Shown here piece after piece: positions 1-64,000 of a stretch of DNA of 64,000 nucleotides. A model generated the notes under the pieces. It was not told where the DNA came from, searched no databases, and was given only the letters and a program-made list of their open reading frames with translations. Location: contig NZ_BSNI01000002.1 in NCBI RefSeq assembly GCF_030159895.1, positions 932,039 to 996,038 on the forward strand. The letters are read 5' to 3'. The position numbers and the translations under genes are program-made. The first letter of the stretch is position 1. The number at the start of each line of letters is the position of its first letter. Source of the DNA: Maritalea porphyrae. GTDB lineage: Bacteria > Pseudomonadota > Alphaproteobacteria > Rhizobiales > Devosiaceae.

Positions 1-1
1 C

Positions 2-649
2 GTTTTTGTCCGCACAGGTGGTTGCGATTATCGCTGCGTTTGGTGTGATAGCTTGCATGCCGTTGATAATGATTATCGGCAAAATTGGAAGCCAATGCAT
101 GCAAGGGAAATACTCGATCAAGTCAAATCCCTTACTGGCAACAAGCCAATCATGATTACCCTTTCTGGCGGCAACCCTGCCATACAGCCCTTTGAAGAGT
201 TGCTTGCATTAGGCAAGGTCGAGGGCTTCACTTTTGCAATGGAAACGCAAGGCAGTGTGTGTAAGCCGTGGTTTGGGGATCTTGATGTTTTAGTGCTGAG
301 CCCGAAACCACCTTCAAGCGAAATGGTATTTGATGCCCGCCAGCTTGCCGCCTGCGTGAAGGCGGGCGAAACGGCTGGCAATACAGTTTTGAAGTTTGTG
401 GTTTTTGACGATTTGGACCTAGAGTTTGCACAAGAAGTTGCAGCATCGCATCCACATTTGCCAATTTACCTGCAGCCCGGCAATCACACGCCACCGCCAG
501 CTGAAGATGAAAACGCACAGATTGATCTTGAAGGCATCAACCAACGCATGTTGTGGTTGATCGACAAGGTCAACCAAACCCATTGGTATACCGCGACAGT
601 GCTGCCTCAGCTGCATGTTATGCTTTGGGGCAATCAACGTGGCGTTTAA
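2..649 (+). CDS. queE: 7-carboxy-7-deazaguanine synthase QueE (5' end cut off by window edge)
   Basis: Radical SAM enzyme that contracts 6-carboxytetrahydropterin to 7-carboxy-7-deazaguanine in queuosine/preQ0 synthesis. The reading frame is open from base 2 and encodes [20 protein letters not shown], which holds the CX3CX2C cluster motif typical of QueE (CDYRCVWC). It is followed by the SGGNPA segment, METQGS and SPKPPSS, all QueE signatures. The true start lies left of the window. The TTG at 53 is internal and would remove the iron-sulfur motif. queF follows 14 bases after the stop, so the two genes probably form one transcript; queC and queD are not visible and may lie upstream. Confidence 0.93.
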
Positions 650-663
650 CTAGAAGAGAAAAA

Positions 664-1134
664 ATGACCGACAAAAAAGACATCTACGCCAATCTCACTC
701 AATTGGGTGGCGAAACCAAATTGCCAAATAGTCCTGAGGAAGCGGTGCTAGAAAAGGTGCCAAATCCGCAAGTGGGCGTACATTATTGCGTGCGGTTCAC
801 TGCACCTGAATTTACCTCTCTTTGCCCTATGACAGGGCAACCAGATTTTGCCCATTTGGTGATTGACTACGTTCCGAGCGATTGGCTAGTCGAAAGCAAG
901 TCCTTAAAACTCTTCCTCGGCGCATTCCGCAATCATGGCGCATTTCACGAAGATTGTACGGTTTCAATTGGCCGTCGCCTCGTTGAGTTGCTCGATCCAC
1001 TATGGTTGCGCATTGGCGGTTACTGGTACCCACGTGGTGGCATCCCAATTGATGTGTTCTGGCAAACGGGCGACGCGCCGAAATCGGTATGGATACCAAG
1101 CCAAGACGTGCCAACCTATCGCGGCCGCGGCTAG
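664..1134 (+). CDS. queF: NADPH-dependent 7-cyano-7-deazaguanine reductase QueF
   Basis: Reduces preQ0 to preQ1, the nitrile reductase step of queuosine synthesis. The 156-residue product is the short, single-domain QueF type. The catalytic Cys54 lies in [11 protein letters not shown] with the conserved Asp61, and the QueF family motif [20 protein letters not shown] follows. The start ATG at 664 is preceded by AGAAGAGAA and gives the normal family length; an upstream in-frame extension from 553 overlaps queE and has no support. The stop codon shares the palindrome CTAG with the stop of the convergent mannosidase gene. Confidence 0.96.
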
Positions 1135-3587
1135 CCTTTTAAATAATGCAAAGACTTGGCGGTGTTAAATGTATCGCCGCCACGTTTGCGAGCGATGTAG
1201 ATCGTCTTTTCCCTGTTCGGCAATAGAGTGAAACAATTGTCTGAATAAATGTCCGCGCCACCATGGTCAAAAGTAACAAACAGTGCTGGTGTGTCTGAAA
1301 CCAAGGTAACTTGTGCGCCACCATCTTCTGCAATCGATTGCCTCACTTCAATAGCGGGCGTTTCAAATGCGTACGCTTTGGGCCGTTGCGGCAGATAGTC
1401 ATTTTCGCCCATTTTGCGCCCCGCTTTGTCCGCCCAGGTGAAGTGCAAAAATGCATTCGTGGGCACATCGGACGCCTTCATGCGGTATACTGATTGCGCG
1501 CTGTTTGGTACACATTCAACGTCCAAGACTTTGTGAGTATTTACTTCACCTGAAATGCTTACCAATTCAATATTCAGCGAGAGTGTGCTCGCGCCTTCTA
1601 GGTCGGAAACAGCATAAAAAACAATGTCCCCGTTTTCCTCATCGGGCTGTGCCGTAATCAAGATAGGCGCAAAGAAGCGCTTTGCTGCATAGTGTGTCAG
1701 TTTCCAATTGCCGCCATATTCAAGGCTCGACCAGCTCGCCACTGGCCATGTGTCATTCAATTGCCAATATAGCGTGCCCATACATCTGGGCGCCTGCGCG
1801 CGCCAAAACTCAATTGACGTTTTCATCGCAAGGGACTGACTGACTTGGCTGAGATAGACCATGTTTTCAAAACCATCAGGGAACCGGAAGTAGCGCGAGA
1901 TCGTTTCAACAATACGGCTATTGCCACCTTCATTTCGCTGATGCACGTCCATCACTTTCGACGATACATTGCGATCTTCAGGCTCAGTAAAGCCTTCGAT
2001 CACCTTCATCGATGGGAATGACTGAAAGCCAAATTCAGAGCAGAAGCGGGGTTTCACCGTGCGATAGTGCTCGAAGTCTTTTGACGAGTGCCACACATCC
2101 CAAAAGTGCATGTCGCCCGACCTGTCATCATGCCAGCCATCGCTGAAGTTTAGTGGTCCAACAGAAGGTGAGGATGGCCAGAAAGGAATGTCGGGTTCAA
2201 GTTCATCAACGGCCTCTTCCAGACTATGGTTGAGACGATCATAAATCGCCAAATAGCGGTCTCGATCGGCCTTGCCTTCATCGTACCAATTTAGCGCGCC
2301 AACCAGCTCATTGTCACCGCACCAAAGGGCCATGCAGGCCTGACCAGAAAGGCGCTTTATTTGATAGCGTGCCTCTTCGCGTACCGATTTCAGCCACGTT
2401 TTGTCGTGGGCTGGGTATAGATTGCAGGCAAACATGAAATCATGCCAGACGAAGATGCCCATTTCCGAGCACATGTCATAAAACCAATCCGGCTCATACT
2501 GGCCGCCGCCCCAAACTCGGATCATGTTCATGTTGGCGTCAACTGCCGATTGGAGGCGATCGCGGATTGTCTCTGGTGAGCAATTTTGTGGCAATGCATC
2601 GGCCGGGATCCAATTGGCCCCGCGCATAAACATTTCTTCGCCATTGATGCAAAACGCAAATCGGTTGCCAATTTCGTCAGCGCTTGTGTCTAACTTGATG
2701 TCGCGAAAACCGATTTTTCGCGTGCGCACTACATCGCCCAATCGCACTTCAAGCCTGTGCAAGATTTGCTCGCCTCTACCAACGGGCCACCAAAGGACAG
2801 GGTTGTCGATCTCTATTGAAATTGAATGTCTGTTTTCGCCGGGATAGTAGTTGATCAAAGCACTGGTATCGACGCCGCAAATGCTTGCTTCAAGTTCAAT
2901 TTCGCCTACGCCATGTGCTGCAAAATGGACGTCAAGTTCAAGCGTTACGTTACCATTTTCATGGTGTTTCTGACGCACCATAAACTCGTCAAATTGCACA
3001 GGGTCCGCAACGCTGAGAAAAATATCGTCGTAAAAACCGAGTGGGGAGAGGGCGATATTCCAGTCCCAGCCAGCGTGGCACTGGGTCTTGCGCAGGAAGT
3101 TGTAGTGCGGCAAGCGATTATTGAAAGACAGATAGGGCGTTGGAATAGTGGAACGCGCTGCTGCATCGGCAGCAGCTTCACTGTTTGAGTGGAACGTCAC
3201 ACGCAAGGCGTTTTTGCCCAGCTTCAGCGCAGCGCTGGTATCGAAATCCCAGCGCTTGAATTGACTATTGCACTGACCAATTTCCACGTCGTTCAAATGT
3301 ACGGTGGCAACGCAATCAACAGACATGAAAGTCAGAATATGGCGTTTGCAGATATCGCCTTCAAATTCAAAGTCGGTCGACGCCGTCCATTCTTGCTCAT
3401 GAATCCAATCAAGTGACTGCTCCGTATCGCGCCAATAAGGATTTGGGGTTTGTTCAGAAGCAAGTAGTGCCGAATGCACGTCACCAGGCACCCTAAGATC
3501 CGCACATTTTGATTTGTCGGCACTTTCAATTGTCCAGCCATCATTTAGGTGAAGTAGAAATGGTGATGTAATCGATTGCATGGACAT
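1131..3587 (-). CDS. Beta-mannosidase, glycoside hydrolase family 2
   Basis: Exo-acting hydrolase releasing mannose from the non-reducing end of beta-mannosides. The product has about 818 residues, normal for GH2 beta-mannosidases. The N-terminal sugar-binding domain ([10 protein letters not shown]) is followed by the RVWGGGQYE segment and [13 protein letters not shown], both characteristic of GH2 mannosidases. The acid/base Glu is in WCGDNE and the nucleophile Glu in [11 protein letters not shown]. No signal peptide is seen, so it is probably cytoplasmic. I chose the ATG at 3587 (MSMQS) over the upstream codon at 3695, because the 36 extra residues look non-coding. It is divergent from a peptide-type solute-binding protein, which could deliver substrate; that link is inferred. 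Confidence 0.9.
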
Positions 3588-3722
3588 AACTGCTTTTCTT
3601 GGTCGGTCGAACCTGGCTGAGTTTTGGACTGTTTGGGTGCATTGCGAAGAATAGGCGCGCCCAGTTTCTTTACGGCGGGTGCGCGGACCAATCAAGTGTG
3701 TTCAGCCATTTGACTTCAGTTT

Positions 3723-3735
3723 TGGATGAAATCCA
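3723..3735. promoter_or_regulatory. Perfect 5-3-5 dyad upstream of the solute-binding protein promoter
   Basis: TGGAT-GAA-ATCCA is a perfect inverted repeat lying three bases before a -35 hexamer. It sits between the divergent mannosidase and solute-binding protein genes, with an IclR-type regulator nearby. It is a candidate operator for that regulator; the assignment is inferred from position only. Confidence 0.35.
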
Positions 3736-3738
3736 TGC

Positions 3739-3767
3739 TTGCATAATGGTTGGTATCTTTATATAAT
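3739..3767 (+). promoter_or_regulatory. Sigma-70-type promoter of the solute-binding protein gene
   Basis: TTGCAT at 3739-3744 and TATAAT at 3762-3767 are separated by exactly 17 bases, close to the housekeeping consensus. Transcription would start near 3775, leaving a leader of about 67 bases before the ATG at 3842. A second TATAAT occurs at 3782-3787 but lacks a clear -35 element. Confidence 0.55.
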
Positions 3768-3841
3768 TCTTTCTATTGCAATATAATACTTAGGCCAAAG
3801 CTTGCGGAGGGTAGGCGGGAGACCTGAGATATGGAGGGATA

Positions 3842-5476
3842 ATGAATTTTCCAAAATTGATGAAAAGCGCAGCAATTGGCGCAACGCTAAGCCTAGCCCT
3901 AATGGGCAGCGCGTTGGCAGCCGCAACCCACCCGGTCACTGGCGAAACTCTGGCGGACAATCAGGTACTGCGTATGCGTCTACTTGATGGTATTCCGTCG
4001 CTCGATCCACAATTGATGGAAGACGTAACCGGGTTCTCGTTTGCACGCGATTTGTTTGAAGGTCTTCTCAACCAAGACGCTGACGGGAACCTAGTGCCTG
4101 GCGTCGCTGAAAGCTGGTCTGCCAACGAATCCAACGATGTTTACACATTCAATTTGCGTAAAAATGCAAAATGGTCAAACGGTGACCCAGTCACGGCTCA
4201 CGACTTTGTCTACGCATGGCAACGTTCGGTCGACCCTGAATTGGGTTCTCCTTATTCTTGGTATGTTGATCTGATGTCGATTGAAAACGCGTCTGCGGTT
4301 CTGTCAGGGGAATTGGATAAGTCAGAACTTGGCGTGCGCGCAGTTGATGATTACACGTTCGAAGTCCGCCTCACTGCACCGCTTCCATATTTCGCATCAA
4401 TGACTGTGCTAGCGACAGTGTTTCCAGTACACAAAGCAACAGTTGAAGCACATGGCGCTGAGTGGACCCGTCCTGAGAACATGGTCTCAAACGGTGCGTA
4501 CAAACTCACCGAGTGGGTGCTAAAGGAACGTACCGCTCGCGAACGCAACCCAATGTATTGGAACAATGACGCAACCATTATTGAGCGTGTCGAAACCCAA
4601 GTCATCAATGATGAAAACATCGCTTTTACTCGCTATCTTGCAGGTGAATTGGATGTTACGGCGGTGCCGTCGGGTCAATTCATAAGGTTGAAAAAAGAGC
4701 GTCCTGACGAAACTCTGTCGCTGCCATATTTGGGCTCCTATTACTACAGCTTCAATATGTCGGATAGCGGACCAGAGGCGTTCAAAGATGTTCGCGTGCG
4801 CCAGGCTTTGTCTTATGCGGTGGATCGAAATGTCATCACGGACAATATTTTGCAAGGTGGTCAGCGCCCCGCATACAATGTAACACCTGCAGCAACCGCC
4901 GGATTTGTTGATCCAAAAACCGACTATGCGGCTTGGTCTCAAGCAGAACGAGATGCGAAAGCAAAAGAGCTATTGGCTGCGGCAGGTTACAGCGCGGATA
5001 ATCCACTAGAGTTTGACTTGTTGTACAACACGTCGGAAACGCACAAGAAAATTGCAACAGCAATTTCTGCAATGTGGGAGCAGAAGCTCGGCGTAAAAGC
5101 TGTGCCAACAAACATGGAATGGAAAACCATGCTTGAAACGGGTCGGAGTAAAAACTTTGATATGATCCGTTATGCTTGGATTGGAGACTACAACGAAGCT
5201 TCAACATTTCTTGATTTGCACCGCACAGGCGGCGCGCAAAACTGGGCAAGTTTCTCAAATGCAGATGTTGATGCGCTTCTTGATGAGGCAAAAACCTCAA
5301 AGGACCCAAGCGCGGCTTACACCAAGATCGAGCAGATTTTGGCCGCAGAAATGCCGGTTGTTCCAATTTATCATTACACAAGTGTGATGATGAAAAACCC
5401 AGCCCTTAAAGGCTGGCCAATCGAGAATGTTCAGCAAAACTGGTACGCGAAAGATATGTATTTCGCCGCTGAATAG
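3842..5476 (+). CDS. Peptide-type ABC transporter solute-binding protein (OppA/SBP_bac_5 family)
   Basis: Periplasmic binding protein of the oligopeptide/dipeptide transporter family, 544 residues. The N-terminus (MNFPKLMKSAAIGATLSLAL, then MGSALAA) is a clear Sec signal peptide. LVPGVAESW, the WSNGDPVTAHDFVYAW segment and FKDVRVRQALSYAVDR are typical of OppA-like proteins. A strong ribosome-binding site GGAGGG lies 3 bases before the ATG. No permease or ATPase genes are next to it, so it is an orphan component here. The divergent mannosidase suggests a sugar oligomer as one possible ligand, since members of this family can bind sugars, but a peptide is equally possible. Confidence 0.92.
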   Translation: MNFPKLMKSAAIGATLSLALMGSALAAATHPVTGETLADNQVLRMRLLDGIPSLDPQLMEDVTGFSFARDLFEGLLNQDADGNLVPGVAESWSANESNDVYTFNLRKNAKWSNGDPVTAHDFVYAWQRSVDPELGSPYSWYVDLMSIENASAVLSGELDKSELGVRAVDDYTFEVRLTAPLPYFASMTVLATVFPVHKATVEAHGAEWTRPENMVSNGAYKLTEWVLKERTARERNPMYWNNDATIIERVETQVINDENIAFTRYLAGELDVTAVPSGQFIRLKKERPDETLSLPYLGSYYYSFNMSDSGPEAFKDVRVRQALSYAVDRNVITDNILQGGQRPAYNVTPAATAGFVDPKTDYAAWSQAERDAKAKELLAAAGYSADNPLEFDLLYNTSETHKKIATAISAMWEQKLGVKAVPTNMEWKTMLETGRSKNFDMIRYAWIGDYNEASTFLDLHRTGGAQNWASFSNADVDALLDEAKTSKDPSAAYTKIEQILAAEMPVVPIYHYTSVMMKNPALKGWPIENVQQNWYAKDMYFAAE

Positions 5477-5539
5477 CCTTTTGGACATGGGCAGATTTTC
5501 TTATTTGTCCACCTTCTCCCGAAACGACTAGTCAAACCG

Positions 5540-5568
5540 ACCAATCCGCTACGGCGGGTTGGTTTTTT
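5540..5568 (+). terminator. Rho-independent terminator after the solute-binding protein gene
   Basis: ACCAATCCGC (5540-5549) pairs with GCGGGTTGGT (5554-5563) around a TACG loop, with one G-T wobble, and is followed by six T residues. It ends transcription of the upstream + strand gene and lies just before the convergent IclR gene. Confidence 0.85.
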
Positions 5569-5597
5569 GTAGGGGACGCAAGAATTGCATCTAGCAT

Positions 5598-6452
5598 CTA
5601 CATATGTGGCGATGTGGCCAATGCTTGGGATATTTCGGTTGCTGTCTTTACGGCAATGGGTGAGAGTTTTTCGATCACTTCCGCCGGGCTCCATGCGCGC
5701 CCATGAACACAAATATTCATCGAAGCAATAACGCGGCCATCGCGGCCATAAATGGGCGAGCCAACGGTTAGTTCGCCATTGATGCATTCTTGCACCGCTG
5801 AGGCAAACCCATCTTTGCGGGCTTGCGCAATCAGGGACAATATTTGTTCGCGATCTGTAATTGTATGCGGGGTAATAGCCTGCAGATTTGAGCGGTCAAT
5901 AATCGCTTCAGCTTCTGCCTCTGGCAGAGCAGATAAATAAGCACGTCCGCTAGAAGTGCAAAACATTGGTGCACGGCCACCAATAGGCGGGTTGACCAAA
6001 TGTGAATTAAGGCTAGGCAGCCGAGTGATGTAAATGACATCAAGGCCATGCGGTAGCGCCAAATTCACTGCCTCACCGGATAGTTCGCGCGCCTGCAACA
6101 AAAAAGGGGCAGCGATGGACGTCAGTGGGTCAGATGCCAAAAAGGTAAAAGAGAACTCTAGGAGTTTCGGCGATGGACGCAATTGCCGGCTGCGTTCGTC
6201 GCGCAACAAATATCCTAAATTTACTAGCGTGTGGCAAAATCGTTGCGCAGCGCTTTTGCCCAAACCGGTGCGTTCAGATATTTCGGAAAGGCTAAGCGCC
6301 GACTTATCGCCGCTAAAGGCTTGCAAAACACGAAGAGCTTTTTCCACCGACCCCACAAACAGTGCATCTCGAACGGCTTCGCCTGCGTCAGTATCAGTTG
6401 AAGACGATGAAAGGTCACCATGATGGTGAAATGTGGCAGATGAATTGGTCAT
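5598..6452 (-). CDS. IclR family transcriptional regulator
   Basis: DNA-binding regulator of the IclR family. The N-terminal winged helix-turn-helix spans roughly residues 33-95 (VEKALRVLQAFSG, then LSLSEISERTGLGKSAAQRF). The C-terminal effector domain includes GRAYLSALPEAEAEAI and GSPIYGRDGRVIASMNICV. I chose the ATG at 6452 (MTNSSATF), giving 284 residues; a longer version to 6530 is possible but the added residues look unrelated. The ribosome-binding site is weak for either start. It lies convergent to the solute-binding protein gene and probably controls it and/or the mannosidase, by analogy with IclR regulators beside sugar-uptake genes. Confidence 0.88.
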   Translation of the reverse strand: MTNSSATFHHHGDLSSSSTDTDAGEAVRDALFVGSVEKALRVLQAFSGDKSALSLSEISERTGLGKSAAQRFCHTLVNLGYLLRDERSRQLRPSPKLLEFSFTFLASDPLTSIAAPFLLQARELSGEAVNLALPHGLDVIYITRLPSLNSHLVNPPIGGRAPMFCTSSGRAYLSALPEAEAEAIIDRSNLQAITPHTITDREQILSLIAQARKDGFASAVQECINGELTVGSPIYGRDGRVIASMNICVHGRAWSPAEVIEKLSPIAVKTATEISQALATSPHM

Positions 6453-6480
6453 ATGGCCGCGTACGTTTGATGTTCTATTT

Positions 6481-6518
6481 ATGCGTTGCCAATGAGCCGA
6501 AGCCAACCAGCAACGCAT
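6481..6518. repeat. 9-bp inverted repeat in the ugd-iclR intergenic region
   Basis: ATGCGTTGC (6481-6489) and GCAACGCAT (6510-6518) are perfect inverted copies separated by 20 bases. The position is downstream of ugd and upstream of the IclR gene on the same strand. There is no T-run, so it may be an operator or a leader hairpin rather than a terminator. Confidence 0.4.
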
Positions 6519-6626
6519 TTGAACCAACATATATGTCTAGCCAATAAAGATAAAGCCCGACAATCGCAAGAGATCGCAGCTCCATCTGGAATGATATGAA
6601 CGCGATCCAATTGGATGATCGCTGGG

Positions 6627-7943
6627 CTAGATTTCTTCGTGCGGGCGACCGACACAGCGATATTTGAACCCATAGGGCTCAATCTCTGACTTGCGGTATA
6701 TATTGCGCAAGTCAACAAGAATTGGTTGCGCCATAACTTGCTTCAGGCGAGTGAAATCGAGCGCGCGAAATTGGTCCCATTCGGTCACAATCACAAGCGC
6801 TTCTGCGTTCTCTGCCGCCGCGTAAGCATCATGGCAAAAGTCTAGAAATGGCAACTCAGCTCTGGCCTGTTCCATGCCTTCGGGATCATATGCTGAGATT
6901 GTGGCGCCGCCATCCTTTAATGCCTGTGCAATGGCCAAAGAGGGCGCGTCGCGCATGTCGTCGGTGTTGGGCTTAAAAGTAAGACCCAACATAGCGATGC
7001 GTTTGCCCCGAACGTTGCCGCCGACCGCATCGATAACTTTGCGCGCCATCGCGCGCTTACGTCGATCGTTCACCGCAATTGTTGTTTCAATCAGGGAGAG
7101 AGGGCGCTCATAATCATTAGCGGTTTTGACCAGCGCAGTTGTATCCTTTGGGAAGCACGATCCGCCAAAGCCGGGCCCGCTGTTTAGAAACTTCGAACCA
7201 ATGCGTTTATCAAGACCAATTACACGCGCCACATCCTGGACATCAGCCCCAACGGCTTCACTCAGATCTGCCATTTCATTGATGAAGGTTATCTTCATCG
7301 CCAAAAAGCTGTTGGACGCATATTTAATTAGCTCCGCAGTGCGGCGAGAAGTGAAGACCAATGGCCCTTTGTTCAGATAGATCGGTCGGTATAGCTCCGA
7401 CATTGGACTGCGTGCGCGTTCATCTTCGATGCCGACAACAATGCGATCGGGGTGCTTGAAGTCTTCAATCGCGGCGCCTTCCCGCAAGAACTCAGGGTTT
7501 GATGCGACAACGAAATCAGCCTTCGGGTTACGTTCGCGAATTATTCTTTCTACTTCATCACCGGTGCCGACCGGCACTGTGGACTTAGTGGCCACCACGG
7601 TGAACCCTTCAATGGCATCCGCAATCTCACCTGCTGCATCATAAACATAGCTCAAATCGGCATGCCCATCGCCACGTCGACTTGGGGTGCCTACCGCAAT
7701 AAAAACAATGTCTGCATCTGCAACGGACTCTTTCAACTCAGTGGTGAACTTAAGCCGATCAGCTTTGCTGTTTTTAGCAACTAAATCGTCGAGCCGTGGT
7801 TCGAAGATCGGTATATCGCCATTACGCAGGGCGTCAATTTTGGTCGCGTCCTTATCGACACAAGTCACGTGATGCCCAAAGTCGGCAAAGCACGCACCGC
7901 TCACCAATCCTACATAACCTGCGCCAACAATCGTTATTCTCAA
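6627..7943 (-). CDS. ugd: UDP-glucose 6-dehydrogenase
   Basis: Oxidises UDP-glucose to UDP-glucuronate with two NAD+, feeding exopolysaccharide or lipopolysaccharide synthesis. The 438-residue product has the Rossmann motif GAGYVGLVSG at residues 7-16. The catalytic Cys is in GPGFGGSCFPKDTTAL, and LTFKPNTDDMRDAPSLAIA is the C-terminal family signature. The start is TTG at 7943, placed immediately before the Rossmann strand (LRITIVGAG), with GAGG about 8 bases upstream. It stands alone: no glycosyltransferase or sugar epimerase is beside it. Confidence 0.95.
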   Translation of the reverse strand: MRITIVGAGYVGLVSGACFADFGHHVTCVDKDATKIDALRNGDIPIFEPRLDDLVAKNSKADRLKFTTELKESVADADIVFIAVGTPSRRGDGHADLSYVYDAAGEIADAIEGFTVVATKSTVPVGTGDEVERIIRERNPKADFVVASNPEFLREGAAIEDFKHPDRIVVGIEDERARSPMSELYRPIYLNKGPLVFTSRRTAELIKYASNSFLAMKITFINEMADLSEAVGADVQDVARVIGLDKRIGSKFLNSGPGFGGSCFPKDTTALVKTANDYERPLSLIETTIAVNDRRKRAMARKVIDAVGGNVRGKRIAMLGLTFKPNTDDMRDAPSLAIAQALKDGGATISAYDPEGMEQARAELPFLDFCHDAYAAAENAEALVIVTEWDQFRALDFTRLKQVMAQPILVDLRNIYRKSEIEPYGFKYRCVGRPHEEI

Positions 7944-8071
7944 AGCAATGCCTCGCTGCCTTAGACTTTCATGTGATCAAGCAAACATATTTCGCAAAGG
8001 AATACAAAGCACTGATCGAAAAACCACTACTTTGATTTTGTGACATGTCAATGAATAGCGATAGGCGATGT

Positions 8072-9178
8072 TCATCTGAGCGAAGCTAGCGCAACCATAT
8101 GATTGTCGAAATCTATACCATCGATATCGTGGAGCTTGTGACCGACTTGACCAAATTCTCCGGCACCCGTTGAGAGCCGAAATTGATTTGTATCGTCCAC
8201 CGCAGCACCGCAGACATTTGGCGCAGTTTGCCGATGTATGACATTACCGAATTTATCCAGCAAAACAGCCAAATTGCCTTTGGGGGAGGTCACACAAATC
8301 TGCTCACCATCCGCCGAAACCTCGATTGAGCCGACATATCCCTTTAGGGCACTTTGGGTCTGCTCTTCAATCCCCAAAAATGCGAGCCCATCATCTAGAC
8401 TTAGACTTGCGATCAAAGGGGTTTCGGGGGGCGCGCCATCTTGCAACTGGCCACCCACCCAAACGCGTTGCCCATCGGCCGTTGCCATATGCCGTAGCGA
8501 CAATTTATGCAATTCGGTTGGCGGCTCGAACGTTGTGACATTGCTGCCGTCTTTGGTGTTCAGCCAACAAACATTGGGGCGCATGGTAGAAATGTTGAGT
8601 TTGGTGCGCGCAAAGTCCGGGTGCGTTTCAATGCCCCCATTTGCAACTATCAATTTCTGCCCATCATCGCTTAGATGCAGGTCGTGCGGGCCAATGCCGC
8701 CTGAATAAAATTCGCCAATTCGTTCAATGTGTTGAGCGTCGACCCGATAGATGCCAATAATGCCGCGCGCACTCTCATAATCATTTTCGGTGGCGTAGAA
8801 ATATTTGCCATCTTTTGAGAAGATACCATGTCCATAAAAGTGCCGATCGGCAGCAGCATTTATTTGCCCAAGCGGTCTGCCGCGACGGTCAAAAAGCGCT
8901 GCAAAAATGCCGGGCCGACGCGCAAAAACCAAGATGTTTCCAGTGGTTGAACATTGCACTAAATCATGTCCACGAGCGGGCAATTTCTCGCTCGAAATAA
9001 TGGCGCCCGCTGCATTGAGAATGACGACACCAAAATCACCGTCTCTAAAGCGGCAAGTGGACGCAAAAAATTGATCGGACTGGGAAATTGCGGCGTAAGC
9101 AGACGAAGTCAATGCGCCCAAATACGAGGCGCCTGCCATGGTGAGGAAGTTACGCCGCGACCACATGTTAGTCACCAT
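8072..9178 (-). CDS. DUF1513 family periplasmic protein, last gene of the imelysin operon
   Basis: Product of 368 residues with a twin-arginine-like N-terminus (WSRRNFLTMAGASYLGAL), suggesting export by Tat. The body has repeated beta-strand blades with SxDG turns (FSKDGKYFYATENDY, LSDDGQKLIVANGG, VSADGEQICVTSP), consistent with a beta-propeller. This family is regularly found after imelysin and di-haem DUF1111 genes. No enzymatic function is established that I can name. Its start overlaps the end of the second imelysin gene by 11 bases, so translation is probably coupled. The context points to a role in periplasmic iron handling, which is inferred. Confidence 0.85.
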   Translation of the reverse strand: MVTNMWSRRNFLTMAGASYLGALTSSAYAAISQSDQFFASTCRFRDGDFGVVILNAAGAIISSEKLPARGHDLVQCSTTGNILVFARRPGIFAALFDRRGRPLGQINAAADRHFYGHGIFSKDGKYFYATENDYESARGIIGIYRVDAQHIERIGEFYSGGIGPHDLHLSDDGQKLIVANGGIETHPDFARTKLNISTMRPNVCWLNTKDGSNVTTFEPPTELHKLSLRHMATADGQRVWVGGQLQDGAPPETPLIASLSLDDGLAFLGIEEQTQSALKGYVGSIEVSADGEQICVTSPKGNLAVLLDKFGNVIHRQTAPNVCGAAVDDTNQFRLSTGAGEFGQVGHKLHDIDGIDFDNHMVALASLR

Positions 9179-10223
9179 CTAGCGATGAAAAACCTGCAGT
9201 TAAACCAAGGGCTTGCGCCAGATCATCTGTGGCAATTCCTGCCATGGAGTGTAGAACGAGCGACAAATATTCAAGTTTGCTGCGCTCATTGGATATCGGC
9301 GCTTCAAGCACGGGGCTTTCAAGCTTGGTAGCGTGAACAGCGTTTTTAGCTTCAAACAAGTAGCTGTCAATTATCCAATGCTGTTCCTCATCAAGAAGCG
9401 TATTAAAATCAGCAGCTTGCGTAAAGTCACTCAGGCCCTCGACATTGGCCGCAATACTCTTAAGCGTCAAGCCGCTGCGCCAGAATAAACCCGATTTGGG
9501 TTTTGCTGATCCGGCATCATCGCCCAAATAGTTCTTCAATCGGGTGTCATGAAAAATGCCAGGGCCGTGCGCAATTGTTCCCAGAATATCGCGTTTTGTC
9601 TCGGCAGATTCACGATAATTCTGATTGTTTTCACCCGGGTTTTCCAGAATATCAGCAAACCCGCCAGCTTTGTCCCATTCGGTGACAATTTCGGCAGCAA
9701 CTTCAAGTAAAGCACTGGAGATTGTCAAACCGAATTGGCAGCGATAATCATCTTGGTGCAAAAGCGCTTCGTCGGCACCGGTACCAAACAGAACAAATTC
9801 AAGGGCACCTAATCCTTGCAAGGCGACACTCTTTTTTTGCAAAGACCCGATGGTGAGGGCGGTCTGATCTTTCTGGCCAATAGCGCGCTGAACTTGCTTT
9901 AGACCAATCGACTTGCGGTCCGGCCAGAACAGGATTCTTTCTAAGCGGTTTTCTTGCAGCACCGGACCAAATCGAACAATTTCGGCGCGACTCCACTGCA
10001 AAGCCAATGCTGCAAAAGCACTGCGTGCTGCCTCCAAATGTGCGGTGCTTGGCGACGCGCATAGTGTTTCCAACTTGTGAGTTTGCGCGGCTGCTGCGTC
10101 TTCAAACGCGAGATATTGCGGCATGATGAACTGATCCACAACGCGCTTTTCGATGCCATCGGCAAAAGCGTTGGCTGTGAACAGTGATAGGGCAAAAAGG
10201 GCAGGGGCAATAAATCTAATCAT
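9168..10223 (-). CDS. Imelysin family protein (second copy, divergent GxHxxE motif)
   Basis: Secreted imelysin (peptidase M75-like/iron-regulated) protein of 351 residues with a signal peptide (MIRFIAPALFALSLFTANAF). It is shorter and more divergent than the imelysin at 11789-13063. At the place of the conserved GxHxxE motif it has GLGALEFVLFG, so the His is replaced while the Glu remains. The segment RFGPVLQENRLERILFWPDRK matches the YRFGP..D/E..W region of the family. It overlaps the di-haem gene start by 4 bases and the DUF1513 gene by 11. Loss of the His suggests a partner or structural role rather than the same metal site. Confidence 0.85.
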   Translation of the reverse strand: MIRFIAPALFALSLFTANAFADGIEKRVVDQFIMPQYLAFEDAAAAQTHKLETLCASPSTAHLEAARSAFAALALQWSRAEIVRFGPVLQENRLERILFWPDRKSIGLKQVQRAIGQKDQTALTIGSLQKKSVALQGLGALEFVLFGTGADEALLHQDDYRCQFGLTISSALLEVAAEIVTEWDKAGGFADILENPGENNQNYRESAETKRDILGTIAHGPGIFHDTRLKNYLGDDAGSAKPKSGLFWRSGLTLKSIAANVEGLSDFTQAADFNTLLDEEQHWIIDSYLFEAKNAVHATKLESPVLEAPISNERSKLEYLSLVLHSMAGIATDDLAQALGLTAGFSSLDGD

Positions 10224-11734
10224 AGGGAATTCAAGAAACTCAAAAGCGAGGAACGGTCAAGCTTATTCATGGCGACAACTTGGTCACGCGAGGCTTGCGC
10301 TTCGCCCCCATGCCACAAAATGGCTTCAAGCAGATTGCGGGCGCGACCATCATGCAAAAACTGCGTGTGTCCAGACACTGTTTCTGTTAGCCCGATGCCC
10401 CACAATGGTGGCGTGCGCCATTCGCGCCCAGAAGCGCTGCCCACCGGGCGATTGTCAGCCAATCCGTCGCCCATATCGTGCAAAAGCAGATCGGTGTACG
10501 GCCAGATCAATTGGAACTGCTGAGCCTTGTGTGGTGCGTCACGCCGCGTGACATATTTAGGTGTGTGACAACTCGCACAGCCGATATTGTAGAATAATTC
10601 TTTGCCGCGCAGCACTTCAGGGTCATCAGCGTCACGTCGCATCGGTACGGCCAGGTTTTGCGCATAGAATGTGACAAGTTCCAAAATTGGATCAGGCACT
10701 TCAGTATCGCCCTGGCTTTGCTGTACCCCGTGCGCAGCGGCAAGGCAGGCCATTTGGAAGTCGGTGCATTCACCCCAATGTTTGGGGACGTCTGGTGTTG
10801 ATAGTCCTAGATCACCTGCGAACGCACCGGCACTTTGCGCACGCACTGTTGCGTGTGATGCTTTGTGACCAAAGCGGCCAATTTGCTTGTCGTATCCAGG
10901 GTAATAAACCCAAGAGACCCGCCCAGATATCCCGTCGCCATCAACGTCATTTGGGTCAGCTTGCGCCAAAATGTCTGTAGGGTGGATTGCTTCCAGAAGC
11001 CCAAGCCCAATCATTTGCGGGGCAACACGCGGCGATATCATCACATCGGGGTCAAGTGGGCCATAATTGAGATCGGTGATTGTGTAGGTCGGTGTGCGCA
11101 AATAGGCGCTTTCGCCATCGCCAAGCTTTACCTCATTCTCTTCATAGGAGATTTGCATTTGCCCTTCCGCCGGCACCCCAGGCACAGCCAAATCCTGCAA
11201 TTGCCTGCCATAGGTTGGCTCTTCAATCACTTGAAGCTCACCGGTGGCGAGTTTTGCTTTTTCTTCTTCTGTTTGCGGAGGAACGGAAAGCCGCAGGAAC
11301 ATTGATACCCGATCGTCAACTTCGTTGGCTGGGGCATGGCCTCGTCCATCTTTGAGGTGACAAGATTGGCAGGCGCGGGCGTTGAAAAGCGGGCCAAGCC
11401 CGTCAGAGGCGAATGTGGAGGAGGGTGACGAGACCCACAATTTTTCAAAAAACCCGTTGCCAAGATTGAACTTTTCTTGGTCGGCGAAATCTAGATTTGC
11501 CGAAAAGTGCGAAAAAGCATCGCGCGATACCAATTTGCGCGACGTGCCTGCGCCGCCCTGCATATTCTCAAACTTTTCAGGTTTTGAAAAATCTGATGTG
11601 GGGCGAGTGACAGACTGAACGCGCTCGCGCTCGGCTGCGCTCAAATCGTGGCGTTCTGGATGGTGCTCTTGTGCGACCGCAAGTCCAACCAAAAAAGGGA
11701 ACAATGCGACCCCAACTAAGAAGTCGCGGGCCAT
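10220..11734 (-). CDS. Di-haem oxidoreductase, DUF1111 family (putative thiol oxidoreductase)
   Basis: Exported c-type cytochrome-like protein of 504 residues with a signal peptide (MARDFLVGVALFPFLVGLAVA). Two haem-binding motifs are visible: CQSCH (near residue 116) and CASCH (near residue 388). Sequences such as GDGISGRVSW and FLHDGRARNLLEAILWHGGEA, with late Met/His residues available as distal ligands, fit the DUF1111/di-haem peroxidase-like family. It lies between the two imelysin genes and overlaps the downstream one by 4 bases. A role in redox steps of periplasmic iron uptake is plausible from this conserved neighbourhood, but no reaction has been shown. Confidence 0.9.
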   Translation of the reverse strand: MARDFLVGVALFPFLVGLAVAQEHHPERHDLSAAERERVQSVTRPTSDFSKPEKFENMQGGAGTSRKLVSRDAFSHFSANLDFADQEKFNLGNGFFEKLWVSSPSSTFASDGLGPLFNARACQSCHLKDGRGHAPANEVDDRVSMFLRLSVPPQTEEEKAKLATGELQVIEEPTYGRQLQDLAVPGVPAEGQMQISYEENEVKLGDGESAYLRTPTYTITDLNYGPLDPDVMISPRVAPQMIGLGLLEAIHPTDILAQADPNDVDGDGISGRVSWVYYPGYDKQIGRFGHKASHATVRAQSAGAFAGDLGLSTPDVPKHWGECTDFQMACLAAAHGVQQSQGDTEVPDPILELVTFYAQNLAVPMRRDADDPEVLRGKELFYNIGCASCHTPKYVTRRDAPHKAQQFQLIWPYTDLLLHDMGDGLADNRPVGSASGREWRTPPLWGIGLTETVSGHTQFLHDGRARNLLEAILWHGGEAQASRDQVVAMNKLDRSSLLSFLNSL

Positions 11735-11788
11735 TGGTAATCTCCAAATGATAAAGGGACCGCCCCAATGGCGATCCCATAATTGTTG

Positions 11789-13063
11789 CTATTCAAATAC
11801 AGCGTTCGGATTGTCCAAGCTGTCAGAACCTTCAATCGCGACATCGGCCAAATCAAGCTTTGCCACTACGCGTTCGATTGAGCGGGTTTGGTCAACCAAG
11901 GCATCAATTGCCGCTTGCACAACTGCGTTACCTTCAGCGTTGCCTTCACCAATCATTTGGTCATAGGCTTCAGTTTCAGCGCGATCCACCATTGCTTGCA
12001 TCTTGCCCATGGTCGCATCCAACTTGTCCCGCAGTTCTTTGTCCAAGTCTGCATCAATATGGGCGATGAATTCAGCCAATGATGGTCCGGCAATCACTGA
12101 GCCATCTACGCGTGTATAGCTGCCCAAATAGACGTTTTGGATGCCCTTTGCGTCGTAGAAATGTGAATAGTGGGTGTTGTCAGAAAAACAATCATGCTCT
12201 TCTTCTGGATCATGCACCAAAAGGCCAAGCTTCATACGTTCTCCGGCCAACTCGCCATAAGACAATGATCCCATACCCGCCAGAATTGTTGCAAGGCCCG
12301 CTTTCTCGTCACCCGATGTGACAGCTTCACGCGCTGCGCCGCCAGCAGCCCAATTTGCCACCATTTCTTCAAGGTCAGCGATCATCAATTCTGATGCGGC
12401 TTGCAAGAAATCGCCACGACGATCGCAACTGCCGCCAGTACAGTTTTCGGTGTCAAAATCAGTTGCGGGTCGATTTCCTGCGCCCGGACCCGTTCCATTC
12501 AAGTCTTGGCCCCAAAGCAAAAACTCAATTGCGTGATAACCAGATGCCACATTGGCTTCAACGCCGCCCGCTTCGTGCAACTCATTCGCGATCACGTCAG
12601 CGGTGATGTTTTCAATCGTTACAGTTTTGCCATTGATGTAGACTTGCTTGTTGGCGATCACATTTGCTGTGAATAGTCCGTTTTCGTCGCTTTCAGCGCC
12701 ATAATAGCCTAGGTCGACATAATCGATTAGGCCCTCGTCGAGCGGCCAAGCGTTTACTTTGCCTTCCCACTCATCAACAATTGGATTGCCGAAACGATAG
12801 GCTTCTGTTTGCTGGTATGGCACGCGCGCCGCAATCCATGCAGCACGGGCCGCATCGAGATTAGCCGCAGTTGGTTCTGCAAGCAGCCGATCAATTGCTG
12901 CGTCCAATGCTTTAGCCGTCACCAAGCTGTCTTCATAACCCGCAAGTGCAATATCAGCGTAGGTGTCCAAAACAGCCTTTGCGTCGTGACCGCCAGCGAG
13001 CGCACTTGTTGTCATCAAACATGCAATCGCGCCAGCGGTTGCCAAATTCTTCAAAATTCTCAT
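11789..13063 (-). CDS. irpA: Imelysin family iron-regulated protein (IrpA-like)
   Basis: First gene of the iron-linked operon. The 424-residue product has a signal peptide cleaved near ALAGG, and the intact imelysin motif GYHAIE at residues 175-180 in ASGYHAIEFLLWGQD. The CFSDNTHYSHFYDAKGI region is characteristic of IrpA-type imelysins. Family members are induced by iron limitation and sit in the periplasm or at the outer membrane; the molecular role is still debated (metal binding versus peptidase). A perfect TTAGAA-N3-TTCTAA dyad lies 135 bases upstream. Downstream genes are the di-haem protein, a second imelysin and DUF1513. Confidence 0.92.
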   Translation of the reverse strand: MRILKNLATAGAIACLMTTSALAGGHDAKAVLDTYADIALAGYEDSLVTAKALDAAIDRLLAEPTAANLDAARAAWIAARVPYQQTEAYRFGNPIVDEWEGKVNAWPLDEGLIDYVDLGYYGAESDENGLFTANVIANKQVYINGKTVTIENITADVIANELHEAGGVEANVASGYHAIEFLLWGQDLNGTGPGAGNRPATDFDTENCTGGSCDRRGDFLQAASELMIADLEEMVANWAAGGAAREAVTSGDEKAGLATILAGMGSLSYGELAGERMKLGLLVHDPEEEHDCFSDNTHYSHFYDAKGIQNVYLGSYTRVDGSVIAGPSLAEFIAHIDADLDKELRDKLDATMGKMQAMVDRAETEAYDQMIGEGNAEGNAVVQAAIDALVDQTRSIERVVAKLDLADVAIEGSDSLDNPNAVFE

Positions 13064-13197
13064 CTCAATTCACTGGCGCGGTAATCGCCAATGCTCCACG
13101 TTTATCAAAATTGCACGCTAGAAATTGCGACTTCCCCTAGCTCTAATTAAGTGGAGTTACACAATCCATATATAAAATCAAATGAAAATTCAACAGC

Positions 13198-13212
13198 TTA
13201 GAACGATTCTAA
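13198..13212. promoter_or_regulatory. Iron-control element (Irr-box-like dyad) upstream of the imelysin operon
   Basis: TTAGAA-CGA-TTCTAA is a perfect 6-3-6 inverted repeat. It matches the iron-control element bound by the haem-responsive regulator Irr in rhizobia and relatives. It lies between the SRPBCC gene stop and the imelysin start, so it most likely controls the imelysin operon in response to iron or haem status. Confidence 0.7.
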
Positions 13213-13302
13213 AGTTGAAGGAAAATGTTCCTAAACATGTGAAGAAAAATGGATGAGCAGATGCCAACCCCTTTTTTCGGGCGTAACTAGCAACATATTT
13301 CG

Positions 13303-13803
13303 TCAGGTCGTCACAGCCATCTGTCGCGCCTTACCATCTTTGTTCCTTTTGGCTTTCCTTGGGTGAACCCGGCCTGTTTCTGCCCAGAATTTGAACTCTT
13401 CCAATACTTTGGGCATGGTTTGGTTTAACCCCAAGACCAAAAGCGGACCCATGGGTTTTGCCCACCACTTCATTACCATGTTCGGCGACATGGTTACTCT
13501 GCTGCGGTTAGGGCCAAGGCTCGTGACGCGCCAACTATTTCGAGCAGCATTGACAATTGCAGGACGTCCCTTGATCAGATCATAGTCGATGCGCATTGCC
13601 AGATTGTCGACGTGGGTAATGTTCTCGGTAAGAACCTTCTTGCCAATATGGCATTCACGATGTGACCCTGGCTCAACATCACCAATCATCGCCGAACTAT
13701 CCAGCAAGCTGGTCCATTCCCCGGTGTTTCCAAAGCCATCGCACAATTTGTGCCAAGACTTTTCTGCTGGCACGTCAATATCAATACTGAACTTCATTTT
13801 CAT
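13303..13803 (-). CDS. SRPBCC (polyketide cyclase/START-like) family protein
   Basis: Small soluble protein of 166 residues with a START/Bet v1-like ligand-binding fold: MKMKFSIDIDVPAEKSWHKL opens with the typical beta strand and VPA turn, followed by GDVEPGSHRECHIG and a C-terminal helix (LLVLGLNQTMPKVLEEFKFW). The ligand is unknown. The start ATG at 13803 has AGGAG six bases upstream; the longer frame to 13827 ignores this site. A TTCCC-N5-GGGAA dyad lies 54-68 bases before the start, and an almost identical one precedes the adjacent XRE regulator. Both genes are therefore probably under that regulator. Confidence 0.8.
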   Translation of the reverse strand: MKMKFSIDIDVPAEKSWHKLCDGFGNTGEWTSLLDSSAMIGDVEPGSHRECHIGKKVLTENITHVDNLAMRIDYDLIKGRPAIVNAARNSWRVTSLGPNRSRVTMSPNMVMKWWAKPMGPLLVLGLNQTMPKVLEEFKFWAETGRVHPRKAKRNKDGKARQMAVTT

Positions 13804-13856
13804 ATCGGTCTCCTTGTCTAACGCCAAGGATGTATGATGAAGGGGCGCGAACCCAA

Positions 13857-13871
13857 TTCCCGATCAGGGAA
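13857..13871. promoter_or_regulatory. TTCCC-N5-GGGAA operator before the SRPBCC gene
   Basis: TTCCCGATCAGGGAA is a perfect 5-5-5 inverted repeat. It overlaps the stop codon of the XRE gene (13864-13866) and sits at promoter distance from the SRPBCC start. It matches the dyad at 14711-14725 at 13 of 15 positions. Confidence 0.7.
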
Positions 13872-14676
13872 GCGGCTGCGTTTTTTCGGCCAATTCTTCG
13901 AAAAATTCTTGCGTCGTTTGATCTGTCGGAAAAGTCAATTCAACACGCACCTCGCTCAACGTCACTTCGTGCGCATGAGAGAATTTCATAAATGTCGAGA
14001 AGGTCGAAAGCCTTTTCCCGCCAACGATCAAAATTGGCGAAAGAACAATGTCTGTTTCTCCGCCCCTAAGCGGAGGTCGCTCAACATTTTTAAGAAGTTC
14101 CTCCATGCGAGAAACCATTTTTTCAAGACGGTGGTTGAAGCATCCGGCTAGCTCTGCACGTTGGCGATCCAATAAGCCGTGGGCAACTTCGGCCCAGTTC
14201 TCAACCAATTTGGGGGCATTGCCGTCTGGGTTGAAAAATATCTCAACGCGCTCTTCTGGCGAGGTTGTCATGGAATTTGGTGCAAATGCTTTGTAGGCCT
14301 CATTTGCCAATAAAATGTCACCCGCACCATTCATGGCACAGCCCGGATAAGGGTCGTGTTTTTCTAGAACCGCTACTAATGCCGCGCGATAGGGTTCGAT
14401 TTTTTGATGTTCAAAGCTATATTCCGCCATCTCAGGCTGTAAACCAGCAAGGCCAAGAAGTTGATTGATTTCGCGCGACGGTAATTGCATTGCACCCGCG
14501 AGCCGCAAGATCAAATCGCGCCCGGGCCGTGATCTGCCAGTTTCAATGAACGAAAGATGGCGTGGCGTTGTGCCTGCATTTGAAGATAAAGCGAGTTGGC
14601 TCAATCCTCGTCGATCGCGCAGATTTCGCAATAAGCGACCAAACCCGCTTACGTCTTTTTGTGAGTTACTTTTCAT
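13864..14676 (-). CDS. XRE family regulator with MmyB-like C-terminal ligand-binding domain
   Basis: Transcription regulator of 270 residues. The N-terminal helix-turn-helix (residues about 10-65) reads GRLLRNLRDRRGLSQLALSS followed by the conserved TTPRHLSFIETGRSRPGRD. The C-terminal PAS-like MmyB domain is recognised by CAMNGAGDILLANEAYKAF and VELTFPTDQTTQEFFEELA. Members of this class bind small lipophilic ligands in a few characterised cases; the ligand here is unknown. A perfect inverted repeat upstream of its own start and a second before the SRPBCC gene indicate autoregulation and a small two-gene regulon. Confidence 0.9.
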   Translation of the reverse strand: MKSNSQKDVSGFGRLLRNLRDRRGLSQLALSSNAGTTPRHLSFIETGRSRPGRDLILRLAGAMQLPSREINQLLGLAGLQPEMAEYSFEHQKIEPYRAALVAVLEKHDPYPGCAMNGAGDILLANEAYKAFAPNSMTTSPEERVEIFFNPDGNAPKLVENWAEVAHGLLDRQRAELAGCFNHRLEKMVSRMEELLKNVERPPLRGGETDIVLSPILIVGGKRLSTFSTFMKFSHAHEVTLSEVRVELTFPTDQTTQEFFEELAEKTQPLP

Positions 14677-14710
14677 CGCCCAAGCTTAGCTTGAAAGGGA
14701 GGCAAAGCAA

Positions 14711-14725
14711 TTCCCTTTCAGGGAA
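14711..14725. promoter_or_regulatory. TTCCC-N5-GGGAA operator before the XRE regulator gene
   Basis: TTCCCTTTCAGGGAA is a perfect 5-5-5 inverted repeat centred 42 bases upstream of the XRE start. It shares 13 of 15 bases with the site at 13857-13871 and abuts the terminator of the cupin-like gene. Confidence 0.7.
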
Positions 14726-14727
14726 GC

Positions 14728-14758
14728 AAAAAAAAGAGGCCGCAAAAATTGCAGCCTC
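14728..14758 (-). terminator. Rho-independent terminator of the cupin-like gene
   Basis: On the minus strand GAGGCTGC pairs with GCGGCCTC around a seven-base loop, with one mismatch, and is followed by eight T residues. It separates the cupin-like gene from the XRE/SRPBCC pair. Confidence 0.88.
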
Positions 14759-14783
14759 TCGAATTTCATTTGCAAGGATCAAA

Positions 14784-15734
14784 CTAAGCTTGTTTGATTT
14801 CCCACTGCTCATTAGCAGGGATATCGACGATTTTTGTCAGATCGTTTTTATCCATGGTGAAAGAACACATCATCTTGCGCTCTTTGCCCTTGAGCAATCC
14901 AAGCTTTTTGATGCCAAGAGCGGCCGCACATTTAGCATATGCACCCAAGCCATCAATGTTTGTTGATTTTGGCTGCATGCCCATATAGCGGCGCATATAG
15001 CCGTTGGTGTAGTAAACACCATATTTGCGTTGCGCTTCTGGGGTGAAGAACTCTGTGGTGATCGACACGTTGAGACCCTCAACATTGTCCACACGGTGCG
15101 GTGCGTTCAATTCCCACGAAAGAGCTTGGCCGGGCTCAAGCAAGACGCTTTGTGCATTCTTGTCCCATTCAGCGTCGTACGCCACTTCTTCTTCTGTCTC
15201 GCGCAAGATCACGCCCTCAAGCGTTTCGTCAGGCAGATGGGTTTTGTTTTCCGCATCATATAGCCAAACGCGCTTTTTACCGCGGAGGTGCCAAAGGCAA
15301 ATAAACGGAATATCTGTGTGATAAAATACCCGCGCTGTCGGCGACGAAATCAACAAGCTTGATTCACGTTTGAACGTTTTCAGGTTCGGGTTGCCTTCTT
15401 CAAGCTCTTCAAACGAGTCGTCGATCAACTTGTGGTACTCTGGTGCCACAACGTCAAACCGGCGCAAACACATCCAAACCTGACCGTCGTGAATGGCTTT
15501 GATGATCTCTTTGCCTGACAAGTCGCCTTTGTCGCCAGAGCGCCAAACCTTTTCCTCACCCACCTTGGTCATGGTGTTGAGCATGTAAAATTCGCGCGGG
15601 TAGCGATCAATAAGATCTGCTAGCGCGTCATCTGTGAAAAACCCACTGTCATTGAGGTTGTGTTGAATGCTGACTTGGCCCTTACCAAAATTGTCCGCAC
15701 CGCCTTTTTCAACTTTTGTCCAGCGTCCCATCAT
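14784..15734 (-). CDS. Cupin/JmjC-like domain protein (putative 2-oxoglutarate/Fe(II) type)
   Basis: Soluble protein of 316 residues. It contains a JmjC/cupin_8-like core: a facial-triad candidate HTD in VFYHTDIPFICLWHLRGKKR, then a distal His in SWELNAPHRVDNVEG, spaced as in the double-stranded beta-helix of Fe(II) enzymes. GKKRVWLYDAEN is also typical of JmjC-type cupins. The substrate is unknown; such proteins may hydroxylate proteins, RNA or small molecules. AGGAGA lies 2 bases before the first of two consecutive ATG codons, so the second (15731) is equally likely. It is transcribed alone and ends in a strong terminator. Confidence 0.7.
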   Translation of the reverse strand: MMGRWTKVEKGGADNFGKGQVSIQHNLNDSGFFTDDALADLIDRYPREFYMLNTMTKVGEEKVWRSGDKGDLSGKEIIKAIHDGQVWMCLRRFDVVAPEYHKLIDDSFEELEEGNPNLKTFKRESSLLISSPTARVFYHTDIPFICLWHLRGKKRVWLYDAENKTHLPDETLEGVILRETEEEVAYDAEWDKNAQSVLLEPGQALSWELNAPHRVDNVEGLNVSITTEFFTPEAQRKYGVYYTNGYMRRYMGMQPKSTNIDGLGAYAKCAAALGIKKLGLLKGKERKMMCSFTMDKNDLTKIVDIPANEQWEIKQA

Positions 15735-15930
15735 TCTCTCCTAAATATCCGCCTACCCTGTTTCCCTTCGAGCGCGGGTTATTCCCGCTTGTCGATCGAA
15801 ATGAATTGGGGCTCATTATTCATTGAGCATGTGCAAGATAATCAGAAAGAAAAATTGTTGCGCGACCATCTTGTTGGTAGCGTTAAAAAGCTTAGTGAAA
15901 ATCTATGGTTAAACGCGGTCAAACCCTTGA

Positions 15931-17061
15931 CTAGGCTGGATTAACCCTGTTTTCGATCCGAAAGCTTTCAGGGATTTCAATCGGTGTTGAACCGGTAATC
16001 GGCGCCAGCACCGCCTGCGCCATCCGATGGGCAATGCCAAAGCCGATCTTGAAGCCGCCAGTGGCGATATGCACGCCATCATGATCTGGCAATCGCCCCA
16101 ATAGTGGGTCGCGGCCAATGGGCTGCATCCGCAAATTCGCCCACCGTTCTGCAACAGGTGCATCTTTGATCACCGGGCAGATCATGCGTGCCTTCGCAAT
16201 TACATCTTCAAGCAACTGATCGGTAGCACGCGCATCCTCAAACTCGCGCTCGGACGTGCTGCCAATCGCAGTGCGTCCATCCTCGTGTACGATCAGATAG
16301 ACACCTTGTTGAAAGAGGACCGGCAACTTTGGGTCAAGTTTTGTGTCCAAAAGAGCGGCTTGCCCTTTTACAGGGCGACCTGCCAGCGACGGTGTGAAGG
16401 GCTTTAGAATATCAAATGACCCAAGCCCAGCTGCAACGATGAAGTCCTTCGCATTGATCATGGTGCCATCGTTCAGCGTCATTTTTTTGTTTTCGCCAGA
16501 TGTAACGGGTGTGTGTTCAAATATGTCCACTTGGCCGGCGATGGATTTCAACAAAGCAGCGGTAACAGCGCGCGGATTCACATGGGCGGAAAGATCGTCA
16601 AATACTGCGCCATGCGGCATCACATCGCTGTCTGGCCAGCCCGAGCTGTGCGGCTCGTCGACAATGCGCATTTCAAACTGACGCTCACCGTATTGCCACC
16701 TGTCGTGAGCTGCGGCACAGCGCTCTTGTGCATCATTAAGGTGTTCCGGACGCGACAAGGGTTGCAAACGACCAACCCGGGCATAGCCGCAACTCACACC
16801 GGTCGTTGCTTCTATCTCCGCAACTAGATCTTCCAACTCGACCAAACCGTCAAACTGAAACTGCTTTTTGCCATTCCATTGGGTTGGCATATGCGGCATC
16901 AATGCCCCCAACAACCCACCACTTGCACCTGAGGCAATCGTGTTGGCTTCAAACAGCGCGGTTTTTAACCCGGACTTTTGCGCAAAATAGGCGCACCAAA
17001 GGCCAACGACCCCGCCGCCGATAATCGCCAAATCATAATTTTTGCTCAAAACATTGCTCAT
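15931..17061 (-). CDS. FAD-dependent oxidoreductase (DAO family), probable stand-alone MnmC oxidase half
   Basis: FAD enzyme of 376 residues. The dinucleotide motif IIGGGVVGLWCAYFA lies near the N-terminus, and ASGASGGLLGALMPHMP resembles the GASGN..G.LYP segment of the C-terminal oxidase domain of MnmC. The C-terminus has the expected IATGGFKIGFGIA. In MnmC this domain removes carboxymethyl from cmnm5(s2)U34 of tRNA before methylation. A stand-alone MnmD methyltransferase lies nearby at 18222-18917, supporting a split MnmC; a D-amino-acid or glycine oxidase role remains possible. The ATG at 17061 is preferred over the TTG at 17097. It is divergent from the first cobalamin riboswitch. Confidence 0.75.
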   Translation of the reverse strand: MSNVLSKNYDLAIIGGGVVGLWCAYFAQKSGLKTALFEANTIASGASGGLLGALMPHMPTQWNGKKQFQFDGLVELEDLVAEIEATTGVSCGYARVGRLQPLSRPEHLNDAQERCAAAHDRWQYGERQFEMRIVDEPHSSGWPDSDVMPHGAVFDDLSAHVNPRAVTAALLKSIAGQVDIFEHTPVTSGENKKMTLNDGTMINAKDFIVAAGLGSFDILKPFTPSLAGRPVKGQAALLDTKLDPKLPVLFQQGVYLIVHEDGRTAIGSTSEREFEDARATDQLLEDVIAKARMICPVIKDAPVAERWANLRMQPIGRDPLLGRLPDHDGVHIATGGFKIGFGIAHRMAQAVLAPITGSTPIEIPESFRIENRVNPA

Positions 17062-17128
17062 GAATTCGGGTTGATCACATTCAAAGTTGATTGACAAGCT
17101 ATAGCGCTGATTTTAGGTTCGACAACAC

Positions 17129-17333
17129 TTCAGGTGTCCATTCGGCGACAAAGCCAAATTGAATGGATGAAACGGGAAGCTGGTCCGGTCGACCCAATTA
17201 GGGGACCAAATCCAGCACTGCCCCCGCAACGGTAGATGAGTGTTAGGTGCGATCAAATAGCCACTGCGTTTTCGTGGGAAGGCGATCAAACCCGGGCATG
17301 TTGCCCAACTCATAAGTCCGGAGACCGGCCTGA
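17129..17333 (+). ncRNA. Cobalamin riboswitch upstream of cbiM
   Basis: Leader RNA matching the AdoCbl riboswitch. In order: GGGAAGCTGGT, the core CTGCCCCCGCAAC (17218-17230), GCCACTG, GTGGGAAGGCG, and the B12 box variant AAGTCCGGAGACCGGCC (17314-17330). It lies between the divergent FAD oxidase and cbiM. Two perfect hairpins follow before the ribosome-binding site, GACATTTC/GAAATGTC (17349-17369) and TCGCAC/GTGCGA (17423-17441), which probably form part of the expression platform. Cobalamin binding should lower expression of the cobalt transporter. The 404-base gap 17062-17465 is accounted for by this element, its platform and the promoter. Confidence 0.92.
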
Positions 17334-17348
17334 TGTGAAAAGGAACCG

Positions 17349-17441
17349 GACATTTCGGGGAGAAATGTCAACGTGCACGCTGCTCGAAGACCACTCCCAA
17401 ATGTCTAAAACGTAACGACGATTCGCACGGGGTAAGTGCGA
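17349..17441 (+). promoter_or_regulatory. Expression platform hairpins between riboswitch and cbiM
   Basis: Two perfect inverted repeats follow the aptamer: GACATTTC-GGGGA-GAAATGTC (17349-17369) and TCGCAC-GGGGTAA-GTGCGA (17423-17441). Neither has a T-tract. The second ends 8 bases before the AAGGA ribosome-binding site at 17451, so control by altered translation initiation is more likely than by termination. Confidence 0.5.
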
Positions 17442-17465
17442 CGGAGTTTAAAGGACAAAATCGAT

Positions 17466-18143
17466 ATGCATATCGAACCCGGCATCGTAGATGGTGCAAA
17501 AATCACCCTTTCATACGCAACAGCAACTGGCGCATTGGGCTACACCGCCAAAATGGCGTGGGACATGGTCAAAAATGATGGCGCGGCTTCTTTGGCAATT
17601 CGCAGCCTGTTCACCACAGCAATGGTGTTTGTTTATTTCCAAGTGCTGCCGCACCACCCAGTTGGCGTGTCTGAAGTGCATTTGATCATGGGCTCAACGC
17701 TTTTCCTGCTATTTGGTGCAGCGCCTGCCGCAATCGGTCTAACGCTAGGACTATTGCTGCAAGGCATGCTGTTCGCACCATTTGATTTGCCACAATTCGG
17801 CATCAACGTAACCACATTGCTTGTGCCATTGTTCGCAATGGCTGCTTTGGCGCAAAAGATCATTCCCGCAAAAACTGCATACAAAGACATTGGTTACGGC
17901 CAAGCGTTGCAGCTTTCAACACTCTACCAAGGCGGTATTGTCGCTTGGGTGATGTTCTGGGCATTTTACGGCCAAGGCTTTGGCGCTGAAAATGTAGCAA
18001 GCGTTCTTTCATTCGGCGCTGCATATATGACCGTGATCATCGTTGAGCCACTTGTAGACCTTGGTGCACTTGCTGGCGCGAAGTTCTTGTCTGGCCTTAA
18101 AGACAACGGCATATTTGAAAAGCGGTTGTTCGCCGCTGCATAG
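17466..18143 (+). CDS. cbiM: CbiM-type cobalt transport permease (energy-coupling factor S component)
   Basis: Membrane protein of 225 residues with about six hydrophobic segments. It begins MHIEPGIV, as in CbiM/NikM, where the free N-terminus and His2 bind the metal; this fixes the start at ATG 17466 rather than the GTG at 17436. AAGGA lies ten bases upstream. The segment VSEVHLIMGSTLFLLFGAAPAA is the CbiM signature. A cobalamin riboswitch precedes it, supporting cobalt import for B12 synthesis. CbiN, CbiQ and CbiO are not in the window, so it either works alone or uses components encoded elsewhere. Confidence 0.88.
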   Translation: MHIEPGIVDGAKITLSYATATGALGYTAKMAWDMVKNDGAASLAIRSLFTTAMVFVYFQVLPHHPVGVSEVHLIMGSTLFLLFGAAPAAIGLTLGLLLQGMLFAPFDLPQFGINVTTLLVPLFAMAALAQKIIPAKTAYKDIGYGQALQLSTLYQGGIVAWVMFWAFYGQGFGAENVASVLSFGAAYMTVIIVEPLVDLGALAGAKFLSGLKDNGIFEKRLFAAA

Positions 18144-18167
18144 TCCGCGAGCAAAACACTGAATTTG

Positions 18168-18203
18168 AAGGGGCGCATCCGATAAAAGGTGTCGCCCCTT
18201 TTT
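18168..18203 (+). terminator. Rho-independent terminator after cbiM
   Basis: AAGGGGCG (18168-18175) pairs with CGCCCCTT (18193-18200), followed by TTT. The hairpin includes the GTG at 18189, which argues against that codon as the start of the next gene. Confidence 0.8.
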
Positions 18204-18221
18204 GATGACTGGATGCCACCA

Positions 18222-18917
18222 ATGACCAAAGACAATAATGTTGAATGGCACGACAATGACCTGCCATTTTCGCAAAGCTTTGATGATCATTTCTACTCAC
18301 GCGCAGATGGACGCTTGGAGTGCGATCATGTCTTTTTGCGTGGCAATGAAGTGCATGTGCGTTGGATCAGTGCCAACAATTTTTCCATTGGCGAGCTTGG
18401 ATTTGGCACCGGGTTAAACCTATTGGAAACATGGCGGCAATGGATTGAGCAACGATCCGAAGGTCAGCAGCTTGTGTTTACTTCGTTTGAGCTTTACCCC
18501 ATGACCGCAGACGAGATTACCCGCGCCATTGCCCCTTGGCCGATGCTTGAAATCATGCGGGATACGCTTGTTGAGAGCTGGAGCGAGGCCATCTTGGGTA
18601 AATCGATCCAGTTGGACGCACAAACAACGTTTCAACTGATTGTTGGCGATGTGCGTGAAACACTGCCGGGCTGGAACAACAAAGCAGACGTTTGGTTCCT
18701 TGATGGCTTTGCGCCGTCAAAGAATCCGCAAATGTGGGAAGAGGCATTGATGCATGAGTTAGCAAACAAGACCAACCCAGAAGGCACATTCGCCACTTAC
18801 ACAGCAGCTGGCTGGGTGCGTCGAAACTTGCAGGCAGCAGGCTTTGCGGTTGAAAAATGCGCCGGCCATGCGGGAAAGCGCGAAATGATGCGCGGCGTGC
18901 TTCAATCCAGCGATTGA
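18222..18917 (+). CDS. mnmD: tRNA (mnm5s2U34) methyltransferase, MnmD-type (stand-alone N-terminal half of MnmC)
   Basis: SAM-dependent methyltransferase of 231 residues converting nm5(s2)U34 to mnm5(s2)U34 in the tRNA wobble base. The SAM motif GELGFGTGLNLLETW and the family signature WFLDGFAPSKNPQMW are present, followed by TYTAAGWVRRNLQAAGF. In E. coli this activity is fused to an FAD oxidase in MnmC; here the candidate oxidase is at 15931-17061, on the other strand beyond cbiM. Start is uncertain: ATG 18222 or ATG 18213; the GTG at 18189 lies inside a terminator. No strong ribosome-binding site is seen. Confidence 0.88.
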   Translation: MTKDNNVEWHDNDLPFSQSFDDHFYSRADGRLECDHVFLRGNEVHVRWISANNFSIGELGFGTGLNLLETWRQWIEQRSEGQQLVFTSFELYPMTADEITRAIAPWPMLEIMRDTLVESWSEAILGKSIQLDAQTTFQLIVGDVRETLPGWNNKADVWFLDGFAPSKNPQMWEEALMHELANKTNPEGTFATYTAAGWVRRNLQAAGFAVEKCAGHAGKREMMRGVLQSSD

Positions 18918-18949
18918 CCTTGCCCGCACTTTAATGTCACATCATCCAA

Positions 18950-19147
18950 CGTGGTTCTTGTTGGCGTAGTTCGTCAACGAGATGAAAAGGGAACATGGTG
19001 CGGCGTACGCAAAAGCGACCAAAACCATGGCTGCCCCCGCAACTGTGAGCGATGAGACGGCTCTTTGATTTGCCACTGACCCTACATTGGGGTCGGGAAG
19101 GCGAAGAACCGTTGTCCGAATCGCAAGCCAGGAGACCTGCCACACCA
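18950..19147 (+). ncRNA. Cobalamin riboswitch upstream of cobW
   Basis: Canonical AdoCbl riboswitch leader. It has AAAAGGGAACATGGTGCG, CTGCCCCCGCAACTGTGAGC (19031-19050), TTGCCACTG, GTCGGGAAGGCG and the exact B12 box AGCCAGGAGACCTGCC (19126-19141). It ends about 65 bases before the cobW start and should repress the cobW-cobN-cobO operon when cobalamin is abundant. Confidence 0.95.
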
Positions 19148-19212
19148 AAGGCGCGTTTTTTCGCGCAAGCACATACCATTTAACCCGTCGGGCGGACGGA
19201 GAAGGACTAGAA

Positions 19213-20286
19213 ATGAAAAAGAAAATTCCGGCAACGGTAATCACAGGCTTTTTGGGTGCTGGCAAAACCACACTTGTGCGCCACGTTCTAAACAATGCCA
19301 AGGGCAAACGCATCGCGCTAATTATCAATGAGTTTGGTGATGTGGGCGTTGACCGCGACGTGCTTAAGGGCTGCGGCGACGAAGCATGTGACGAAACAGA
19401 TATGGTTGAATTGGCCAACGGGTGCATTTGCTGCACCGTGGCTGAAGATTTTATCCCGACCATCACGCAGCTTTTGGCGCGTGAGCCGCGCCCTGATCAC
19501 ATCGTTATTGAAACGTCGGGCTTGGCGCTGCCACAGCCATTGGTGCGCGCGTTCAATTGGCCAGAGATAAAAGCTGACGTCACCGTTGATGGTGTGGTTA
19601 CCGTGGCCGATGCCGCCGCTTTGGCAGATGGTCGCTTTGCCTCGGACGAAGATGCGGTGAACAAGCAACGTCAGTCAGATGAAATGCTGGATCATGATAC
19701 GCCTATGGGCGAACTATTTGAGGATCAATTGGTTTGTGCCGATCTGATTTTGCTCAACAAATCCGATCTCGTGGACGAAGAAAAGTTGAACGCAGTTGAG
19801 GCTGAATTGCGCCGCCATTTGCGCGACGGTGTGAAACTGGTGCGTACTCAAAAAGGCGAAGTCGATATGGCGGCGCTACTTGGCATCGAGAGCGAATCTG
19901 AAGCTGATATGGAACAGCGCATGTCGCATCATGAGCGTCACCATGCCGCCGAAGGAGATGAACACCATCATCATCATCACGAGCATGATGATTTTGACAG
20001 CTTCTCCATTCGCCTTGGCGAGATTGCCAACAAAAAGCAATTGTCGGACGCGGTAGAAAACGTCATTCGCAAGCATGACATTTTGCGCCTCAAAGGATTT
20101 GCTGCGATCAAAGATGCGCCAGCGCGGTTGTCTTTGCAGGCTGTGGGGCCACGTATCGACACATATTTTGATCAGGTATGGGGTGAGCAAGACGAGCGCG
20201 GCACCGCGCTGGTCGTCATTGGTCAGGCACCTCTAAATCGCGATCAAATTACACAAGAATTGCAGGCGGCGCTGGGGCAGGGCTAA
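19213..20286 (+). CDS. cobW: CobW GTP-dependent metal chaperone for cobalamin synthesis
   Basis: G3E-family GTPase of 357 residues thought to deliver Co2+ to the cobaltochelatase. Walker A GFLGAGKTT is at residues 12-20 and the metal-binding CxCC motif (CICC) at 71-74; NKSD near 182 is the guanine-recognition motif. A His-rich stretch (residues about 239-258, including six consecutive His) lies between the GTPase and C-terminal domains and may buffer metal. GGAGAAGGA precedes the ATG at 19213; the longer frame from 19087 runs into the riboswitch and is rejected. The stop overlaps the cobN start (TAATG). Confidence 0.95.
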   Translation: MKKKIPATVITGFLGAGKTTLVRHVLNNAKGKRIALIINEFGDVGVDRDVLKGCGDEACDETDMVELANGCICCTVAEDFIPTITQLLAREPRPDHIVIETSGLALPQPLVRAFNWPEIKADVTVDGVVTVADAAALADGRFASDEDAVNKQRQSDEMLDHDTPMGELFEDQLVCADLILLNKSDLVDEEKLNAVEAELRRHLRDGVKLVRTQKGEVDMAALLGIESESEADMEQRMSHHERHHAAEGDEHHHHHHEHDDFDSFSIRLGEIANKKQLSDAVENVIRKHDILRLKGFAAIKDAPARLSLQAVGPRIDTYFDQVWGEQDERGTALVVIGQAPLNRDQITQELQAALGQG

Positions 20287-23200
20287 TGCACCTCCTCACC
20301 GCACAAGCCGGCGAGATTCAGCAAGAAGGCGAAGCGATTGACCTTGGTCAGAGCCCTGCCGATATTCTGTTTCTTTCTGCCGCCGACACAGAGCTGGCTG
20401 CGCTTGCCAACGCTGCCGACGCGCAAAATTTCGCTCAATTGCGTTTGGCCAACACCATGCGCATCAGCCACAATTTTTCGGTCGATCTTTGGTTAGAGCA
20501 AACCGCGATCAAGGCCAAATTGATCGTCGTGCGTTTGCTTGGCGGGCGCGCCTATTGGTCCTATGGCGTTGATCAGCTTTCGGCCATTTGCGCCGATAAC
20601 GGAATCAAGCTTGCCCTGTTGCCTGGCGATGCAAACCCGGATCCGGACTTGCAGGCGCGCTCGACGATCAGCGGTGATGCCTATGATGCATTGCATGCTT
20701 TGTTTGTGGCCGGTGGTGCTGACAACATGGCAGCAACGCTTATTGCCATGCAGCAAATTGCTGCCGACATGGCCGATCTGCCTACACCAAAACAAACACC
20801 ACGCGCGGGCATTTATGATCCGAAGAAGGGCGTTCTGGCGCTTAAAGATGTTGCTCTTGACGCGCATAAACCAATCGCACCGATCATCTTTTATCGCGCA
20901 CTTTTGGATGGCGGCAATATGGCGCCCATCCATGCGCTAATGGATGCTCTAGCGGCACAAGACATTCAAGCACTGCCTTTGGTTGTTGCATCGCTCAAAG
21001 AACAACATTGTGTTGAGTTCGCGCAAAACGCTTTCCAAAAGTTCTTTCCCGATGTGATCCTCAACGCAACCGGCTTTGCGCTTGGCATCAACGATCTGAG
21101 CGGCATGCAAAACCCATTTGCCAACACGGATGCGCCGATTATCCAATTGGTACAGGGCGGGCGCCCTGCAGAAGTTTGGGATAAAGATATTCAGGGCTTA
21201 AGCGCCAAAGACTTGGCGATGCAGGTCGTGCTGCCAGAACTAGATGGACGCATTGGCGATATTCTGATTGCCCATAAAGAACAAAATATATGGCATGAAC
21301 GCACCCAATGTCCCTTGTCCGCCAACCAGCCACACGCGCCTGGCATTGCTGCAGCGGCGGAGCTAACACGTAACTGGATCGCGCTGAAGAACACCAAAGC
21401 AGCCGAGCGCAAAGTTGGCATTGTTTTAGCCAATTATCCTATTCGCGACGGCCGAATTGCCAATGGCGTTGGCTATGATGCGCCACAATCAACTGTTGAG
21501 ATTTTGAACTTTCTCAAACAGGCGGATAATGGGTTGAGCGACTTGCCTGAAAATAGCAACGCCCTTGTGGAAGCTTTGCAGCAGGGGCCAACAAATGCTC
21601 ATCCGATGCGTGGCACCAGTCCTGCAAAACTAACGCTTGAGAACTATCATAGGCTGTTTTCTGCCTTGCCTGAAGCCGTGCAAAAGGACGTGACGGATCG
21701 CTGGGGTGAGCCATCAAACGATCCATTTGTGCGCGATGACACCTTTCATTTGCCGGTGCTTGATTATGGCAATGCGGTGGTAATGCTGCAGCCTGCGCGC
21801 GGTTATCATTTGGACGCTGAAGCGAGTTATCACGATCCGGATTTGGTGCCGCCTCATGCCTATCTGGCCGCCTATTTGTGGCTGCGCCATCAATTCGGCG
21901 CACAAGCCATTATCCACAATGGCAAGCACGGAAACTTGGAATGGCTGCCCGGCAAAGCCAATGCGCTAAGCCCCAACTGTTACCCGCAAATGCTATGGGG
22001 AAGCTTGCCGCATTTCTATCCGTTCATTGTCAATGATCCGGGCGAAGGCACGCAAGCCAAACGGAGAACCGGTGCGGTGATTATCGATCATTTGACGCCG
22101 CCGTTGACGCGGGCGGAAACCTATGGTCCGCTCAAAGACCTCGAGGCACTGGCGGATGAATATTACAACGCCTCAGGGCTCGATCAGCGTCGATTGAATG
22201 ATCTCAAATCCCGCATTCTTGACCTTTGCAAAGATACCGGTCTCGATAAGGATATGGGATTGGAGGATCAACCCGACGATGATGCGTTGGTGACCATCGA
22301 CACGTTTTTGTGCGAGCTCAAAGAAGCCCAGGTGCGGGACGGTTTGCACATATTCGGCCATGCGCCGAAAGGTCGATTGCATACCGATCTGCTGGTCGCG
22401 TTGGCCCGTGTGCCACGCGGCGAAGATCGAGCAGAAGATAAATCGCTCATTCGCGCTTTGGCTGACGATTTGGCGCTGGGCTTTGATCCACTTTCGGCCC
22501 CGATGGGCGAGCTTTGGGATGGTCCAAAACCTGAAGTCCTAGTTGCACAATCTGACGACAATTGGCGGCATATGGGCCACACAATTGAGCGGCTGGAATT
22601 GCTCGCCGCCAAACTTGTGGCCGCGGAGTTGGAATGCGACCCAGATTGGGTTTCAACCCCGGCGGTGCTGGGCGAGATTGAAAATGCGATTGCGCCAAAG
22701 CTAGAGCAATCGGGTCAGCTTGAGCGAGCCAATTTGCTCAAAGGCCTTTCTGGTAAGTTTGTCTCGCCCGGATCGTCGGGCGCGCCGACGCGCGGGCGTT
22801 TGGATGTGTTGCCCACCGGGCGCAATTTCTATTCTGTTGATAACCGAGCCGTACCCACACCCACCGCTTGGGAGTTGGGCAAAAAGTCTGCTGAAAACCT
22901 GATTACGCGTCACTTCCAAGATCACGGCACCTATTTGTCGGCTATTGCTTTGTCAGTGTGGGGAACTTCAAACATGCGCACCGGCGGTGACGATATCGCC
23001 CAGGCCTTGGCGCTGATTGGTGCAAAGCCAAAATGGGATGTGGGGTCGCATCGCGTCTCAGGCTATGAGATTATCCCATTGGCCATACTCGGTCGTCCGC
23101 GTGTTGATGTCACTTTGAGGATTTCAGGCTTCTTCCGCGATGCGTTCCCTGCTCAAATTGACTTGTTCGACAAAGCCATCCGCGCCATTGGCGCATTGGA

Positions 23201-24002
23201 TGAACCGTCAAGCGAAAACCCAATTGCCGAGCGGATGCGCACAGATGCGCTCGCGCTGATGGGCGAGGGGCAGTCTGAGGCCGATGCAGCAATGCAAGCG
23301 GGCTATCGGATTTTTGGCTCCAAACCTGGCGCTTATGGCGCTGGTCTCCAAGGCATTATGGATAGCGGCAATTGGCAAGATATTGATGATATCGCCACAG
23401 CCTTCCTCAATTGGGGTCAATATGCCTATGGCTCCAAAGCCAAAGGCCAAAAAGCACGCGCGCAATTGGTGTCGCGTTTAAAGTCGGTTGAGGCGATTGT
23501 GCACAACCAAGACAACCGCGAACATGACCTTTTGGATAGCGATGACTATTATCAGTTTGAAGGTGGATTAACGGCGACAGCTACGGCTTTGTCTGGGCAC
23601 CAGCCGATCAACTACCACAACGACCATTCGCGCCCCGAACGTCCCGTTGCCAAAACGCTGGATGAAGAAATTGCCAAGGTCATGCGCTCGCGTGTGGTCA
23701 ATCCAAAGTGGATTTCAGGCGTGATGCGCCACGGCTATAAGGGCGCGTTCGAAATCATCGCCACAACCGATTATATGTTTGCCTTTGCCGCTACAACCGG
23801 CGCGGTCAAGTCGCACCATTTCGATATTGCGTTTGACGCTTTTGTTCTTGATGATGAGGTGCGCACCTTCATTCAAGAAAACAATAAATATGGCTATGAC
23901 GAATTAATAGCCAAGTTTCGTGAGGCGATGGAGCGCGGCTTCTGGACGCCAAAACGCAATTCAACCTATGCCTTTTTAGATGGGAGCAATGATCAGCTAT
24001 GA
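20286..24002 (+). CDS. cobN: Cobaltochelatase subunit CobN
   Basis: Large subunit (1238 residues, normal length) of the ATP-dependent CobNST complex that inserts Co2+ into hydrogenobyrinic acid a,c-diamide in the late-insertion pathway. Characteristic CobN/magnesium-chelatase H-type segments are present, such as AIIHNGKHGNLEWLPGKAN, WGTSNMRTGGDDIAQAL and PRVDVTLRISGFFRDAFP. It overlaps cobW by one base and cobO by four. CobS and CobT, the AAA+ partners needed for activity, are not in the window and must be elsewhere if this enzyme works as usual. Confidence 0.96.
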   Translation: MHLLTAQAGEIQQEGEAIDLGQSPADILFLSAADTELAALANAADAQNFAQLRLANTMRISHNFSVDLWLEQTAIKAKLIVVRLLGGRAYWSYGVDQLSAICADNGIKLALLPGDANPDPDLQARSTISGDAYDALHALFVAGGADNMAATLIAMQQIAADMADLPTPKQTPRAGIYDPKKGVLALKDVALDAHKPIAPIIFYRALLDGGNMAPIHALMDALAAQDIQALPLVVASLKEQHCVEFAQNAFQKFFPDVILNATGFALGINDLSGMQNPFANTDAPIIQLVQGGRPAEVWDKDIQGLSAKDLAMQVVLPELDGRIGDILIAHKEQNIWHERTQCPLSANQPHAPGIAAAAELTRNWIALKNTKAAERKVGIVLANYPIRDGRIANGVGYDAPQSTVEILNFLKQADNGLSDLPENSNALVEALQQGPTNAHPMRGTSPAKLTLENYHRLFSALPEAVQKDVTDRWGEPSNDPFVRDDTFHLPVLDYGNAVVMLQPARGYHLDAEASYHDPDLVPPHAYLAAYLWLRHQFGAQAIIHNGKHGNLEWLPGKANALSPNCYPQMLWGSLPHFYPFIVNDPGEGTQAKRRTGAVIIDHLTPPLTRAETYGPLKDLEALADEYYNASGLDQRRLNDLKSRILDLCKDTGLDKDMGLEDQPDDDALVTIDTFLCELKEAQVRDGLHIFGHAPKGRLHTDLLVALARVPRGEDRAEDKSLIRALADDLALGFDPLSAPMGELWDGPKPEVLVAQSDDNWRHMGHTIERLELLAAKLVAAELECDPDWVSTPAVLGEIENAIAPKLEQSGQLERANLLKGLSGKFVSPGSSGAPTRGRLDVLPTGRNFYSVDNRAVPTPTAWELGKKSAENLITRHFQDHGTYLSAIALSVWGTSNMRTGGDDIAQALALIGAKPKWDVGSHRVSGYEIIPLAILGRPRVDVTLRISGFFRDAFPAQIDLFDKAIRAIGALDEPSSENPIAERMRTDALALMGEGQSEADAAMQAGYRIFGSKPGAYGAGLQGIMDSGNWQDIDDIATAFLNWGQYAYGSKAKGQKARAQLVSRLKSVEAIVHNQDNREHDLLDSDDYYQFEGGLTATATALSGHQPINYHNDHSRPERPVAKTLDEEIAKVMRSRVVNPKWISGVMRHGYKGAFEIIATTDYMFAFAATTGAVKSHHFDIAFDAFVLDDEVRTFIQENNKYGYDELIAKFREAMERGFWTPKRNSTYAFLDGSNDQL

Positions 24003-24628
24003 GCAAGAAAACCGACAATATGAGCGAAGAAGAGCTCAATGCCCGCCATACTGAAAAAATGAAAAAGAAGAAGGCGGCGCGCGATAAAATCATCGCCACC
24101 AAGACCATCGAAAAGGGCCTAACTATTGTTCATACCGGCAAGGGCAAGGGTAAATCTACCGCAGCTTTTGGCATGGTGTTTCGTGCGCTTGGCAATGGCA
24201 TGAAGGTCGCCGTAGTGCAGTTCGTGAAAGGCAAATGGGGCACAGGCGAGCGCAATGTGCTCGATAAGTTCCCAGATCAAGTTTCATTGGCGACCATGGG
24301 TGAGGGCTTTACTTGGGAAACTCAAGACCGCCAGCGCGACATCGATGCAGCCCGCGCTGCTTGGGAACAAGCTAAGGCATTTATTTTGGACGACAAACAT
24401 GACATGGTTCTGTGTGATGAGCTAAATATCGTGTTGCGGTACGACTATTTGCCCATCGAGGAAGTGCTGGAAGTCCTTGAGCAAAAACCTGAGATGAAAC
24501 ATGTGATCATCACAGGTCGGAATGCTAAAGATGAGCTGATTGAGTTTGCGGATTTGGTCACCGATATGACCCAAGTTAAACACCCATTCCGCTCCGGCGT
24601 GAAAGCACAAGTAGGAATTGAGTTCTAA
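23999..24628 (+). CDS. cobO: Cob(I)yrinic acid a,c-diamide adenosyltransferase CobO
   Basis: Transfers the adenosyl group of ATP to reduced cobalt of cob(I)yrinic acid a,c-diamide (CobO/BtuR/CobA type). The 209-residue product has the P-loop HTGKGKGKSTAAFG, then VVQFVKGKWGTGE and DELNIVLRYDYL, all typical. The basic, charged N-terminus (about 40 residues) is usual for the family. It overlaps cobN by four bases (ATGA) and is translationally coupled to it. Confidence 0.96.
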   Translation: MSKKTDNMSEEELNARHTEKMKKKKAARDKIIATKTIEKGLTIVHTGKGKGKSTAAFGMVFRALGNGMKVAVVQFVKGKWGTGERNVLDKFPDQVSLATMGEGFTWETQDRQRDIDAARAAWEQAKAFILDDKHDMVLCDELNIVLRYDYLPIEEVLEVLEQKPEMKHVIITGRNAKDELIEFADLVTDMTQVKHPFRSGVKAQVGIEF

Positions 24629-24647
24629 CAACTAAAAAAGAGGCCAT

Positions 24648-25556
24648 ATGCGCATACTGCAAGAAGAAGACCTAAACGCCATTCCAACCAGCGTTTTTCT
24701 CGATGCAGTTCGCGCGCAAGTTGAAGCAGATGCGCGCGGCGAAGCCATTGCACCGCCGCGCCATGCGGTAAACTTCGACCCCGGCGCGCTGGTGTTTACC
24801 TGCGGCGGCAACAAAGAAGTCGCCGGGTTCCGGGTCTATGATACATTCCCTAAAGCCAAAAATGCACAAGAAGACCAACTTGTCGTCGCCTATGATCGGC
24901 AGGCAGCAAAGCTAAAAGGGATCGCTGTTGGCGAGCGCTTGGGCGCTATTCGCACAGGATGCCTAGGTGGTGTTGCCATAGACAAGCTAGTGCCCGAAAA
25001 CCGAATTGAAAAACTGGCACTGGTTGGCACTGGATTACAGGCGCAGACGCAACTCGAGGCCATATTGAGCCTTCGGACCATCAACAAAATCAGTGTTTAT
25101 AGCCGCTCGCTGGATAGACGCGGTGATTTTGCCGCTAAGATGGCGAAAAAGTTCGGCGTAAATATCACCCCAAGCACGAGTGCTGAAAGAGCGGTTCACG
25201 ATGCCGATCTGGTCGTTTTGGCTACCAATTCTGCAAAGCCGGTCATTGAGACTGGTTGGCTCAAACAGGGTGCACACGTTTCAACGCTTGGTCCGAAATT
25301 TGTTGGCCGACACGAATTGCCACTTGATATTGTTGACCGTTGCCGGCTGCTTGTGTCGGACAGCCCGCAACAGATCAAAGGACAGGGCGAAAAGCACATG
25401 TTCCACGATGTGGACTTGAACATACAACATTTGGGCGCGAGCCAGTATGCTTATAGCAGCGGTGACCTGACCTTGTTTTTGTCGGCCGGACTTGCCGGGA
25501 CTGAAGTCACTGCGCTTAGCGCCGCGATAGATTTTTTGGACACACTAGGAGGCTAA
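24648..25556 (+). CDS. Ornithine cyclodeaminase/mu-crystallin family NAD(P)-binding protein
   Basis: Protein of 302 residues in the OCD/mu-crystallin superfamily. The C-terminal Rossmann domain shows LALVGTGLQAQTQLEAIL followed by KISVYSRSLDRRGDFAAKM and DADLVVLATNSAKPVIE. Family activities include ornithine cyclodeaminase, alanine dehydrogenase, ketimine reductase and opine-type synthases; I cannot tell which applies. It follows cobO by 19 bases on the same strand, and a strong AGGAGG near its end leads into the NUDIX gene, so it is likely part of the cobW transcript or a downstream extension of it. Confidence 0.85.
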   Translation: MRILQEEDLNAIPTSVFLDAVRAQVEADARGEAIAPPRHAVNFDPGALVFTCGGNKEVAGFRVYDTFPKAKNAQEDQLVVAYDRQAAKLKGIAVGERLGAIRTGCLGGVAIDKLVPENRIEKLALVGTGLQAQTQLEAILSLRTINKISVYSRSLDRRGDFAAKMAKKFGVNITPSTSAERAVHDADLVVLATNSAKPVIETGWLKQGAHVSTLGPKFVGRHELPLDIVDRCRLLVSDSPQQIKGQGEKHMFHDVDLNIQHLGASQYAYSSGDLTLFLSAGLAGTEVTALSAAIDFLDTLGG

Positions 25557-25623
25557 ATTCTTTGAGCGGCTAGAAGATGCGCCACCGATCAATCGGCCTC
25601 TCGCAATCGGCGCTGTCACGCTC

Positions 25624-26016
25624 TTGTTTTGGCGCGACGGTGTTTTGTTGGAGAAACGCAGCGACAATGGACAATGGAGTTTCCCAGGTGGCAGTGCCGA
25701 GCCCAATGAAAGGCCAAAGGATTGTGCTGCCCGCGAATTGGAGGAAGAGACCGGCTTATCTGGTCTTGATCTGCAGTTTGTAAAGCTGTTCGATGATCCG
25801 GGCACCATAGGTGCATATGATGACGGAAATGTCGTCCAAACCCATGTGTCAGTTTTCAAGACCCGTCTATCTGCGGAGCCGCAATTGCGCATCAGTGCGG
25901 AATCAACCAAGCTCACATTTCATTCTGCAACGGCGCTCACAAAGCTTGACTTAGCGCCTTCGCATAATCCCATTCGAAAACTCGCAACAAAGTTGCTCGC
26001 AAAGGCCGATAAATGA
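25624..26016 (+). CDS. NUDIX hydrolase (start unclear; coding similarity extends upstream)
   Basis: Hydrolase of nucleoside diphosphates linked to other moieties. The NUDIX box GSAEPN-E-RPKDCAA-RELEEETGL fits GX5EX7REUXEEXGU. The usual N-terminal strand (APPINRPLAIGAVTLLFWRDG) is encoded in frame from about 25549, but no ATG, GTG or TTG occurs there until TTG 25624, which would remove part of the fold. A strong AGGAGG at 25547-25552 points to TTG 25562, which is one base out of frame and stops after three codons. This suggests a frameshift, an unusual start codon or a sequence error. It overlaps the next gene by four bases. Confidence 0.75.
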   Translation: MFWRDGVLLEKRSDNGQWSFPGGSAEPNERPKDCAARELEEETGLSGLDLQFVKLFDDPGTIGAYDDGNVVQTHVSVFKTRLSAEPQLRISAESTKLTFHSATALTKLDLAPSHNPIRKLATKLLAKADK

Positions 26017-26306
26017 CCAAGGACATCAAAATAGAATTTGAAGAAGATAACACGCGCGGGCGCTTCTTTGCGGACCTTGGTGAGGGGCACGTGGCTGAGA
26101 TGACATTTGTGCGAAACCACAATCAAATGATCATAGACCATACGCGTGTTCCAAAACAGTTCGAGGGGCAAGGTATTGCGGCGAAATTGGTAGTTGAGGG
26201 CGTGGAGTTTGCGCGCAAGAACAGGCGCAAAATCGTTCCTGTTTGTTCCTACGTTGTCGTGCAGTTCAAGCGGCACAAAGACTGGGCCGACGTTCTAGCA
26301 GCATAA
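26013..26306 (+). CDS. Small GNAT family N-acetyltransferase-like protein (COG2388/YidJ type)
   Basis: Compact protein of 97 residues matching the short GNAT class: AEMTFVRNHNQMIIDHTRVP, then the acetyl-CoA loop region KQFEGQGIAAKLVVEGVEFA, and IVPVCSYVVVQFKRHKD. The substrate is unknown. It overlaps the NUDIX gene by four bases (ATGA) and is followed by the rhodanese gene 11 bases later. Confidence 0.85.
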   Translation: MTKDIKIEFEEDNTRGRFFADLGEGHVAEMTFVRNHNQMIIDHTRVPKQFEGQGIAAKLVVEGVEFARKNRRKIVPVCSYVVVQFKRHKDWADVLAA

Positions 26307-26317
26307 AGGAGTTTGCG

Positions 26318-26707
26318 TTGAAAACCGTTAAGCAGCTTGTCGATCAAGCACTTACAGAAATCGAAACTCTGCCAGTTGAGTTGGCTCAAAAACTGGCTGC
26401 GCAAGGTGAAATACAACTTGTCGACTTGCGCGATATTCGCGAACTGAAGCGCGAAGGCAAAATTGGCGGCGCAGTGCATGTGCCGCGCGGCATGCTTGAG
26501 TTTTGGATTGATCCAGAAAGCCCATATCATAAACCTGAATTAGCGACGGACAAGAAACTTGTTTTCTTTTGTGCCGCCGGGTGGCGGTCGGCCTTGGCCA
26601 CAAAAACAGCAAGGGATATGGGGTTCGAAAATGTAGCGCACATTGATGGCGGATTCGGCGCCTGGCGCGACGTTAAAGCACCTATAATTTCGCCCGAAAG
26701 CAGCTAA
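26318..26707 (+). CDS. Rhodanese-like domain protein
   Basis: Single-domain rhodanese of 129 residues. The active-site Cys is in VFFCAAGWRSALATKTA, and IQLVDLRDIRELKREGKIGG and HIDGGFGAWR are typical flanking motifs. It may act as a sulfurtransferase or persulfide carrier. The start is TTG at 26318, with AAGGAG six bases upstream; the alternative upstream frame overlaps the GNAT gene. Its TAA overlaps the stop of the convergent GNAT gene by three bases. Confidence 0.9.
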   Translation: MKTVKQLVDQALTEIETLPVELAQKLAAQGEIQLVDLRDIRELKREGKIGGAVHVPRGMLEFWIDPESPYHKPELATDKKLVFFCAAGWRSALATKTARDMGFENVAHIDGGFGAWRDVKAPIISPESS

Positions 26708-27240
26708 GCAGCCCATTCCTCTTTCAGTATGCCATAGCTCACTGAATCGAAATACTCGCCTTTCCAATGTCGTGCTTGGCGATAGCAAGCCTCTTGGCTC
26801 ATGCCGAGCTTTTCGGCCAAGCGCATCATGCCTTTGTTGCCGCTCCAAGTTGTCAGCCCAAGGCGGGTAAGGTCGTCACGTTCTAAAAACAAATGGTCGA
26901 TCCATAAACGCAATGCGTTCTCGCCAATTCCCTTTGACCAGTCTGATTGATTGAAGATCAGAATGCCAATCTCGATCCAATTAGTTGCTTCAGAACGCCA
27001 ATACCAGCTTACTTCACCTATAATTCGATCGGTGGATGCGTCGACAATCAGTTGCTTTCTTAAGTCGGGTGTTTCGCTTTCCAACTTCTCACGCAAACGT
27101 TCGACATATTGGTCTTGTTCTGCATCATCAGGAAGACCGAAATAGGGACCGTTGAACTGGTGGAACGCGCGATCAGGTGAAATCAACTGACGATACGCGC
27201 GCAAATCAGAAAGTTGTAGGTTCCTGAGCACAACATCCAT
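26704..27240 (-). CDS. GNAT family N-acetyltransferase (RimJ/RimL-like)
   Basis: Acetyltransferase of 178 residues: VVLRNLQLSDLRAYRQLI at the N-terminus, IIGEVSWYWRSEATNWIEIG, the acetyl-CoA-binding SKGIGENALRLWIDHLF and LGLTTWSGNKGMMRLAEKLG. RimJ/RimL-like enzymes acetylate N-termini or small molecules; the target here is unknown. Its start overlaps the stop of the Lrp gene by one base, so the two are co-transcribed. Confidence 0.88.
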   Translation of the reverse strand: MDVVLRNLQLSDLRAYRQLISPDRAFHQFNGPYFGLPDDAEQDQYVERLREKLESETPDLRKQLIVDASTDRIIGEVSWYWRSEATNWIEIGILIFNQSDWSKGIGENALRLWIDHLFLERDDLTRLGLTTWSGNKGMMRLAEKLGMSQEACYRQARHWKGEYFDSVSYGILKEEWAA

Positions 27241-27731
27241 TATCGTTTGGTCCGTGCCGCAAGCGTTGGAACCGCTTTCTGGAATTTGATTTTGTCCATC
27301 ACCACTTGAGAGAAAGTCTTGGAAATAAAGGGTTTGCTCATCAAACTGTTGCGCAAAAACCGATGGTAGGACCTCATGTCAGTGGCAAGCACTTTCAATA
27401 CGTAATCATATTCGCCAGTAGTTGCATAACACTCCAAGATTTCGGGAATTGAATTCACCAGAGTTGTGAACTCTTCTAAATAATCATCATGGTGTTGTCC
27501 TAGGCTGACCTGCAGCAAAATGGTCTCGCTGTAGCCCATCAGTTCGGGCGAAACCGTCAATCCGTAAGCGGTAATCACACCTGCTTCTTCCAACGCGTTG
27601 ATCCGCCGCCATACAGAGGAAACAGAGCTGCCAACTTGGTTGGCGATCTCTTGATTTGACAAACGGCTGTTTTGTTGCAGCAAATCTAAGATTTTGCCGT
27701 CAATTTGATCTATTGCGAATTGATTATTCAA
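27240..27731 (-). CDS. Lrp/AsnC family transcriptional regulator
   Basis: Regulator of 163 residues. The N-terminal helix-turn-helix reads IDGKILDLLQQNSRLSNQEI with SVSSVWRRINALEEAGVI. The C-terminal RAM/AsnC ligand-binding domain includes YATTGEYDYVLKVLATDMRS. Such regulators usually sense amino acids. It is divergent from the indolepyruvate:ferredoxin oxidoreductase gene, which degrades aromatic amino acid-derived 2-oxoacids, so an aromatic or branched-chain amino acid is a likely effector. A perfect 12-base palindrome lies in the shared promoter region. Confidence 0.92.
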   Translation of the reverse strand: MNNQFAIDQIDGKILDLLQQNSRLSNQEIANQVGSSVSSVWRRINALEEAGVITAYGLTVSPELMGYSETILLQVSLGQHHDDYLEEFTTLVNSIPEILECYATTGEYDYVLKVLATDMRSYHRFLRNSLMSKPFISKTFSQVVMDKIKFQKAVPTLAARTKR

Positions 27732-27783
27732 AATTGAAGGCTTTCTGAAATGGATTGCCGAATTTTGATATAATTGAGCACTA

Positions 27784-27795
27784 ATCTGATCAGAT
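27784..27795. promoter_or_regulatory. 12-base palindrome between the Lrp-like gene and iorAB
   Basis: ATCTGATCAGAT is a perfect palindrome in an AT-rich divergent promoter region. It is a candidate binding site for the adjacent Lrp/AsnC regulator. The assignment rests on position and symmetry only. Confidence 0.4.
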
Positions 27796-27844
27796 ATGTC
27801 AATAAAAATCAGCGATAATGGTTCTCAAGGAATAGGGGAACATT

Positions 27845-30800
27845 ATGGATCTGACACCAGCGAATGCGAGCGTTTTCGCATATCCGGACTATGAACTGCG
27901 CGATGGGCTGACCCAAGAGCGGGTGTTTTTGTCCGGTACGGACATTTTGGTGCGCATTCCCATTGAGCAAGCAAAGGCCGATATTGCGGCCGGTTTGAAC
28001 ACAGCAGGGTTCGTTTCTGGTTATCGAGGTTCGCCGCTGGGGGCTTATGACCAAGCTATGGCGAAAGCCAAGCTGGCATTGGATGAGTATAAGATCACGG
28101 TAAAACCAGCAATCAATGAGGATTTGGCCGCAACTGCGATAATTGGTACGCAGGAAGTGGCGAGCGATCCGCAAGTCGAAGTGGATGGCGTTTTTGGCAT
28201 TTGGTATGGCAAGGGCCCCGGTGTTGACCGGTCTGGCGACGCCTTAAAACATGGCAACGCGTTGGGCAGCTCTAAACATGGCGGCGTGCTAGCTTTTTTG
28301 GGCGACGATCATGGTTGCGTGTCATCATCTATGCCACACCAATCAGATCAAGCGGCCGAACACTTCATGATGCCTGTGCTACACCCGGCTGGTGTTGCTG
28401 ACTATATTCCGTTTGGTCTTTATGGATTTGCTGCGTCTCGTTTCACAGGCGCTTGGATTGGCTTCAAAACCATTTCTGAAGTTTTGGAATCTAGCGCTGC
28501 AACTGAAGTGCCGCACCCACGCAAATTCAAAGAGCCAAGTGACTTTACCCCGCCATTCGATCTGAATCATGATCCCGCCAGCAGCTTTGGTCCGGTGCTT
28601 GAGCAAAAACTCTTAGCGCGGCTTGATGCGATGCGTGCGTTCGCAAAAGCCAATCCAATCGACAAAGTTGCGTTTGGGGCGAAGAAGCCGAAAACAGCAA
28701 TTGTTGCAGTTGGCAAGGCTTACGCGGATCTGATTGAAACACTTAAAAAACTAGGCGTCTCCGAAGCCGCAGCGAAACGCCACGGTGTTGGTGTTTATAA
28801 AGTTGGACTCGTGTGGCCTATTGAGCCATCAGGCTTCGAAAGCTTCTTGCAAGATGCGGACAAGCTATTGGTCGTTGAGGAAAAACGAGCAGTGGTTGAA
28901 ACGCAGCTAAAAGACTGGTTTTTCAACAAACAGAACGGCAATCGCTTCACAATAGTCGGCAAAAAGGACGCAAAAGGTGCACCTTTGTTGCCAGAAGCTG
29001 GCGAGCTTCGCCCTTCAATTTTGGCGCGGGTGGTTCATGAGTTTTTGGACCTTGCGGGTACACCTCCTAATGCCCAGCCCGCGCCAAACCTGTCTGATAT
29101 TGAGGTGGGGCGCCGCACCCCATATTTCTGTTCAGGTTGCCCACACAACCGCTCCACCAATTTGCCTGAAGGCAGCAAAGCACTGCCCGGCATTGGTTGC
29201 CACTATATGGCGTCTTGGATGGGGCGCGAGACCAACGGAATTGTACAAATGGGTGGCGAGGGGATCAATTGGATCGGCATGTCGCCCTATACGGGCCGAG
29301 AGCATATTTTCCAAAATCTCGGCGACGGGACTTATTTCCATTCGGGGCTTTTGGCCATTCGCCAATCCATCGCGGCGCAAACAAATGTCACCTACAAAAT
29401 CTTATACAATCATGCCGTCGCGATGACAGGCGGACAAGATGTTGACGGTGAGTTGAGTGTTGAAGCCATCATCGCGCAACTGCGTGCCGAAGGCATCAAG
29501 CGGATAGCACTCGTCAGTGATAATCCGAAGCGTTTTGCTTGGGATTTGATGCGCGGCGAAGGGATGAGCATACACCACCGCAAAGAATTGGATGGTGTGC
29601 AAGAAGAACTTAAAGACCTTAAAGGCGTGACAGCGCTTATTTATGATCAAGGTTGCGCCACTGAAAAACGGCGTAAGCGTAAGCGCGGTCTGATTGAGGA
29701 CCCCAAAAAGCGGGTGTTCATCAATCCAAGCGTTTGCGAAGGCTGCGGCGATTGCTCAGTACAGTCAAACTGTATTTCCGTCAGTCCGGTGAAAACCAAA
29801 TGGGGCGTCAAGCGCACCATTGATCAATCCTCATGCAACAAAGATTTTTCGTGTGTTGAAGGGTTCTGCCCAAGCTTTGTCACCATTGAAGGCGACGAAG
29901 AAAAAGCAACCGGCGATGCAAACCGGCGCAATCATTTGCTTTCAAATGTTGCTTCTTTGCCAGAACCAAAACTGGCAAAAACTGGAGAGATACTAATCAC
30001 CGGGATTGGCGGCACGGGTGTCGTAACCGTCGGTGCAGTTTTGGCGATGGCGGCGCACTTGCAAGGCAAAGGTGCGTCGGTATTGGACTTTATGGGCTTT
30101 GCGCAAAAAGGTGGCGCGGTGATCTCGCACCTCAAAATCTTGGAAAAGCCCGGTTTAGAAACACCGGTGCGGATCGACAAGTCTTGCGCAGATGCCTTAA
30201 TCGCTTGCGATTTGGTGGTTGCCAATATGCCGGAGCCAATGGCAACGCTCGCCAAAGGCAAAACCCATGTGATTGCCAATACGAAAATTCTACCAACCGC
30301 AGACTTTGTGTTGCGCGGCCTTGCTGATTTCCAAGAAGAGATTAGATTGAACAAGCTCAAGGAGTATGCCGCAAAAGTCGACGCCTTCGATGTAACCGAT
30401 TTATCAGTGCAATTGTTCGGCGATAGTGTTTTCTCAAACATGATGCTGACCGGCATGGCGTGGCAAATGGGACAAGTGCCCTTGGAGGCCGATGCGATCC
30501 GTCGCGCGGTTGAGTTAAATGGCAAAGCGATTGATGCTAACCTACAGGCCTTTGAATTGGGCCGTTTGATTGCTGAACAACCCGAACTGTTCGTTCAAGA
30601 CCTTAAGGCAGAGTTAGAGCAAACGCTGGATGAATTGGTGGCTGAGCGCGAAGCGTTTTTGGTCGATTATCAAGATGCCAATTATGCCGCGCAGTATAAG
30701 AACATCATGTCGAACGTAATCTCTGCGGAACAATCGATTGGCAAAACCGGCTTCAGTGAAATTGTCGCCCATCAACTCTCGCGCCTCATGGCCTATAAGG

Positions 30801-31231
30801 ACGAATATGAAGTGGCGCGCTTGCATCTTGAAACAAAGCATTTGGGCGAGGCGCAAAAGCGCTTCAAACAGGGCGGCAAGCTCACCTTCCATTTGGCACC
30901 ACCAATGCTCAACTGGATTAAGGAGCCGAATGGTCGACCGAAAAAGTTTGCCATTCCTGGTGTAGTCGCACTGCCCGCGTTGAAGTTGTTGAACGCCATG
31001 CGTCCATTGCGGGGTTCAGCGCTGGATGTGTTTGGATGGGGCAAAGATCGTCGCGACGAGCGTCAGCTTCGTGATGACTATATTGAATTGGTGGCCATGT
31101 TGGCCGACAATCTCAGTGCTGAAAACCATGCACAAGCGATGGAACGTGCAAAGCTTGTCGAGATGGTCAAAGGTTACGGCGTGGTGAAAGAAGCAGCACT
31201 TGAGAAATACAGAAATGCTGCCAAGGGCTGA
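27845..31231 (+). CDS. Indolepyruvate:ferredoxin oxidoreductase, fused alpha/beta subunits
   Basis: Oxidatively decarboxylates aryl pyruvates from aromatic amino acids to aryl-CoA (for example phenylpyruvate to phenylacetyl-CoA). The 1128-residue protein joins the thiamine-diphosphate subunit, a ferredoxin-like segment (VCEGCGDCSVQSNC near residue 625) and the gamma-type subunit (ITGIGGTGVVTVGAVLAMAA, FAQKGGAVISHLKI). The TPP-binding region includes GCPHNRSTN and MGGEGINWIGM. This fused form is common in aerobic proteobacteria. GGAATAGGGG precedes the ATG. Phenylacetyl-CoA from this enzyme could enter the paa pathway encoded directly downstream, an inferred link. Confidence 0.93.
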   Translation: MDLTPANASVFAYPDYELRDGLTQERVFLSGTDILVRIPIEQAKADIAAGLNTAGFVSGYRGSPLGAYDQAMAKAKLALDEYKITVKPAINEDLAATAIIGTQEVASDPQVEVDGVFGIWYGKGPGVDRSGDALKHGNALGSSKHGGVLAFLGDDHGCVSSSMPHQSDQAAEHFMMPVLHPAGVADYIPFGLYGFAASRFTGAWIGFKTISEVLESSAATEVPHPRKFKEPSDFTPPFDLNHDPASSFGPVLEQKLLARLDAMRAFAKANPIDKVAFGAKKPKTAIVAVGKAYADLIETLKKLGVSEAAAKRHGVGVYKVGLVWPIEPSGFESFLQDADKLLVVEEKRAVVETQLKDWFFNKQNGNRFTIVGKKDAKGAPLLPEAGELRPSILARVVHEFLDLAGTPPNAQPAPNLSDIEVGRRTPYFCSGCPHNRSTNLPEGSKALPGIGCHYMASWMGRETNGIVQMGGEGINWIGMSPYTGREHIFQNLGDGTYFHSGLLAIRQSIAAQTNVTYKILYNHAVAMTGGQDVDGELSVEAIIAQLRAEGIKRIALVSDNPKRFAWDLMRGEGMSIHHRKELDGVQEELKDLKGVTALIYDQGCATEKRRKRKRGLIEDPKKRVFINPSVCEGCGDCSVQSNCISVSPVKTKWGVKRTIDQSSCNKDFSCVEGFCPSFVTIEGDEEKATGDANRRNHLLSNVASLPEPKLAKTGEILITGIGGTGVVTVGAVLAMAAHLQGKGASVLDFMGFAQKGGAVISHLKILEKPGLETPVRIDKSCADALIACDLVVANMPEPMATLAKGKTHVIANTKILPTADFVLRGLADFQEEIRLNKLKEYAAKVDAFDVTDLSVQLFGDSVFSNMMLTGMAWQMGQVPLEADAIRRAVELNGKAIDANLQAFELGRLIAEQPELFVQDLKAELEQTLDELVAEREAFLVDYQDANYAAQYKNIMSNVISAEQSIGKTGFSEIVAHQLSRLMAYKDEYEVARLHLETKHLGEAQKRFKQGGKLTFHLAPPMLNWIKEPNGRPKKFAIPGVVALPALKLLNAMRPLRGSALDVFGWGKDRRDERQLRDDYIELVAMLADNLSAENHAQAMERAKLVEMVKGYGVVKEAALEKYRNAAKG

Positions 31232-31246
31232 TTTTTTAGCGCAATG

Positions 31247-31750
31247 TCAAAGACGACGGCTTAGTCCACAGTGCGCCAAAATCTGGTCAACCACTTGTTG
31301 AATTGGAGCGGTGGCATCTATTCGTGTGCCAGATGCTGGCACATCTCCGCCGTTCGCATGAAGTTGTCGGATCAACTCGCGTTCGGATTCGTGACCGCCC
31401 CAATCATCCGTCGGCCTCTCAGACAGCCGTTTGTTGAGCGTTGCCAGATCAATTTCTAGTACAAAAACTTTGTCAAATAAGTGAATGAATTTGTTGAAAT
31501 TGCGACTGCCGCCACAGAAAAAAGTGGCGCAATGTTGAGGGTCTTCTGCAAGTTCTTTGACCTTATTCACGTCCCAGATGTGGGTGTCGTGTCCAACGTG
31601 ATCAAGCGGCGCGCCGGTGGTTGGGTCACCACAATATGCAAGAACGCGATCCCCATTGAGGGCATGATAACCACGCGCTTCTAGTGCCGAACAAACCGAA
31701 GTCTTGCCGGTGCAAGAAACACCCTCAATCAAGTAGTTCTTTTTGCCCAT
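31247..31750 (-). CDS. P-loop kinase-like AAA family protein
   Basis: Small nucleotide-binding protein of 167 residues. Walker A is GVSCTGKTS at residues 9-17, and VFVLEIDLATLNKRLSERP with a downstream Arg-rich stretch resembles the LID region of nucleoside/shikimate-type kinases. The phosphate acceptor is unknown. It lies downstream of the paa terminator on the same strand and convergent to iorAB, so it is probably expressed separately. Confidence 0.75.
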   Translation of the reverse strand: MGKKNYLIEGVSCTGKTSVCSALEARGYHALNGDRVLAYCGDPTTGAPLDHVGHDTHIWDVNKVKELAEDPQHCATFFCGGSRNFNKFIHLFDKVFVLEIDLATLNKRLSERPTDDWGGHESERELIRQLHANGGDVPASGTRIDATAPIQQVVDQILAHCGLSRRL

Positions 31751-31796
31751 TTTCGAAAAATAGCAAACTCAGGATGTGGAATAAAGCGTTCAAACA

Positions 31797-31823
31797 AAAA
31801 CGGAGGGCGATGCCCTCCGTTTT
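31797..31823 (-). terminator. Strong terminator after paaE (symmetrical, could work both ways)
   Basis: AAAACGGAGGGC (31797-31808) pairs perfectly with GCCCTCCGTTTT (31812-31823) around a three-base loop. T-runs flank the GC-rich stem on both strands. It ends the paaABCDE transcript. Confidence 0.9.
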
Positions 31824-31849
31824 GCATTGCTGCTATCCGATTGACGCGC

Positions 31850-32929
31850 TTACAGCTCGTCAAAATCCAACGTTAGATTGTCGCTGGTCGGCCGTGCTTG
31901 GCATGCAAGGGTAAACCCAGCTTCGATTTCCCAAGGCTCCAGCGAGTAATTCACCGCCATTTCAGCGCTGCCTTTTGCCACTTTGCACCGACAAGTGCAG
32001 CACATGCCGCCTTTGCAGGAAAAGGGCAGCTCAAGGCCGTGCTTGTTGGCTGCCTCTAGCACCGTTTCATTCGCGTCAGTGAGTTTAAAGCTGCGTTTTG
32101 AGCCGTCCAGAATAATCTCAACGGCAACACCCTGTTCCGCTGCTTCTAGCATTTCTTTTGTTGGTGCTTTGCGCGGTTCTTGGCCATCTGCCGGTGTGAA
32201 CAGTTCGAAGTGGATTTTAGATTTGTCGACGCCAACTTCTTCGCAGGTTGCCCGCACAACCTCGATCATTTCCCCAGGGCCACAGATGAACACGCCGTCC
32301 GCAGATTTTGGATCTATCGCTGATGTGTTGATCAGTGCGTTGATTTTATCCGCATCAATGCGCCCGTTCAGAATTGGTACGTCCTGGTCTTCTCGGCTAA
32401 GGATATGGATCAACGTGAGCCGCTCCATAAAACGGTCTTTCAAGAACTCCAGCTGCTCGCGGAACATGATCGATTTAGTTTCGCGGTTGCCGTAAACCAA
32501 GGTGACGTTTGCGTCCTCATCGCCTTCTAGTAGCGACTGGGCGATCGACATCATAGGGGTGATGCCGGAACCCGCGGCGATCAGAAGTGCATCTTTGATG
32601 TTGCCAATGTCAGCGGTGAAACGGCCTTCGGGTGTCATCACTTGCAGTTTCTGGCCAACCTGCAGGTCCGCTGTTGCAAAGCTCGAAAACTTACCCTCTT
32701 CAACCCGCCGAATGCCAACGGTAAGGTCTCTTGCCCCAAGCGGGGAGGAAATTGAATAGGAACGACGGACATCATCGCCTTCAATATCGGCACGCAAAGT
32801 GAGATATTGCCCAGGCGTGAAATGATAGTCGCTTTTCAGTTCGGCGGGTACCGCAAAGCTTATGGCTTTGGCATCGTCCGTTAGATCTTCAACTTTAGAA
32901 ATTGTTAGTTCGTGAAATTTGGGTGCCAT
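31850..32929 (-). CDS. paaE: Phenylacetyl-CoA epoxidase reductase subunit PaaE
   Basis: NADPH-dependent reductase of 359 residues feeding electrons to the PaaAC oxygenase. It has an FAD domain (RRSYSISSP, with GQYLTLRAD), an NAD(P)-binding domain (LLIAAGSGITPMMSIAQSLL) and a C-terminal plant-type 2Fe-2S domain with CKGGMCCTCRCKVAKG. Last gene of paaABCDE; nine bases separate it from paaD. A strong terminator follows. Confidence 0.96.
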   Translation of the reverse strand: MAPKFHELTISKVEDLTDDAKAISFAVPAELKSDYHFTPGQYLTLRADIEGDDVRRSYSISSPLGARDLTVGIRRVEEGKFSSFATADLQVGQKLQVMTPEGRFTADIGNIKDALLIAAGSGITPMMSIAQSLLEGDEDANVTLVYGNRETKSIMFREQLEFLKDRFMERLTLIHILSREDQDVPILNGRIDADKINALINTSAIDPKSADGVFICGPGEMIEVVRATCEEVGVDKSKIHFELFTPADGQEPRKAPTKEMLEAAEQGVAVEIILDGSKRSFKLTDANETVLEAANKHGLELPFSCKGGMCCTCRCKVAKGSAEMAVNYSLEPWEIEAGFTLACQARPTSDNLTLDFDEL

Positions 32930-32938
32930 GTTCGGACC

Positions 32939-33451
32939 TCAGATACATTTGAAATAGTCGAAGGGCTCAAGACAGTCTTTGCAGCGATATTGTGCTTTGC
33001 AGGCTGTCGACCCAAATTCAGATAGCTTTTCGGTGTTTTCGCTTTCGCACTGCGGACAAGCCACAATGGTCTCGCCAAATAACGCGAGCTTTGAGTTGGA
33101 CCCAGCAACCGGAGGCGCAATGCCATAGGCGCGAAGTTTTTCGCGTCCCTCATCGCTAATCCAGTCGGTTGTCCATGCGGGTGAAATCACCCGTTCAATT
33201 CTTGGCTCAAACCCTGCTTCACGCAACGCAACCTCAATCGCCAATTCAATGGCCAAAACCGCGGGGCAACCGGTATATGTTGGTGTGACATATGCCACCG
33301 CTTCCCCGTCAATCATCTCGACGTTGCGCAATATCCCAAGCTCAGCCACATTGACGCACGGCACTTCAGGATCGGGCACAACTGCCGCTGCGTCCCATAC
33401 CTTTTGTGCCTCAGCATCGCGTTGCTTTTGAGAGGGGTGAAGCTGATCCAT
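32939..33451 (-). CDS. paaD: Phenylacetyl-CoA epoxidase subunit PaaD
   Basis: DUF59/MIP18-type protein of 170 residues thought to assist Fe or Fe-S maturation of the epoxidase. The DUF59 core shows VVPDPEVPCVNVAELGILRN and TPTYTGCPAVLAIELAI. A C-terminal zinc-ribbon-like region has CPQCES and CKAQYRCKDCLEP, as usual for PaaD. It lies two bases downstream of paaC. Confidence 0.95.
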   Translation of the reverse strand: MDQLHPSQKQRDAEAQKVWDAAAVVPDPEVPCVNVAELGILRNVEMIDGEAVAYVTPTYTGCPAVLAIELAIEVALREAGFEPRIERVISPAWTTDWISDEGREKLRAYGIAPPVAGSNSKLALFGETIVACPQCESENTEKLSEFGSTACKAQYRCKDCLEPFDYFKCI

Positions 33452-33453
33452 AG

Positions 33454-34206
33454 CTACCAGCTCATGCCCGGATAAGCACGCTGAACATACTGTAATTCAG
33501 CTAACAAGAAGCCCATCTCTTCGCCATGATGACCAGTGCGTCCGCCAAGCTGCGGATATTTGACTTCAGGCAACTCCAACAATGCTTGGTCAAAGATGTT
33601 TGCAACGGTCTGGTTCCATTGCGCACGAAGCGCTTCGCGGTCCGGCAATATGCCATCATCTGCGCATTCTTGCGCATCTGCAGACATAACAAAAAGCTCT
33701 TCTACGTAAGGCGTCAGTTCTTCAACTGCTTCCTTCATGCGTTTGGCGCTTTCCTCGGTGCCGTCGCCGAGCCGGATCACCCACTCGCCAGCATGACGAA
33801 TATGGTACGCCATCTCCTTGACAGCTTTTCCAGCAATGCCGCGAATGGTCTCATCAGATGACGATAGGGCTGCTTGCCAATAGGGCTCCATAAATGCTGA
33901 GAAATAGAGCTGCTTAAGCATCGTGTGGGCAAAATCTTCATTCGGGCGTTCCACCAACAGGCAGTTTTTATATTCCCGATCAAGGCGCAAATAAGCGAGT
34001 TGGTCTTCGTCCCGACCCTTGCCTTCAACTTCGCCCGCATAGGTGTAGATGTTGCGCGACGCCCCGATATTATCAAGCGCCATATTTGGCATTGCCAAAT
34101 CTTCTTCGAGCAATGGGGCATGGCCGCACCACTCAGAAACCCGGTGCCCAAGGATCAAGTGATCATCCCCAAGCTCCAACAAGGCATTAAACAAAGCAAC
34201 AGACAT
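33454..34206 (-). CDS. paaC: Phenylacetyl-CoA epoxidase structural subunit PaaC
   Basis: Ferritin-like subunit of 250 residues that pairs with PaaA in the epoxidase. Motifs include LGDDHLILGHRVSEWCGHAP, EDQLAYLRLDREYKNCLLVE, KEMAYHIRHAGEWVIRLGDG and GRTGHHGEEMGFLLAELQY. The start overlaps the paaB stop (TAATG). Confidence 0.96.
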   Translation of the reverse strand: MSVALFNALLELGDDHLILGHRVSEWCGHAPLLEEDLAMPNMALDNIGASRNIYTYAGEVEGKGRDEDQLAYLRLDREYKNCLLVERPNEDFAHTMLKQLYFSAFMEPYWQAALSSSDETIRGIAGKAVKEMAYHIRHAGEWVIRLGDGTEESAKRMKEAVEELTPYVEELFVMSADAQECADDGILPDREALRAQWNQTVANIFDQALLELPEVKYPQLGGRTGHHGEEMGFLLAELQYVQRAYPGMSW

Positions 34207-34490
34207 TACATGTGCCCCACTTCTTCGGGGATGTCATAGAATGTTGGGTGGCGATAGACTTTGTCGACGCCTGGCTCAAAGTTCTCAGCCGCCTGATCCG
34301 GATCAGAAGCAAAAATGGATTTTGAAGGCACAACCCAAATCGAAAGGCCTTCGCCGCGACGCGTATATGTATCGCGCGCAGCTTGTAGCGCCATAACTTC
34401 ATCAGCCGCATGCAAAGACCCGCAATGCTTGTGCGATAAACCGTTGCGCGGGCGGATAAACACTTCCCAAAGTGGCGTTTCTTTACTCAT
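34206..34490 (-). CDS. paaB: Phenylacetyl-CoA epoxidase subunit PaaB
   Basis: Small subunit of 94 residues: LWEVFIRPRNGLSHKHCGSL, then ALQAARDTYTRRGEGLSIWV, and VYRHPTFYDIPEEVGHM at the C-terminus, all typical of PaaB. The ATG at 34490 has a GGAAGAGAAA site upstream. Longer in-frame starts at up to 34616 overlap paaA and are rejected. Confidence 0.96.
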   Translation of the reverse strand: MSKETPLWEVFIRPRNGLSHKHCGSLHAADEVMALQAARDTYTRRGEGLSIWVVPSKSIFASDPDQAAENFEPGVDKVYRHPTFYDIPEEVGHM

Positions 34491-34500
34491 TTTCTCTTCC

Positions 34501-35502
34501 CTATTCTGCAGCTTGTGCGGTTTGACGCGCAGCCCGTTTTTCAGCATGGGCGAGCGCAGCATCGCGTACCCACTCACCATCGTTCCAAGCCTTTTTGCGT
34601 GCTTTGATACGGTCACGGTTCATTTGGCCATGGCCTTTCACAACCTGCCAAAACTCAACCCAATTGATTTCACCGTGGTCATAGCCGCCTTTTCCATTGT
34701 TCTTTTCCGGATTCCATTTTAGGTCCGGGTCAGGAACGGTAAGGCCAAGATACTCAGCCTGCGGAACGGTCGCGTCGATAAATTTCTGGCGCAATTCGTC
34801 GTTTGAAAAACGTTTGATTTTCCATTTCATGGACTGTTCGGAATGGCTTGAATCTGCATCATGGGGTCCGAACATCATCAGCGATGGCCACCACCAGCGA
34901 TTGATCGAATCCTGGGCCATGTCCTTTTGCTCTTTGGTGCCATTGCACAAAGAGATTAGAAGCTCGTAGCCTTGGCGCTGGTGAAAACTCTCTTCTTTGC
35001 AAACGCGGATCATTGCGCGGGCGTATGGCCCATATGAACAGCGGCACAGCGGAATTTGGTTCATGATAGCCGCGCCATCAACGAGCCATCCGATCGTGCC
35101 CATATCTGCCCAAGTTGGGGTAGGGTAGTTGAAGATCGACGAGTATTTCGCTTTGCCTGAAAGCAGTTCTTCGGTCATTTGCTCACGGCTGACGCCGAGT
35201 GTTTCGGCTGCCGAATAAAGATAAAGACCGTGCCCACCTTCATCCTGCACTTTGGCCAACAAAGCAGCCTTGCGGCGCAACGATGGAGCGCGCGTGATCC
35301 AATTGCCCTCAGGCAGCATGCCAACAATTTCAGAATGCGCATGCTGGCCGATTTGTCGGATCAATGTTTTGCGATAGCCTTCTGGCATCGGGTCGTTTGG
35401 TTCGATCTTTTCTTCGCGATCAATACGCGCCTGAAAGGCGGCGAGAAACTCTTCAGTTTCTTCTGTGGTGCCGTCCGCACCGATCAATCCTTGTGAATAC
35501 AT
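34501..35502 (-). CDS. paaA: Phenylacetyl-CoA epoxidase catalytic subunit PaaA
   Basis: Di-iron oxygenase subunit (333 residues) that forms the 1,2-epoxide of phenylacetyl-CoA. Iron-binding carboxylate/His motifs typical of PaaA appear in [20 protein letters not shown] and [19 protein letters not shown]. The ATG at 35502 (MYSQGLIG) has GGAGAGG upstream; a 16-residue extension to 35550 is unlikely. First gene of paaABCDE. A dyad shared with the paaG/paaFH promoter lies upstream. Confidence 0.97.
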
Positions 35503-35545
35503 ATTGGCATCCCTCTCCGTTCCTGATAATAATAGGTGACGAAAA

Positions 35546-35563
35546 TTCACATATCAAGTAAAT
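35546..35563. promoter_or_regulatory. Shared 18-base dyad between paaA and the thioesterase gene
   Basis: TTCACAT-ATC-AAGTAAAT is an imperfect inverted repeat, identical to the site at 42282-42299 except in the three-base centre. It lies 44 bases upstream of paaA and 26 upstream of the divergent thioesterase ATG. It is a candidate operator for PaaX or the TetR-type regulator of the locus. Confidence 0.65.
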
Positions 35564-35588
35564 TTTGTAACGTATTGGAGTATTGGGG

Positions 35589-36023
35589 ATGGAAAAACGC
35601 CTAAATGCGGCTGAACTTGAGGGATTGATCGAAGAGATTTGCGCACCTTGGGTGCAAGAATTGGGCATCAAGGTCAGGGAACTGAGCGAATCGGAAACTC
35701 AATTCGTCATGCCGGCGACGGAAAAAATTCTGCGTCATCGTGGCCCCAATGGCGGCTTAGTTTCAGGTCAGGCGCTTATGGCTGGGTCCGACACTGTGAG
35801 CTTTCTAGCACTGAGCTACTTGAACGGACGTTTCCGCAATTGCGTTACCGTCGATATGTCCACTAACTTCATGCGCCCATTGCCCGAGGGTAATGTTATT
35901 TACAAAGTAACCGTGCTGTCGAACGGTAAGCGGTTGGCGACAACGCGCGTCGATATTTTTGCTGAAGGCAGCGAAAAAGTTGCAACGACTTCAACCGGCG
36001 TTTTCGCCTACATCGAAGACTAG
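35589..36023 (+). CDS. PaaI-like hotdog thioesterase
   Basis: Acyl-CoA thioesterase-like protein of 144 residues with the hotdog fold. The segment HRGPNGGLVSGQALMAGSDT replaces the usual HGG motif, and CVTVDMSTNFMRPLPEGN is the second conserved strand. It is a different, more divergent paralogue than paaI at 43124. Start ATG 35589 with GGAG nine bases upstream. It is divergent from paaA and convergent with paaX, so it likely rescues CoA from dead-end intermediates of the same pathway. Confidence 0.85.
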   Translation: MEKRLNAAELEGLIEEICAPWVQELGIKVRELSESETQFVMPATEKILRHRGPNGGLVSGQALMAGSDTVSFLALSYLNGRFRNCVTVDMSTNFMRPLPEGNVIYKVTVLSNGKRLATTRVDIFAEGSEKVATTSTGVFAYIED

Positions 36024-36028
36024 CAATT

Positions 36029-36898
36029 CTATGATTTGAAGCGGCGCATCAATTCAGCTTGCGCTGCTTTTTTGGGTTCTGCATCCCACCAGTTTTGACT
36101 CTGCTCGAGCAACGACAAATACAGGTCACGCACCAAAGCGTGGCAGGGCGCGCCCGGCCAGTCGATAGGCAGAAGGTGTTTTGGCAATGCAGGTTGCTTC
36201 AAAATCAGTCGCCGCCAATCATGAATTAGCAATGTGCGGACGCACAGTGCTTCAAGCGCCGAAAGTGTTTCCAACTTGGATCGTGTCTCGACCAGCGGCG
36301 CAAACCGCTCGATCAACGACAGATAGTCATCAGCCAATGACTGCAAATCCAGCTTCTCAACCACCCATTCGGGCAACGCATCGATTTGACTCTCAATCTG
36401 GATCATGTCCGCATCGGCTAGCTGTTTGCGCACTTTTTCACTTGGGTCGGCAAACAAAGCAACGCCGTTGCGCAGTTGCAGGCCGCCAAATGCATCTAGC
36501 AAGGCATTTTGTGTTTCGCGGGCATGGCCAATTACGTCGGGACCAATCGCAATTATCAAACTCTGAGGATCAGGCGAAAACTCTGCTTTGTAGATTTTCT
36601 GCGTTGCTGGGATGAAACTTTTCAACCCCGCTTTGGAAAGCTGGTAAAAGCTATTGCGGCCTTGCTTTTCGCGCGTAACCCAGCCCTCTTTGGCCAGCCG
36701 CGACATCGCCGTGCGCAAAGCGCCGCTTTCCACATTCATTGTGCCAAGAATCGTTTGCAGGTCCGACATGGCGACAGTGCCGCCATGTGGTTGTATAGCA
36801 TCACCGAAAATAGTGATCACCACCGACCAAACGCGCAATCGACCATCTGAATGTAGATGGTCAATCAATGGTTGAATCAGTGGGTTAGCCGTGCTCAT
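36029..36898 (-). CDS. paaX: Phenylacetic acid degradation repressor PaaX
   Basis: GntR-like repressor of 289 residues that senses phenylacetyl-CoA. The winged-helix region is near residues 40-90 (MNVESGALRTAMSRLAKEGW then VTREKQGRNSFYQLS), and the PaaX-specific C-terminal domain includes CHALVRDLYLSLLEQSQNWW. It is the last gene of the paaFH-P450-paaZ-paaX transcript, six bases after paaZ, so it is probably autoregulated through that operon. Confidence 0.95.
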   Translation of the reverse strand: MSTANPLIQPLIDHLHSDGRLRVWSVVITIFGDAIQPHGGTVAMSDLQTILGTMNVESGALRTAMSRLAKEGWVTREKQGRNSFYQLSKAGLKSFIPATQKIYKAEFSPDPQSLIIAIGPDVIGHARETQNALLDAFGGLQLRNGVALFADPSEKVRKQLADADMIQIESQIDALPEWVVEKLDLQSLADDYLSLIERFAPLVETRSKLETLSALEALCVRTLLIHDWRRLILKQPALPKHLLPIDWPGAPCHALVRDLYLSLLEQSQNWWDAEPKKAAQAELMRRFKS

Positions 36899-36904
36899 GC
36901 ACTC

Positions 36905-38944
36905 CTATGTACGCTCAAACGCCACCATCGTCAAAAGCTCATATTCAGCCACTTGCTCATCATCCTGGTTGAACATATTGACGTGCCAGCGCACCTCGCC
37001 ATATTCGTCGGTGCGCTTGGTTTTGCGTTTCACTGTAATGCTCACGCGCACTTCGTCGCCCGCGCTCACAGGCTTTTGGAAGCTAAGATCATTTAAGCCC
37101 GTATTGGCCAAAACTGGACCAGGGTTCGGTTCAACAAACAAGCCGGCGGCGAAGCTCAAGAGCAAATAGCCATGCGCAACGCGCCCGGGGAAAAATGGAT
37201 TGGCTGCTGCGGCTTCTTCATCCATATGCGCGTAGAATGTATCCCCTGTGAAGTGGGCGAAATGCTCGATATCTTCAAGCGTTACTTTGCGCGAGGGTGT
37301 GTGCACGGTTTCGCCAATTTGCAGCTCGTTGAACGTGCGTGTGAAAGGATGGGCAGGCGGTTCAATAAACTTTGCGCCCTTCACATAGGTGCCGCCAATT
37401 GCGGTCAGCAAATCGGGGCTGCCTTGCACTGCTGTGCGCTGCATATAGTGCGTTACACCACGCACGCCGCCGAGTTCCTCGCCACCACCGGCACGACCGG
37501 GGCCGCCATGAACCATGTGCGGCAAAGGCGAGCCGTGGCCTGTCGACTCTTTCATTGAGTCACGGTTGTTGAAATATAGCCGACCGTGGAATGCGCCAGC
37601 GCCCATGGTGAGTTGCTGCGCAACGCTTGGATCATTGGTGATCACTGACGCTACAAGCGAACCGCCACCTTTATTCATCAACTCAATTGCATGATTGAGA
37701 TCGCGATAGCCCATAACCGTGGCCACCGGGCCAAAGGCCTCAGTTGAGTGGACGATTGAAGCGGTGTCGGGATTTTCGCAATGGAACAACATCGGCGAAA
37801 CAAATGCGCCATTGTCCAAATCGTCGCCGTTTAGTGAAAGTGCATCTTGATCGCCATAGGCGAGGGTGCATTCAGAACCAATTTCTGCCGCCTTTTCCAA
37901 CACATCGCGTTTTTGATCAAGCGAAGCAAGTGCGCCCATGCGGGTGCCATCCGCCGTCGGATCGCCGATCACTGTTTTGGCCAGGCGCGCGCTCATCGCA
38001 TCAATTACATCTTGCACTCTGTCTTGCTGCACAATCATGCGGCGAATGGCCGTGCATTTTTGACCAGCCTTTGTGGTCATTTCGCGCGATGCTTCTTTGA
38101 TGAAGAGATCGAACTCAGGCGTATCCGGTGTTGCATCTGGTCCAAGCACGGAAGCATTCAGGCTATCCTGTTCAGCGACAAAGCGGACGCCGTTTTTCAA
38201 AATATTGTCGTTTGATTTCAGATAGGATGCCGTGTTCGCAGAGCCCGTAAAGCTTACCACGTCCTGGCAATCAAGTCGGTCCAGCAAATCGCCCGTTCCC
38301 CCCATGATTAGTTGCACTGCACCTTCTGGCAATATGCCGCTTTCTATCATCATCTTCACGCAAGCTTCTGTGAGATACGATGTTGAAGTGGCCGGCTTCA
38401 CAATCGCTGGAACGCCAGCCAATAGCGTTGGCGCAAGCTTTTCTAACATTCCCCACATTGGAAAATTGAACGCGTTAATATGCACCGCAACGCCTAGTAA
38501 TGGCGTGCAATAATGCTGACCCAAAAAAGTGCCGTTGCGCGAAAGGATTTCGAGATCGCCGTCCGGGTAGATGTGTGCATCGGGCATTTCGCGACGACCT
38601 TTGGAGGCGTATACGAACATGGTGCCAATTCCACCATCAATATCAATCTTACTGTCCGCAAGCGTTGCACCGGTCTTGTATGAAAGCTCATAAAGCGGGT
38701 CGCGCCGCTCGTTCAAATAGGTCGCCAGCGCCTTGAGCATTCGCGCCCGATCATGAAACGTCATGGCGCGCAGTGCCGGACCGCCCTTTTGTTTGGCGTA
38801 GTCGATCACGGCTTGGAAATCCAAGCTGTCAGACCCAGCGTTGGCAATGTGTTCACCGGTAACGGCGGAGAAGATTTTGCGTGTCTTGCCAGATGGTCCC
38901 ACCCACTGGCCGCCTGCATAGCTTTCAAGCTGCATAATAGACAT
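36905..38944 (-). CDS. paaZ: Bifunctional PaaZ: oxepin-CoA hydrolase / semialdehyde dehydrogenase
   Basis: Opens oxepin-CoA and oxidises the resulting aldehyde to 3-oxo-5,6-dehydrosuberyl-CoA. The 679-residue protein has an N-terminal aldehyde dehydrogenase domain (catalytic Cys in TKAGQKCTAIRRMIV; GHGSPLPHMVHGGPGRAGGG) and a C-terminal MaoC-like hydratase domain (HFAHFTGDTFYAHMDEEAAA then FPGRVAHGYLLLSFAAGLF). Both activities are therefore likely retained. It lies 13 bases downstream of the P450 gene and just upstream of paaX. Confidence 0.97.
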   Translation of the reverse strand: MSIMQLESYAGGQWVGPSGKTRKIFSAVTGEHIANAGSDSLDFQAVIDYAKQKGGPALRAMTFHDRARMLKALATYLNERRDPLYELSYKTGATLADSKIDIDGGIGTMFVYASKGRREMPDAHIYPDGDLEILSRNGTFLGQHYCTPLLGVAVHINAFNFPMWGMLEKLAPTLLAGVPAIVKPATSTSYLTEACVKMMIESGILPEGAVQLIMGGTGDLLDRLDCQDVVSFTGSANTASYLKSNDNILKNGVRFVAEQDSLNASVLGPDATPDTPEFDLFIKEASREMTTKAGQKCTAIRRMIVQQDRVQDVIDAMSARLAKTVIGDPTADGTRMGALASLDQKRDVLEKAAEIGSECTLAYGDQDALSLNGDDLDNGAFVSPMLFHCENPDTASIVHSTEAFGPVATVMGYRDLNHAIELMNKGGGSLVASVITNDPSVAQQLTMGAGAFHGRLYFNNRDSMKESTGHGSPLPHMVHGGPGRAGGGEELGGVRGVTHYMQRTAVQGSPDLLTAIGGTYVKGAKFIEPPAHPFTRTFNELQIGETVHTPSRKVTLEDIEHFAHFTGDTFYAHMDEEAAAANPFFPGRVAHGYLLLSFAAGLFVEPNPGPVLANTGLNDLSFQKPVSAGDEVRVSITVKRKTKRTDEYGEVRWHVNMFNQDDEQVAEYELLTMVAFERT

Positions 38945-38957
38945 TGATTTTAAACCC

Positions 38958-40175
38958 TTAGTTCAGTTTTGCTGGCAATTTCGCATAGCCACGGAATCTT
39001 AGACGCCCGCCTAACTCTGCATTGCCGGTGAGTTGATAGTTTGGATATTTCTTGAGGAAGCGATTGACCGCGATGCGCCCTTCCATTCGCGCCAGTTGAA
39101 AGCCAACGCACAGGTGCGGTCCGCCCGCAAATGCCAAATGCCGGTTTGGTTTGCGCATCAATTTTAACTCGTCTGGATCGTCAAATTGTGCTGGGTCGCG
39201 GTTGGCTGCACCAATCACCAAATGCAAATTGCTGCCTGCCGGAATTTTATGTCCGTCAATTTCAATATCAGCCGTTGTTTCACGGTTGCCCAATTGGTTG
39301 GGTGACAAGAAGCGCAAGAATTCATCGACCCCGGTTTTGATGATCTCGGGATTGGACTTGAGGGCATATTTTTGCCCCGGGAAATCGTGCAATGCAGCCA
39401 GCGCATTGCCGATCAGGTTCGTGGTGGTTTCGTGGCCAGCGTTTAGAATGAAGATGCAGTTTTGCAGCAGCTCAGTTTCGGATAGTTCGCCTTCTTCGCT
39501 TTCAATCAAACGCGTCAAAACATCGGTCTCGGGATCACCTGGGTGTCTGCGACGATCATCAGCCAAGTCTTTCAAATAGGCTTTGAAATCGATGACAGAT
39601 TGATTTCCTTTGGCGAGTTGCTCTGCTGTCAGCGTTGGTTCAAGTGCGCCCAAAATCGCCAGCGACCAATCACGTAGCGGCTCGCGATCTGCCATCGGCA
39701 TATTAAACATATTGCCAATGATTTGGATTGGGATCTTGCTGGCGAAATCCTCGATGAGGTCAACCTGTTCCCGGCCATCCATCTGATCCAAAAGCATGTC
39801 AATTGTGTCAATCAACCCCGGTTCCATATTGGCGATTGCGCGAGCATTGAGTGCGCCGACCATGATTTTGCGTACGCGTGTGTGTAGCGGTGGTTCGTTG
39901 AATACAAGCGAGGTCGTATGGTGCTCATATAGCGGCGCGTCGCCGCCAAATTTTGGCAGGAAGGCGCGTTTCTTATCAGAGATAAAAAGCGTTGTGTCGC
40001 GGTAAATGCGGTCGAGATCGGCGTAGCGGGTCAAAACAAATGACCCGTCTGGCTGAGCGCAAACGGGCGCGTATTCGAGCAACGCATGATAAAAGGGGAA
40101 CGGGTCCTCAGCAAATCCATCTGGCGGATTTGTCAGGTCGAACCCTTCTATCATCTCGCGCTCAATCGTGGTCAC
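38958..40175 (-). CDS. Cytochrome P450 inside the paa operon
   Basis: Soluble haem monooxygenase of 405 residues. The I-helix motif AGHETT (ILNAGHETTTNLIGNAL), the ExxR motif (EFLRFLSPNQ) and the haem loop FAGGPHLCVGFQLARME with its Cys ligand near residue 350 are all intact. There is no signal or membrane anchor, as for bacterial class I P450s. Its start overlaps the upstream paaFH stop by four bases and paaZ follows after 13 bases, so it is translationally coupled into phenylacetate degradation. A P450 is not a standard paa component. It may convert a related aromatic acid into a pathway substrate; electron donors are not encoded nearby except PaaE. Confidence 0.93.
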   Translation of the reverse strand: MTTIEREMIEGFDLTNPPDGFAEDPFPFYHALLEYAPVCAQPDGSFVLTRYADLDRIYRDTTLFISDKKRAFLPKFGGDAPLYEHHTTSLVFNEPPLHTRVRKIMVGALNARAIANMEPGLIDTIDMLLDQMDGREQVDLIEDFASKIPIQIIGNMFNMPMADREPLRDWSLAILGALEPTLTAEQLAKGNQSVIDFKAYLKDLADDRRRHPGDPETDVLTRLIESEEGELSETELLQNCIFILNAGHETTTNLIGNALAALHDFPGQKYALKSNPEIIKTGVDEFLRFLSPNQLGNRETTADIEIDGHKIPAGSNLHLVIGAANRDPAQFDDPDELKLMRKPNRHLAFAGGPHLCVGFQLARMEGRIAVNRFLKKYPNYQLTGNAELGGRLRFRGYAKLPAKLN

Positions 40176-42205
40176 TTGAGCCGCTCCGAAAGTCGCCAGC
40201 TGTTTGGGCTTTGCGCTGCCACATCTGCTATCGCATTCTTGACGCGATCAATGCCAATTTCGTTGGCATAATGCATCGGGCCGCCGCGCCAGCGCGGGAA
40301 GCCGTAGCCGTGAATTTTTACCAAATCCACATCAAGGTCACGTTCGGCGATGCCTTCTTCAACAATCAGCGCGCCTTCATTGATCATCACCGCTAGCAGC
40401 CGATCGATAATTTCTTGGTCTGTGAAGGTACGTCGTTCAATGCCAGCTTCACTTGCCTCTTTCTCAATAAGATCGGTGACAAAGCTGTCTTCATTGGGTT
40501 TGCGGTCGCCCTCGACATAAGCGTACCAGCCTTTTTGGCTGCGTTGCCCGAAACGCTCTGCCTCACACAACAAATCGCCAATGCGCACGTAACGCTCATT
40601 GGGGGAACGGGTCGGCGCTTGGCGTTTGCGATTAGCCCATGAGATTTGCAGACCCGTGAGGTCCTGCAACTCATACGGTCCCATCGGCATGCCAAAGCCG
40701 CGCATTGCCTCGTCGATCTGTTTTGGCGTGCAACCATCCATCAACAAATAATCCGCTTGACGGCGGTAGGCCGACAAAATGCGGTTGCCAATAAACCCGT
40801 CGCATATGCCCGAAAGAACACCCACTTTGCGCAGCCGTTTGCCCAAATCAAACCCAGTGGCCAACACGTCTTTTGATGTTGTCGGCAGACGCACAATTTC
40901 GAGTAGTTTCATGATGTGGGCAGGCGAAAAGAAGTGCAGCCCGATAAAGCGGGAGGGGTTCGTGATGCCGTCAAAGATTTGCGTTGGGTCGATATAGGAT
41001 GTGTTTGTCGCCAAGATCGCATCTTCACGCATGTGGCTGGCAAGCGATTGGAACACTTGCTGCTTTACGCTCAAATCTTCGAATACGGCTTCTATGGCCA
41101 AATCTGCGTCGGCCGAGGCGGCATAATCGTCTGAAACGATCAGGTTGGATTTAAGCTTTTCAGCCTTCTCGTCTGATATTTTGCCACGCTTCACACCGCC
41201 GGCAATCAAACCCTCAATGCGCTCCCGCCCTGCGTCTGCGGCAGCTTGATCGCGCTCAATTAGTGTAACGTCATAACCTGCATTGAGGCACGCAAAGCCA
41301 ATTCCTGCACCCATCAAGCCGCCACCAACAACAGTGATTTTTCGGATTTCAAGCGGCGTGCCGCCCTCAATTGCCTTAGGTTTGCTCACTGCACGTTCGG
41401 AGAAGAAGGCATGACGCAGTGCTTTTGATTGCGCGCTGTCACGTAACTCTAAGTGCAGCGCGCGTTCTTTGGGTTGGCCCTCTTTGAAGGGCAAAGTAGC
41501 GGCCCACTCAATGGCGCGCAAATTGTCGAGCGGCGATGTTTGACCTTTTGCTCGTTTGACGATCTCGGCGCGTTTGTTTTCAAAATAGTCATAAGCAACT
41601 ACAGCCGGTGTGCGCTGGCTGATCGGCGACAAGACAGTTGGCAAATCTGCAGCAAAGGCAGTTGCGGCTTCTAGCGGATCACCATCAAAAACCTCATCTA
41701 ACCCACCAAGGTCATATAGCTTTTGCGCGTCAATCAGTTGACCTGTCGTGGCCAATTCGACGGCGGCTTCAACCCCGATGAGACGTGGCAAGCGCTGTGA
41801 TCCAGCCGCACCAGGGACTAAGCCGAGATTAACCTCAGGTAGTCCGAACCGCGTGCCTTTTTGGGCGAGGCGAAAATCGCACGCCATTGCCAATTCAAAT
41901 CCGCCACCAAGTGTGGTTCCGTGGGTCGCTGCGATCCAGGGGACTGAGCTGTCTTCGATTGTCTGATAGACGTCCGGCAAATGCGGTTCTTGCGGCGGCT
42001 TGCCAAATTCTGAAATATCGCCGCCAGCAACAAAGGTGCGTCCCGCGCAGTAGACAATTGCCGCTTTCGCGTTTGCCTTTTCTGCTGCGGCCACAGCATC
42101 TAGCAACCCAATGCGAACAGCAACGCCAGTTGCATTTACCGGTGGGTTGTCAATTTTAACAAGAGCGATATCGCCCTTAATCTCGCAACTTACAACGTTC
42201 GACAA
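40172..42205 (-). CDS. Fused enoyl-CoA hydratase / 3-hydroxyacyl-CoA dehydrogenase (PaaF-PaaH-like, FadB type)
   Basis: Two-domain beta-oxidation enzyme of about 677 residues. The N-terminal hydratase has the catalytic Glu residues in GTTLGGGFELAMACDF and GLPEVNLGLVPGAAGSQRLP; the dehydrogenase domain has the Rossmann motif VVGGGLMGAGIGFACLNAGY and SGICDGFIGNRI. In the paa pathway it would hydrate and oxidise the intermediates after ring opening, replacing separate PaaF and PaaH. Start is uncertain: TTG 42205 follows GGGGGA by seven bases and gives a normal N-terminus (SNVVSCEIKGDIALVKI); TTG 42256 would overlap a candidate operator. Confidence 0.92.
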   Translation of the reverse strand: MSNVVSCEIKGDIALVKIDNPPVNATGVAVRIGLLDAVAAAEKANAKAAIVYCAGRTFVAGGDISEFGKPPQEPHLPDVYQTIEDSSVPWIAATHGTTLGGGFELAMACDFRLAQKGTRFGLPEVNLGLVPGAAGSQRLPRLIGVEAAVELATTGQLIDAQKLYDLGGLDEVFDGDPLEAATAFAADLPTVLSPISQRTPAVVAYDYFENKRAEIVKRAKGQTSPLDNLRAIEWAATLPFKEGQPKERALHLELRDSAQSKALRHAFFSERAVSKPKAIEGGTPLEIRKITVVGGGLMGAGIGFACLNAGYDVTLIERDQAAADAGRERIEGLIAGGVKRGKISDEKAEKLKSNLIVSDDYAASADADLAIEAVFEDLSVKQQVFQSLASHMREDAILATNTSYIDPTQIFDGITNPSRFIGLHFFSPAHIMKLLEIVRLPTTSKDVLATGFDLGKRLRKVGVLSGICDGFIGNRILSAYRRQADYLLMDGCTPKQIDEAMRGFGMPMGPYELQDLTGLQISWANRKRQAPTRSPNERYVRIGDLLCEAERFGQRSQKGWYAYVEGDRKPNEDSFVTDLIEKEASEAGIERRTFTDQEIIDRLLAVMINEGALIVEEGIAERDLDVDLVKIHGYGFPRWRGGPMHYANEIGIDRVKNAIADVAAQSPNSWRLSERLK

Positions 42206-42251
42206 CGTCCATCCCCCAAAAGTCGAAACATCCAATTTCGAACATATATTG

Positions 42252-42265
42252 ACCAACCAGTCGGT
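42252..42265. promoter_or_regulatory. ACCAAC-CA-GTCGGT dyad in the paa divergent promoter
   Basis: A 6-2-6 inverted repeat with a single mismatch, about 46 bases upstream of the preferred paaFH start. Such ACCnAC/GTnGGT half-sites are common for TetR-family regulators of acyl-CoA pathways. The TetR-type gene at 46086 is the natural candidate. Function is inferred. Confidence 0.5.
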
Positions 42266-42281
42266 TTATGTAAAGCTAAAT

Positions 42282-42299
42282 TTCACATGAGAAGTAAAT
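42282..42299. promoter_or_regulatory. Shared 18-base dyad between paaFH and paaG
   Basis: TTCACAT-GAG-AAGTAAAT differs from the site at 35546-35563 only in the three central bases. It lies between two divergent paa transcripts, 37 bases upstream of the paaG start. Together the two copies mark a locus-wide regulator. Confidence 0.65.
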
Positions 42300-42335
42300 C
42301 TCGAACATTTGTCGGGATATCCTGGGGAGGATCGC

Positions 42336-43127
42336 GTGAGCGACACAATTATCGTCACAAAGGCCGATGGCTGGGTGGAAATAGCGCTTAATCGACCAGA
42401 TCGATTGAATTCGTTCAATGACGAAATGCACGGCGCATTACAGGCGGCATTGGGTGAAGCAAAAGATGATGATTCGGTTCGGGCCATTTTGCTCACAGGG
42501 TCCGGGCGGGGATTCTGTGCCGGGCAAGATCTGGACGCGCGCGATCCACGCAAAATGACGTCGCCACCAGATTTGCAGGCGACCATTTCAAATTTCTACA
42601 ACCCGCTGGTCAAACTCATTCGCTCAATCAACAAGCCAATCATTTGTGCTGTAAATGGCGTAGCGGCAGGCGCGGGTGTCAATATTGCGCTCGGCTGCGA
42701 TGTGGTTTTTGCGGCGGAAAGTGCCAAATTCATCCAGAGTTTTTCAAAAGTTGGCTTGGTGCCCGATGCTGGTGGTAGTTGGATATTGCCGCGTCTTATT
42801 GGTGAGGCGCGCGCGAAATATATCTGCATGACAGCAACGCCTGTTCCCGCAAAGCAAGCGGTTGAATGGGGTATGATCTGGCAGGCATTGCCAGATGATC
42901 AGTTGATGGATGAGGTGCGAAAGTTCACTGCGCAAATGGCAGAAGGCCCAACGTTTGGGTTGGGCATGATGAAGCGAGCCTTGCAAACATCATTCGACCA
43001 TTCACTGGATGAGCATTTGGCTGTTGAGGCTGAAATGCAGGGGCGTTGTGGGCGATCTAAAGATTATGCGGAAGGCGTAAGTGCGTTTCTTGATAAGCGA
43101 CCAACCAAATTCGGCGGTATTGAATGA
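42336..43127 (+). CDS. paaG: 2-(1,2-epoxy-1,2-dihydrophenyl)acetyl-CoA isomerase PaaG
   Basis: Crotonase-family isomerase (263 residues) that converts the ring epoxide to oxepin-CoA. Crotonase motifs: RAILLTGSGRGFCAGQDLDA, CAVNGVAAGAGVNIALGCDV and FSKVGLVPDAGGSWILPRLI; the Asp in PDAGG is typical of PaaG. The start is GTG at 42336 with GGGGAGG five bases upstream. It overlaps paaI by four bases. Confidence 0.93.
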   Translation: MSDTIIVTKADGWVEIALNRPDRLNSFNDEMHGALQAALGEAKDDDSVRAILLTGSGRGFCAGQDLDARDPRKMTSPPDLQATISNFYNPLVKLIRSINKPIICAVNGVAAGAGVNIALGCDVVFAAESAKFIQSFSKVGLVPDAGGSWILPRLIGEARAKYICMTATPVPAKQAVEWGMIWQALPDDQLMDEVRKFTAQMAEGPTFGLGMMKRALQTSFDHSLDEHLAVEAEMQGRCGRSKDYAEGVSAFLDKRPTKFGGIE

Positions 43128-43561
43128 TGACGCCGCTGGAACGCGCACAAAAATCGGCACAAGCCATGTGGGATAATGATTCCGCGTCGCAGCGCGTTGG
43201 TATGAAACTCGTTGAAGTTGGCGTTGGCAGTGCTGTCCTGTCCATGATCATTGATGATCAGCATTTAAACGGCCACAAAATCTGTCATGGCGGTTACATT
43301 TTTATGCTGGCCGATAGCGCGTTTGCCTTCGCTTGCAACAGCTATAATCAGCTCGCGGTCGCCTATCAAAATTCTATCACCTATTCCGCACCCGGCAAAA
43401 AGGGTGACGTGCTGACCGCTAAGGCTGTTGAAGTCAGTAAATCAGGGCGTTCTGGCATCTACGACGTGACAATAACAAATCAAAATGATGAGGCGTTGGC
43501 GCATTTTCGCGGACACTCGCGCACCATCAAAGGTACACATTTTACGGAGAATGAGGCGTGA
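43124..43561 (+). CDS. paaI: Hydroxyphenylacetyl-CoA thioesterase PaaI
   Basis: Hotdog thioesterase of 145 residues. HKICHGGYIFMLADSAFAFA is the catalytic PaaI segment with HGG and the Asp on the helix, followed by QNSITYSAPGKKGDVLTAKA. It releases CoA from toxic or dead-end ring-hydroxylated intermediates. It overlaps paaG and the paaJ start by four bases each. Confidence 0.94.
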   Translation: MMTPLERAQKSAQAMWDNDSASQRVGMKLVEVGVGSAVLSMIIDDQHLNGHKICHGGYIFMLADSAFAFACNSYNQLAVAYQNSITYSAPGKKGDVLTAKAVEVSKSGRSGIYDVTITNQNDEALAHFRGHSRTIKGTHFTENEA

Positions 43562-44760
43562 ACGAAGCCTATTTGTGCGAAGGGTTTAGAACTCCAATTG
43601 GTCGGTTTGGCGGCACGCTGTCATCGGTACGTCCAGACGATATGCTCGCCCATGTGATTAAAAAGACAATGGAAGCGGCGCCAAATCTTGATCCAGCCGC
43701 CATCGATGATTGCTATATGGGGTGCGCCAACCAGGCGGGCGAAGACAACCGCAATGTAGCGCGTATGGCGACACTTCTTGCGGGGTTGCCAACAAGCGTG
43801 CCGGGTACCACCATCAATCGTCTTTGCGGTTCCGGTTTGGATGCAGTCGGCATGGCCGCACGTGCAATCAAAGCGGGCGAAGCAGAAGTGATTCTGGCCG
43901 GTGGCGTTGAGAGCATGAGCCGCGCACCATTTGTGATGCCAAAAGCTGATACCGCCTTTTCGCGCAACGCAGAGATTTACGACACTACAATCGGCTGGCG
44001 CTTCGTCAATAAACTGATGAAGAAGCAGTATGGCATCGATTCCATGCCCGAAACCGGCGAAAATGTTGCTGAGGACTTTAACGTTTCGCGGCAAGATCAA
44101 GACGCTTTCGCGTTCCGATCTCAAGAGCGCGCGGCCAAGGCCACTGCTTCGGGCCGATTGGCGCAAGAAATCGTTTCTGTTCAAATCCCGCAGCGCAAGA
44201 AAGACCCAATTGTCTTTGCGCAGGACGAGCACCCGCGCGCGTCGACCATGGAAAAGCTTGCGTCGCTGGCTACGCCTTTCCGTGAAGGCGGAACCGTAAC
44301 TGCTGGCAACGCATCTGGTGTCAATGATGGCGCAGTTGCCATTATCATTGCGTCAAAAGCCGCTGTTGAAAAATATGGGCTGAAACCAAAAGCTAAAATC
44401 ACTGGACTTGCAACGGCGGGCGTTGAACCGCGCATCATGGGTATCGGTCCAGCACCGGCATCGCAAAAGCTCTTGGACCGCCAAGGGTTGAAGATTTCAG
44501 ACGTCGATTTGATCGAACTGAACGAGGCATTTGCGTCTCAAGGTATTGCCGTTTTGCGCCAATTAGGCGTGGCCGAAGATGCGGATTTCGTCAATCCAAA
44601 TGGTGGCGCCATTGCACTTGGCCATCCGCTTGGAATGTCCGGTGCGCGCCTAGCGCTGACCGCAGGCATTGAATTGCAAAATACAGGCAGTAAGCGCGCG
44701 CTGTGCACCATGTGCATCGGTGTTGGCCAAGGCATCGCTCTGATGCTTGAGCGCGCGTAA
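43558..44760 (+). CDS. paaJ: 3-oxoadipyl-CoA/3-oxo-5,6-dehydrosuberyl-CoA thiolase PaaJ
   Basis: Thiolase of 400 residues performing the two beta-ketothiolase cleavages of the pathway. The nucleophilic Cys lies in TTINRLCGSGLDAVGMAARA, the His in NPNGGAIALGHPLGMSGAR, and the second Cys in CTMCIGVGQG. The start is GTG at 43558 with GGAGAATGAG upstream, overlapping paaI by four bases. Confidence 0.94.
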   Translation: MNEAYLCEGFRTPIGRFGGTLSSVRPDDMLAHVIKKTMEAAPNLDPAAIDDCYMGCANQAGEDNRNVARMATLLAGLPTSVPGTTINRLCGSGLDAVGMAARAIKAGEAEVILAGGVESMSRAPFVMPKADTAFSRNAEIYDTTIGWRFVNKLMKKQYGIDSMPETGENVAEDFNVSRQDQDAFAFRSQERAAKATASGRLAQEIVSVQIPQRKKDPIVFAQDEHPRASTMEKLASLATPFREGGTVTAGNASGVNDGAVAIIIASKAAVEKYGLKPKAKITGLATAGVEPRIMGIGPAPASQKLLDRQGLKISDVDLIELNEAFASQGIAVLRQLGVAEDADFVNPNGGAIALGHPLGMSGARLALTAGIELQNTGSKRALCTMCIGVGQGIALMLERA

Positions 44761-44769
44761 GGGGGAGTT

Positions 44770-46086
44770 ATGAAGGATCTTACACCAAATAAAGCTGATC
44801 TCGATCCGATTGAGATTGCCTCGCGTGATGAAATCGCCGCATTGCAGCTTGAGCGGATGAAATCAACTCTGGCTCATGCCTACAACAATGTGCCTTTCTA
44901 TAAGCAAAAATTCGATGAGGCGGGTGTTCACCCTGACGATCTGAAGTCATTGTCGGACCTGTCAAAGTTCCCGTTCACGGTCAAAACTGACCTTCGTGAC
45001 AATTACCCTTTTGGCATGTTCGCCGTGCCGCGTGAGCAGGTTAGCCGCATCCACGCCTCCTCAGGCACAACGGGCAAACCGACAGTGGTTGGCTACACCA
45101 AAAACGATATTGAAATGTGGTCTTCTGTGGTCGCGCGGTCACTGCGGGCTGCGGGTGTGCGTAAAGGTGATATCCTGCACAATGCCTATGGCTATGGCTT
45201 GTTCACCGGCGGCTTGGGCGCCCACTATGGCGCAGAAGCTTTAGGCTGTTCAGTGGTGCCCATTTCCGGCGGCATGACATCGCGTCAGGTGCAGTTGATC
45301 CAAGATTTCCAACCGCACGCGATCACGGTTACGCCTTCTTATATGCTGGCGATTTTGGATGAGTTTCGCAAACAAGGTGTCGATCCGCGGGAAAGCTCGC
45401 TGCAAGTCGGGATTTTTGGCGCCGAGCCTTGGACCAATGCAACTCGCCTCGAAGTTGAGCAGGCCTTTGATATGCACGCGGTTGACATTTACGGACTGTC
45501 CGAAGTGATTGGGCCGGGTGTTGCCAACGAATGTGTAGAAACCAAAGACGGTTTGCACATTTGGGAAGATCACTTCTATCCAGAAATCATCAATCCGGAA
45601 ACCGGCGAACTAGTCGAAGAGGGTGAAGAAGGCGAGTTGGTGTTCACGTCACTCACCAAAGAGGCGCTGCCAATCATTCGTTACCGCACCCGCGATCTAA
45701 CACGATTGTTGCCTGGCACAGCACGCTCTATGCGACGTATGGAGAAAATCACTGGCCGTTCGGACGACATGATCATCCTGCGCGGTGTCAATGTGTTCCC
45801 AACCCAGGTTGAAGTGCAAGTTTTGGCCGTTGAGGGGCTTGCCCCCCACTTCCAGATCGAATTGATCCATCACGGTCGAATGGACGGGATGATCGTGCAT
45901 GTGGAAGCGACCAAAGACGCAGCATCGGACGATGCGCGCGCCCAATCTGCAAAACTATTGTCCAAAAAAATCAAAGACAATATCGGCGTCTCCGCACAAG
46001 TGATCACCAAGGAGCCCGGCGGCGTGCCGCGCTCACAAGGCAAAGCCGTTCGCGTGATTGATAATCGAGCGGAGGGGCAGGGCTAG
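44770..46086 (+). CDS. paaK: Phenylacetate-CoA ligase PaaK
   Basis: Activates phenylacetate to phenylacetyl-CoA with ATP. The 438-residue adenylating enzyme has the P-loop SSGTTGKPTVVGYTKND near residue 98, YGLSEVIGPGVANE and YRTRDLTRLLPGT. GGGGGAG precedes the ATG. It lies nine bases after paaJ and overlaps the tetR start by one base. Confidence 0.96.
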   Translation: MKDLTPNKADLDPIEIASRDEIAALQLERMKSTLAHAYNNVPFYKQKFDEAGVHPDDLKSLSDLSKFPFTVKTDLRDNYPFGMFAVPREQVSRIHASSGTTGKPTVVGYTKNDIEMWSSVVARSLRAAGVRKGDILHNAYGYGLFTGGLGAHYGAEALGCSVVPISGGMTSRQVQLIQDFQPHAITVTPSYMLAILDEFRKQGVDPRESSLQVGIFGAEPWTNATRLEVEQAFDMHAVDIYGLSEVIGPGVANECVETKDGLHIWEDHFYPEIINPETGELVEEGEEGELVFTSLTKEALPIIRYRTRDLTRLLPGTARSMRRMEKITGRSDDMIILRGVNVFPTQVEVQVLAVEGLAPHFQIELIHHGRMDGMIVHVEATKDAASDDARAQSAKLLSKKIKDNIGVSAQVITKEPGGVPRSQGKAVRVIDNRAEGQG

Positions 46087-46688
46087 TGGTACGCACCATC
46101 GCAAAAGACCATGAAGAAAAGCGCCTCGCCATTCTGAAGACCGCAGCGAAGTTCTTTGCCAAAAATGGTTTTGACAGATCATCAATGAGCCAACTGGCTA
46201 TTGAATGTGGTGTCTCCAAGGCGCTCATCTATCACTATTATGAGAGCAAAGAAGTCCTTCTCTACGACATAATTTTTACCCATTTGAAGGATTTGGTGGA
46301 CGCGGTTGATGCGGTGAAACAAAACGAAGATCCAGAGCAGCATTTACGCAATTTGGTGCATGCTATTTTGGGTCAATATCGCGACGCAGACGCTGAACAT
46401 AAGCTTCAGCTCGAAGCAACGACATCCCTACCAAGGGCAAATCAAAAAACGCTCGCAGACATGCAAAGGCGCTTGGTAGTTACACTTTCCGATGCCATCA
46501 ATGCAGTATCTCCTATGTGTTTTGAACAACGCGAGGAGACACTTAGACCAGTCACCATGTCCCTGTTTGGGATGCTGAACTGGTTCTATCTTTGGTATCG
46601 CCGCGGCAAGGGGATGACGCGATCAGATTACGCCGATCTGGCAACGGATTTGCTTATTGGCGGAATAAAAGGATTGGAAAAGCAGTAG
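46086..46688 (+). CDS. TetR family regulator of the paa locus (PaaR-like)
   Basis: Regulator of 200 residues with an N-terminal TetR helix-turn-helix: RLAILKTAAKFFAKNGFDRS, then SMSQLAIECGVSKALIYHYY, and a larger effector domain. The start is GTG at 46086, overlapping the paaK stop by one base, so it is made with the catabolic enzymes. The likely effector is phenylacetyl-CoA or a downstream CoA ester. Together with PaaX this gives the locus two potential regulators. Confidence 0.9.
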   Translation: MVRTIAKDHEEKRLAILKTAAKFFAKNGFDRSSMSQLAIECGVSKALIYHYYESKEVLLYDIIFTHLKDLVDAVDAVKQNEDPEQHLRNLVHAILGQYRDADAEHKLQLEATTSLPRANQKTLADMQRRLVVTLSDAINAVSPMCFEQREETLRPVTMSLFGMLNWFYLWYRRGKGMTRSDYADLATDLLIGGIKGLEKQ

Positions 46689-46773
46689 CTTTTTTCAAAC
46701 CCGAATAAGAGACGTTCCAATTGCTAAAGAGCAATCGGTGCGAATGTAGGAGAGTTCATTCAGGGAGGTAGTA

Positions 46774-47790
46774 ATGAACAAATTTGTTAAACTCGCAGCC
46801 GCTGCCGCTGTTGCACTGACCGCTGGCACAAGTGCTTTTGCGGCAGATCACAAACTCACAATTTCAAGCTGGACTGGTCCTGGTCACGGCATCAACGCCA
46901 TCATGTGGCCAAACCTGATCAAAATGATCGAGGAAGCAACGGACGGAAAAGTTACAGCTGAAGTGAAACTTGGCCTTGCTCCACCACCTGCTCAAATGGA
47001 TTTGGTGATGGATGGCGCTGCCGACATGACCATCATTTTCCACGGCTATCAGCCAGGCCGTTTTGTTGGCACAAAGCTTATCGAATTGCCAGGTTATGAA
47101 GGCAATGCAGAAGCGGCGTCAGTTGCCTACTGGCGTGTCCACGAAGCACACTTGGCAGCTCTCAATGAGCACCGTGGCGTGAAACTTATGGGCCTAACAA
47201 CCCATGGTCCAGGCCAAATTCACTCCAATAAAGAAGTGCAATCATTGGCTGACTTGAACGGTTTGAAAACCCGTATCGGTGGCGGTGTTGCTGGTGACGT
47301 GGGTGCCGAATTGGGCTTGATCGGCATTCAAGTGCCTGCCCCGAAAGTGTATGAAACACTTGATTCCGACGCAGCGGATGCGGTGGCTATGCCGTTTGAA
47401 AGCCGCAAAGGCTTCAAGCTGACTGAAGTGGCTGAAAATGTCTACGAAATGCCAGGTGGTTTCTATCGCGGTTCATTCGCATTTTTGATGAGCCAAGAAA
47501 CATTTGATAGCTTGCCTGCAGACCTTCAAAAAGCACTTGCTGAAAAAGTGTTTGGCGAACCAGCAAGCCGCATGCTTGGCGCTGCTTGGGATGAGATCGA
47601 CAATATCGGTCGCGCTGCAACTGAAGAAACAGAAGGCAACACAATCACTGTGGCTTCTGAGGCGGATCAAGCGGCTTACGCTGAAATCGCAACCAAAGTG
47701 ACTGCCAAAATCTTGGCAGAGCTAGAAGCGGCAGGCGTTGATGCGCAAGCAGCCTACGACATGGTCAAAGCTGAAATGGCCGCGCAATAA
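46774..47790 (+). CDS. TRAP transporter solute-binding protein (DctP family)
   Basis: Periplasmic binding protein of 338 residues with a signal peptide (MNKFVKLAAAAAVALTAGTS, cleaved after AFA). The DctP core includes DLNGLKTRIGGGVAGDVGAE, where the Arg normally binds a substrate carboxylate. GGGAGG lies five bases before the ATG. It starts 85 bases after tetR; a small hairpin (ATTGCT-AAAG-AGCAAT, 46720-46735) lies between. Its place after paaK and tetR suggests an aromatic acid ligand such as phenylacetate, which is inferred. Confidence 0.93.
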   Translation: MNKFVKLAAAAAVALTAGTSAFAADHKLTISSWTGPGHGINAIMWPNLIKMIEEATDGKVTAEVKLGLAPPPAQMDLVMDGAADMTIIFHGYQPGRFVGTKLIELPGYEGNAEAASVAYWRVHEAHLAALNEHRGVKLMGLTTHGPGQIHSNKEVQSLADLNGLKTRIGGGVAGDVGAELGLIGIQVPAPKVYETLDSDAADAVAMPFESRKGFKLTEVAENVYEMPGGFYRGSFAFLMSQETFDSLPADLQKALAEKVFGEPASRMLGAAWDEIDNIGRAATEETEGNTITVASEADQAAYAEIATKVTAKILAELEAAGVDAQAAYDMVKAEMAAQ

Positions 47791-47870
47791 GCGGCCCTTG
47801 ATTTGACAATAAGATGCGGCGCGGGTCAGCATGACCTGCGCCAATCATTTGCTTAACTGAGGTAACCCAC

Positions 47871-48377
47871 ATGAAGTCTGCCTTGAAACTTGTTCGGCAA
47901 TTGTCGCAAGTCCCGATTTTTCTTGCGTCTGCTGTTTTGTTTTTGCTCATGGCAATGACCTTTGCAGATGTGATCATGCGCTCAACGTTCAATTCACCAA
48001 TTGAAGCTGCAACTGAACTCACACGCATGTTTATGGCCATCATAGTGTTCCTGATTTTGCCGATCATTTCGGGCAAACAAGAGCATATTGTGGTGGATTT
48101 GGCAGACCCGCTTTTCACCAATAAATGGGTGGTGCGCATCCGGGATACGATCATCAATCTCGCTTGTGGCGCGATGTTACTCTGGCCCGCACAACGTATT
48201 GTCGTGCTGGCAGAACGCGCCCGCGACTATGGTGATGTAACCGAATATCTATCTATTCCTCAGTTCTACATTGGATGGTTTATCGCCATCATGACCTTTA
48301 TCAGTGCGTTTGTGTTGATCGCCCGTGGCCTCATCACTTTGTTTGCACCTCAATATCTGGAAGAACAAAATGATTGA
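47871..48377 (+). CDS. TRAP transporter small permease (DctQ family)
   Basis: Membrane protein of 168 residues with four hydrophobic segments. SAVLFLLMAMTFADVIMRST and EAATELTRMFMAIIVFLILP are typical of DctQ. GAGG lies ahead of the ATG. It overlaps the dctM start by eight bases. Confidence 0.93.
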   Translation: MKSALKLVRQLSQVPIFLASAVLFLLMAMTFADVIMRSTFNSPIEAATELTRMFMAIIVFLILPIISGKQEHIVVDLADPLFTNKWVVRIRDTIINLACGAMLLWPAQRIVVLAERARDYGDVTEYLSIPQFYIGWFIAIMTFISAFVLIARGLITLFAPQYLEEQND

Positions 48378-49683
48378 AGCTGTCATCGGGTTTGGCGCCG
48401 TTTTGGTGCTGGTTATGTTGCGTATGCCGATCGCTTTCGCCATGGGTTTGGTGGGCATGATTGGCTATATGCACGAAACAAGTTTTCGCGGTGCGCTATC
48501 GATGGTGTCGCGCCTGATCATCGATACGTCGCAAGATTACGGCTTGTCCGTGGTCCCGCTATTTATTCTAATGGGCTTGTTCGTCAATAAAGGCGGTATC
48601 GCCCGCGAGCTCTATCAAGTTTCTTACGCTTTCTTGGGCCATTTGCGCGGCGGATTGGCCATGGCGACCATTCTAGCTTGTGGTGGCTTTGCCGCTATTT
48701 GTGGATCTTCGCTTGCAACCGCTGCAACCATGTCCAAAGTGGCCATGCCGCAAATGCGCAAATATGGCTATGAAGATAGCCTTTCCACCGCCTCGATTGC
48801 CGCTGGTGGAACATTGGGCATTCTCATCCCGCCATCTGTCATCTTGGTGATCTATGGTTTGCTGACCGAAACTTCAATTGGCAAATTGTTTATGGCCGGC
48901 ATCATTCCAGGTTTGCTTGGCATTCTGTTCTACATTTTTGCGGTCAAATATACCGTCACCCGCAACCCAAATGCTGGGCCAGCAGGCGAGCGCACCAACT
49001 GGGTCGGACGCCTTGGCGCACTGCGCGGCGTGTGGGCCGTTTTGATCTTGTTCTTCTTGGTGATCGGTGGGCTTTATGGCGTTTTGGACGTATGGCCCAT
49101 TCATTTGACATTCTCACCAACTGAAGCGGCAGGCATGGGCGCAGCAGGTGCGTTTTTGATCGCGCTGTTCCGTGGCAACCTAACGTTCAAAGCAGTTGGC
49201 GAAGTGCTTAAAGAAACGGCCATCACCACAGCGTCCTTGTTCAGCGTGTTGATCGGCGCGTGGATATTCTCAAACTTCATTAATGTGGCCGGTTTGACCG
49301 AAGGGTTGCGCGACATGATCTCGTCATACAATCTTGCCCCTTGGATGGTTATGGCCATCATTTTGGGCATCTACATTGTGTTGGGTATGATCTTTGAAAG
49401 CTTGTCGATGCTGTTGCTGACGGTGCCGATTTTCTTCCCGCTTGTCATTGGCCTTGGTTTTGACCCGGTTTGGTTCGGCGTCGTGGTTGTGGTGGTGACG
49501 GAAATCAGCCTCATCACCCCACCTGTTGGGCTCAATGTGTTCATCTTGAAGAACGTTGTTGGCGACGTGTCCACTGGCACCATCTTTAAAGGGGTTACCC
49601 CATTTTGGGTGGCAGACATTATCCGCTTGGCTCTGCTTGTTGGCATTCCAGCCCTATCGCTGTTCTTGCCATCGCAGATGTAG
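48370..49683 (+). CDS. TRAP transporter large permease (DctM family)
   Basis: Membrane protein of 437 residues with about twelve hydrophobic segments that forms the transport channel with DctQ. Signatures: VVPLFILMGLFVNKGGIA, GGTLGILIPPSVILVIYGLL and EISLITPPVGLNVFILKNV. The ATG at 48370 lies within the end of dctQ; the longer frame from 48325 is not needed. Confidence 0.94.
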   Translation: MIEAVIGFGAVLVLVMLRMPIAFAMGLVGMIGYMHETSFRGALSMVSRLIIDTSQDYGLSVVPLFILMGLFVNKGGIARELYQVSYAFLGHLRGGLAMATILACGGFAAICGSSLATAATMSKVAMPQMRKYGYEDSLSTASIAAGGTLGILIPPSVILVIYGLLTETSIGKLFMAGIIPGLLGILFYIFAVKYTVTRNPNAGPAGERTNWVGRLGALRGVWAVLILFFLVIGGLYGVLDVWPIHLTFSPTEAAGMGAAGAFLIALFRGNLTFKAVGEVLKETAITTASLFSVLIGAWIFSNFINVAGLTEGLRDMISSYNLAPWMVMAIILGIYIVLGMIFESLSMLLLTVPIFFPLVIGLGFDPVWFGVVVVVVTEISLITPPVGLNVFILKNVVGDVSTGTIFKGVTPFWVADIIRLALLVGIPALSLFLPSQM

Positions 49684-49722
49684 GTCAATACCGCAATCAA
49701 GGAATAAGTTCATTTGTGCGAG

Positions 49723-49763
49723 AATTCTTGAGCTGAAGGGTAATTCTCTTCAGCTCAAGAATT
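49723..49763. repeat. 16-bp perfect hairpin between dctM and the HEPN-like gene
   Basis: AATTCTTGAGCTGAAG (49723-49738) and CTTCAGCTCAAGAATT (49748-49763) are perfect inverted copies around a nine-base loop. The right arm includes the last codons and stop of the minus-strand gene at 49755. No T-run follows on either strand, but the position fits a shared transcript 3' end. Confidence 0.75.
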
Positions 49764-50297
49764 GCGAACACCGTCGTCAATGTAGTGGCGCTTGTTGAAT
49801 TCACGGATAACCATTTCCACTGTGGCTTTAAACTCACCGACATTCATGTGCAGATGATCTTGCTCGTAAAAGTACCGCCAATCCTGAAACGCATTTTTGT
49901 GTTGTTCGAGTAAATTCCCAATTCTATACTCTTGGTGGAAGCGATTTGGAAATTGTGCAACAATTTCAGACAGGAAGCGTTGCTCCAGTTTTTCTTTGCT
50001 TTGCGAATTGAGCTGACCAAATAGCTCAGAAAGGTTGTGTCCGCGGATCACTTCTGAGTTCTTCCGGTCAAACACAATCCACGCCTTGAGGGCAATTTCC
50101 ATACTGAGAGCCAGAAGCATAGGTTTTATGCCAAAGCCATCTGGTGCGCCGAGGCGTGGCTCCTTTGAAGGCTGTAGAACTTTGCTTTTTTCAGCGTGTT
50201 CGAGCGTGTCAACGCGATCAAGAAGCGATTTGGCAGCGTTTGCCAAAGTTATCCCTGCACCTATCCAGTGCTTGCGCTCAATTTTGTTTTTGTTCAT
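49755..50297 (-). CDS. Hypothetical protein with HEPN-like helical domain
   Basis: Soluble all-helical protein of 180 residues. I do not recognise a named family with certainty. MLLALSMEIALKAWIVFDRK followed by GHNLSELFGQL and AFQDWRYFYEQ resembles HEPN domains, where an (E/A)xxLKA helix precedes a GH(D/N)L turn. HEPN RNases have a conserved RxxxxH; the closest candidate here, RYFYEQDH, has a different spacing, so nuclease activity is doubtful. No antitoxin-like partner is adjacent. The stop lies inside a 16-bp perfect hairpin. Confidence 0.55.
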   Translation of the reverse strand: MNKNKIERKHWIGAGITLANAAKSLLDRVDTLEHAEKSKVLQPSKEPRLGAPDGFGIKPMLLALSMEIALKAWIVFDRKNSEVIRGHNLSELFGQLNSQSKEKLEQRFLSEIVAQFPNRFHQEYRIGNLLEQHKNAFQDWRYFYEQDHLHMNVGEFKATVEMVIREFNKRHYIDDGVRNS

Positions 50298-50331
50298 GCG
50301 GTTTATCTGGATCTAATTTGAGGCGACTTCA

Positions 50332-51033
50332 TCACCCAAAGAAGTGATCAATCTCAGCTTTGAAGTGCAAAAGGCTCGGCAATATTGCGACGCACATGGC
50401 GGCAATTTCGTCAGTTGGGTCTAGAATGTCTGGCACCATCACCGTGGCCAAACCCGCAGCGCTCGCGGAGCGTACGCCATTATGGCTATCTTCAAACGCA
50501 ATGCAGTTGCTTGGGTTCACGCCCAAACGCTCTGTTGCTGTTAGAAAGGGTTCTGGGTGCGGTTTGCCTTGGCTCACATCTGCGCGGGTGACAATCGTGT
50601 CGAAATAGCTGTGCAAACCAGCTTGATCGAGATGCTTGTGCGCTGACGCACCGGTGGAAGTTGCCACCGCAATTGGCACACCGCGCTTGCTCAACCCGGC
50701 CACCAGTTCCTTTGCGCCGTGCTTTAGGGGAATACCATTTGCCATCTCAGCGTGCGCGCGTTCCACCATCAATCCTTCGTAGGTTTCAACATCAAAGTCT
50801 TTTCCAAAGAAGCGCTGATAGATTGGCACATTTTCGGTTTGTGGAATGCCCACAAACGCAGCAAACATATCGTGTGAAAGCTCAAAACCCCATTCTTTGC
50901 AAAGCTGTTGCATGACCCGCTTGTAGATTTGCTCAGTGTCGAGCAATAACCCGTCCATATCGAAAACAACGGCTTCGACTTGATCGGGCCAAGCGCCCAG
51001 TTTGTTTTCAATTGCGGATTGGGGAGCGTTCAT
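50332..51033 (-). CDS. HAD family phosphatase (beta-phosphoglucomutase-like)
   Basis: Haloacid-dehalogenase hydrolase of 233 residues. Motif I is FDMDGLLLDTE (nucleophile and acid Asp residues), motif II is AVATSTGA, motif III is the Lys of GKPHPEPF and motif IV is FEDSHNGV. This is subfamily IA with an alpha-helical cap. It may act on sugar phosphates or nucleotides; no specific substrate can be assigned. Confidence 0.9.
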   Translation of the reverse strand: MNAPQSAIENKLGAWPDQVEAVVFDMDGLLLDTEQIYKRVMQQLCKEWGFELSHDMFAAFVGIPQTENVPIYQRFFGKDFDVETYEGLMVERAHAEMANGIPLKHGAKELVAGLSKRGVPIAVATSTGASAHKHLDQAGLHSYFDTIVTRADVSQGKPHPEPFLTATERLGVNPSNCIAFEDSHNGVRSASAAGLATVMVPDILDPTDEIAAMCVAILPSLLHFKAEIDHFFG

Positions 51034-51088
51034 GTTTCACTTCTTCAATAATAGCTTTTAGATTCTGCCAGGAAGGCGCGACAGACTG

Positions 51089-51628
51089 ATGTATAAATAT
51101 GTGGCCTTGTTTCGTGGCCTAAATGTGGGCGGACACAATAAAATAACAATGGTCGATTTAAAAGCGATGCTAGAGGGTGCTGATTGTCAAAAGGTTACCA
51201 CCTACATTCAATCTGGCAATGCGGTTTTTCAAAGTGATGTCAGCCCAAACGAAATTGAATCGCATTTGGAAAATGCATTCGAAGATCAGTTTGGCTATGC
51301 GGTCGAGATTATGGTTCGCGGTGACAAGGAATTGCAGGCCGTATTTGACGACTACCCCTTTTTCAATGAGGAACGCGAACTGCGTTTCATGATGACAGGG
51401 TTTGCCAAGGGCGGGTTTGCACCTGATGCTGAAACTGTATTAGCAAATGTCGCCGAAGGCGACGAGCTTGTGCAAATTGTTGGCAATCAGGTGCACTTTT
51501 ATTTCGCCAATGGTTCGGGCCGCTCAAAACTTGGCGCGCTGAACTTTGCAAAGAAAATTGGCACGCCGCTTACCTTGCGTAATCGGCGTACCGTGGGGAA
51601 ATTGCTCGAACTGATCAACGCGCTTTAG
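51089..51628 (+). CDS. DUF1697 family protein
   Basis: Conserved cytosolic protein of 179 residues: YVALFRGLNVGGHNKITMVD and TYIQSGNAVFQSD at the N-terminus, and RNRRTVGKLLELINAL at the C-terminus, all diagnostic of DUF1697. The function is not established. It is divergent from the HAD phosphatase and convergent with the efflux gene. Confidence 0.9.
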   Translation: MYKYVALFRGLNVGGHNKITMVDLKAMLEGADCQKVTTYIQSGNAVFQSDVSPNEIESHLENAFEDQFGYAVEIMVRGDKELQAVFDDYPFFNEERELRFMMTGFAKGGFAPDAETVLANVAEGDELVQIVGNQVHFYFANGSGRSKLGALNFAKKIGTPLTLRNRRTVGKLLELINAL

Positions 51629-51638
51629 GGGCTAGACC

Positions 51639-52277
51639 CTAGTGGCTGTGGCTGTTTGTGGCCTCGCCAGTTTTAAGTTCGCGGATCGATTGGTTCAGTA
51701 CCTGCCAAGCTGAGGACAAGAACAAGCCGGCCATAATGATCGCAACGATCAAATCGGGCCAACCCGAAGCCGTGCCCCAAACGCCAAGCGCGGCGATCAT
51801 CACACCCACATTGCCAATCGCATCATTGCGCGAACACAGCCAAACCGACCGTACATTGGCGTCGCCATCTTTATAAGCCATCAAAAGAAGGACGCTGACC
51901 ACATTTGCAGTGAGCGCCAAAAAGCCAATCAGACCCATGGTTTCAGCATGAGGTACCCCAACATAGAAGAACTGATAGGCGGTGGAACCAGCAACCCACA
52001 AGCCCATGCCCAAAAGCGTTAGCCCCTTAAAAAAGGCCGCAGTTGCGCGAACGCTTTGCGGACGGCCGATCACCCAAAAGCTGATCGCATAGGTCACCCC
52101 ATCTTGCAAAAAGTCTAACGCATCCGCTTTGAGCGCTTGTGAGCCTGACAGTTGCCCGCCGCCCATTTCGACCACGAACATTACCAAATTGATGATGGTC
52201 ACCCAAATCAGGCGTTTCTTATATTCGGCGGACATCCCGTCAAATGTTTTGGTTTGGCCGCAGCATTTTTCGCTCAT
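51639..52277 (-). CDS. Cation efflux (CDF-like) transporter controlled by a MerR-type promoter
   Basis: Membrane protein of 212 residues with about six transmembrane segments, beginning MSEKCCGQTKTF. It resembles CDF exporters but lacks the cytoplasmic C-terminal domain. The metal site of segment 2 reads LKADALDFLQDG, with Asp where CDF proteins usually have His, and segment 5 has CSRNDAIGNVGV. The C-terminus ends in NSHSH. It is divergent from a MerR regulator and is read from a promoter with a 19-base spacer, so it is probably induced by a heavy metal such as Cd, Pb or Zn. The longer frame to 52382 crosses the promoter and is rejected. Confidence 0.85.
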   Translation of the reverse strand: MSEKCCGQTKTFDGMSAEYKKRLIWVTIINLVMFVVEMGGGQLSGSQALKADALDFLQDGVTYAISFWVIGRPQSVRATAAFFKGLTLLGMGLWVAGSTAYQFFYVGVPHAETMGLIGFLALTANVVSVLLLMAYKDGDANVRSVWLCSRNDAIGNVGVMIAALGVWGTASGWPDLIVAIIMAGLFLSSAWQVLNQSIRELKTGEATNSHSH

Positions 52278-52317
52278 TCCAACGTGTCTTTCTTTTGTTT
52301 TCTTCTCGTTGGTGATA

Positions 52318-52348
52318 TCTATAATTGCTCTAGTCACTATAGGTTCAA
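52318..52348 (-). promoter_or_regulatory. MerR-type promoter/operator of the efflux gene
   Basis: On the minus strand, -35 TTGAAC and -10 TATAGA are separated by 19 bases, the over-long spacing used by MerR activators. The spacer carries the dyad CTATAGTGACTAGAG (52328-52342), close to operators of CadR/PbrR-type regulators. The merR gene starts seven bases beyond the -35 element. Confidence 0.8.
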
Positions 52349-52354
52349 GCCCCA

Positions 52355-52786
52355 ATGAACGAAAAACTGCAAGAATATTCAATCGGCCAATTGTCGCGCC
52401 TTTCAGACGTGAAAGTGCCTACCATCCGCTACTATGAACAGATTGGGTTGCTTGAAGAACCTTATCGAACAGAAGGTGGCCAGCGGCGATATTTCAGCGA
52501 CGCGCTTGATCGTCTTCGCATGATTGCCCATGCGCGAGCGCTTGGATTTTCTATTGATGCCATTCGCGAGTTTATTCGCCTAGCGGGCCACCCCGAAGCG
52601 CCATGCGAAGACCTTGACCAAATCACCATGCATCATCTAAACGATGTCACACAGCGTATTCAAAAGCTCGAGCGCTTGAAGGCAGAATTGCAATCCATGC
52701 TCAAAAATTGCCAGCATGGCACCATTGAAAAATGCCGCATACTCGAAGTCTTGAGCGATCATAATCACTGTCAAACAGAGCATTAG
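52355..52786 (+). CDS. MerR family heavy-metal regulator (CadR/PbrR/ZntR-like)
   Basis: Regulator of 143 residues. The helix-turn-helix starts EYSIGQLSRLSDVKVPTIRY, followed by YEQIGLLEEPYRTEGGQRRY. Metal ligands are probably Cys in HPEAPCEDLD (near residue 79) and NCQHGTIEKC (near 114-123), with an additional NHCQTEH tail. The three-Cys pattern resembles Cd/Pb/Zn sensors rather than CueR. It controls the divergent efflux gene from the promoter above. Confidence 0.9.
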   Translation: MNEKLQEYSIGQLSRLSDVKVPTIRYYEQIGLLEEPYRTEGGQRRYFSDALDRLRMIAHARALGFSIDAIREFIRLAGHPEAPCEDLDQITMHHLNDVTQRIQKLERLKAELQSMLKNCQHGTIEKCRILEVLSDHNHCQTEH

Positions 52787-52876
52787 GCGCCCGCCGCGCC
52801 TTGTGACCTATTTCACCCTTCACGCATCCGTTTGAAGGGACAAATTTGCTTTTTCAAAGTTCAAGGACACAAAACC

Positions 52877-54157
52877 ATGACCACCGAAATGCCCCAACTC
52901 AAAATCGAAAATCCGCGCCTAGAGCAACAGATCGCCTTCATCATGGAAATGGATAAACTCAAATCCATTGACCGGATGACCAAGATCATTTGCGAAGATC
53001 GTGTGGAGAACGACGCGGAGCATTCTTGGCATGTGGCGCTTATGGCGTTGGTGTTGGAACCATTTGCCGCTGAGCCAGTAAATATTGAACATGTAATCAA
53101 GCTCTTGCTGGTACACGATGTCGTCGAAATCGATGCGGGCGACACCTATATTTACGCGGGCGCGGATGCACAGGAGCAATACGAGCGTGAACTTGAAGCC
53201 GCAAAACGCATCTTTGGTTTGTTGCCGCAAGATCAAACTGTTGAACTGACCGCCCTATGGCAAGAGTTTGAGGCGCGCGAAACGGCAGAAGCGAAATTCG
53301 CCAAAGCAATCGATCGTCTGTCACCCTTTATTTATTACGGCTTTGCAGGCGAGGGGTGCTGGGTGGACCAGGGGGTGGATGAGGCGATGGTGCGCAGCCA
53401 GATGGTTAGCATGGCAGACGCTTCGCCCGCCATTCAAAACATGTACGAGCACTTGCTCGCTACCTACCAAAAATTTGGAGTTGTGCGCGACAGTAACAAT
53501 CCGGGCGCTGATCCAAAGAACGACCACATAGCGCTCGCTGAATACATGCAGACCATCGAATTTGATGATGCATCGTTGACCAAAACCATTCGCTTTGTGA
53601 CGGAGATGGACAAGCTCAAATCCATCATTCGGCAAACCCAATTGATCAGCGTGGACAGATTAGAGAATGATGCTGAACATTCTTGGAATTTGGCGATAAT
53701 GTCCGTGATTTTGGAGGAGTATTCCAATACAAAAATCGACCTTTTGCGCGTCCTCAAAATGCTGCTGGTTCACGACATTGTGGAAATTGATGCGGGCGAT
53801 TCACCCATTTACGACCTTGCGGCGCAAGAGGGAAAAGAAGAGCGTGAAATCGCTGCCGCCAACCGAATTTATGGGATGCTGCCAACAGAGATTGGCGAAG
53901 AGCTGCAGGCACTTTGGATGGAGTTTGAAGCGCATCAAACGAGTGATGCACAGTTCGCTCGCGCAATGGATCGGCTCTCGCCATTGCTCAATAATTTCTA
54001 CACAAAAGGCGTGCGATGGGCCGTTTTTGGCGTGACTTCTCAGGAGGTTACGCAACGCCACACAGTCATCGCTGACGGCTCAAAACAGTTGCATAGACTT
54101 GCTGCAAGCATCCTTGCGCAAAGCGTTGAGAACGGCTTTCTTAGGCAGTCTGCCTAA
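52877..54157 (+). CDS. Tandem HD-domain hydrolase (two YfbR/HDDC2-like domains in one protein)
   Basis: Protein of 426 residues made of two homologous HD phosphohydrolase domains. The first has AEHSW (His49), LLLVHDVVEIDAGD (His80-Asp81) and AIDRLSP (Asp146). The second repeats this with AEHSW (His268), MLLVHDIVEIDAGD (His299-Asp300) and AMDRLSP (Asp365). Both metal sites are complete. Relatives of about 190 residues are single-domain 5'-deoxynucleotidases that work as dimers, so this may be a fused dimer. Start ATG 52877 with AAGGA upstream. It overlaps the convergent diguanylate cyclase gene by 17 bases. Confidence 0.88.
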   Translation: MTTEMPQLKIENPRLEQQIAFIMEMDKLKSIDRMTKIICEDRVENDAEHSWHVALMALVLEPFAAEPVNIEHVIKLLLVHDVVEIDAGDTYIYAGADAQEQYERELEAAKRIFGLLPQDQTVELTALWQEFEARETAEAKFAKAIDRLSPFIYYGFAGEGCWVDQGVDEAMVRSQMVSMADASPAIQNMYEHLLATYQKFGVVRDSNNPGADPKNDHIALAEYMQTIEFDDASLTKTIRFVTEMDKLKSIIRQTQLISVDRLENDAEHSWNLAIMSVILEEYSNTKIDLLRVLKMLLVHDIVEIDAGDSPIYDLAAQEGKEEREIAAANRIYGMLPTEIGEELQALWMEFEAHQTSDAQFARAMDRLSPLLNNFYTKGVRWAVFGVTSQEVTQRHTVIADGSKQLHRLAASILAQSVENGFLRQSA

Positions 54158-54935
54158 TCTCGTTTTCGGGAATTTGCGGTTGGTTGGTTTTCTCAAATAC
54201 GACCCGATTGCGGCCTTGGGATTTTGCTAGATACATGCACTCATCAGCGCGTTGTACAAAGTCACTAAGCGATTGCCCTGCTTGGTGCAGCGCCCCGCCA
54301 ACAGATATACTCAGCTGGTGGCGATGCTCACCTTTTTCGTAAACAAGTTTGCGCACTTTGCGACGAATTGACTCCGCAACAATTTTGGCTTTCTTCTTGT
54401 TTGCGTAGGGTAAAAACATACCAAACTCTTCGCCGCCAATCCGGCCAACAAGGGCCTTTTCCTCGGGCGTTGCTTTGATCGCATCAGCAATTGCTTTGAT
54501 CGCTTCATCACCAACAGAATGGCCAAAATCGTCATTGAGTTTTTTAAAATGATCGACATCGATGAACAGAAAGCTGCCAGCTGTTGGCCCAGATTTTGGC
54601 GTATGTAGCGCCTCTTTCACTGCCTCTAGAAACGCAGTACGGTTCAGCAAACCTGACATCTGGTCGGTGCTTGCAATGATCGCCAACTGTCGTGACAGTT
54701 TTCGCAACTTTGCATTTTGGTTATGAATGTAATAGCCGATTGGAAAGGCAACGGCTGTCGCTACAAAAAACGTCACCGTCATGCCGCGCGGCAAGGCAGA
54801 GGGGTCCAAAAATGAATAAATGGAGAAGACACAGATCTCGGCCAGAATGACCGCAGAAACCATAACACGGACCGCACCAAGAATTATGGAAAAATCGCGT
54901 GTGGTTGCTTTTTGTGTATCAACATTCTTGGACAT
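54141..54935 (-). CDS. Membrane-bound diguanylate cyclase (GGDEF), copy 1
   Basis: Makes cyclic di-GMP from two GTP. The 264-residue protein has two N-terminal transmembrane segments (residues about 15-65) and a GGDEF domain with the active site GRIGGEEFGMF and substrate-binding FIDVDHFKKLNDDFGHSVGD. The inhibitory-site position five residues before GGEEF reads EEKA, so the RxxD product-inhibition site is absent. It is a close paralogue of the gene immediately upstream, which suggests tandem duplication. ATG 54935 is preferred to the in-frame codon at 54980. Confidence 0.92.
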   Translation of the reverse strand: MSKNVDTQKATTRDFSIILGAVRVMVSAVILAEICVFSIYSFLDPSALPRGMTVTFFVATAVAFPIGYYIHNQNAKLRKLSRQLAIIASTDQMSGLLNRTAFLEAVKEALHTPKSGPTAGSFLFIDVDHFKKLNDDFGHSVGDEAIKAIADAIKATPEEKALVGRIGGEEFGMFLPYANKKKAKIVAESIRRKVRKLVYEKGEHRHQLSISVGGALHQAGQSLSDFVQRADECMYLAKSQGRNRVVFEKTNQPQIPENEIRQTA

Positions 54936-55079
54936 TTTTGGGTTCCCGACGAACACTACTCTACGTATTTTCAGAAACAAGCTACGCCCATTCAGTTAAT
55001 TTCAGCCTGAAAACATTGGTTAACAAGGCGTTTCCGTTGTCCGGTCTGATTTCTCTGAGCTCTTCGCTGCGCTAGGAGA

Positions 55080-55856
55080 TCAGTTTAGGGCCACTTGCTG
55101 GCTTTGCCGCATGTCGCAGTCAAAGACAATTTGGTTGCGCCCAGCAGATTTTGCAATTGTAAGGCTTTCATCCGCGGCTTGCACAAACTCGCGCAGAGAT
55201 TGCCCAGGCTCGTGGGTTGAAACACCAATAGAAACGCTCATTCGGTGCCCATTGTCGCCGTCTTCGAAACGGATTTGACGCACGCCTCTGCAAATCTTTT
55301 CCGCGACCTTGAGCGCGCTTTGATAGTGTGTTGTGTTCAAGAACACGCCGAATTCCTCGCCGCCAATTCGTCCCGCGACGTCGCCCTCACCAAGGTTTTG
55401 TTCTATAACATCCGATATGTGACGGATCGCGTCATCTCCAGCAGAATGGCCAAATGTGTCGTTAAGTGTTTTGAAGTGGTCAGCATCAATAACCAGGAAA
55501 GAGCCAACGCCGCGATGGGTAGGGTTATTTTCAACGTTTTCGCGAACCTCACCTAGGAATTTGCGACGGTTGGGCAAGCCAGACAAAGGGTCGTGATTAG
55601 CAAGCCAAGACAATTTGACCGATAAGTGTCGCAACTTGGCTTTTTGCAATGAAATGTAGAAGCCGATTGGAAGCGCCACCAATGCGGTGATCGAGGCGGT
55701 GGTAAGAAATTCAAACACGAGCCGTTCAGCGCCAAATCCACTATAGATAAAGTACACGGCAATTTCCGCCATGATAAGCGCTGCAGCCGTTATGCCAATG
55801 GCGCCCTTGCCACTTTCGATCAAGATTGGGATTTGCTTCCTATTCATCTTCGCCAC
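55080..55856 (-). CDS. Membrane-bound diguanylate cyclase (GGDEF), copy 2
   Basis: Paralogue of the preceding cyclase, 258 residues, with two N-terminal transmembrane segments and no recognisable sensor. The active site is GRIGGEEFGVF and the GTP-binding segment VIDADHFKTLNDTFGHSAGD. The I-site position reads GEGD, so RxxD is also missing here. A 144-base gap separates the two genes, so each may have its own promoter. Confidence 0.92.
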   Translation of the reverse strand: MAKMNRKQIPILIESGKGAIGITAAALIMAEIAVYFIYSGFGAERLVFEFLTTASITALVALPIGFYISLQKAKLRHLSVKLSWLANHDPLSGLPNRRKFLGEVRENVENNPTHRGVGSFLVIDADHFKTLNDTFGHSAGDDAIRHISDVIEQNLGEGDVAGRIGGEEFGVFLNTTHYQSALKVAEKICRGVRQIRFEDGDNGHRMSVSIGVSTHEPGQSLREFVQAADESLTIAKSAGRNQIVFDCDMRQSQQVALN

Positions 55857-56024
55857 CCCTTTGTCGATGAACTTGTGACGTCAGAATAACTGGCCCGCGT
55901 TAAATGCAGTTGGATCGAAACACTAAAAGCTGAACTAATCCATTTAGACCTTGTTCAATCATTGACCCATGGTTGGCGAAGCCGTAAAACAGCTCTCGCA
56001 GCGTTCCTTTAGGAACTGAAAGCG

Positions 56025-56070
56025 ATTCCGGTGCGGTCGACCCAATTAGGGGGCCAAGTCCTGAGCTGCT
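56025..56070 (+). ncRNA. Truncated cobalamin-riboswitch fragment in the cob operon leader
   Basis: The 19-base segment CGGTCGACCCAATTAGGGG (56034-56052) is identical to 17186-17204 inside the cbiM riboswitch, and the flanks align too (GGT before; CCAA-TCC-AGC-TGC after). The conserved CCCCCGCAAC core, GCCACTG and the B12 box are missing. It looks like a 5' remnant of a riboswitch and is unlikely to bind cobalamin by itself. Confidence 0.6.
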
Positions 56071-56091
56071 CGACGTTTGAAATAAATGAAC

Positions 56092-56123
56092 TCTGCCTCT
56101 TTTCATATAAATCCAGAGGTAGA
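56092..56123 (+). promoter_or_regulatory. Hairpin sequestering the ribosome-binding site of the cob operon
   Basis: TCTGCCTCT (56092-56100) pairs with AGAGGTAGA (56115-56123) over nine pairs including one G-T, around a 14-base loop. The 3' arm contains the GAGG ribosome-binding site of the DUF6732 gene, three bases from its ATG. This could limit translation of the first gene and, by coupling, the operon. Confidence 0.6.
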
Positions 56124-56125
56124 AA

Positions 56126-56320
56126 ATGACTAAAATTATCCTTTCAGCTATCGCCACCCTTGCCACTGCAGGCACAGCTTTTGCACATTCCGGCCATACA
56201 GAAGTGGTTGACGGGCACGCCCACACCTTAGCTGAGTTGGCTTTGATGAGCGCCGCGCCTGTAGCGTTGGGACTTGCCGTTATTGCGCTCGTGTTGTTTG
56301 CACGCGGCCGCAAATCGTGA
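56126..56320 (+). CDS. DUF6732-like small membrane protein, first gene of the cob operon
   Basis: Product of 64 residues: a signal-like hydrophobic N-terminus (MTKIILSAIATLATAGTAFA), a His-containing linker (HSGHTEVVDGHAH) and one transmembrane helix ending FARGRKS. The His/Asp-rich linker would face the periplasm and could bind cobalt or another metal. Small proteins of this kind occur with cob genes in alphaproteobacteria, but no function is known to me. Its stop overlaps the cbiX start by four bases. Confidence 0.75.
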   Translation: MTKIILSAIATLATAGTAFAHSGHTEVVDGHAHTLAELALMSAAPVALGLAVIALVLFARGRKS

Positions 56321-57468
56321 AGCGTAAACTCAACTTGCCGGCCGACACAGCAGTGATGCTGTGCGGCCATGGAAGCCGCAACAAATTGGCGGTAGGCGAA
56401 TTTGCACACCTGAAGGATCGGCTGAAAGAACATGCAGGCGATGTGCCGGTTGAATATGGCTATTTAGAATTTGCCGATCCGGTTATCCATCATGGTTTGA
56501 ACCAGCTCAAAGAGCAGGGCATCAAAAAAGTGCTTGCGGTGCCGGGCATGCTGTTTGCCGCCGGTCATGCAAAGAATGACATTCCATCAGTGCTCAACGG
56601 CTATCAGGCACAAAACCCTGAGATGGAAGTCATTTATGGCCGTGAGCTTGGTGTGGACTTAAAGATGATCCGTGCAGCTGGCGACCGCATTGAAGAAGCG
56701 TTGGCTAGCGCTGGTGGCGACGTGCCGCGCGAAGAAACGCTTTTGGTGGTCGTTGGACGCGGTGCTTCTGACCCAGATGCAAACTCCAACGTTGCCAAAG
56801 TTATGCGTATGCTTTGGGAAGGCATGGGCTTTGGATGGGGGGAAGTTGCCTATTCTGGCGTAACGTTTCCGCTAACAGCACCAGCCCTTCGCCATGCGAC
56901 AAAGCTTGGTTACAAGCGGATCGTTGTTTTCCCATATTTCTTGTTCACCGGCGTTTTGGTGAAGCGGATTTATAGTTATACCGACGAAGTTGCTGCCGAA
57001 CACCCTGACATTGAGTTTATTAAAGCCGGCTACCTCAACGATCATGATTTGGTCGTTGATACCTTTATGGACCGCATTGAAGAAACGCTGAACGGCGAAA
57101 ACGTGATGAATTGCCAAATGTGCAAATATCGCGAGCAGGTACTGGGTTTTGAAGCGGAAGTTGGGCTGGCGCAGGAAAGCCACCATCACCATGTTGAAGG
57201 CATTGGCGGTGGCATGGAAGACTGTCCGTGCAACGGAGATTGCGACGCCTCCTGTCGTGATGAAGAGTTTTGCAAGAAACATGGGCTTGAATGGACGCCT
57301 GTCCACTCCCACGACCATGCTCACGATCACAGCCATGATCATTCGCACGTCCATCATCACCATGATGATCACAATCATGCGCATGATCACCATCACCACC
57401 CTTATCCGTTTGCGGACCATCCATTGGGGCCAAAAACAATGGAAAAACAGGCTAAAGGTAAGGGGTAG
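56317..57468 (+). CDS. cbiX: Sirohydrochlorin cobaltochelatase CbiX, long form with Fe-S motif and His-rich tail
   Basis: Class II chelatase that inserts Co2+ into sirohydrochlorin for early-cobalt B12 synthesis. The 383-residue protein has two homologous halves: LCGHGSRNKLAVGEF with PGMLFAAGHAKNDIP, and LVVVGRGASDPDANSN with FPYFLFTGVLVKR. After these come MNCQMC, matching the MxCxxC iron-sulfur motif of long CbiX proteins, a Cys-rich patch (DCPCNGDCDASC), and a His/Asp-rich tail (about residues 330-370) likely to bind metal. Start is GTG 56317, overlapping the previous gene by four bases. Confidence 0.94.
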   Translation: MKRKLNLPADTAVMLCGHGSRNKLAVGEFAHLKDRLKEHAGDVPVEYGYLEFADPVIHHGLNQLKEQGIKKVLAVPGMLFAAGHAKNDIPSVLNGYQAQNPEMEVIYGRELGVDLKMIRAAGDRIEEALASAGGDVPREETLLVVVGRGASDPDANSNVAKVMRMLWEGMGFGWGEVAYSGVTFPLTAPALRHATKLGYKRIVVFPYFLFTGVLVKRIYSYTDEVAAEHPDIEFIKAGYLNDHDLVVDTFMDRIEETLNGENVMNCQMCKYREQVLGFEAEVGLAQESHHHHVEGIGGGMEDCPCNGDCDASCRDEEFCKKHGLEWTPVHSHDHAHDHSHDHSHVHHHHDDHNHAHDHHHHPYPFADHPLGPKTMEKQAKGKG

Positions 57469-57473
57469 GGCCG

Positions 57474-58103
57474 GTGGACTGGCTACGCGACCCGCAAGCA
57501 ATCTACAAAGAGAGCTTTGCCACAATTGAACGTGAAGCGGCGCTGGAGCATTTCCCTGCCGCTTTGCGTGCTGTCGTTGTGCGCATGATCCATGCGTGTG
57601 GCATGGTTGATCTGACAACAGATATTCGCTGGTTCGGCGATGTGGCCTCAGCCGTCGGCAACGCAATTTCAGCGCGCAAGCCCATTTTTTGTGACTGCGA
57701 AATGGTGCGCTCAGGCATTATTCGTCGTTTTTTGCCTGAAGGTTTTGAGCCCACTTGCACGCTTAACCAGCCCTCTGTGCCAACCCTTGCAAAGCAGATG
57801 CAGACGACCCGCTCAGCCGCTGCGGTTGAGTTGTGGAAGGACGAATTGGAGGGCGCTGTGGTTGTTGTTGGCAACGCACCGACAACCCTTTTTCATTTGC
57901 TTGAGTTGATTGAGCGGGGTGGTCCGAAACCGGCCGCGATCATCGCAACACCAGTGGGATTTGTTGGCGCTGCAGAATCTAAACAGGCCTTGGCAGATGC
58001 AAATTTAAACATACCATTTGTAACTGTTTTGGGTCGGCGCGGCGGGTCAGCAATGGCCAGCGCCGCCCTTAATGCCACAACAATCGGAAGGGAATGGTCA
58101 TGA
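57474..58103 (+). CDS. cobH: Precorrin-8X methylmutase CobH/CbiC
   Basis: Moves a methyl group from C11 to C12 to form hydrogenobyrinate. The 209-residue product has IHACGMVDLTTDIRWFGDVA, with the catalytic His in the opening IHACG, plus FCDCEMVRSGI and VVVGNAPTTLFHLLELIERG. The start is GTG at 57474 with AAGGGGTAGGG upstream. Five bases after cbiX; overlaps cobL by four bases. Confidence 0.95.
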   Translation: MDWLRDPQAIYKESFATIEREAALEHFPAALRAVVVRMIHACGMVDLTTDIRWFGDVASAVGNAISARKPIFCDCEMVRSGIIRRFLPEGFEPTCTLNQPSVPTLAKQMQTTRSAAAVELWKDELEGAVVVVGNAPTTLFHLLELIERGGPKPAAIIATPVGFVGAAESKQALADANLNIPFVTVLGRRGGSAMASAALNATTIGREWS

Positions 58104-59323
58104 CAGAGCCTTGGCTACATGTAATTGGCGTCACAGCGCGTGGTGTGCAATCATTGGCACCCGAGCAACGGCTCTTGCTTGACCAAGCCAAAGTGATCAT
58201 TGGCCCACCACGTAGTTTGCCAAAAGTGCGCGAGCTGGATGATCGATTGGTTACTTGGCAATCGCCTTTGAGCGCGATGATTGAGCAAATTCTATCCTAT
58301 CGCGGCACCCCGACGGTCATATTGGCCACAGGTGATCCGACATGGTTTGGTATTGGCGCAACACTGACTGCACATATTGCTGAACATGAGTTCGAAATTC
58401 ATCCAGCGCCTTCCGCCTTTTCGTTGGCCGCAGCGCGGATGAAATGGCCGCTGCAAAACGTTAAATGTATCTCGGTTCATGGACGCCCAGTAGAAATATT
58501 GCACAGTCACATTGTACCCGGTCAGCGCATTTTGGCGCTTACCAGCGATGCGACTACGGTGGCTGATATAGCTAAGATTTTGACCAATCGCGGATATGGC
58601 GAAAGCCAAGTGACCGTACTTAATGCCATGGGCGGTGAAACGGAAAGTCAGGTAGCGTTCAAAGCCAAGGACCATACCAATAAGGGCGTGGGAAATCTCA
58701 ATACGGTTGCCATTGATTGCGTGGCGGACGAACGCGCGCCGGTGTTGCCGCCACTGCCTGGACTGCCTGATGGCGCGTTTGTGCATGATGGCCAATTGAC
58801 CAAGCGCGAGGTGCGCGCCGCCACATTGGCGAAACTTGCACCCTTGCCGTCACAACATTTGTGGGATGTGGGCGCGGGTTGCGGTTCAATCGCCATTGAA
58901 TGGATGCGTGCAGCACCACGCGCCACCGCAACATGTTTTGAACGCATGTCGGCACGCATTGAAATGATCGAAAAAAATCGCAAGGCGCTGGGCGCGCCTG
59001 GGTTGAAGATTGTCGCTGGGCAGGCGCCGCAGAGCTTTGACGCGTTGCCATCACCAGACGCAATATTCATTGGCGGCGATGTGGGTAATCAAGAATTGTT
59101 TGATGCTTGTTGGGAGGCGCTGAAGCCAGGCGGTCGTTTGGTTGCCAATGCGGTTACGCTTGATGGCGAAACGGCACTTGTTGCACGGCTTGAAAAGCAT
59201 GGTGGTGATTTGGCCCGTATCGAAGTTTCGCATCTCGATACTGTTGGATCGCACAAGACTTTGCGTCCACGCATGGCGGTTACTCAATGGAATGTGACCA
59301 AACCCATTGAGGGCGACAGATGA
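58100..59323 (+). CDS. cobL: Precorrin-6Y C5,15-methyltransferase (decarboxylating) CobL
   Basis: Fused CbiE/CbiT enzyme of 407 residues. The N-terminal tetrapyrrole methylase half shows ATGDPTWFGIGATL and SAFSLAAARMKWP; the C-terminal SAM-dependent half has LWDVGAGCGSIAIEWMRAAP and IFIGGDVGNQELFDACWEAL. It methylates C5 and C15 and decarboxylates the acetate side chain. ATG 58100 gives the four-base overlap (ATGA) seen throughout this operon; ATG 58094 is two codons earlier. Confidence 0.95.
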   Translation: MTEPWLHVIGVTARGVQSLAPEQRLLLDQAKVIIGPPRSLPKVRELDDRLVTWQSPLSAMIEQILSYRGTPTVILATGDPTWFGIGATLTAHIAEHEFEIHPAPSAFSLAAARMKWPLQNVKCISVHGRPVEILHSHIVPGQRILALTSDATTVADIAKILTNRGYGESQVTVLNAMGGETESQVAFKAKDHTNKGVGNLNTVAIDCVADERAPVLPPLPGLPDGAFVHDGQLTKREVRAATLAKLAPLPSQHLWDVGAGCGSIAIEWMRAAPRATATCFERMSARIEMIEKNRKALGAPGLKIVAGQAPQSFDALPSPDAIFIGGDVGNQELFDACWEALKPGGRLVANAVTLDGETALVARLEKHGGDLARIEVSHLDTVGSHKTLRPRMAVTQWNVTKPIEGDR

Positions 59324-60024
59324 GCGGAAAACTAACCCTTGTTGGCGTCGGGCCGGGTGACCCAGAGCTTTTGACGCTGAAAGCCGTTAAGGCCATTGGT
59401 GCAGCAGATGTTGTCGTCTATCCGCAAAAACCGGGCGAGAAGTCGCTCGCATTGTCGATCGCTGAAATGCACATTGCTGGTCAAGCGACCCGCTTGCCCG
59501 TCAATATGCCGATGAAGGTGGAGCGAAAACCTGCACAACTTGCATATGATGAAATTGCTGCCGCCATTTCATCGCTGTTGAATGAGGGAAAGTCCGTCGC
59601 TTACCTTTGTGAAGGCGATCCGCTTTTCTATGGGTCGGCAATGTATCTGCTTGAGCGATTGCCTGAGGCACAAATTGCAATTGTACCAGGCATTACTTCG
59701 CTCACCGCAACTGCCTCGGCAGTTGCTCGACCACTTGCCGCGCGCAATGAAACGCTAAAGGTTTTGCCCGCACCGCTCGATGACGAAAAACTCATCGCCG
59801 AACTCACCGAGACTCAAAGTGCTGCGATTATCAAAGTCGGTCGACATTTTGATCGGGTGCGCAACGTGCTCACAAAAACTGGGCACGCCAACAACGCAAT
59901 TGTTGTAGAATATGCCACGCAAGACCGCCAAGTCATCACGCCGCTTTTGGACTTTGCCAAAGACGAACGTCCGTATTTTTCAACCATTCTTTGCTACAAA
60001 GGAGATGAAGCATGGGGCAAGTAA
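59320..60024 (+). CDS. cobI: Precorrin-2 C20-methyltransferase CobI
   Basis: Tetrapyrrole methylase of 234 residues acting early in corrin synthesis. The N-terminal VGVGPGDPELLTLKAVKAIG loop and YLCEGDPLFYGSAMYLLERL are CobI/CbiL signatures, with PGITSLTATASAVARPLA following. It overlaps cobL by four bases and the cbiG-cobJ fusion by 13. Confidence 0.95.
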   Translation: MSGKLTLVGVGPGDPELLTLKAVKAIGAADVVVYPQKPGEKSLALSIAEMHIAGQATRLPVNMPMKVERKPAQLAYDEIAAAISSLLNEGKSVAYLCEGDPLFYGSAMYLLERLPEAQIAIVPGITSLTATASAVARPLAARNETLKVLPAPLDDEKLIAELTETQSAAIIKVGRHFDRVRNVLTKTGHANNAIVVEYATQDRQVITPLLDFAKDERPYFSTILCYKGDEAWGK

Positions 60025-61802
60025 AGCCACCATTGGTAGTCTCATATTCTACCGCCGGTGATGCGACGGCGCGCCGGATCGCGAACCATCTTGATGCACA
60101 GCTTTGGTTGAAAAGCGAAGGTAATTTGCAAGACGGCAAAGCGCTTGTCCAATCCGCATTTAGTGCCGGGCGCAGCATAATTGGTGTGTGCGCGGCGGGC
60201 ATTTTGATGCGCTTCATTGCGCCCTTGCTTGACGACAAGCAAACAGAACCCGCAGTTCTTGCAGTGTCCCCGGATGGATCTCAAACGGTGCCGCTGCTGG
60301 GCGGACATCATGGCGCAAACCATTTGGCCAGCGAATTGTCGCGTTTGCTTGGTGGCAATGCCGCGATCACAACGGCGTCTGACAACGAGCTTGGCGTTTC
60401 ATTGGATGAACCGCCAACGGGATATGTGGTTGCAAATCCTGAAGCTGCAAAACCAGCAATGGCTGAGTTGCTAGCGGGCGAAAAGATCAACCTAATCGGC
60501 GAGGCGCCTTGGTTAGAGCAAAGCGGGTTGGTCGCATTTGAAGCTGCAGTAAACGTCGTGGTTGATCACCTGTGCCAGAATTCTGATGTGCTGCATATTG
60601 TGCCACAGAAATTGGTTGTTGGCATTGGTTGTGAACGTCATTGTCCCGCGGACCACGTCATTGAACTGGTCGAAAACACCTTGGCAGCAAACAATATTTC
60701 GCCACTTGCAATTGCCGTTATAGCTTCAATTGATCTCAAATCTGATGAGGCAGCACTAAATGCAGTAGCCAATCATTTTCGCGTGCCGTTGCGCACATTC
60801 ACAGCTGAAGAACTAAAGCAAGAAGCCAGCCGTGTGCCCAACCCATCAACGGTTGTGTTGAGCGAAGTTGGCACCCCTTCAGTCGCCGAGGCATCGGCGA
60901 TCAATGCGGGCAAATTGTTGGTTGAAAAGCAAAAGACCGGCAAAGCAACCTGCGCTATTGGTGTTAGCGCAACGCCTATTGATGTCGAAAGCTTTGGCAC
61001 ACCCGCGGGCGCGCTTTATCTCGTGGGCCTTGGCCCGGGCACCAATAAATTGCGCACGCCAGTTGCCGACATGGCCTTGCGCCGCACCACGGATTGGGTT
61101 GGTTACGGCCTTTATCTTGACCTTGCCGCAGACGCAAAGACCGATCAAACAGAGCATCGGTTCGCGTTGGGTGAGGAAGAATTGCGTGTGCGCCACGCGC
61201 TCGAATTGGCAGGCAAGGGCAAACAAGTCGCCTTGATCTGTTCAGGCGATGCGAACATCTTCGCTATGGGTGCGCTTATTTATGAACTGCTCGCCGCAAC
61301 CGGCGAACGTGCCATATCAGATGCCGCAAATCGCGTGGCGATTGAAACATGCCCGGGAATTTCGGCATTCCAAGCTGCAGCTGCCAAATCCGGTGCGCTA
61401 ATTGGGCACGACTTCTGCTGCATCTCACTGTCGGATTTGCTAACCCCGCGCGAGGACATTCTCAAACGGTTGGACGCAGCAGCAGCCGGGGATTTCGTTA
61501 CGGCTTTCTACAATCCACGTTCAATGCGCCGCACGGACCTCATTGAGATTGCAAAGCAAAAGTTTCTAGAACATCGTCCAGATAGCACGCCTGTGGTCAT
61601 TGCTTCAAATCTTGGGCGTCCTGCCGAAAATGTGCGCGTTGTGACGCTGGCCGATTTCAACCCCGAAGAGATCGACATGCTGACCATCGTCATGTTCGGC
61701 TCTTCGCAATCAAAAAGCTTCACGCGCGGTTCGGGCGAAACCGTTGCCTTCACCCCGCGTGGCTACGCAAAAAAAGCTGCAAAATTGGATCAAGCATCAT
61801 GA
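60012..61802 (+). CDS. CbiG-CobJ fusion: lactone-opening protein plus precorrin-3B C17-methyltransferase
   Basis: Two-part enzyme of 596 residues for ring contraction. The N-terminal part is CbiG: GVCAAGILMRFIAPLLDDK and VPLLGGHHGANHLASELSRL, then the CbiG_C/CobE domain VVGIGCERHCPADHVIELVE. The C-terminal part (from about residue 335) is CobJ/CbiH: LYLVGLGPGTNKLRTPVADM, ICSGDANIFAMGALIYELL and AFYNPRSMRRTDLIEIAKQ. CbiG belongs to the oxygen-independent route, where it opens the lactone and releases acetaldehyde. This argues for the early-cobalt pathway. No CobG or CobZ is visible. Confidence 0.92.
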   Translation: MGQVKPPLVVSYSTAGDATARRIANHLDAQLWLKSEGNLQDGKALVQSAFSAGRSIIGVCAAGILMRFIAPLLDDKQTEPAVLAVSPDGSQTVPLLGGHHGANHLASELSRLLGGNAAITTASDNELGVSLDEPPTGYVVANPEAAKPAMAELLAGEKINLIGEAPWLEQSGLVAFEAAVNVVVDHLCQNSDVLHIVPQKLVVGIGCERHCPADHVIELVENTLAANNISPLAIAVIASIDLKSDEAALNAVANHFRVPLRTFTAEELKQEASRVPNPSTVVLSEVGTPSVAEASAINAGKLLVEKQKTGKATCAIGVSATPIDVESFGTPAGALYLVGLGPGTNKLRTPVADMALRRTTDWVGYGLYLDLAADAKTDQTEHRFALGEEELRVRHALELAGKGKQVALICSGDANIFAMGALIYELLAATGERAISDAANRVAIETCPGISAFQAAAAKSGALIGHDFCCISLSDLLTPREDILKRLDAAAAGDFVTAFYNPRSMRRTDLIEIAKQKFLEHRPDSTPVVIASNLGRPAENVRVVTLADFNPEEIDMLTIVMFGSSQSKSFTRGSGETVAFTPRGYAKKAAKLDQAS

Positions 61803-62590
61803 CCGTATATTTTATTGGCGCGGGTCCCGGCGCTGCAGATTTGATCACCGTGCGCGGCCTCAAACTGATTGAGCGTTGCCCCACCTGTCTTTTTGCGGGT
61901 TCATTGGTCCCTACAGAAATTGTTGAAGCGGCACCTGAAGGCGCGTTGGTGAAAGACACTGCGCCGATGAACCTGGACGAGATCATTGAAGACATGAAAA
62001 GCGCCCACGAGCGCGGTGAAGATGTCGCCCGCGTGCATTCGGGCGATCCCTCGATTTACGGGGCGGTTGCTGAACAAATGCGTCGACTTGATGATCTAGC
62101 CATTCCATATGAAGTGGTGCCCGGGGTGCCCGCCTTTGCTGGTGCCGCGGCAAAACTGCAAACTGAATTGACGCTGCCAGAAATTGCACAGACCATCATC
62201 ATTACGCGTACATCAGGCAAGGCGTCGTCGATGCCTGAGCATGAGACGCTTGAGATATTGGGTCAATCGCGGGCAACGCTCGCCATTCACCTTTCCATTC
62301 GCAACTTGAAATATGTCGAGGAGACTTTGACACCTTACTATGGCGCGGATTGTCCGGTGATCATCGCCTATCGCGCCACTTGGCCAGACGAAAAGTTCAT
62401 CACCACTACCTTGAAAGACATGCGTGCAGATGTTCGTGCAGAGAAAATCACCCGCACGGCGTTGATCTTTGTCGGCAAAGTATTTGGCCAAAAACAGTTC
62501 CGCGACAGCGAGCTCTATAGCGCCGATTTTGCTCATGTCTTGCGCAACAAAGGCAAGAAGAAAAAGCGTCAGGCAGCGGAGGCCGAATGA
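61799..62590 (+). CDS. cobM: Precorrin-4 C11-methyltransferase CobM
   Basis: Tetrapyrrole methylase of 263 residues: VYFIGAGPGAADLITVRGLK, LFAGSLVPTEIV, VARVHSGDPSIYGAVAEQMR and VVPGVPAFAGAAAKLQTELT are CobM/CbiF signatures. Its C-terminus is rich in Lys (NKGKKKKRQ). It overlaps the fusion gene by four bases and the convergent cobK gene by 22. Confidence 0.95.
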   Translation: MTVYFIGAGPGAADLITVRGLKLIERCPTCLFAGSLVPTEIVEAAPEGALVKDTAPMNLDEIIEDMKSAHERGEDVARVHSGDPSIYGAVAEQMRRLDDLAIPYEVVPGVPAFAGAAAKLQTELTLPEIAQTIIITRTSGKASSMPEHETLEILGQSRATLAIHLSIRNLKYVEETLTPYYGADCPVIIAYRATWPDEKFITTTLKDMRADVRAEKITRTALIFVGKVFGQKQFRDSELYSADFAHVLRNKGKKKKRQAAEAE

Positions 62591-63309
62591 TCGGCGACGA
62601 ACTCCAAAGCCGCATCAACCGAATAAACCTCGGGCGCCTCTGGCAAAAGCGGTCGCTCGATCATGATCACTTTGGCACCCACCATGCGCGCGGCTTCCAA
62701 CTTCGCAGCGGTTTGATCACCACCGGCATTTTTGGTCACCAAATGCGTGATTTCGTGCTCGCGCATAAACGCCAATTCATCGCTCAAACGGAACGGTGGC
62801 CGTTCCAAAATCACCGTCACATGTGGCGGCAAAATAATTTCGGGATGCTCAATCGCGCGCACAAAGACTTTGCAGTTTTCGCAAAGCACCAAAGGCTCAA
62901 TATGCTGGCGGCCAACTGTCACCAAAACATGCGCGCCGGTTGGCAGCTCTTTTGCCGCGCTTTCAATGCTCGATACGTGTTGCCAATTATCGTCCACACC
63001 TGCTTGCCAGGCTTCGCGGGTAAGGCGCAGCATTGGTTTGTTCAACTCAATGCATGCATCCACAATGTGCGTGGACATGGTCGCCGCAAAAGCATGCGTG
63101 GCGTCAATGATCATTTCAAAGCCATTGCGGCTGATAAAATCCACCAACCCTTGCGTGCCGCCAAAACCACCTTTGTGAATGTGCCCATTGGGCAGTCGTG
63201 GCTTGCGCGTTCGACCGGCAAGCGACGTGGTGACTTGATGGCCCTGTCGAACCAATCCGTTCGCCAAATCAATCGCTTCTCCGGTGCCGCCAAATACCAA
63301 AATGCGCAT
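62569..63309 (-). CDS. cobK: Precorrin-6A reductase CobK/CbiJ
   Basis: NADPH-dependent reductase of 246 residues that reduces the C18-C19 double bond. ILVFGGTGEAIDLANGLVRQ is the N-terminal nucleotide loop, followed by IIDATHAFAATMSTHIVDAC and LVTKNAGGDQTAAKLEAAR. It lies 21 bases downstream of cbiD on the minus strand and converges with cobM. Confidence 0.95.
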   Translation of the reverse strand: MRILVFGGTGEAIDLANGLVRQGHQVTTSLAGRTRKPRLPNGHIHKGGFGGTQGLVDFISRNGFEMIIDATHAFAATMSTHIVDACIELNKPMLRLTREAWQAGVDDNWQHVSSIESAAKELPTGAHVLVTVGRQHIEPLVLCENCKVFVRAIEHPEIILPPHVTVILERPPFRLSDELAFMREHEITHLVTKNAGGDQTAAKLEAARMVGAKVIMIERPLLPEAPEVYSVDAALEFVADHSASAA

Positions 63310-63330
63310 AGTCTCACCTCCCAGTTGCGA

Positions 63331-64000
63331 TTATCTGGTAGCGATTATAACCCCATTTCGGTCCACCACCAAAACACTTGTTTTGGTCTTGTTGATATCC
63401 AACTTGGCCTGCGCTTGGCTGTTCGCCAGCTCAGCAACACGCACCGCAATATCAATGTCCGCTTCTTGGCACATTTCCAGAACATGTTTGGCCGTTTTGG
63501 CCCCAAGGATTTCTGTGCAAAGCATATCGCCGCCGCCAAGGTCGCACGCAACATCTGCCAACCAGTTGAAGTCAACTTGGGAGCGGCCTGAATGCAAATC
63601 CATATGGCCTTGCGCCAGCTTCACCAATTTTGCAAACCCGCCAGCAATGGTCAGTTGTGGCACCGGGTTTTTCTTGATGTATTTGAGCAAGCCACCCACA
63701 AAGTCGCCCATATCCAAGAAAGCTTCCTGCGGCAATTTCAGATACGCCATCGCTGCTTTTTCGGACGTGTCGCCGGTCGAGCCCACCACGTGGGTCAAAC
63801 CTTGTGCACGCGCTACATCGATACCTCGATGGATCGAATGAATCCACGCCGAGCAGCTATAGGGAATGACGATTCCGGTGGTGCCCAATATCGATATGCC
63901 GCCCAAAATGCCAAGCCGGGGGTTCCACGTTTTTTCGGCCAGCTCTTCGCCAGTGGGCACCGAAATGGTAATCTCAACGTCCGCGGCAACACCATGCTTT
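63331..64000 (-). CDS. cbiD: Cobalt-precorrin-5B C1-methyltransferase CbiD (5' end cut off by window edge)
   Basis: Methylates C1 after ring contraction, a step specific to the CbiG/CbiD-type pathway (CobF does the matching step in the classical aerobic route). The frame is open to the window edge and reads GVAADVEITISVPTGEELAE, then LGILGGISILGTTGIVIPYS, HVVGSTGDTSEKAAM and GGFAKLVKLAQGHMDLHS, all CbiD signatures. The GTG at 63960 is internal. The true start is to the right of 64000. Confidence 0.94.
   Translation of the reverse strand, partial: KHGVAADVEITISVPTGEELAEKTWNPRLGILGGISILGTTGIVIPYSCSAWIHSIHRGIDVARAQGLTHVVGSTGDTSEKAAMAYLKLPQEAFLDMGDFVGGLLKYIKKNPVPQLTIAGGFAKLVKLAQGHMDLHSGRSQVDFNWLADVACDLGGGDMLCTEILGAKTAKHVLEMCQEADIDIAVRVAELANSQAQAKLDINKTKTSVLVVDRNGVIIATR

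Follow-up and report, generated by a model that had tools for sequence, protein, structure and literature searches.

The window analysed here, a stretch of 64,000 nucleotides of Maritalea porphyrae DNA, raises the question of how its cob operon is controlled, since the operon that includes cbiX has, unlike the cbiM and cobW transcripts, no recognisable riboswitch. A preliminary description made from the sequence alone had pointed to a 19-base segment of the operon's leader that is identical to part of the cbiM riboswitch and, further downstream, to a hairpin over the ribosome-binding site of the first gene, and had proposed either that a full riboswitch had decayed and been replaced by a simpler switch or that the leader is a minimal, non-canonical sensor of a corrinoid or cobalt. 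By comparing this leader with those of related genomes, we show that the 19-base match is just the end of an arm within a structured element of 80 bases (55994-56073; Table 1), which accounts for the lack of a recognisable riboswitch in this operon. We read the leader as a conserved, compact cis-regulatory RNA, a putative translational switch for B12 synthesis (probability about 0.6).

Table 1. Features of the window, with coordinates counted from its first nucleotide
Feature	Position	Strand	Sequence, pairing or basis
Canonical cobalamin riboswitch before cbiM	17115-17347	+	Full RF00174 match, 99.9 bits; holds the other copy of the 19-base match
Canonical cobalamin riboswitch before cobW	18935-19158	+	Full RF00174 match, 118.6 bits
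cob operon leader			Between the diguanylate-cyclase gene (55083-55856, minus strand) and the first cob operon gene (ATG 56126)
Whole cbiX motif	55994-56073	+	Match to model R1, 86.2 bits, E 1.6e-20 (the source alignment of R1 includes this very sequence)
P1, 5' strand	55998-56002	+	GCAGC, pairs with 56065-56069; covariation and structure-free scan
P2, 5' strand	56003-56007	+	GUUCC, pairs with 56012-56016; covariation and structure-free scan
P2, 3' strand	56012-56016	+	GGAAC, pairs with 56003-56007
Joiner	56017-56026	+	UGAAAGCGAU, begins UGAAA; conserved alignment columns and side-by-side reading
Long arm	56027-56064	+	Holds the 19-base match; R1 match, covariation and structure-free scan
Long arm, lower helix	56027-56031 with 56060-56064		In the window, 56029 and 56062 form a C-U mismatch
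Long arm, upper helix	56035-56038 with 56052-56055
Long arm, cap	56041-56043 with 56049-56051		CCC/GGG
P1, 3' strand	56065-56069	+	GCUGC, pairs with 55998-56002
Strand of the candidate alternative helix	56088-56096	+	GAAC-U-CUGC; potential partner of GCAG-C-GUUC at 55998-56006 through eight pairs, with a single mismatch
SD-masking hairpin	56092-56123	+	56092-56100 with 56115-56123; minimum-energy fold
First gene	56126-56320	+	His-rich small protein, 64 amino acids
cbiX, second operon gene	56317-57468	+	Followed by cbiC/cobH and further cob genes

The leader has no canonical riboswitch

The observations from which the preliminary description started hold up. Positions 56034-56052 are identical on direct reading to 17186-17204 of the cbiM riboswitch, the nine-pair hairpin over the ribosome-binding site appears in the minimum-energy fold, and the two other B12 transcripts keep complete riboswitches. 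A BLAST search with the leader (55857-56322) against the whole genome of the organism returned only the query itself and the cbiM leader stretch (40 bases, 85%, E 1.7e-5), which makes a chance match unlikely; given also the conservation of the element in other genomes of the family, we rejected coincidence as the source of the match.

The Infernal check proposed in the preliminary description, with the Cobalamin and AdoCbl-variant models, gave no match to either model in the leader up to an E value of 10. With lax filters and the same limit, cmscan listed no member of the cobalamin clan (CL00101, to which the cobalamin riboswitch RF00174 belongs) for 55850-56140, and its only two matches fell far under the thresholds of their families. 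No Rfam 15 family matched the leader at threshold, RF00174 gave no match there and its gathering score was not reached, and the NiCo/czcD riboswitch (RF02683), described in PMC7689651, was not matched up to E 10 and shows no visible kinship with the leader. Cobalt sensing would be a possible shared trait of the two. The AdoCbl variant RF01689, given as marine in Table 1 of PMC2864571, is likewise a divergent relative of cobalamin riboswitches, and its model too found nothing in the leader at E values up to 10. With no cobalamin riboswitch in the Rfam scans of the leader and the patterns of the B12 box and L5 at chance level, a hidden full riboswitch was rejected, and the earlier statement that the riboswitch core and the B12 box are missing is thus borne out. 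In the literature covered, which took in few subscription papers and few bioRxiv preprints, we found no description of the motif.

Comparison reveals a motif with covarying helices

Folding of the single sequence gave no excess stability (z -0.97 for 55930-56135 and +0.22 for 55985-56080), so that the element is invisible to this approach and emerges only by comparison. The alignment with leaders of relatives that the preliminary description had called for showed that the element is kept across the family and is not a lone match: BLAST matched the leader in 92 of 136 family genomes, mostly within about 55997-56069, and the DNA identity of this stretch to the other family genomes was ∼72 to 91%. 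For the family alignment we used 89 motifs, that is, the 92 matched genomes minus three that were not fetched (G013, G017, and G020), leaving out a second match in G114 that is its cbiM riboswitch; the model R1 was built from this alignment. The motif consists of a five-pair P1 (GCAGC/GCUGC), a five-pair P2 (GUUCC/GGAAC), a joiner that begins with UGAAA, and a long arm composed of two helices, with UGC/AAG and GA between them, and a CCC/GGG cap. It is a small structure with strongly conserved loops, and blocks such as GGTGCGGTCGACC are nearly invariant in the family alignment.

Covariation within the family set (81 distinct rows) supports this structure, with 95.7% of cells pairing, 52 double-change cells compared to 13.3 ± 2.9 in shuffled alignments, and a covariation score of 0.155 compared to 0.110, reached by none of 500 shuffles, while two of the five covariation measures were marginal (reached by 35 and 33 of the 500). 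Structures slid along the alignment paired only 24 to 57%. RNAalifold alone predicted 10 pairs, every one of them in the long arm rather than in P1 or P2, and P1 has no double changes in the family set. These are present in the order set of 74 sequences (71 order-search loci, including one that belongs to the family, and three family loci), where 94.2% of cells pair and P1, P2, and the two helices of the arm all show double changes. The covariation score of this set is 0.470 compared to 0.248 ± 0.009 in 50 shuffles, although these loci lean towards the model structure because the model was used to find them. A mutual-information scan of 146 distinct motifs, which was given no structure and from which six odd and eight canonical loci were left out, recovered P1, P2, and the two helices of the arm, pairs of which rank with the strongest signals; some of the top pairs are not base pairs, as expected from shared ancestry. 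The identity within the family and the compensatory changes in four helices indicate that the motif is under selection as it stands.

Relationship to cobalamin riboswitches

R1 also matches the canonical riboswitches of the window (42.7 bits, E 8.5e-9, and 27.3 bits, E 1.2e-4), which suggests that the long arm and the joiner of the motif are probably homologous to the 5' half of cobalamin riboswitches. Motif and RF00174 share their location before B12 genes, the order of P2-type hairpin, UGAAA joiner, and P4-type arm, and the pattern of that arm, GGUGCG..CGACCCAA..GGGG..CCAA..CC, followed by GCUGC; the P4-type arm with GGUGC/AA.UCC of the cobalamin riboswitch is thus present in the motif, and the UGAAA part of the joiner resembles the stretch that precedes this arm in the riboswitch. 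When the two are compared side by side, the part of the motif that runs from UGAAA to the final GCUGC, where the motif ends, is the counterpart of the riboswitch stretch from UGAAAAGGGAAC through GGUGCG, CGACCCAA, GGGG, and CCAA to GGCUGCCCCCGC. Whatever lies beyond the P4-type arm in RF00174 (L5, P6 onward, and the B12 box) is absent, including L5 CCCCCGC and GCCACTG, and the motif has ∼80 nucleotides compared to ∼190 model positions. Its GCUGC, unlike that of RF00174, pairs with an upstream GCAGC.

Conserved features of cobalamin riboswitches, according to PMC11260477, are a ligand-binding four-way (P3-P6) junction, the B12 box, and a kissing loop, which is formed by L5. In none of the 160 motif loci did the best B12 box candidate have fewer than four mismatches, and shuffled sequence gave the same result, compared to zero to two in 8 of 8 canonical loci. 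For L5 CCCCCGC, the best candidate again had at least four mismatches in every one of the 160, which is chance level, and zero or one in the eight canonical loci, although a portion of this L5 sequence had served to select those eight. The P3-P6 junction is not found in the motif, whose conserved structure is P1 plus two hairpins; all helices recovered without a preset structure lie within these. Since the defining features were looked for and are absent, we do not place the motif in the cobalamin riboswitch family: it is riboswitch-like and kin to the cobalamin riboswitch but lies outside that family. The simplest history would be that the 5' half of a cobalamin riboswitch closed on itself through GCAGC/GCUGC, the direction of change being presumed.

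Distribution and gene context

At E ≤ 1e-9, R1 finds the motif in 101 of the 136 family genomes. The order sample gave matches in 161 of 397 genomes at E ≤ 0.01, canonical riboswitches included, and the class sample in 20 of 385 at E ≤ 0.001, the genome of the window and canonical riboswitches included. Forty of 79 loci from the order search were scanned with Rfam, of which 5 were separate canonical riboswitches and 35 had no match at all; the core sequence marked three further loci as canonical. In the class search, 20 loci were scanned, and 14 proved canonical whereas 6 did not (L197, L198, L199, L201, L202, and L203, with L201 doubtful by eye). Most class-level loci being canonical, the motif belongs chiefly to this order, and because canonical cobalamin riboswitches occur in 133 of the 136 family genomes, it works beside them. 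Two plasmid searches had no match, and the CbiX relatives that a third one found were all remote and covered less than 80% of the query; a scan of viral contigs with a pattern found none.

The motif has a narrow set of target genes, taken here as the longest open reading frame starting at most 500 nucleotides from it. For 69 order-search loci together with the window, the target was CbiX in 62 of 70, CbiC in 4, and CbiG_C in 1; in 72 of 88 other family loci it was CbiX in 25, CbiG_C (CobE-like) in 25, and CbiC in 3, other targets being unassigned because the longest frame may skip a short first gene. Seen from the gene, 71 of 84 CbiX homologues (E ≤ 1e-50, 249 order genomes) have an R1 match 50 to 770 nucleotides upstream on the same strand. 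Among the other 13, four have a divergent upstream copy (26.8 to 29.6 bits), and scans of the region turned up no canonical riboswitch for any of the 13. Divergent copies (L241 1095-1177, L246 2973-3051, L178, and L179) have the GGUGC part of the arm altered and CGACCCA..GGGG kept, and help to separate essential from accessory letters. At L157, L158, L162, and L188, the motif precedes cbiC/cobH and not cbiX, and the respective genomes (G178, G217, G326, and G138) encode a diverged CbiX (48 to 50% identity) elsewhere, with no motif upstream.

Within the family, cbiC is found in 112 of 136 genomes, and the motif in 96 of these 112 and in 5 of the 24 others (unlisted genomes being assigned by elimination). 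The motif is missing from 16 genomes that have cbiC, namely the whole of genus g15 (13 genomes) together with G049, G069, and G095. Searches for CbiX in eight g15 genomes and G049 found none, with a query that matched 84 genomes in the order, and four 20-kb regions around cbiC (L223, L224, and L225 in g15; L226 in G049) held neither the motif nor any Rfam match. The protein of the first gene of the operon is only weakly similar to DUF6732 (19.9 bits, under the 27-bit cutoff), occurs in just 14 of 136 family genomes, and had one doubtful match in the genome_contigs collection. By eye, a His-rich small protein of membrane type often stands between motif and cbiX (in the window and at L124, L150, L153, L156, and L174); such a protein may take part in cobalt handling.

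Expression platform

The SD sequence of the first gene (AGAGG, 56115-56119), six bases before the ATG, lies inside the masking hairpin. Across 73 family leaders, the mean SD pairing probability was 0.93 compared to 0.62 with shuffled linkers, and 69 of the 73 exceeded their own shuffled mean; in 39 leaders from outside the family, the values were 0.76 and 0.67, with 27 above their own shuffled mean. Masking of the SD as predicted by these folds is thus well supported in the home family and weakly supported outside it. Just 5' of the anti-SD, GAAC is conserved: of 73 family leaders, 59 have GAAC(N)0-1CUGCC exactly, 10 have it with one mismatch and 3 with two, and it is absent in 1. Its complement GCAG-N-GUUC makes up the 5' strands of P1 and P2, so that the motif and this alternative helix would be mutually exclusive. 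Tests of the helix were mixed. When leaders were shuffled singly, 17 of the 86 from the family and 7 of the 48 others gave p ≤ 0.05, and pairing of each strand with its own linker gave a p value of 0.035 for 37 distinct strands and of 0.17 for the 31 of these from outside the family. The alternative helix is thus plausible in the home family and at most tentative elsewhere.

Platforms vary between families. The SD follows P1 immediately in L083, L084, L096, and L101 (GGAGG), in L057, L074, and L097 (CGAGG), and in L060, L062, L063, and L076 (AGAGG), an arrangement that could couple P1 directly to translation; in folds that start at the motif, and hence exclude upstream partners, the SD is unpaired in L060, L062, L063, and L076 and mostly so in L083 and L084. 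At L159, L160, L138, L139, and L150, a second hairpin followed by a T-rich run was seen by eye just 3' of the motif, and some families may therefore use transcription termination instead of SD masking.

Discussion

A conserved structure in the leaders of functionally related genes, a general criterion for riboswitches, is found here, and together with the platform of the home family it suggests how the motif could act. When the motif is folded, presumably with its ligand, P1 and P2 would hold GCAG-C-GUUC, the linker would pair with the SD, and translation would be off. When the motif is unfolded, GCAG-C-GUUC could pair with GAAC-U-CUGC of the linker, and this alternative helix would weaken the SD hairpin and turn translation on. 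We take the folded state to be the off state on account of the masking hairpin and the logic of feedback. The signal, through which B12 synthesis would be subject to feedback, might be a corrinoid, a pathway intermediate, or cobalt; its nature is less certain than the switch. Kinship with cobalamin riboswitches, absence of their core and B12 box, and the SD-masking platform speak for the minimal non-canonical sensor of the preliminary description, with that lesser certainty attached to its proposed signal. Since the motif lacks the pocket known from cobalamin riboswitches, either its ligand or its mode of binding should differ from those of the canonical riboswitch. More specifically, the motif may be a new riboswitch class that arose by domain loss, when an ancestral cobalamin riboswitch shed its known binding half and closed on itself with a new P1, and that in one bacterial order controls the entry into B12 synthesis and senses either another ligand (e.g., sirohydrochlorin, a cobalt-corrin intermediate, or Co2+) or cobalamin by another mode of binding; this proposal is tentative, and we put its chances somewhat short of even.

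Not every conserved leader structure senses a small molecule. The missing cobalamin pocket and the small structure with its strongly conserved loops would also suit a site at which a protein or a small RNA binds and so governs how well the cob message is translated or how stable it is, but the likeness to a ligand-binding RNA and the place before B12 genes fit direct sensing of a related molecule, and we consider such a site unlikely, though a serious candidate. It is harder still to see the motif as a constitutive structure that does not switch and determines how stable the operon's mRNA is or at what basal level it is translated: variable platforms and an alternative helix that is not significant outside the home family would fit this, yet unpaired letters are conserved over many families before a narrow set of targets, which suggests that something is recognised, and we regard the idea as quite improbable.

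The decay of a full cobalamin riboswitch, as envisaged in the preliminary description, would account for likeness to the 5' half of the canonical form and the absence of the remainder. It is contradicted by the 72 to 91% identity and by compensatory changes in all four helices, and by the persistence of the motif, which 101 of 136 family genomes carry and which precedes 71 of the 84 CbiX homologues sampled in the order; on these grounds we rejected it as very improbable. Much the same holds for a signal at the DNA level, such as a transcription factor site, which the near invariance of blocks like GGTGCGGTCGACC might suggest: the pairs change in compensatory fashion and include G-U, length varies in the loops only, and the strand is fixed relative to the gene, all of which speaks against it, and the compensatory changes and the structure-free covariation led us to reject it as highly implausible.

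A much shorter relative of the cobalamin riboswitch that keeps just the non-pocket half amounts to a natural experiment on the ways in which a large aptamer can shrink and perhaps change its ligand, and with its ∼80 nucleotides and clear set of target genes the motif is suited to direct binding tests. Two of the other loci deserve mention for their canonical riboswitches. L210 has two cobalamin riboswitches on opposite strands (1479-1702, plus strand, and 1039-1238, minus strand), ∼240 bases apart, and in L212 a cobalamin riboswitch (1489-1715) is followed ∼430 bases downstream on the same strand by a manganese riboswitch (2148-2307).
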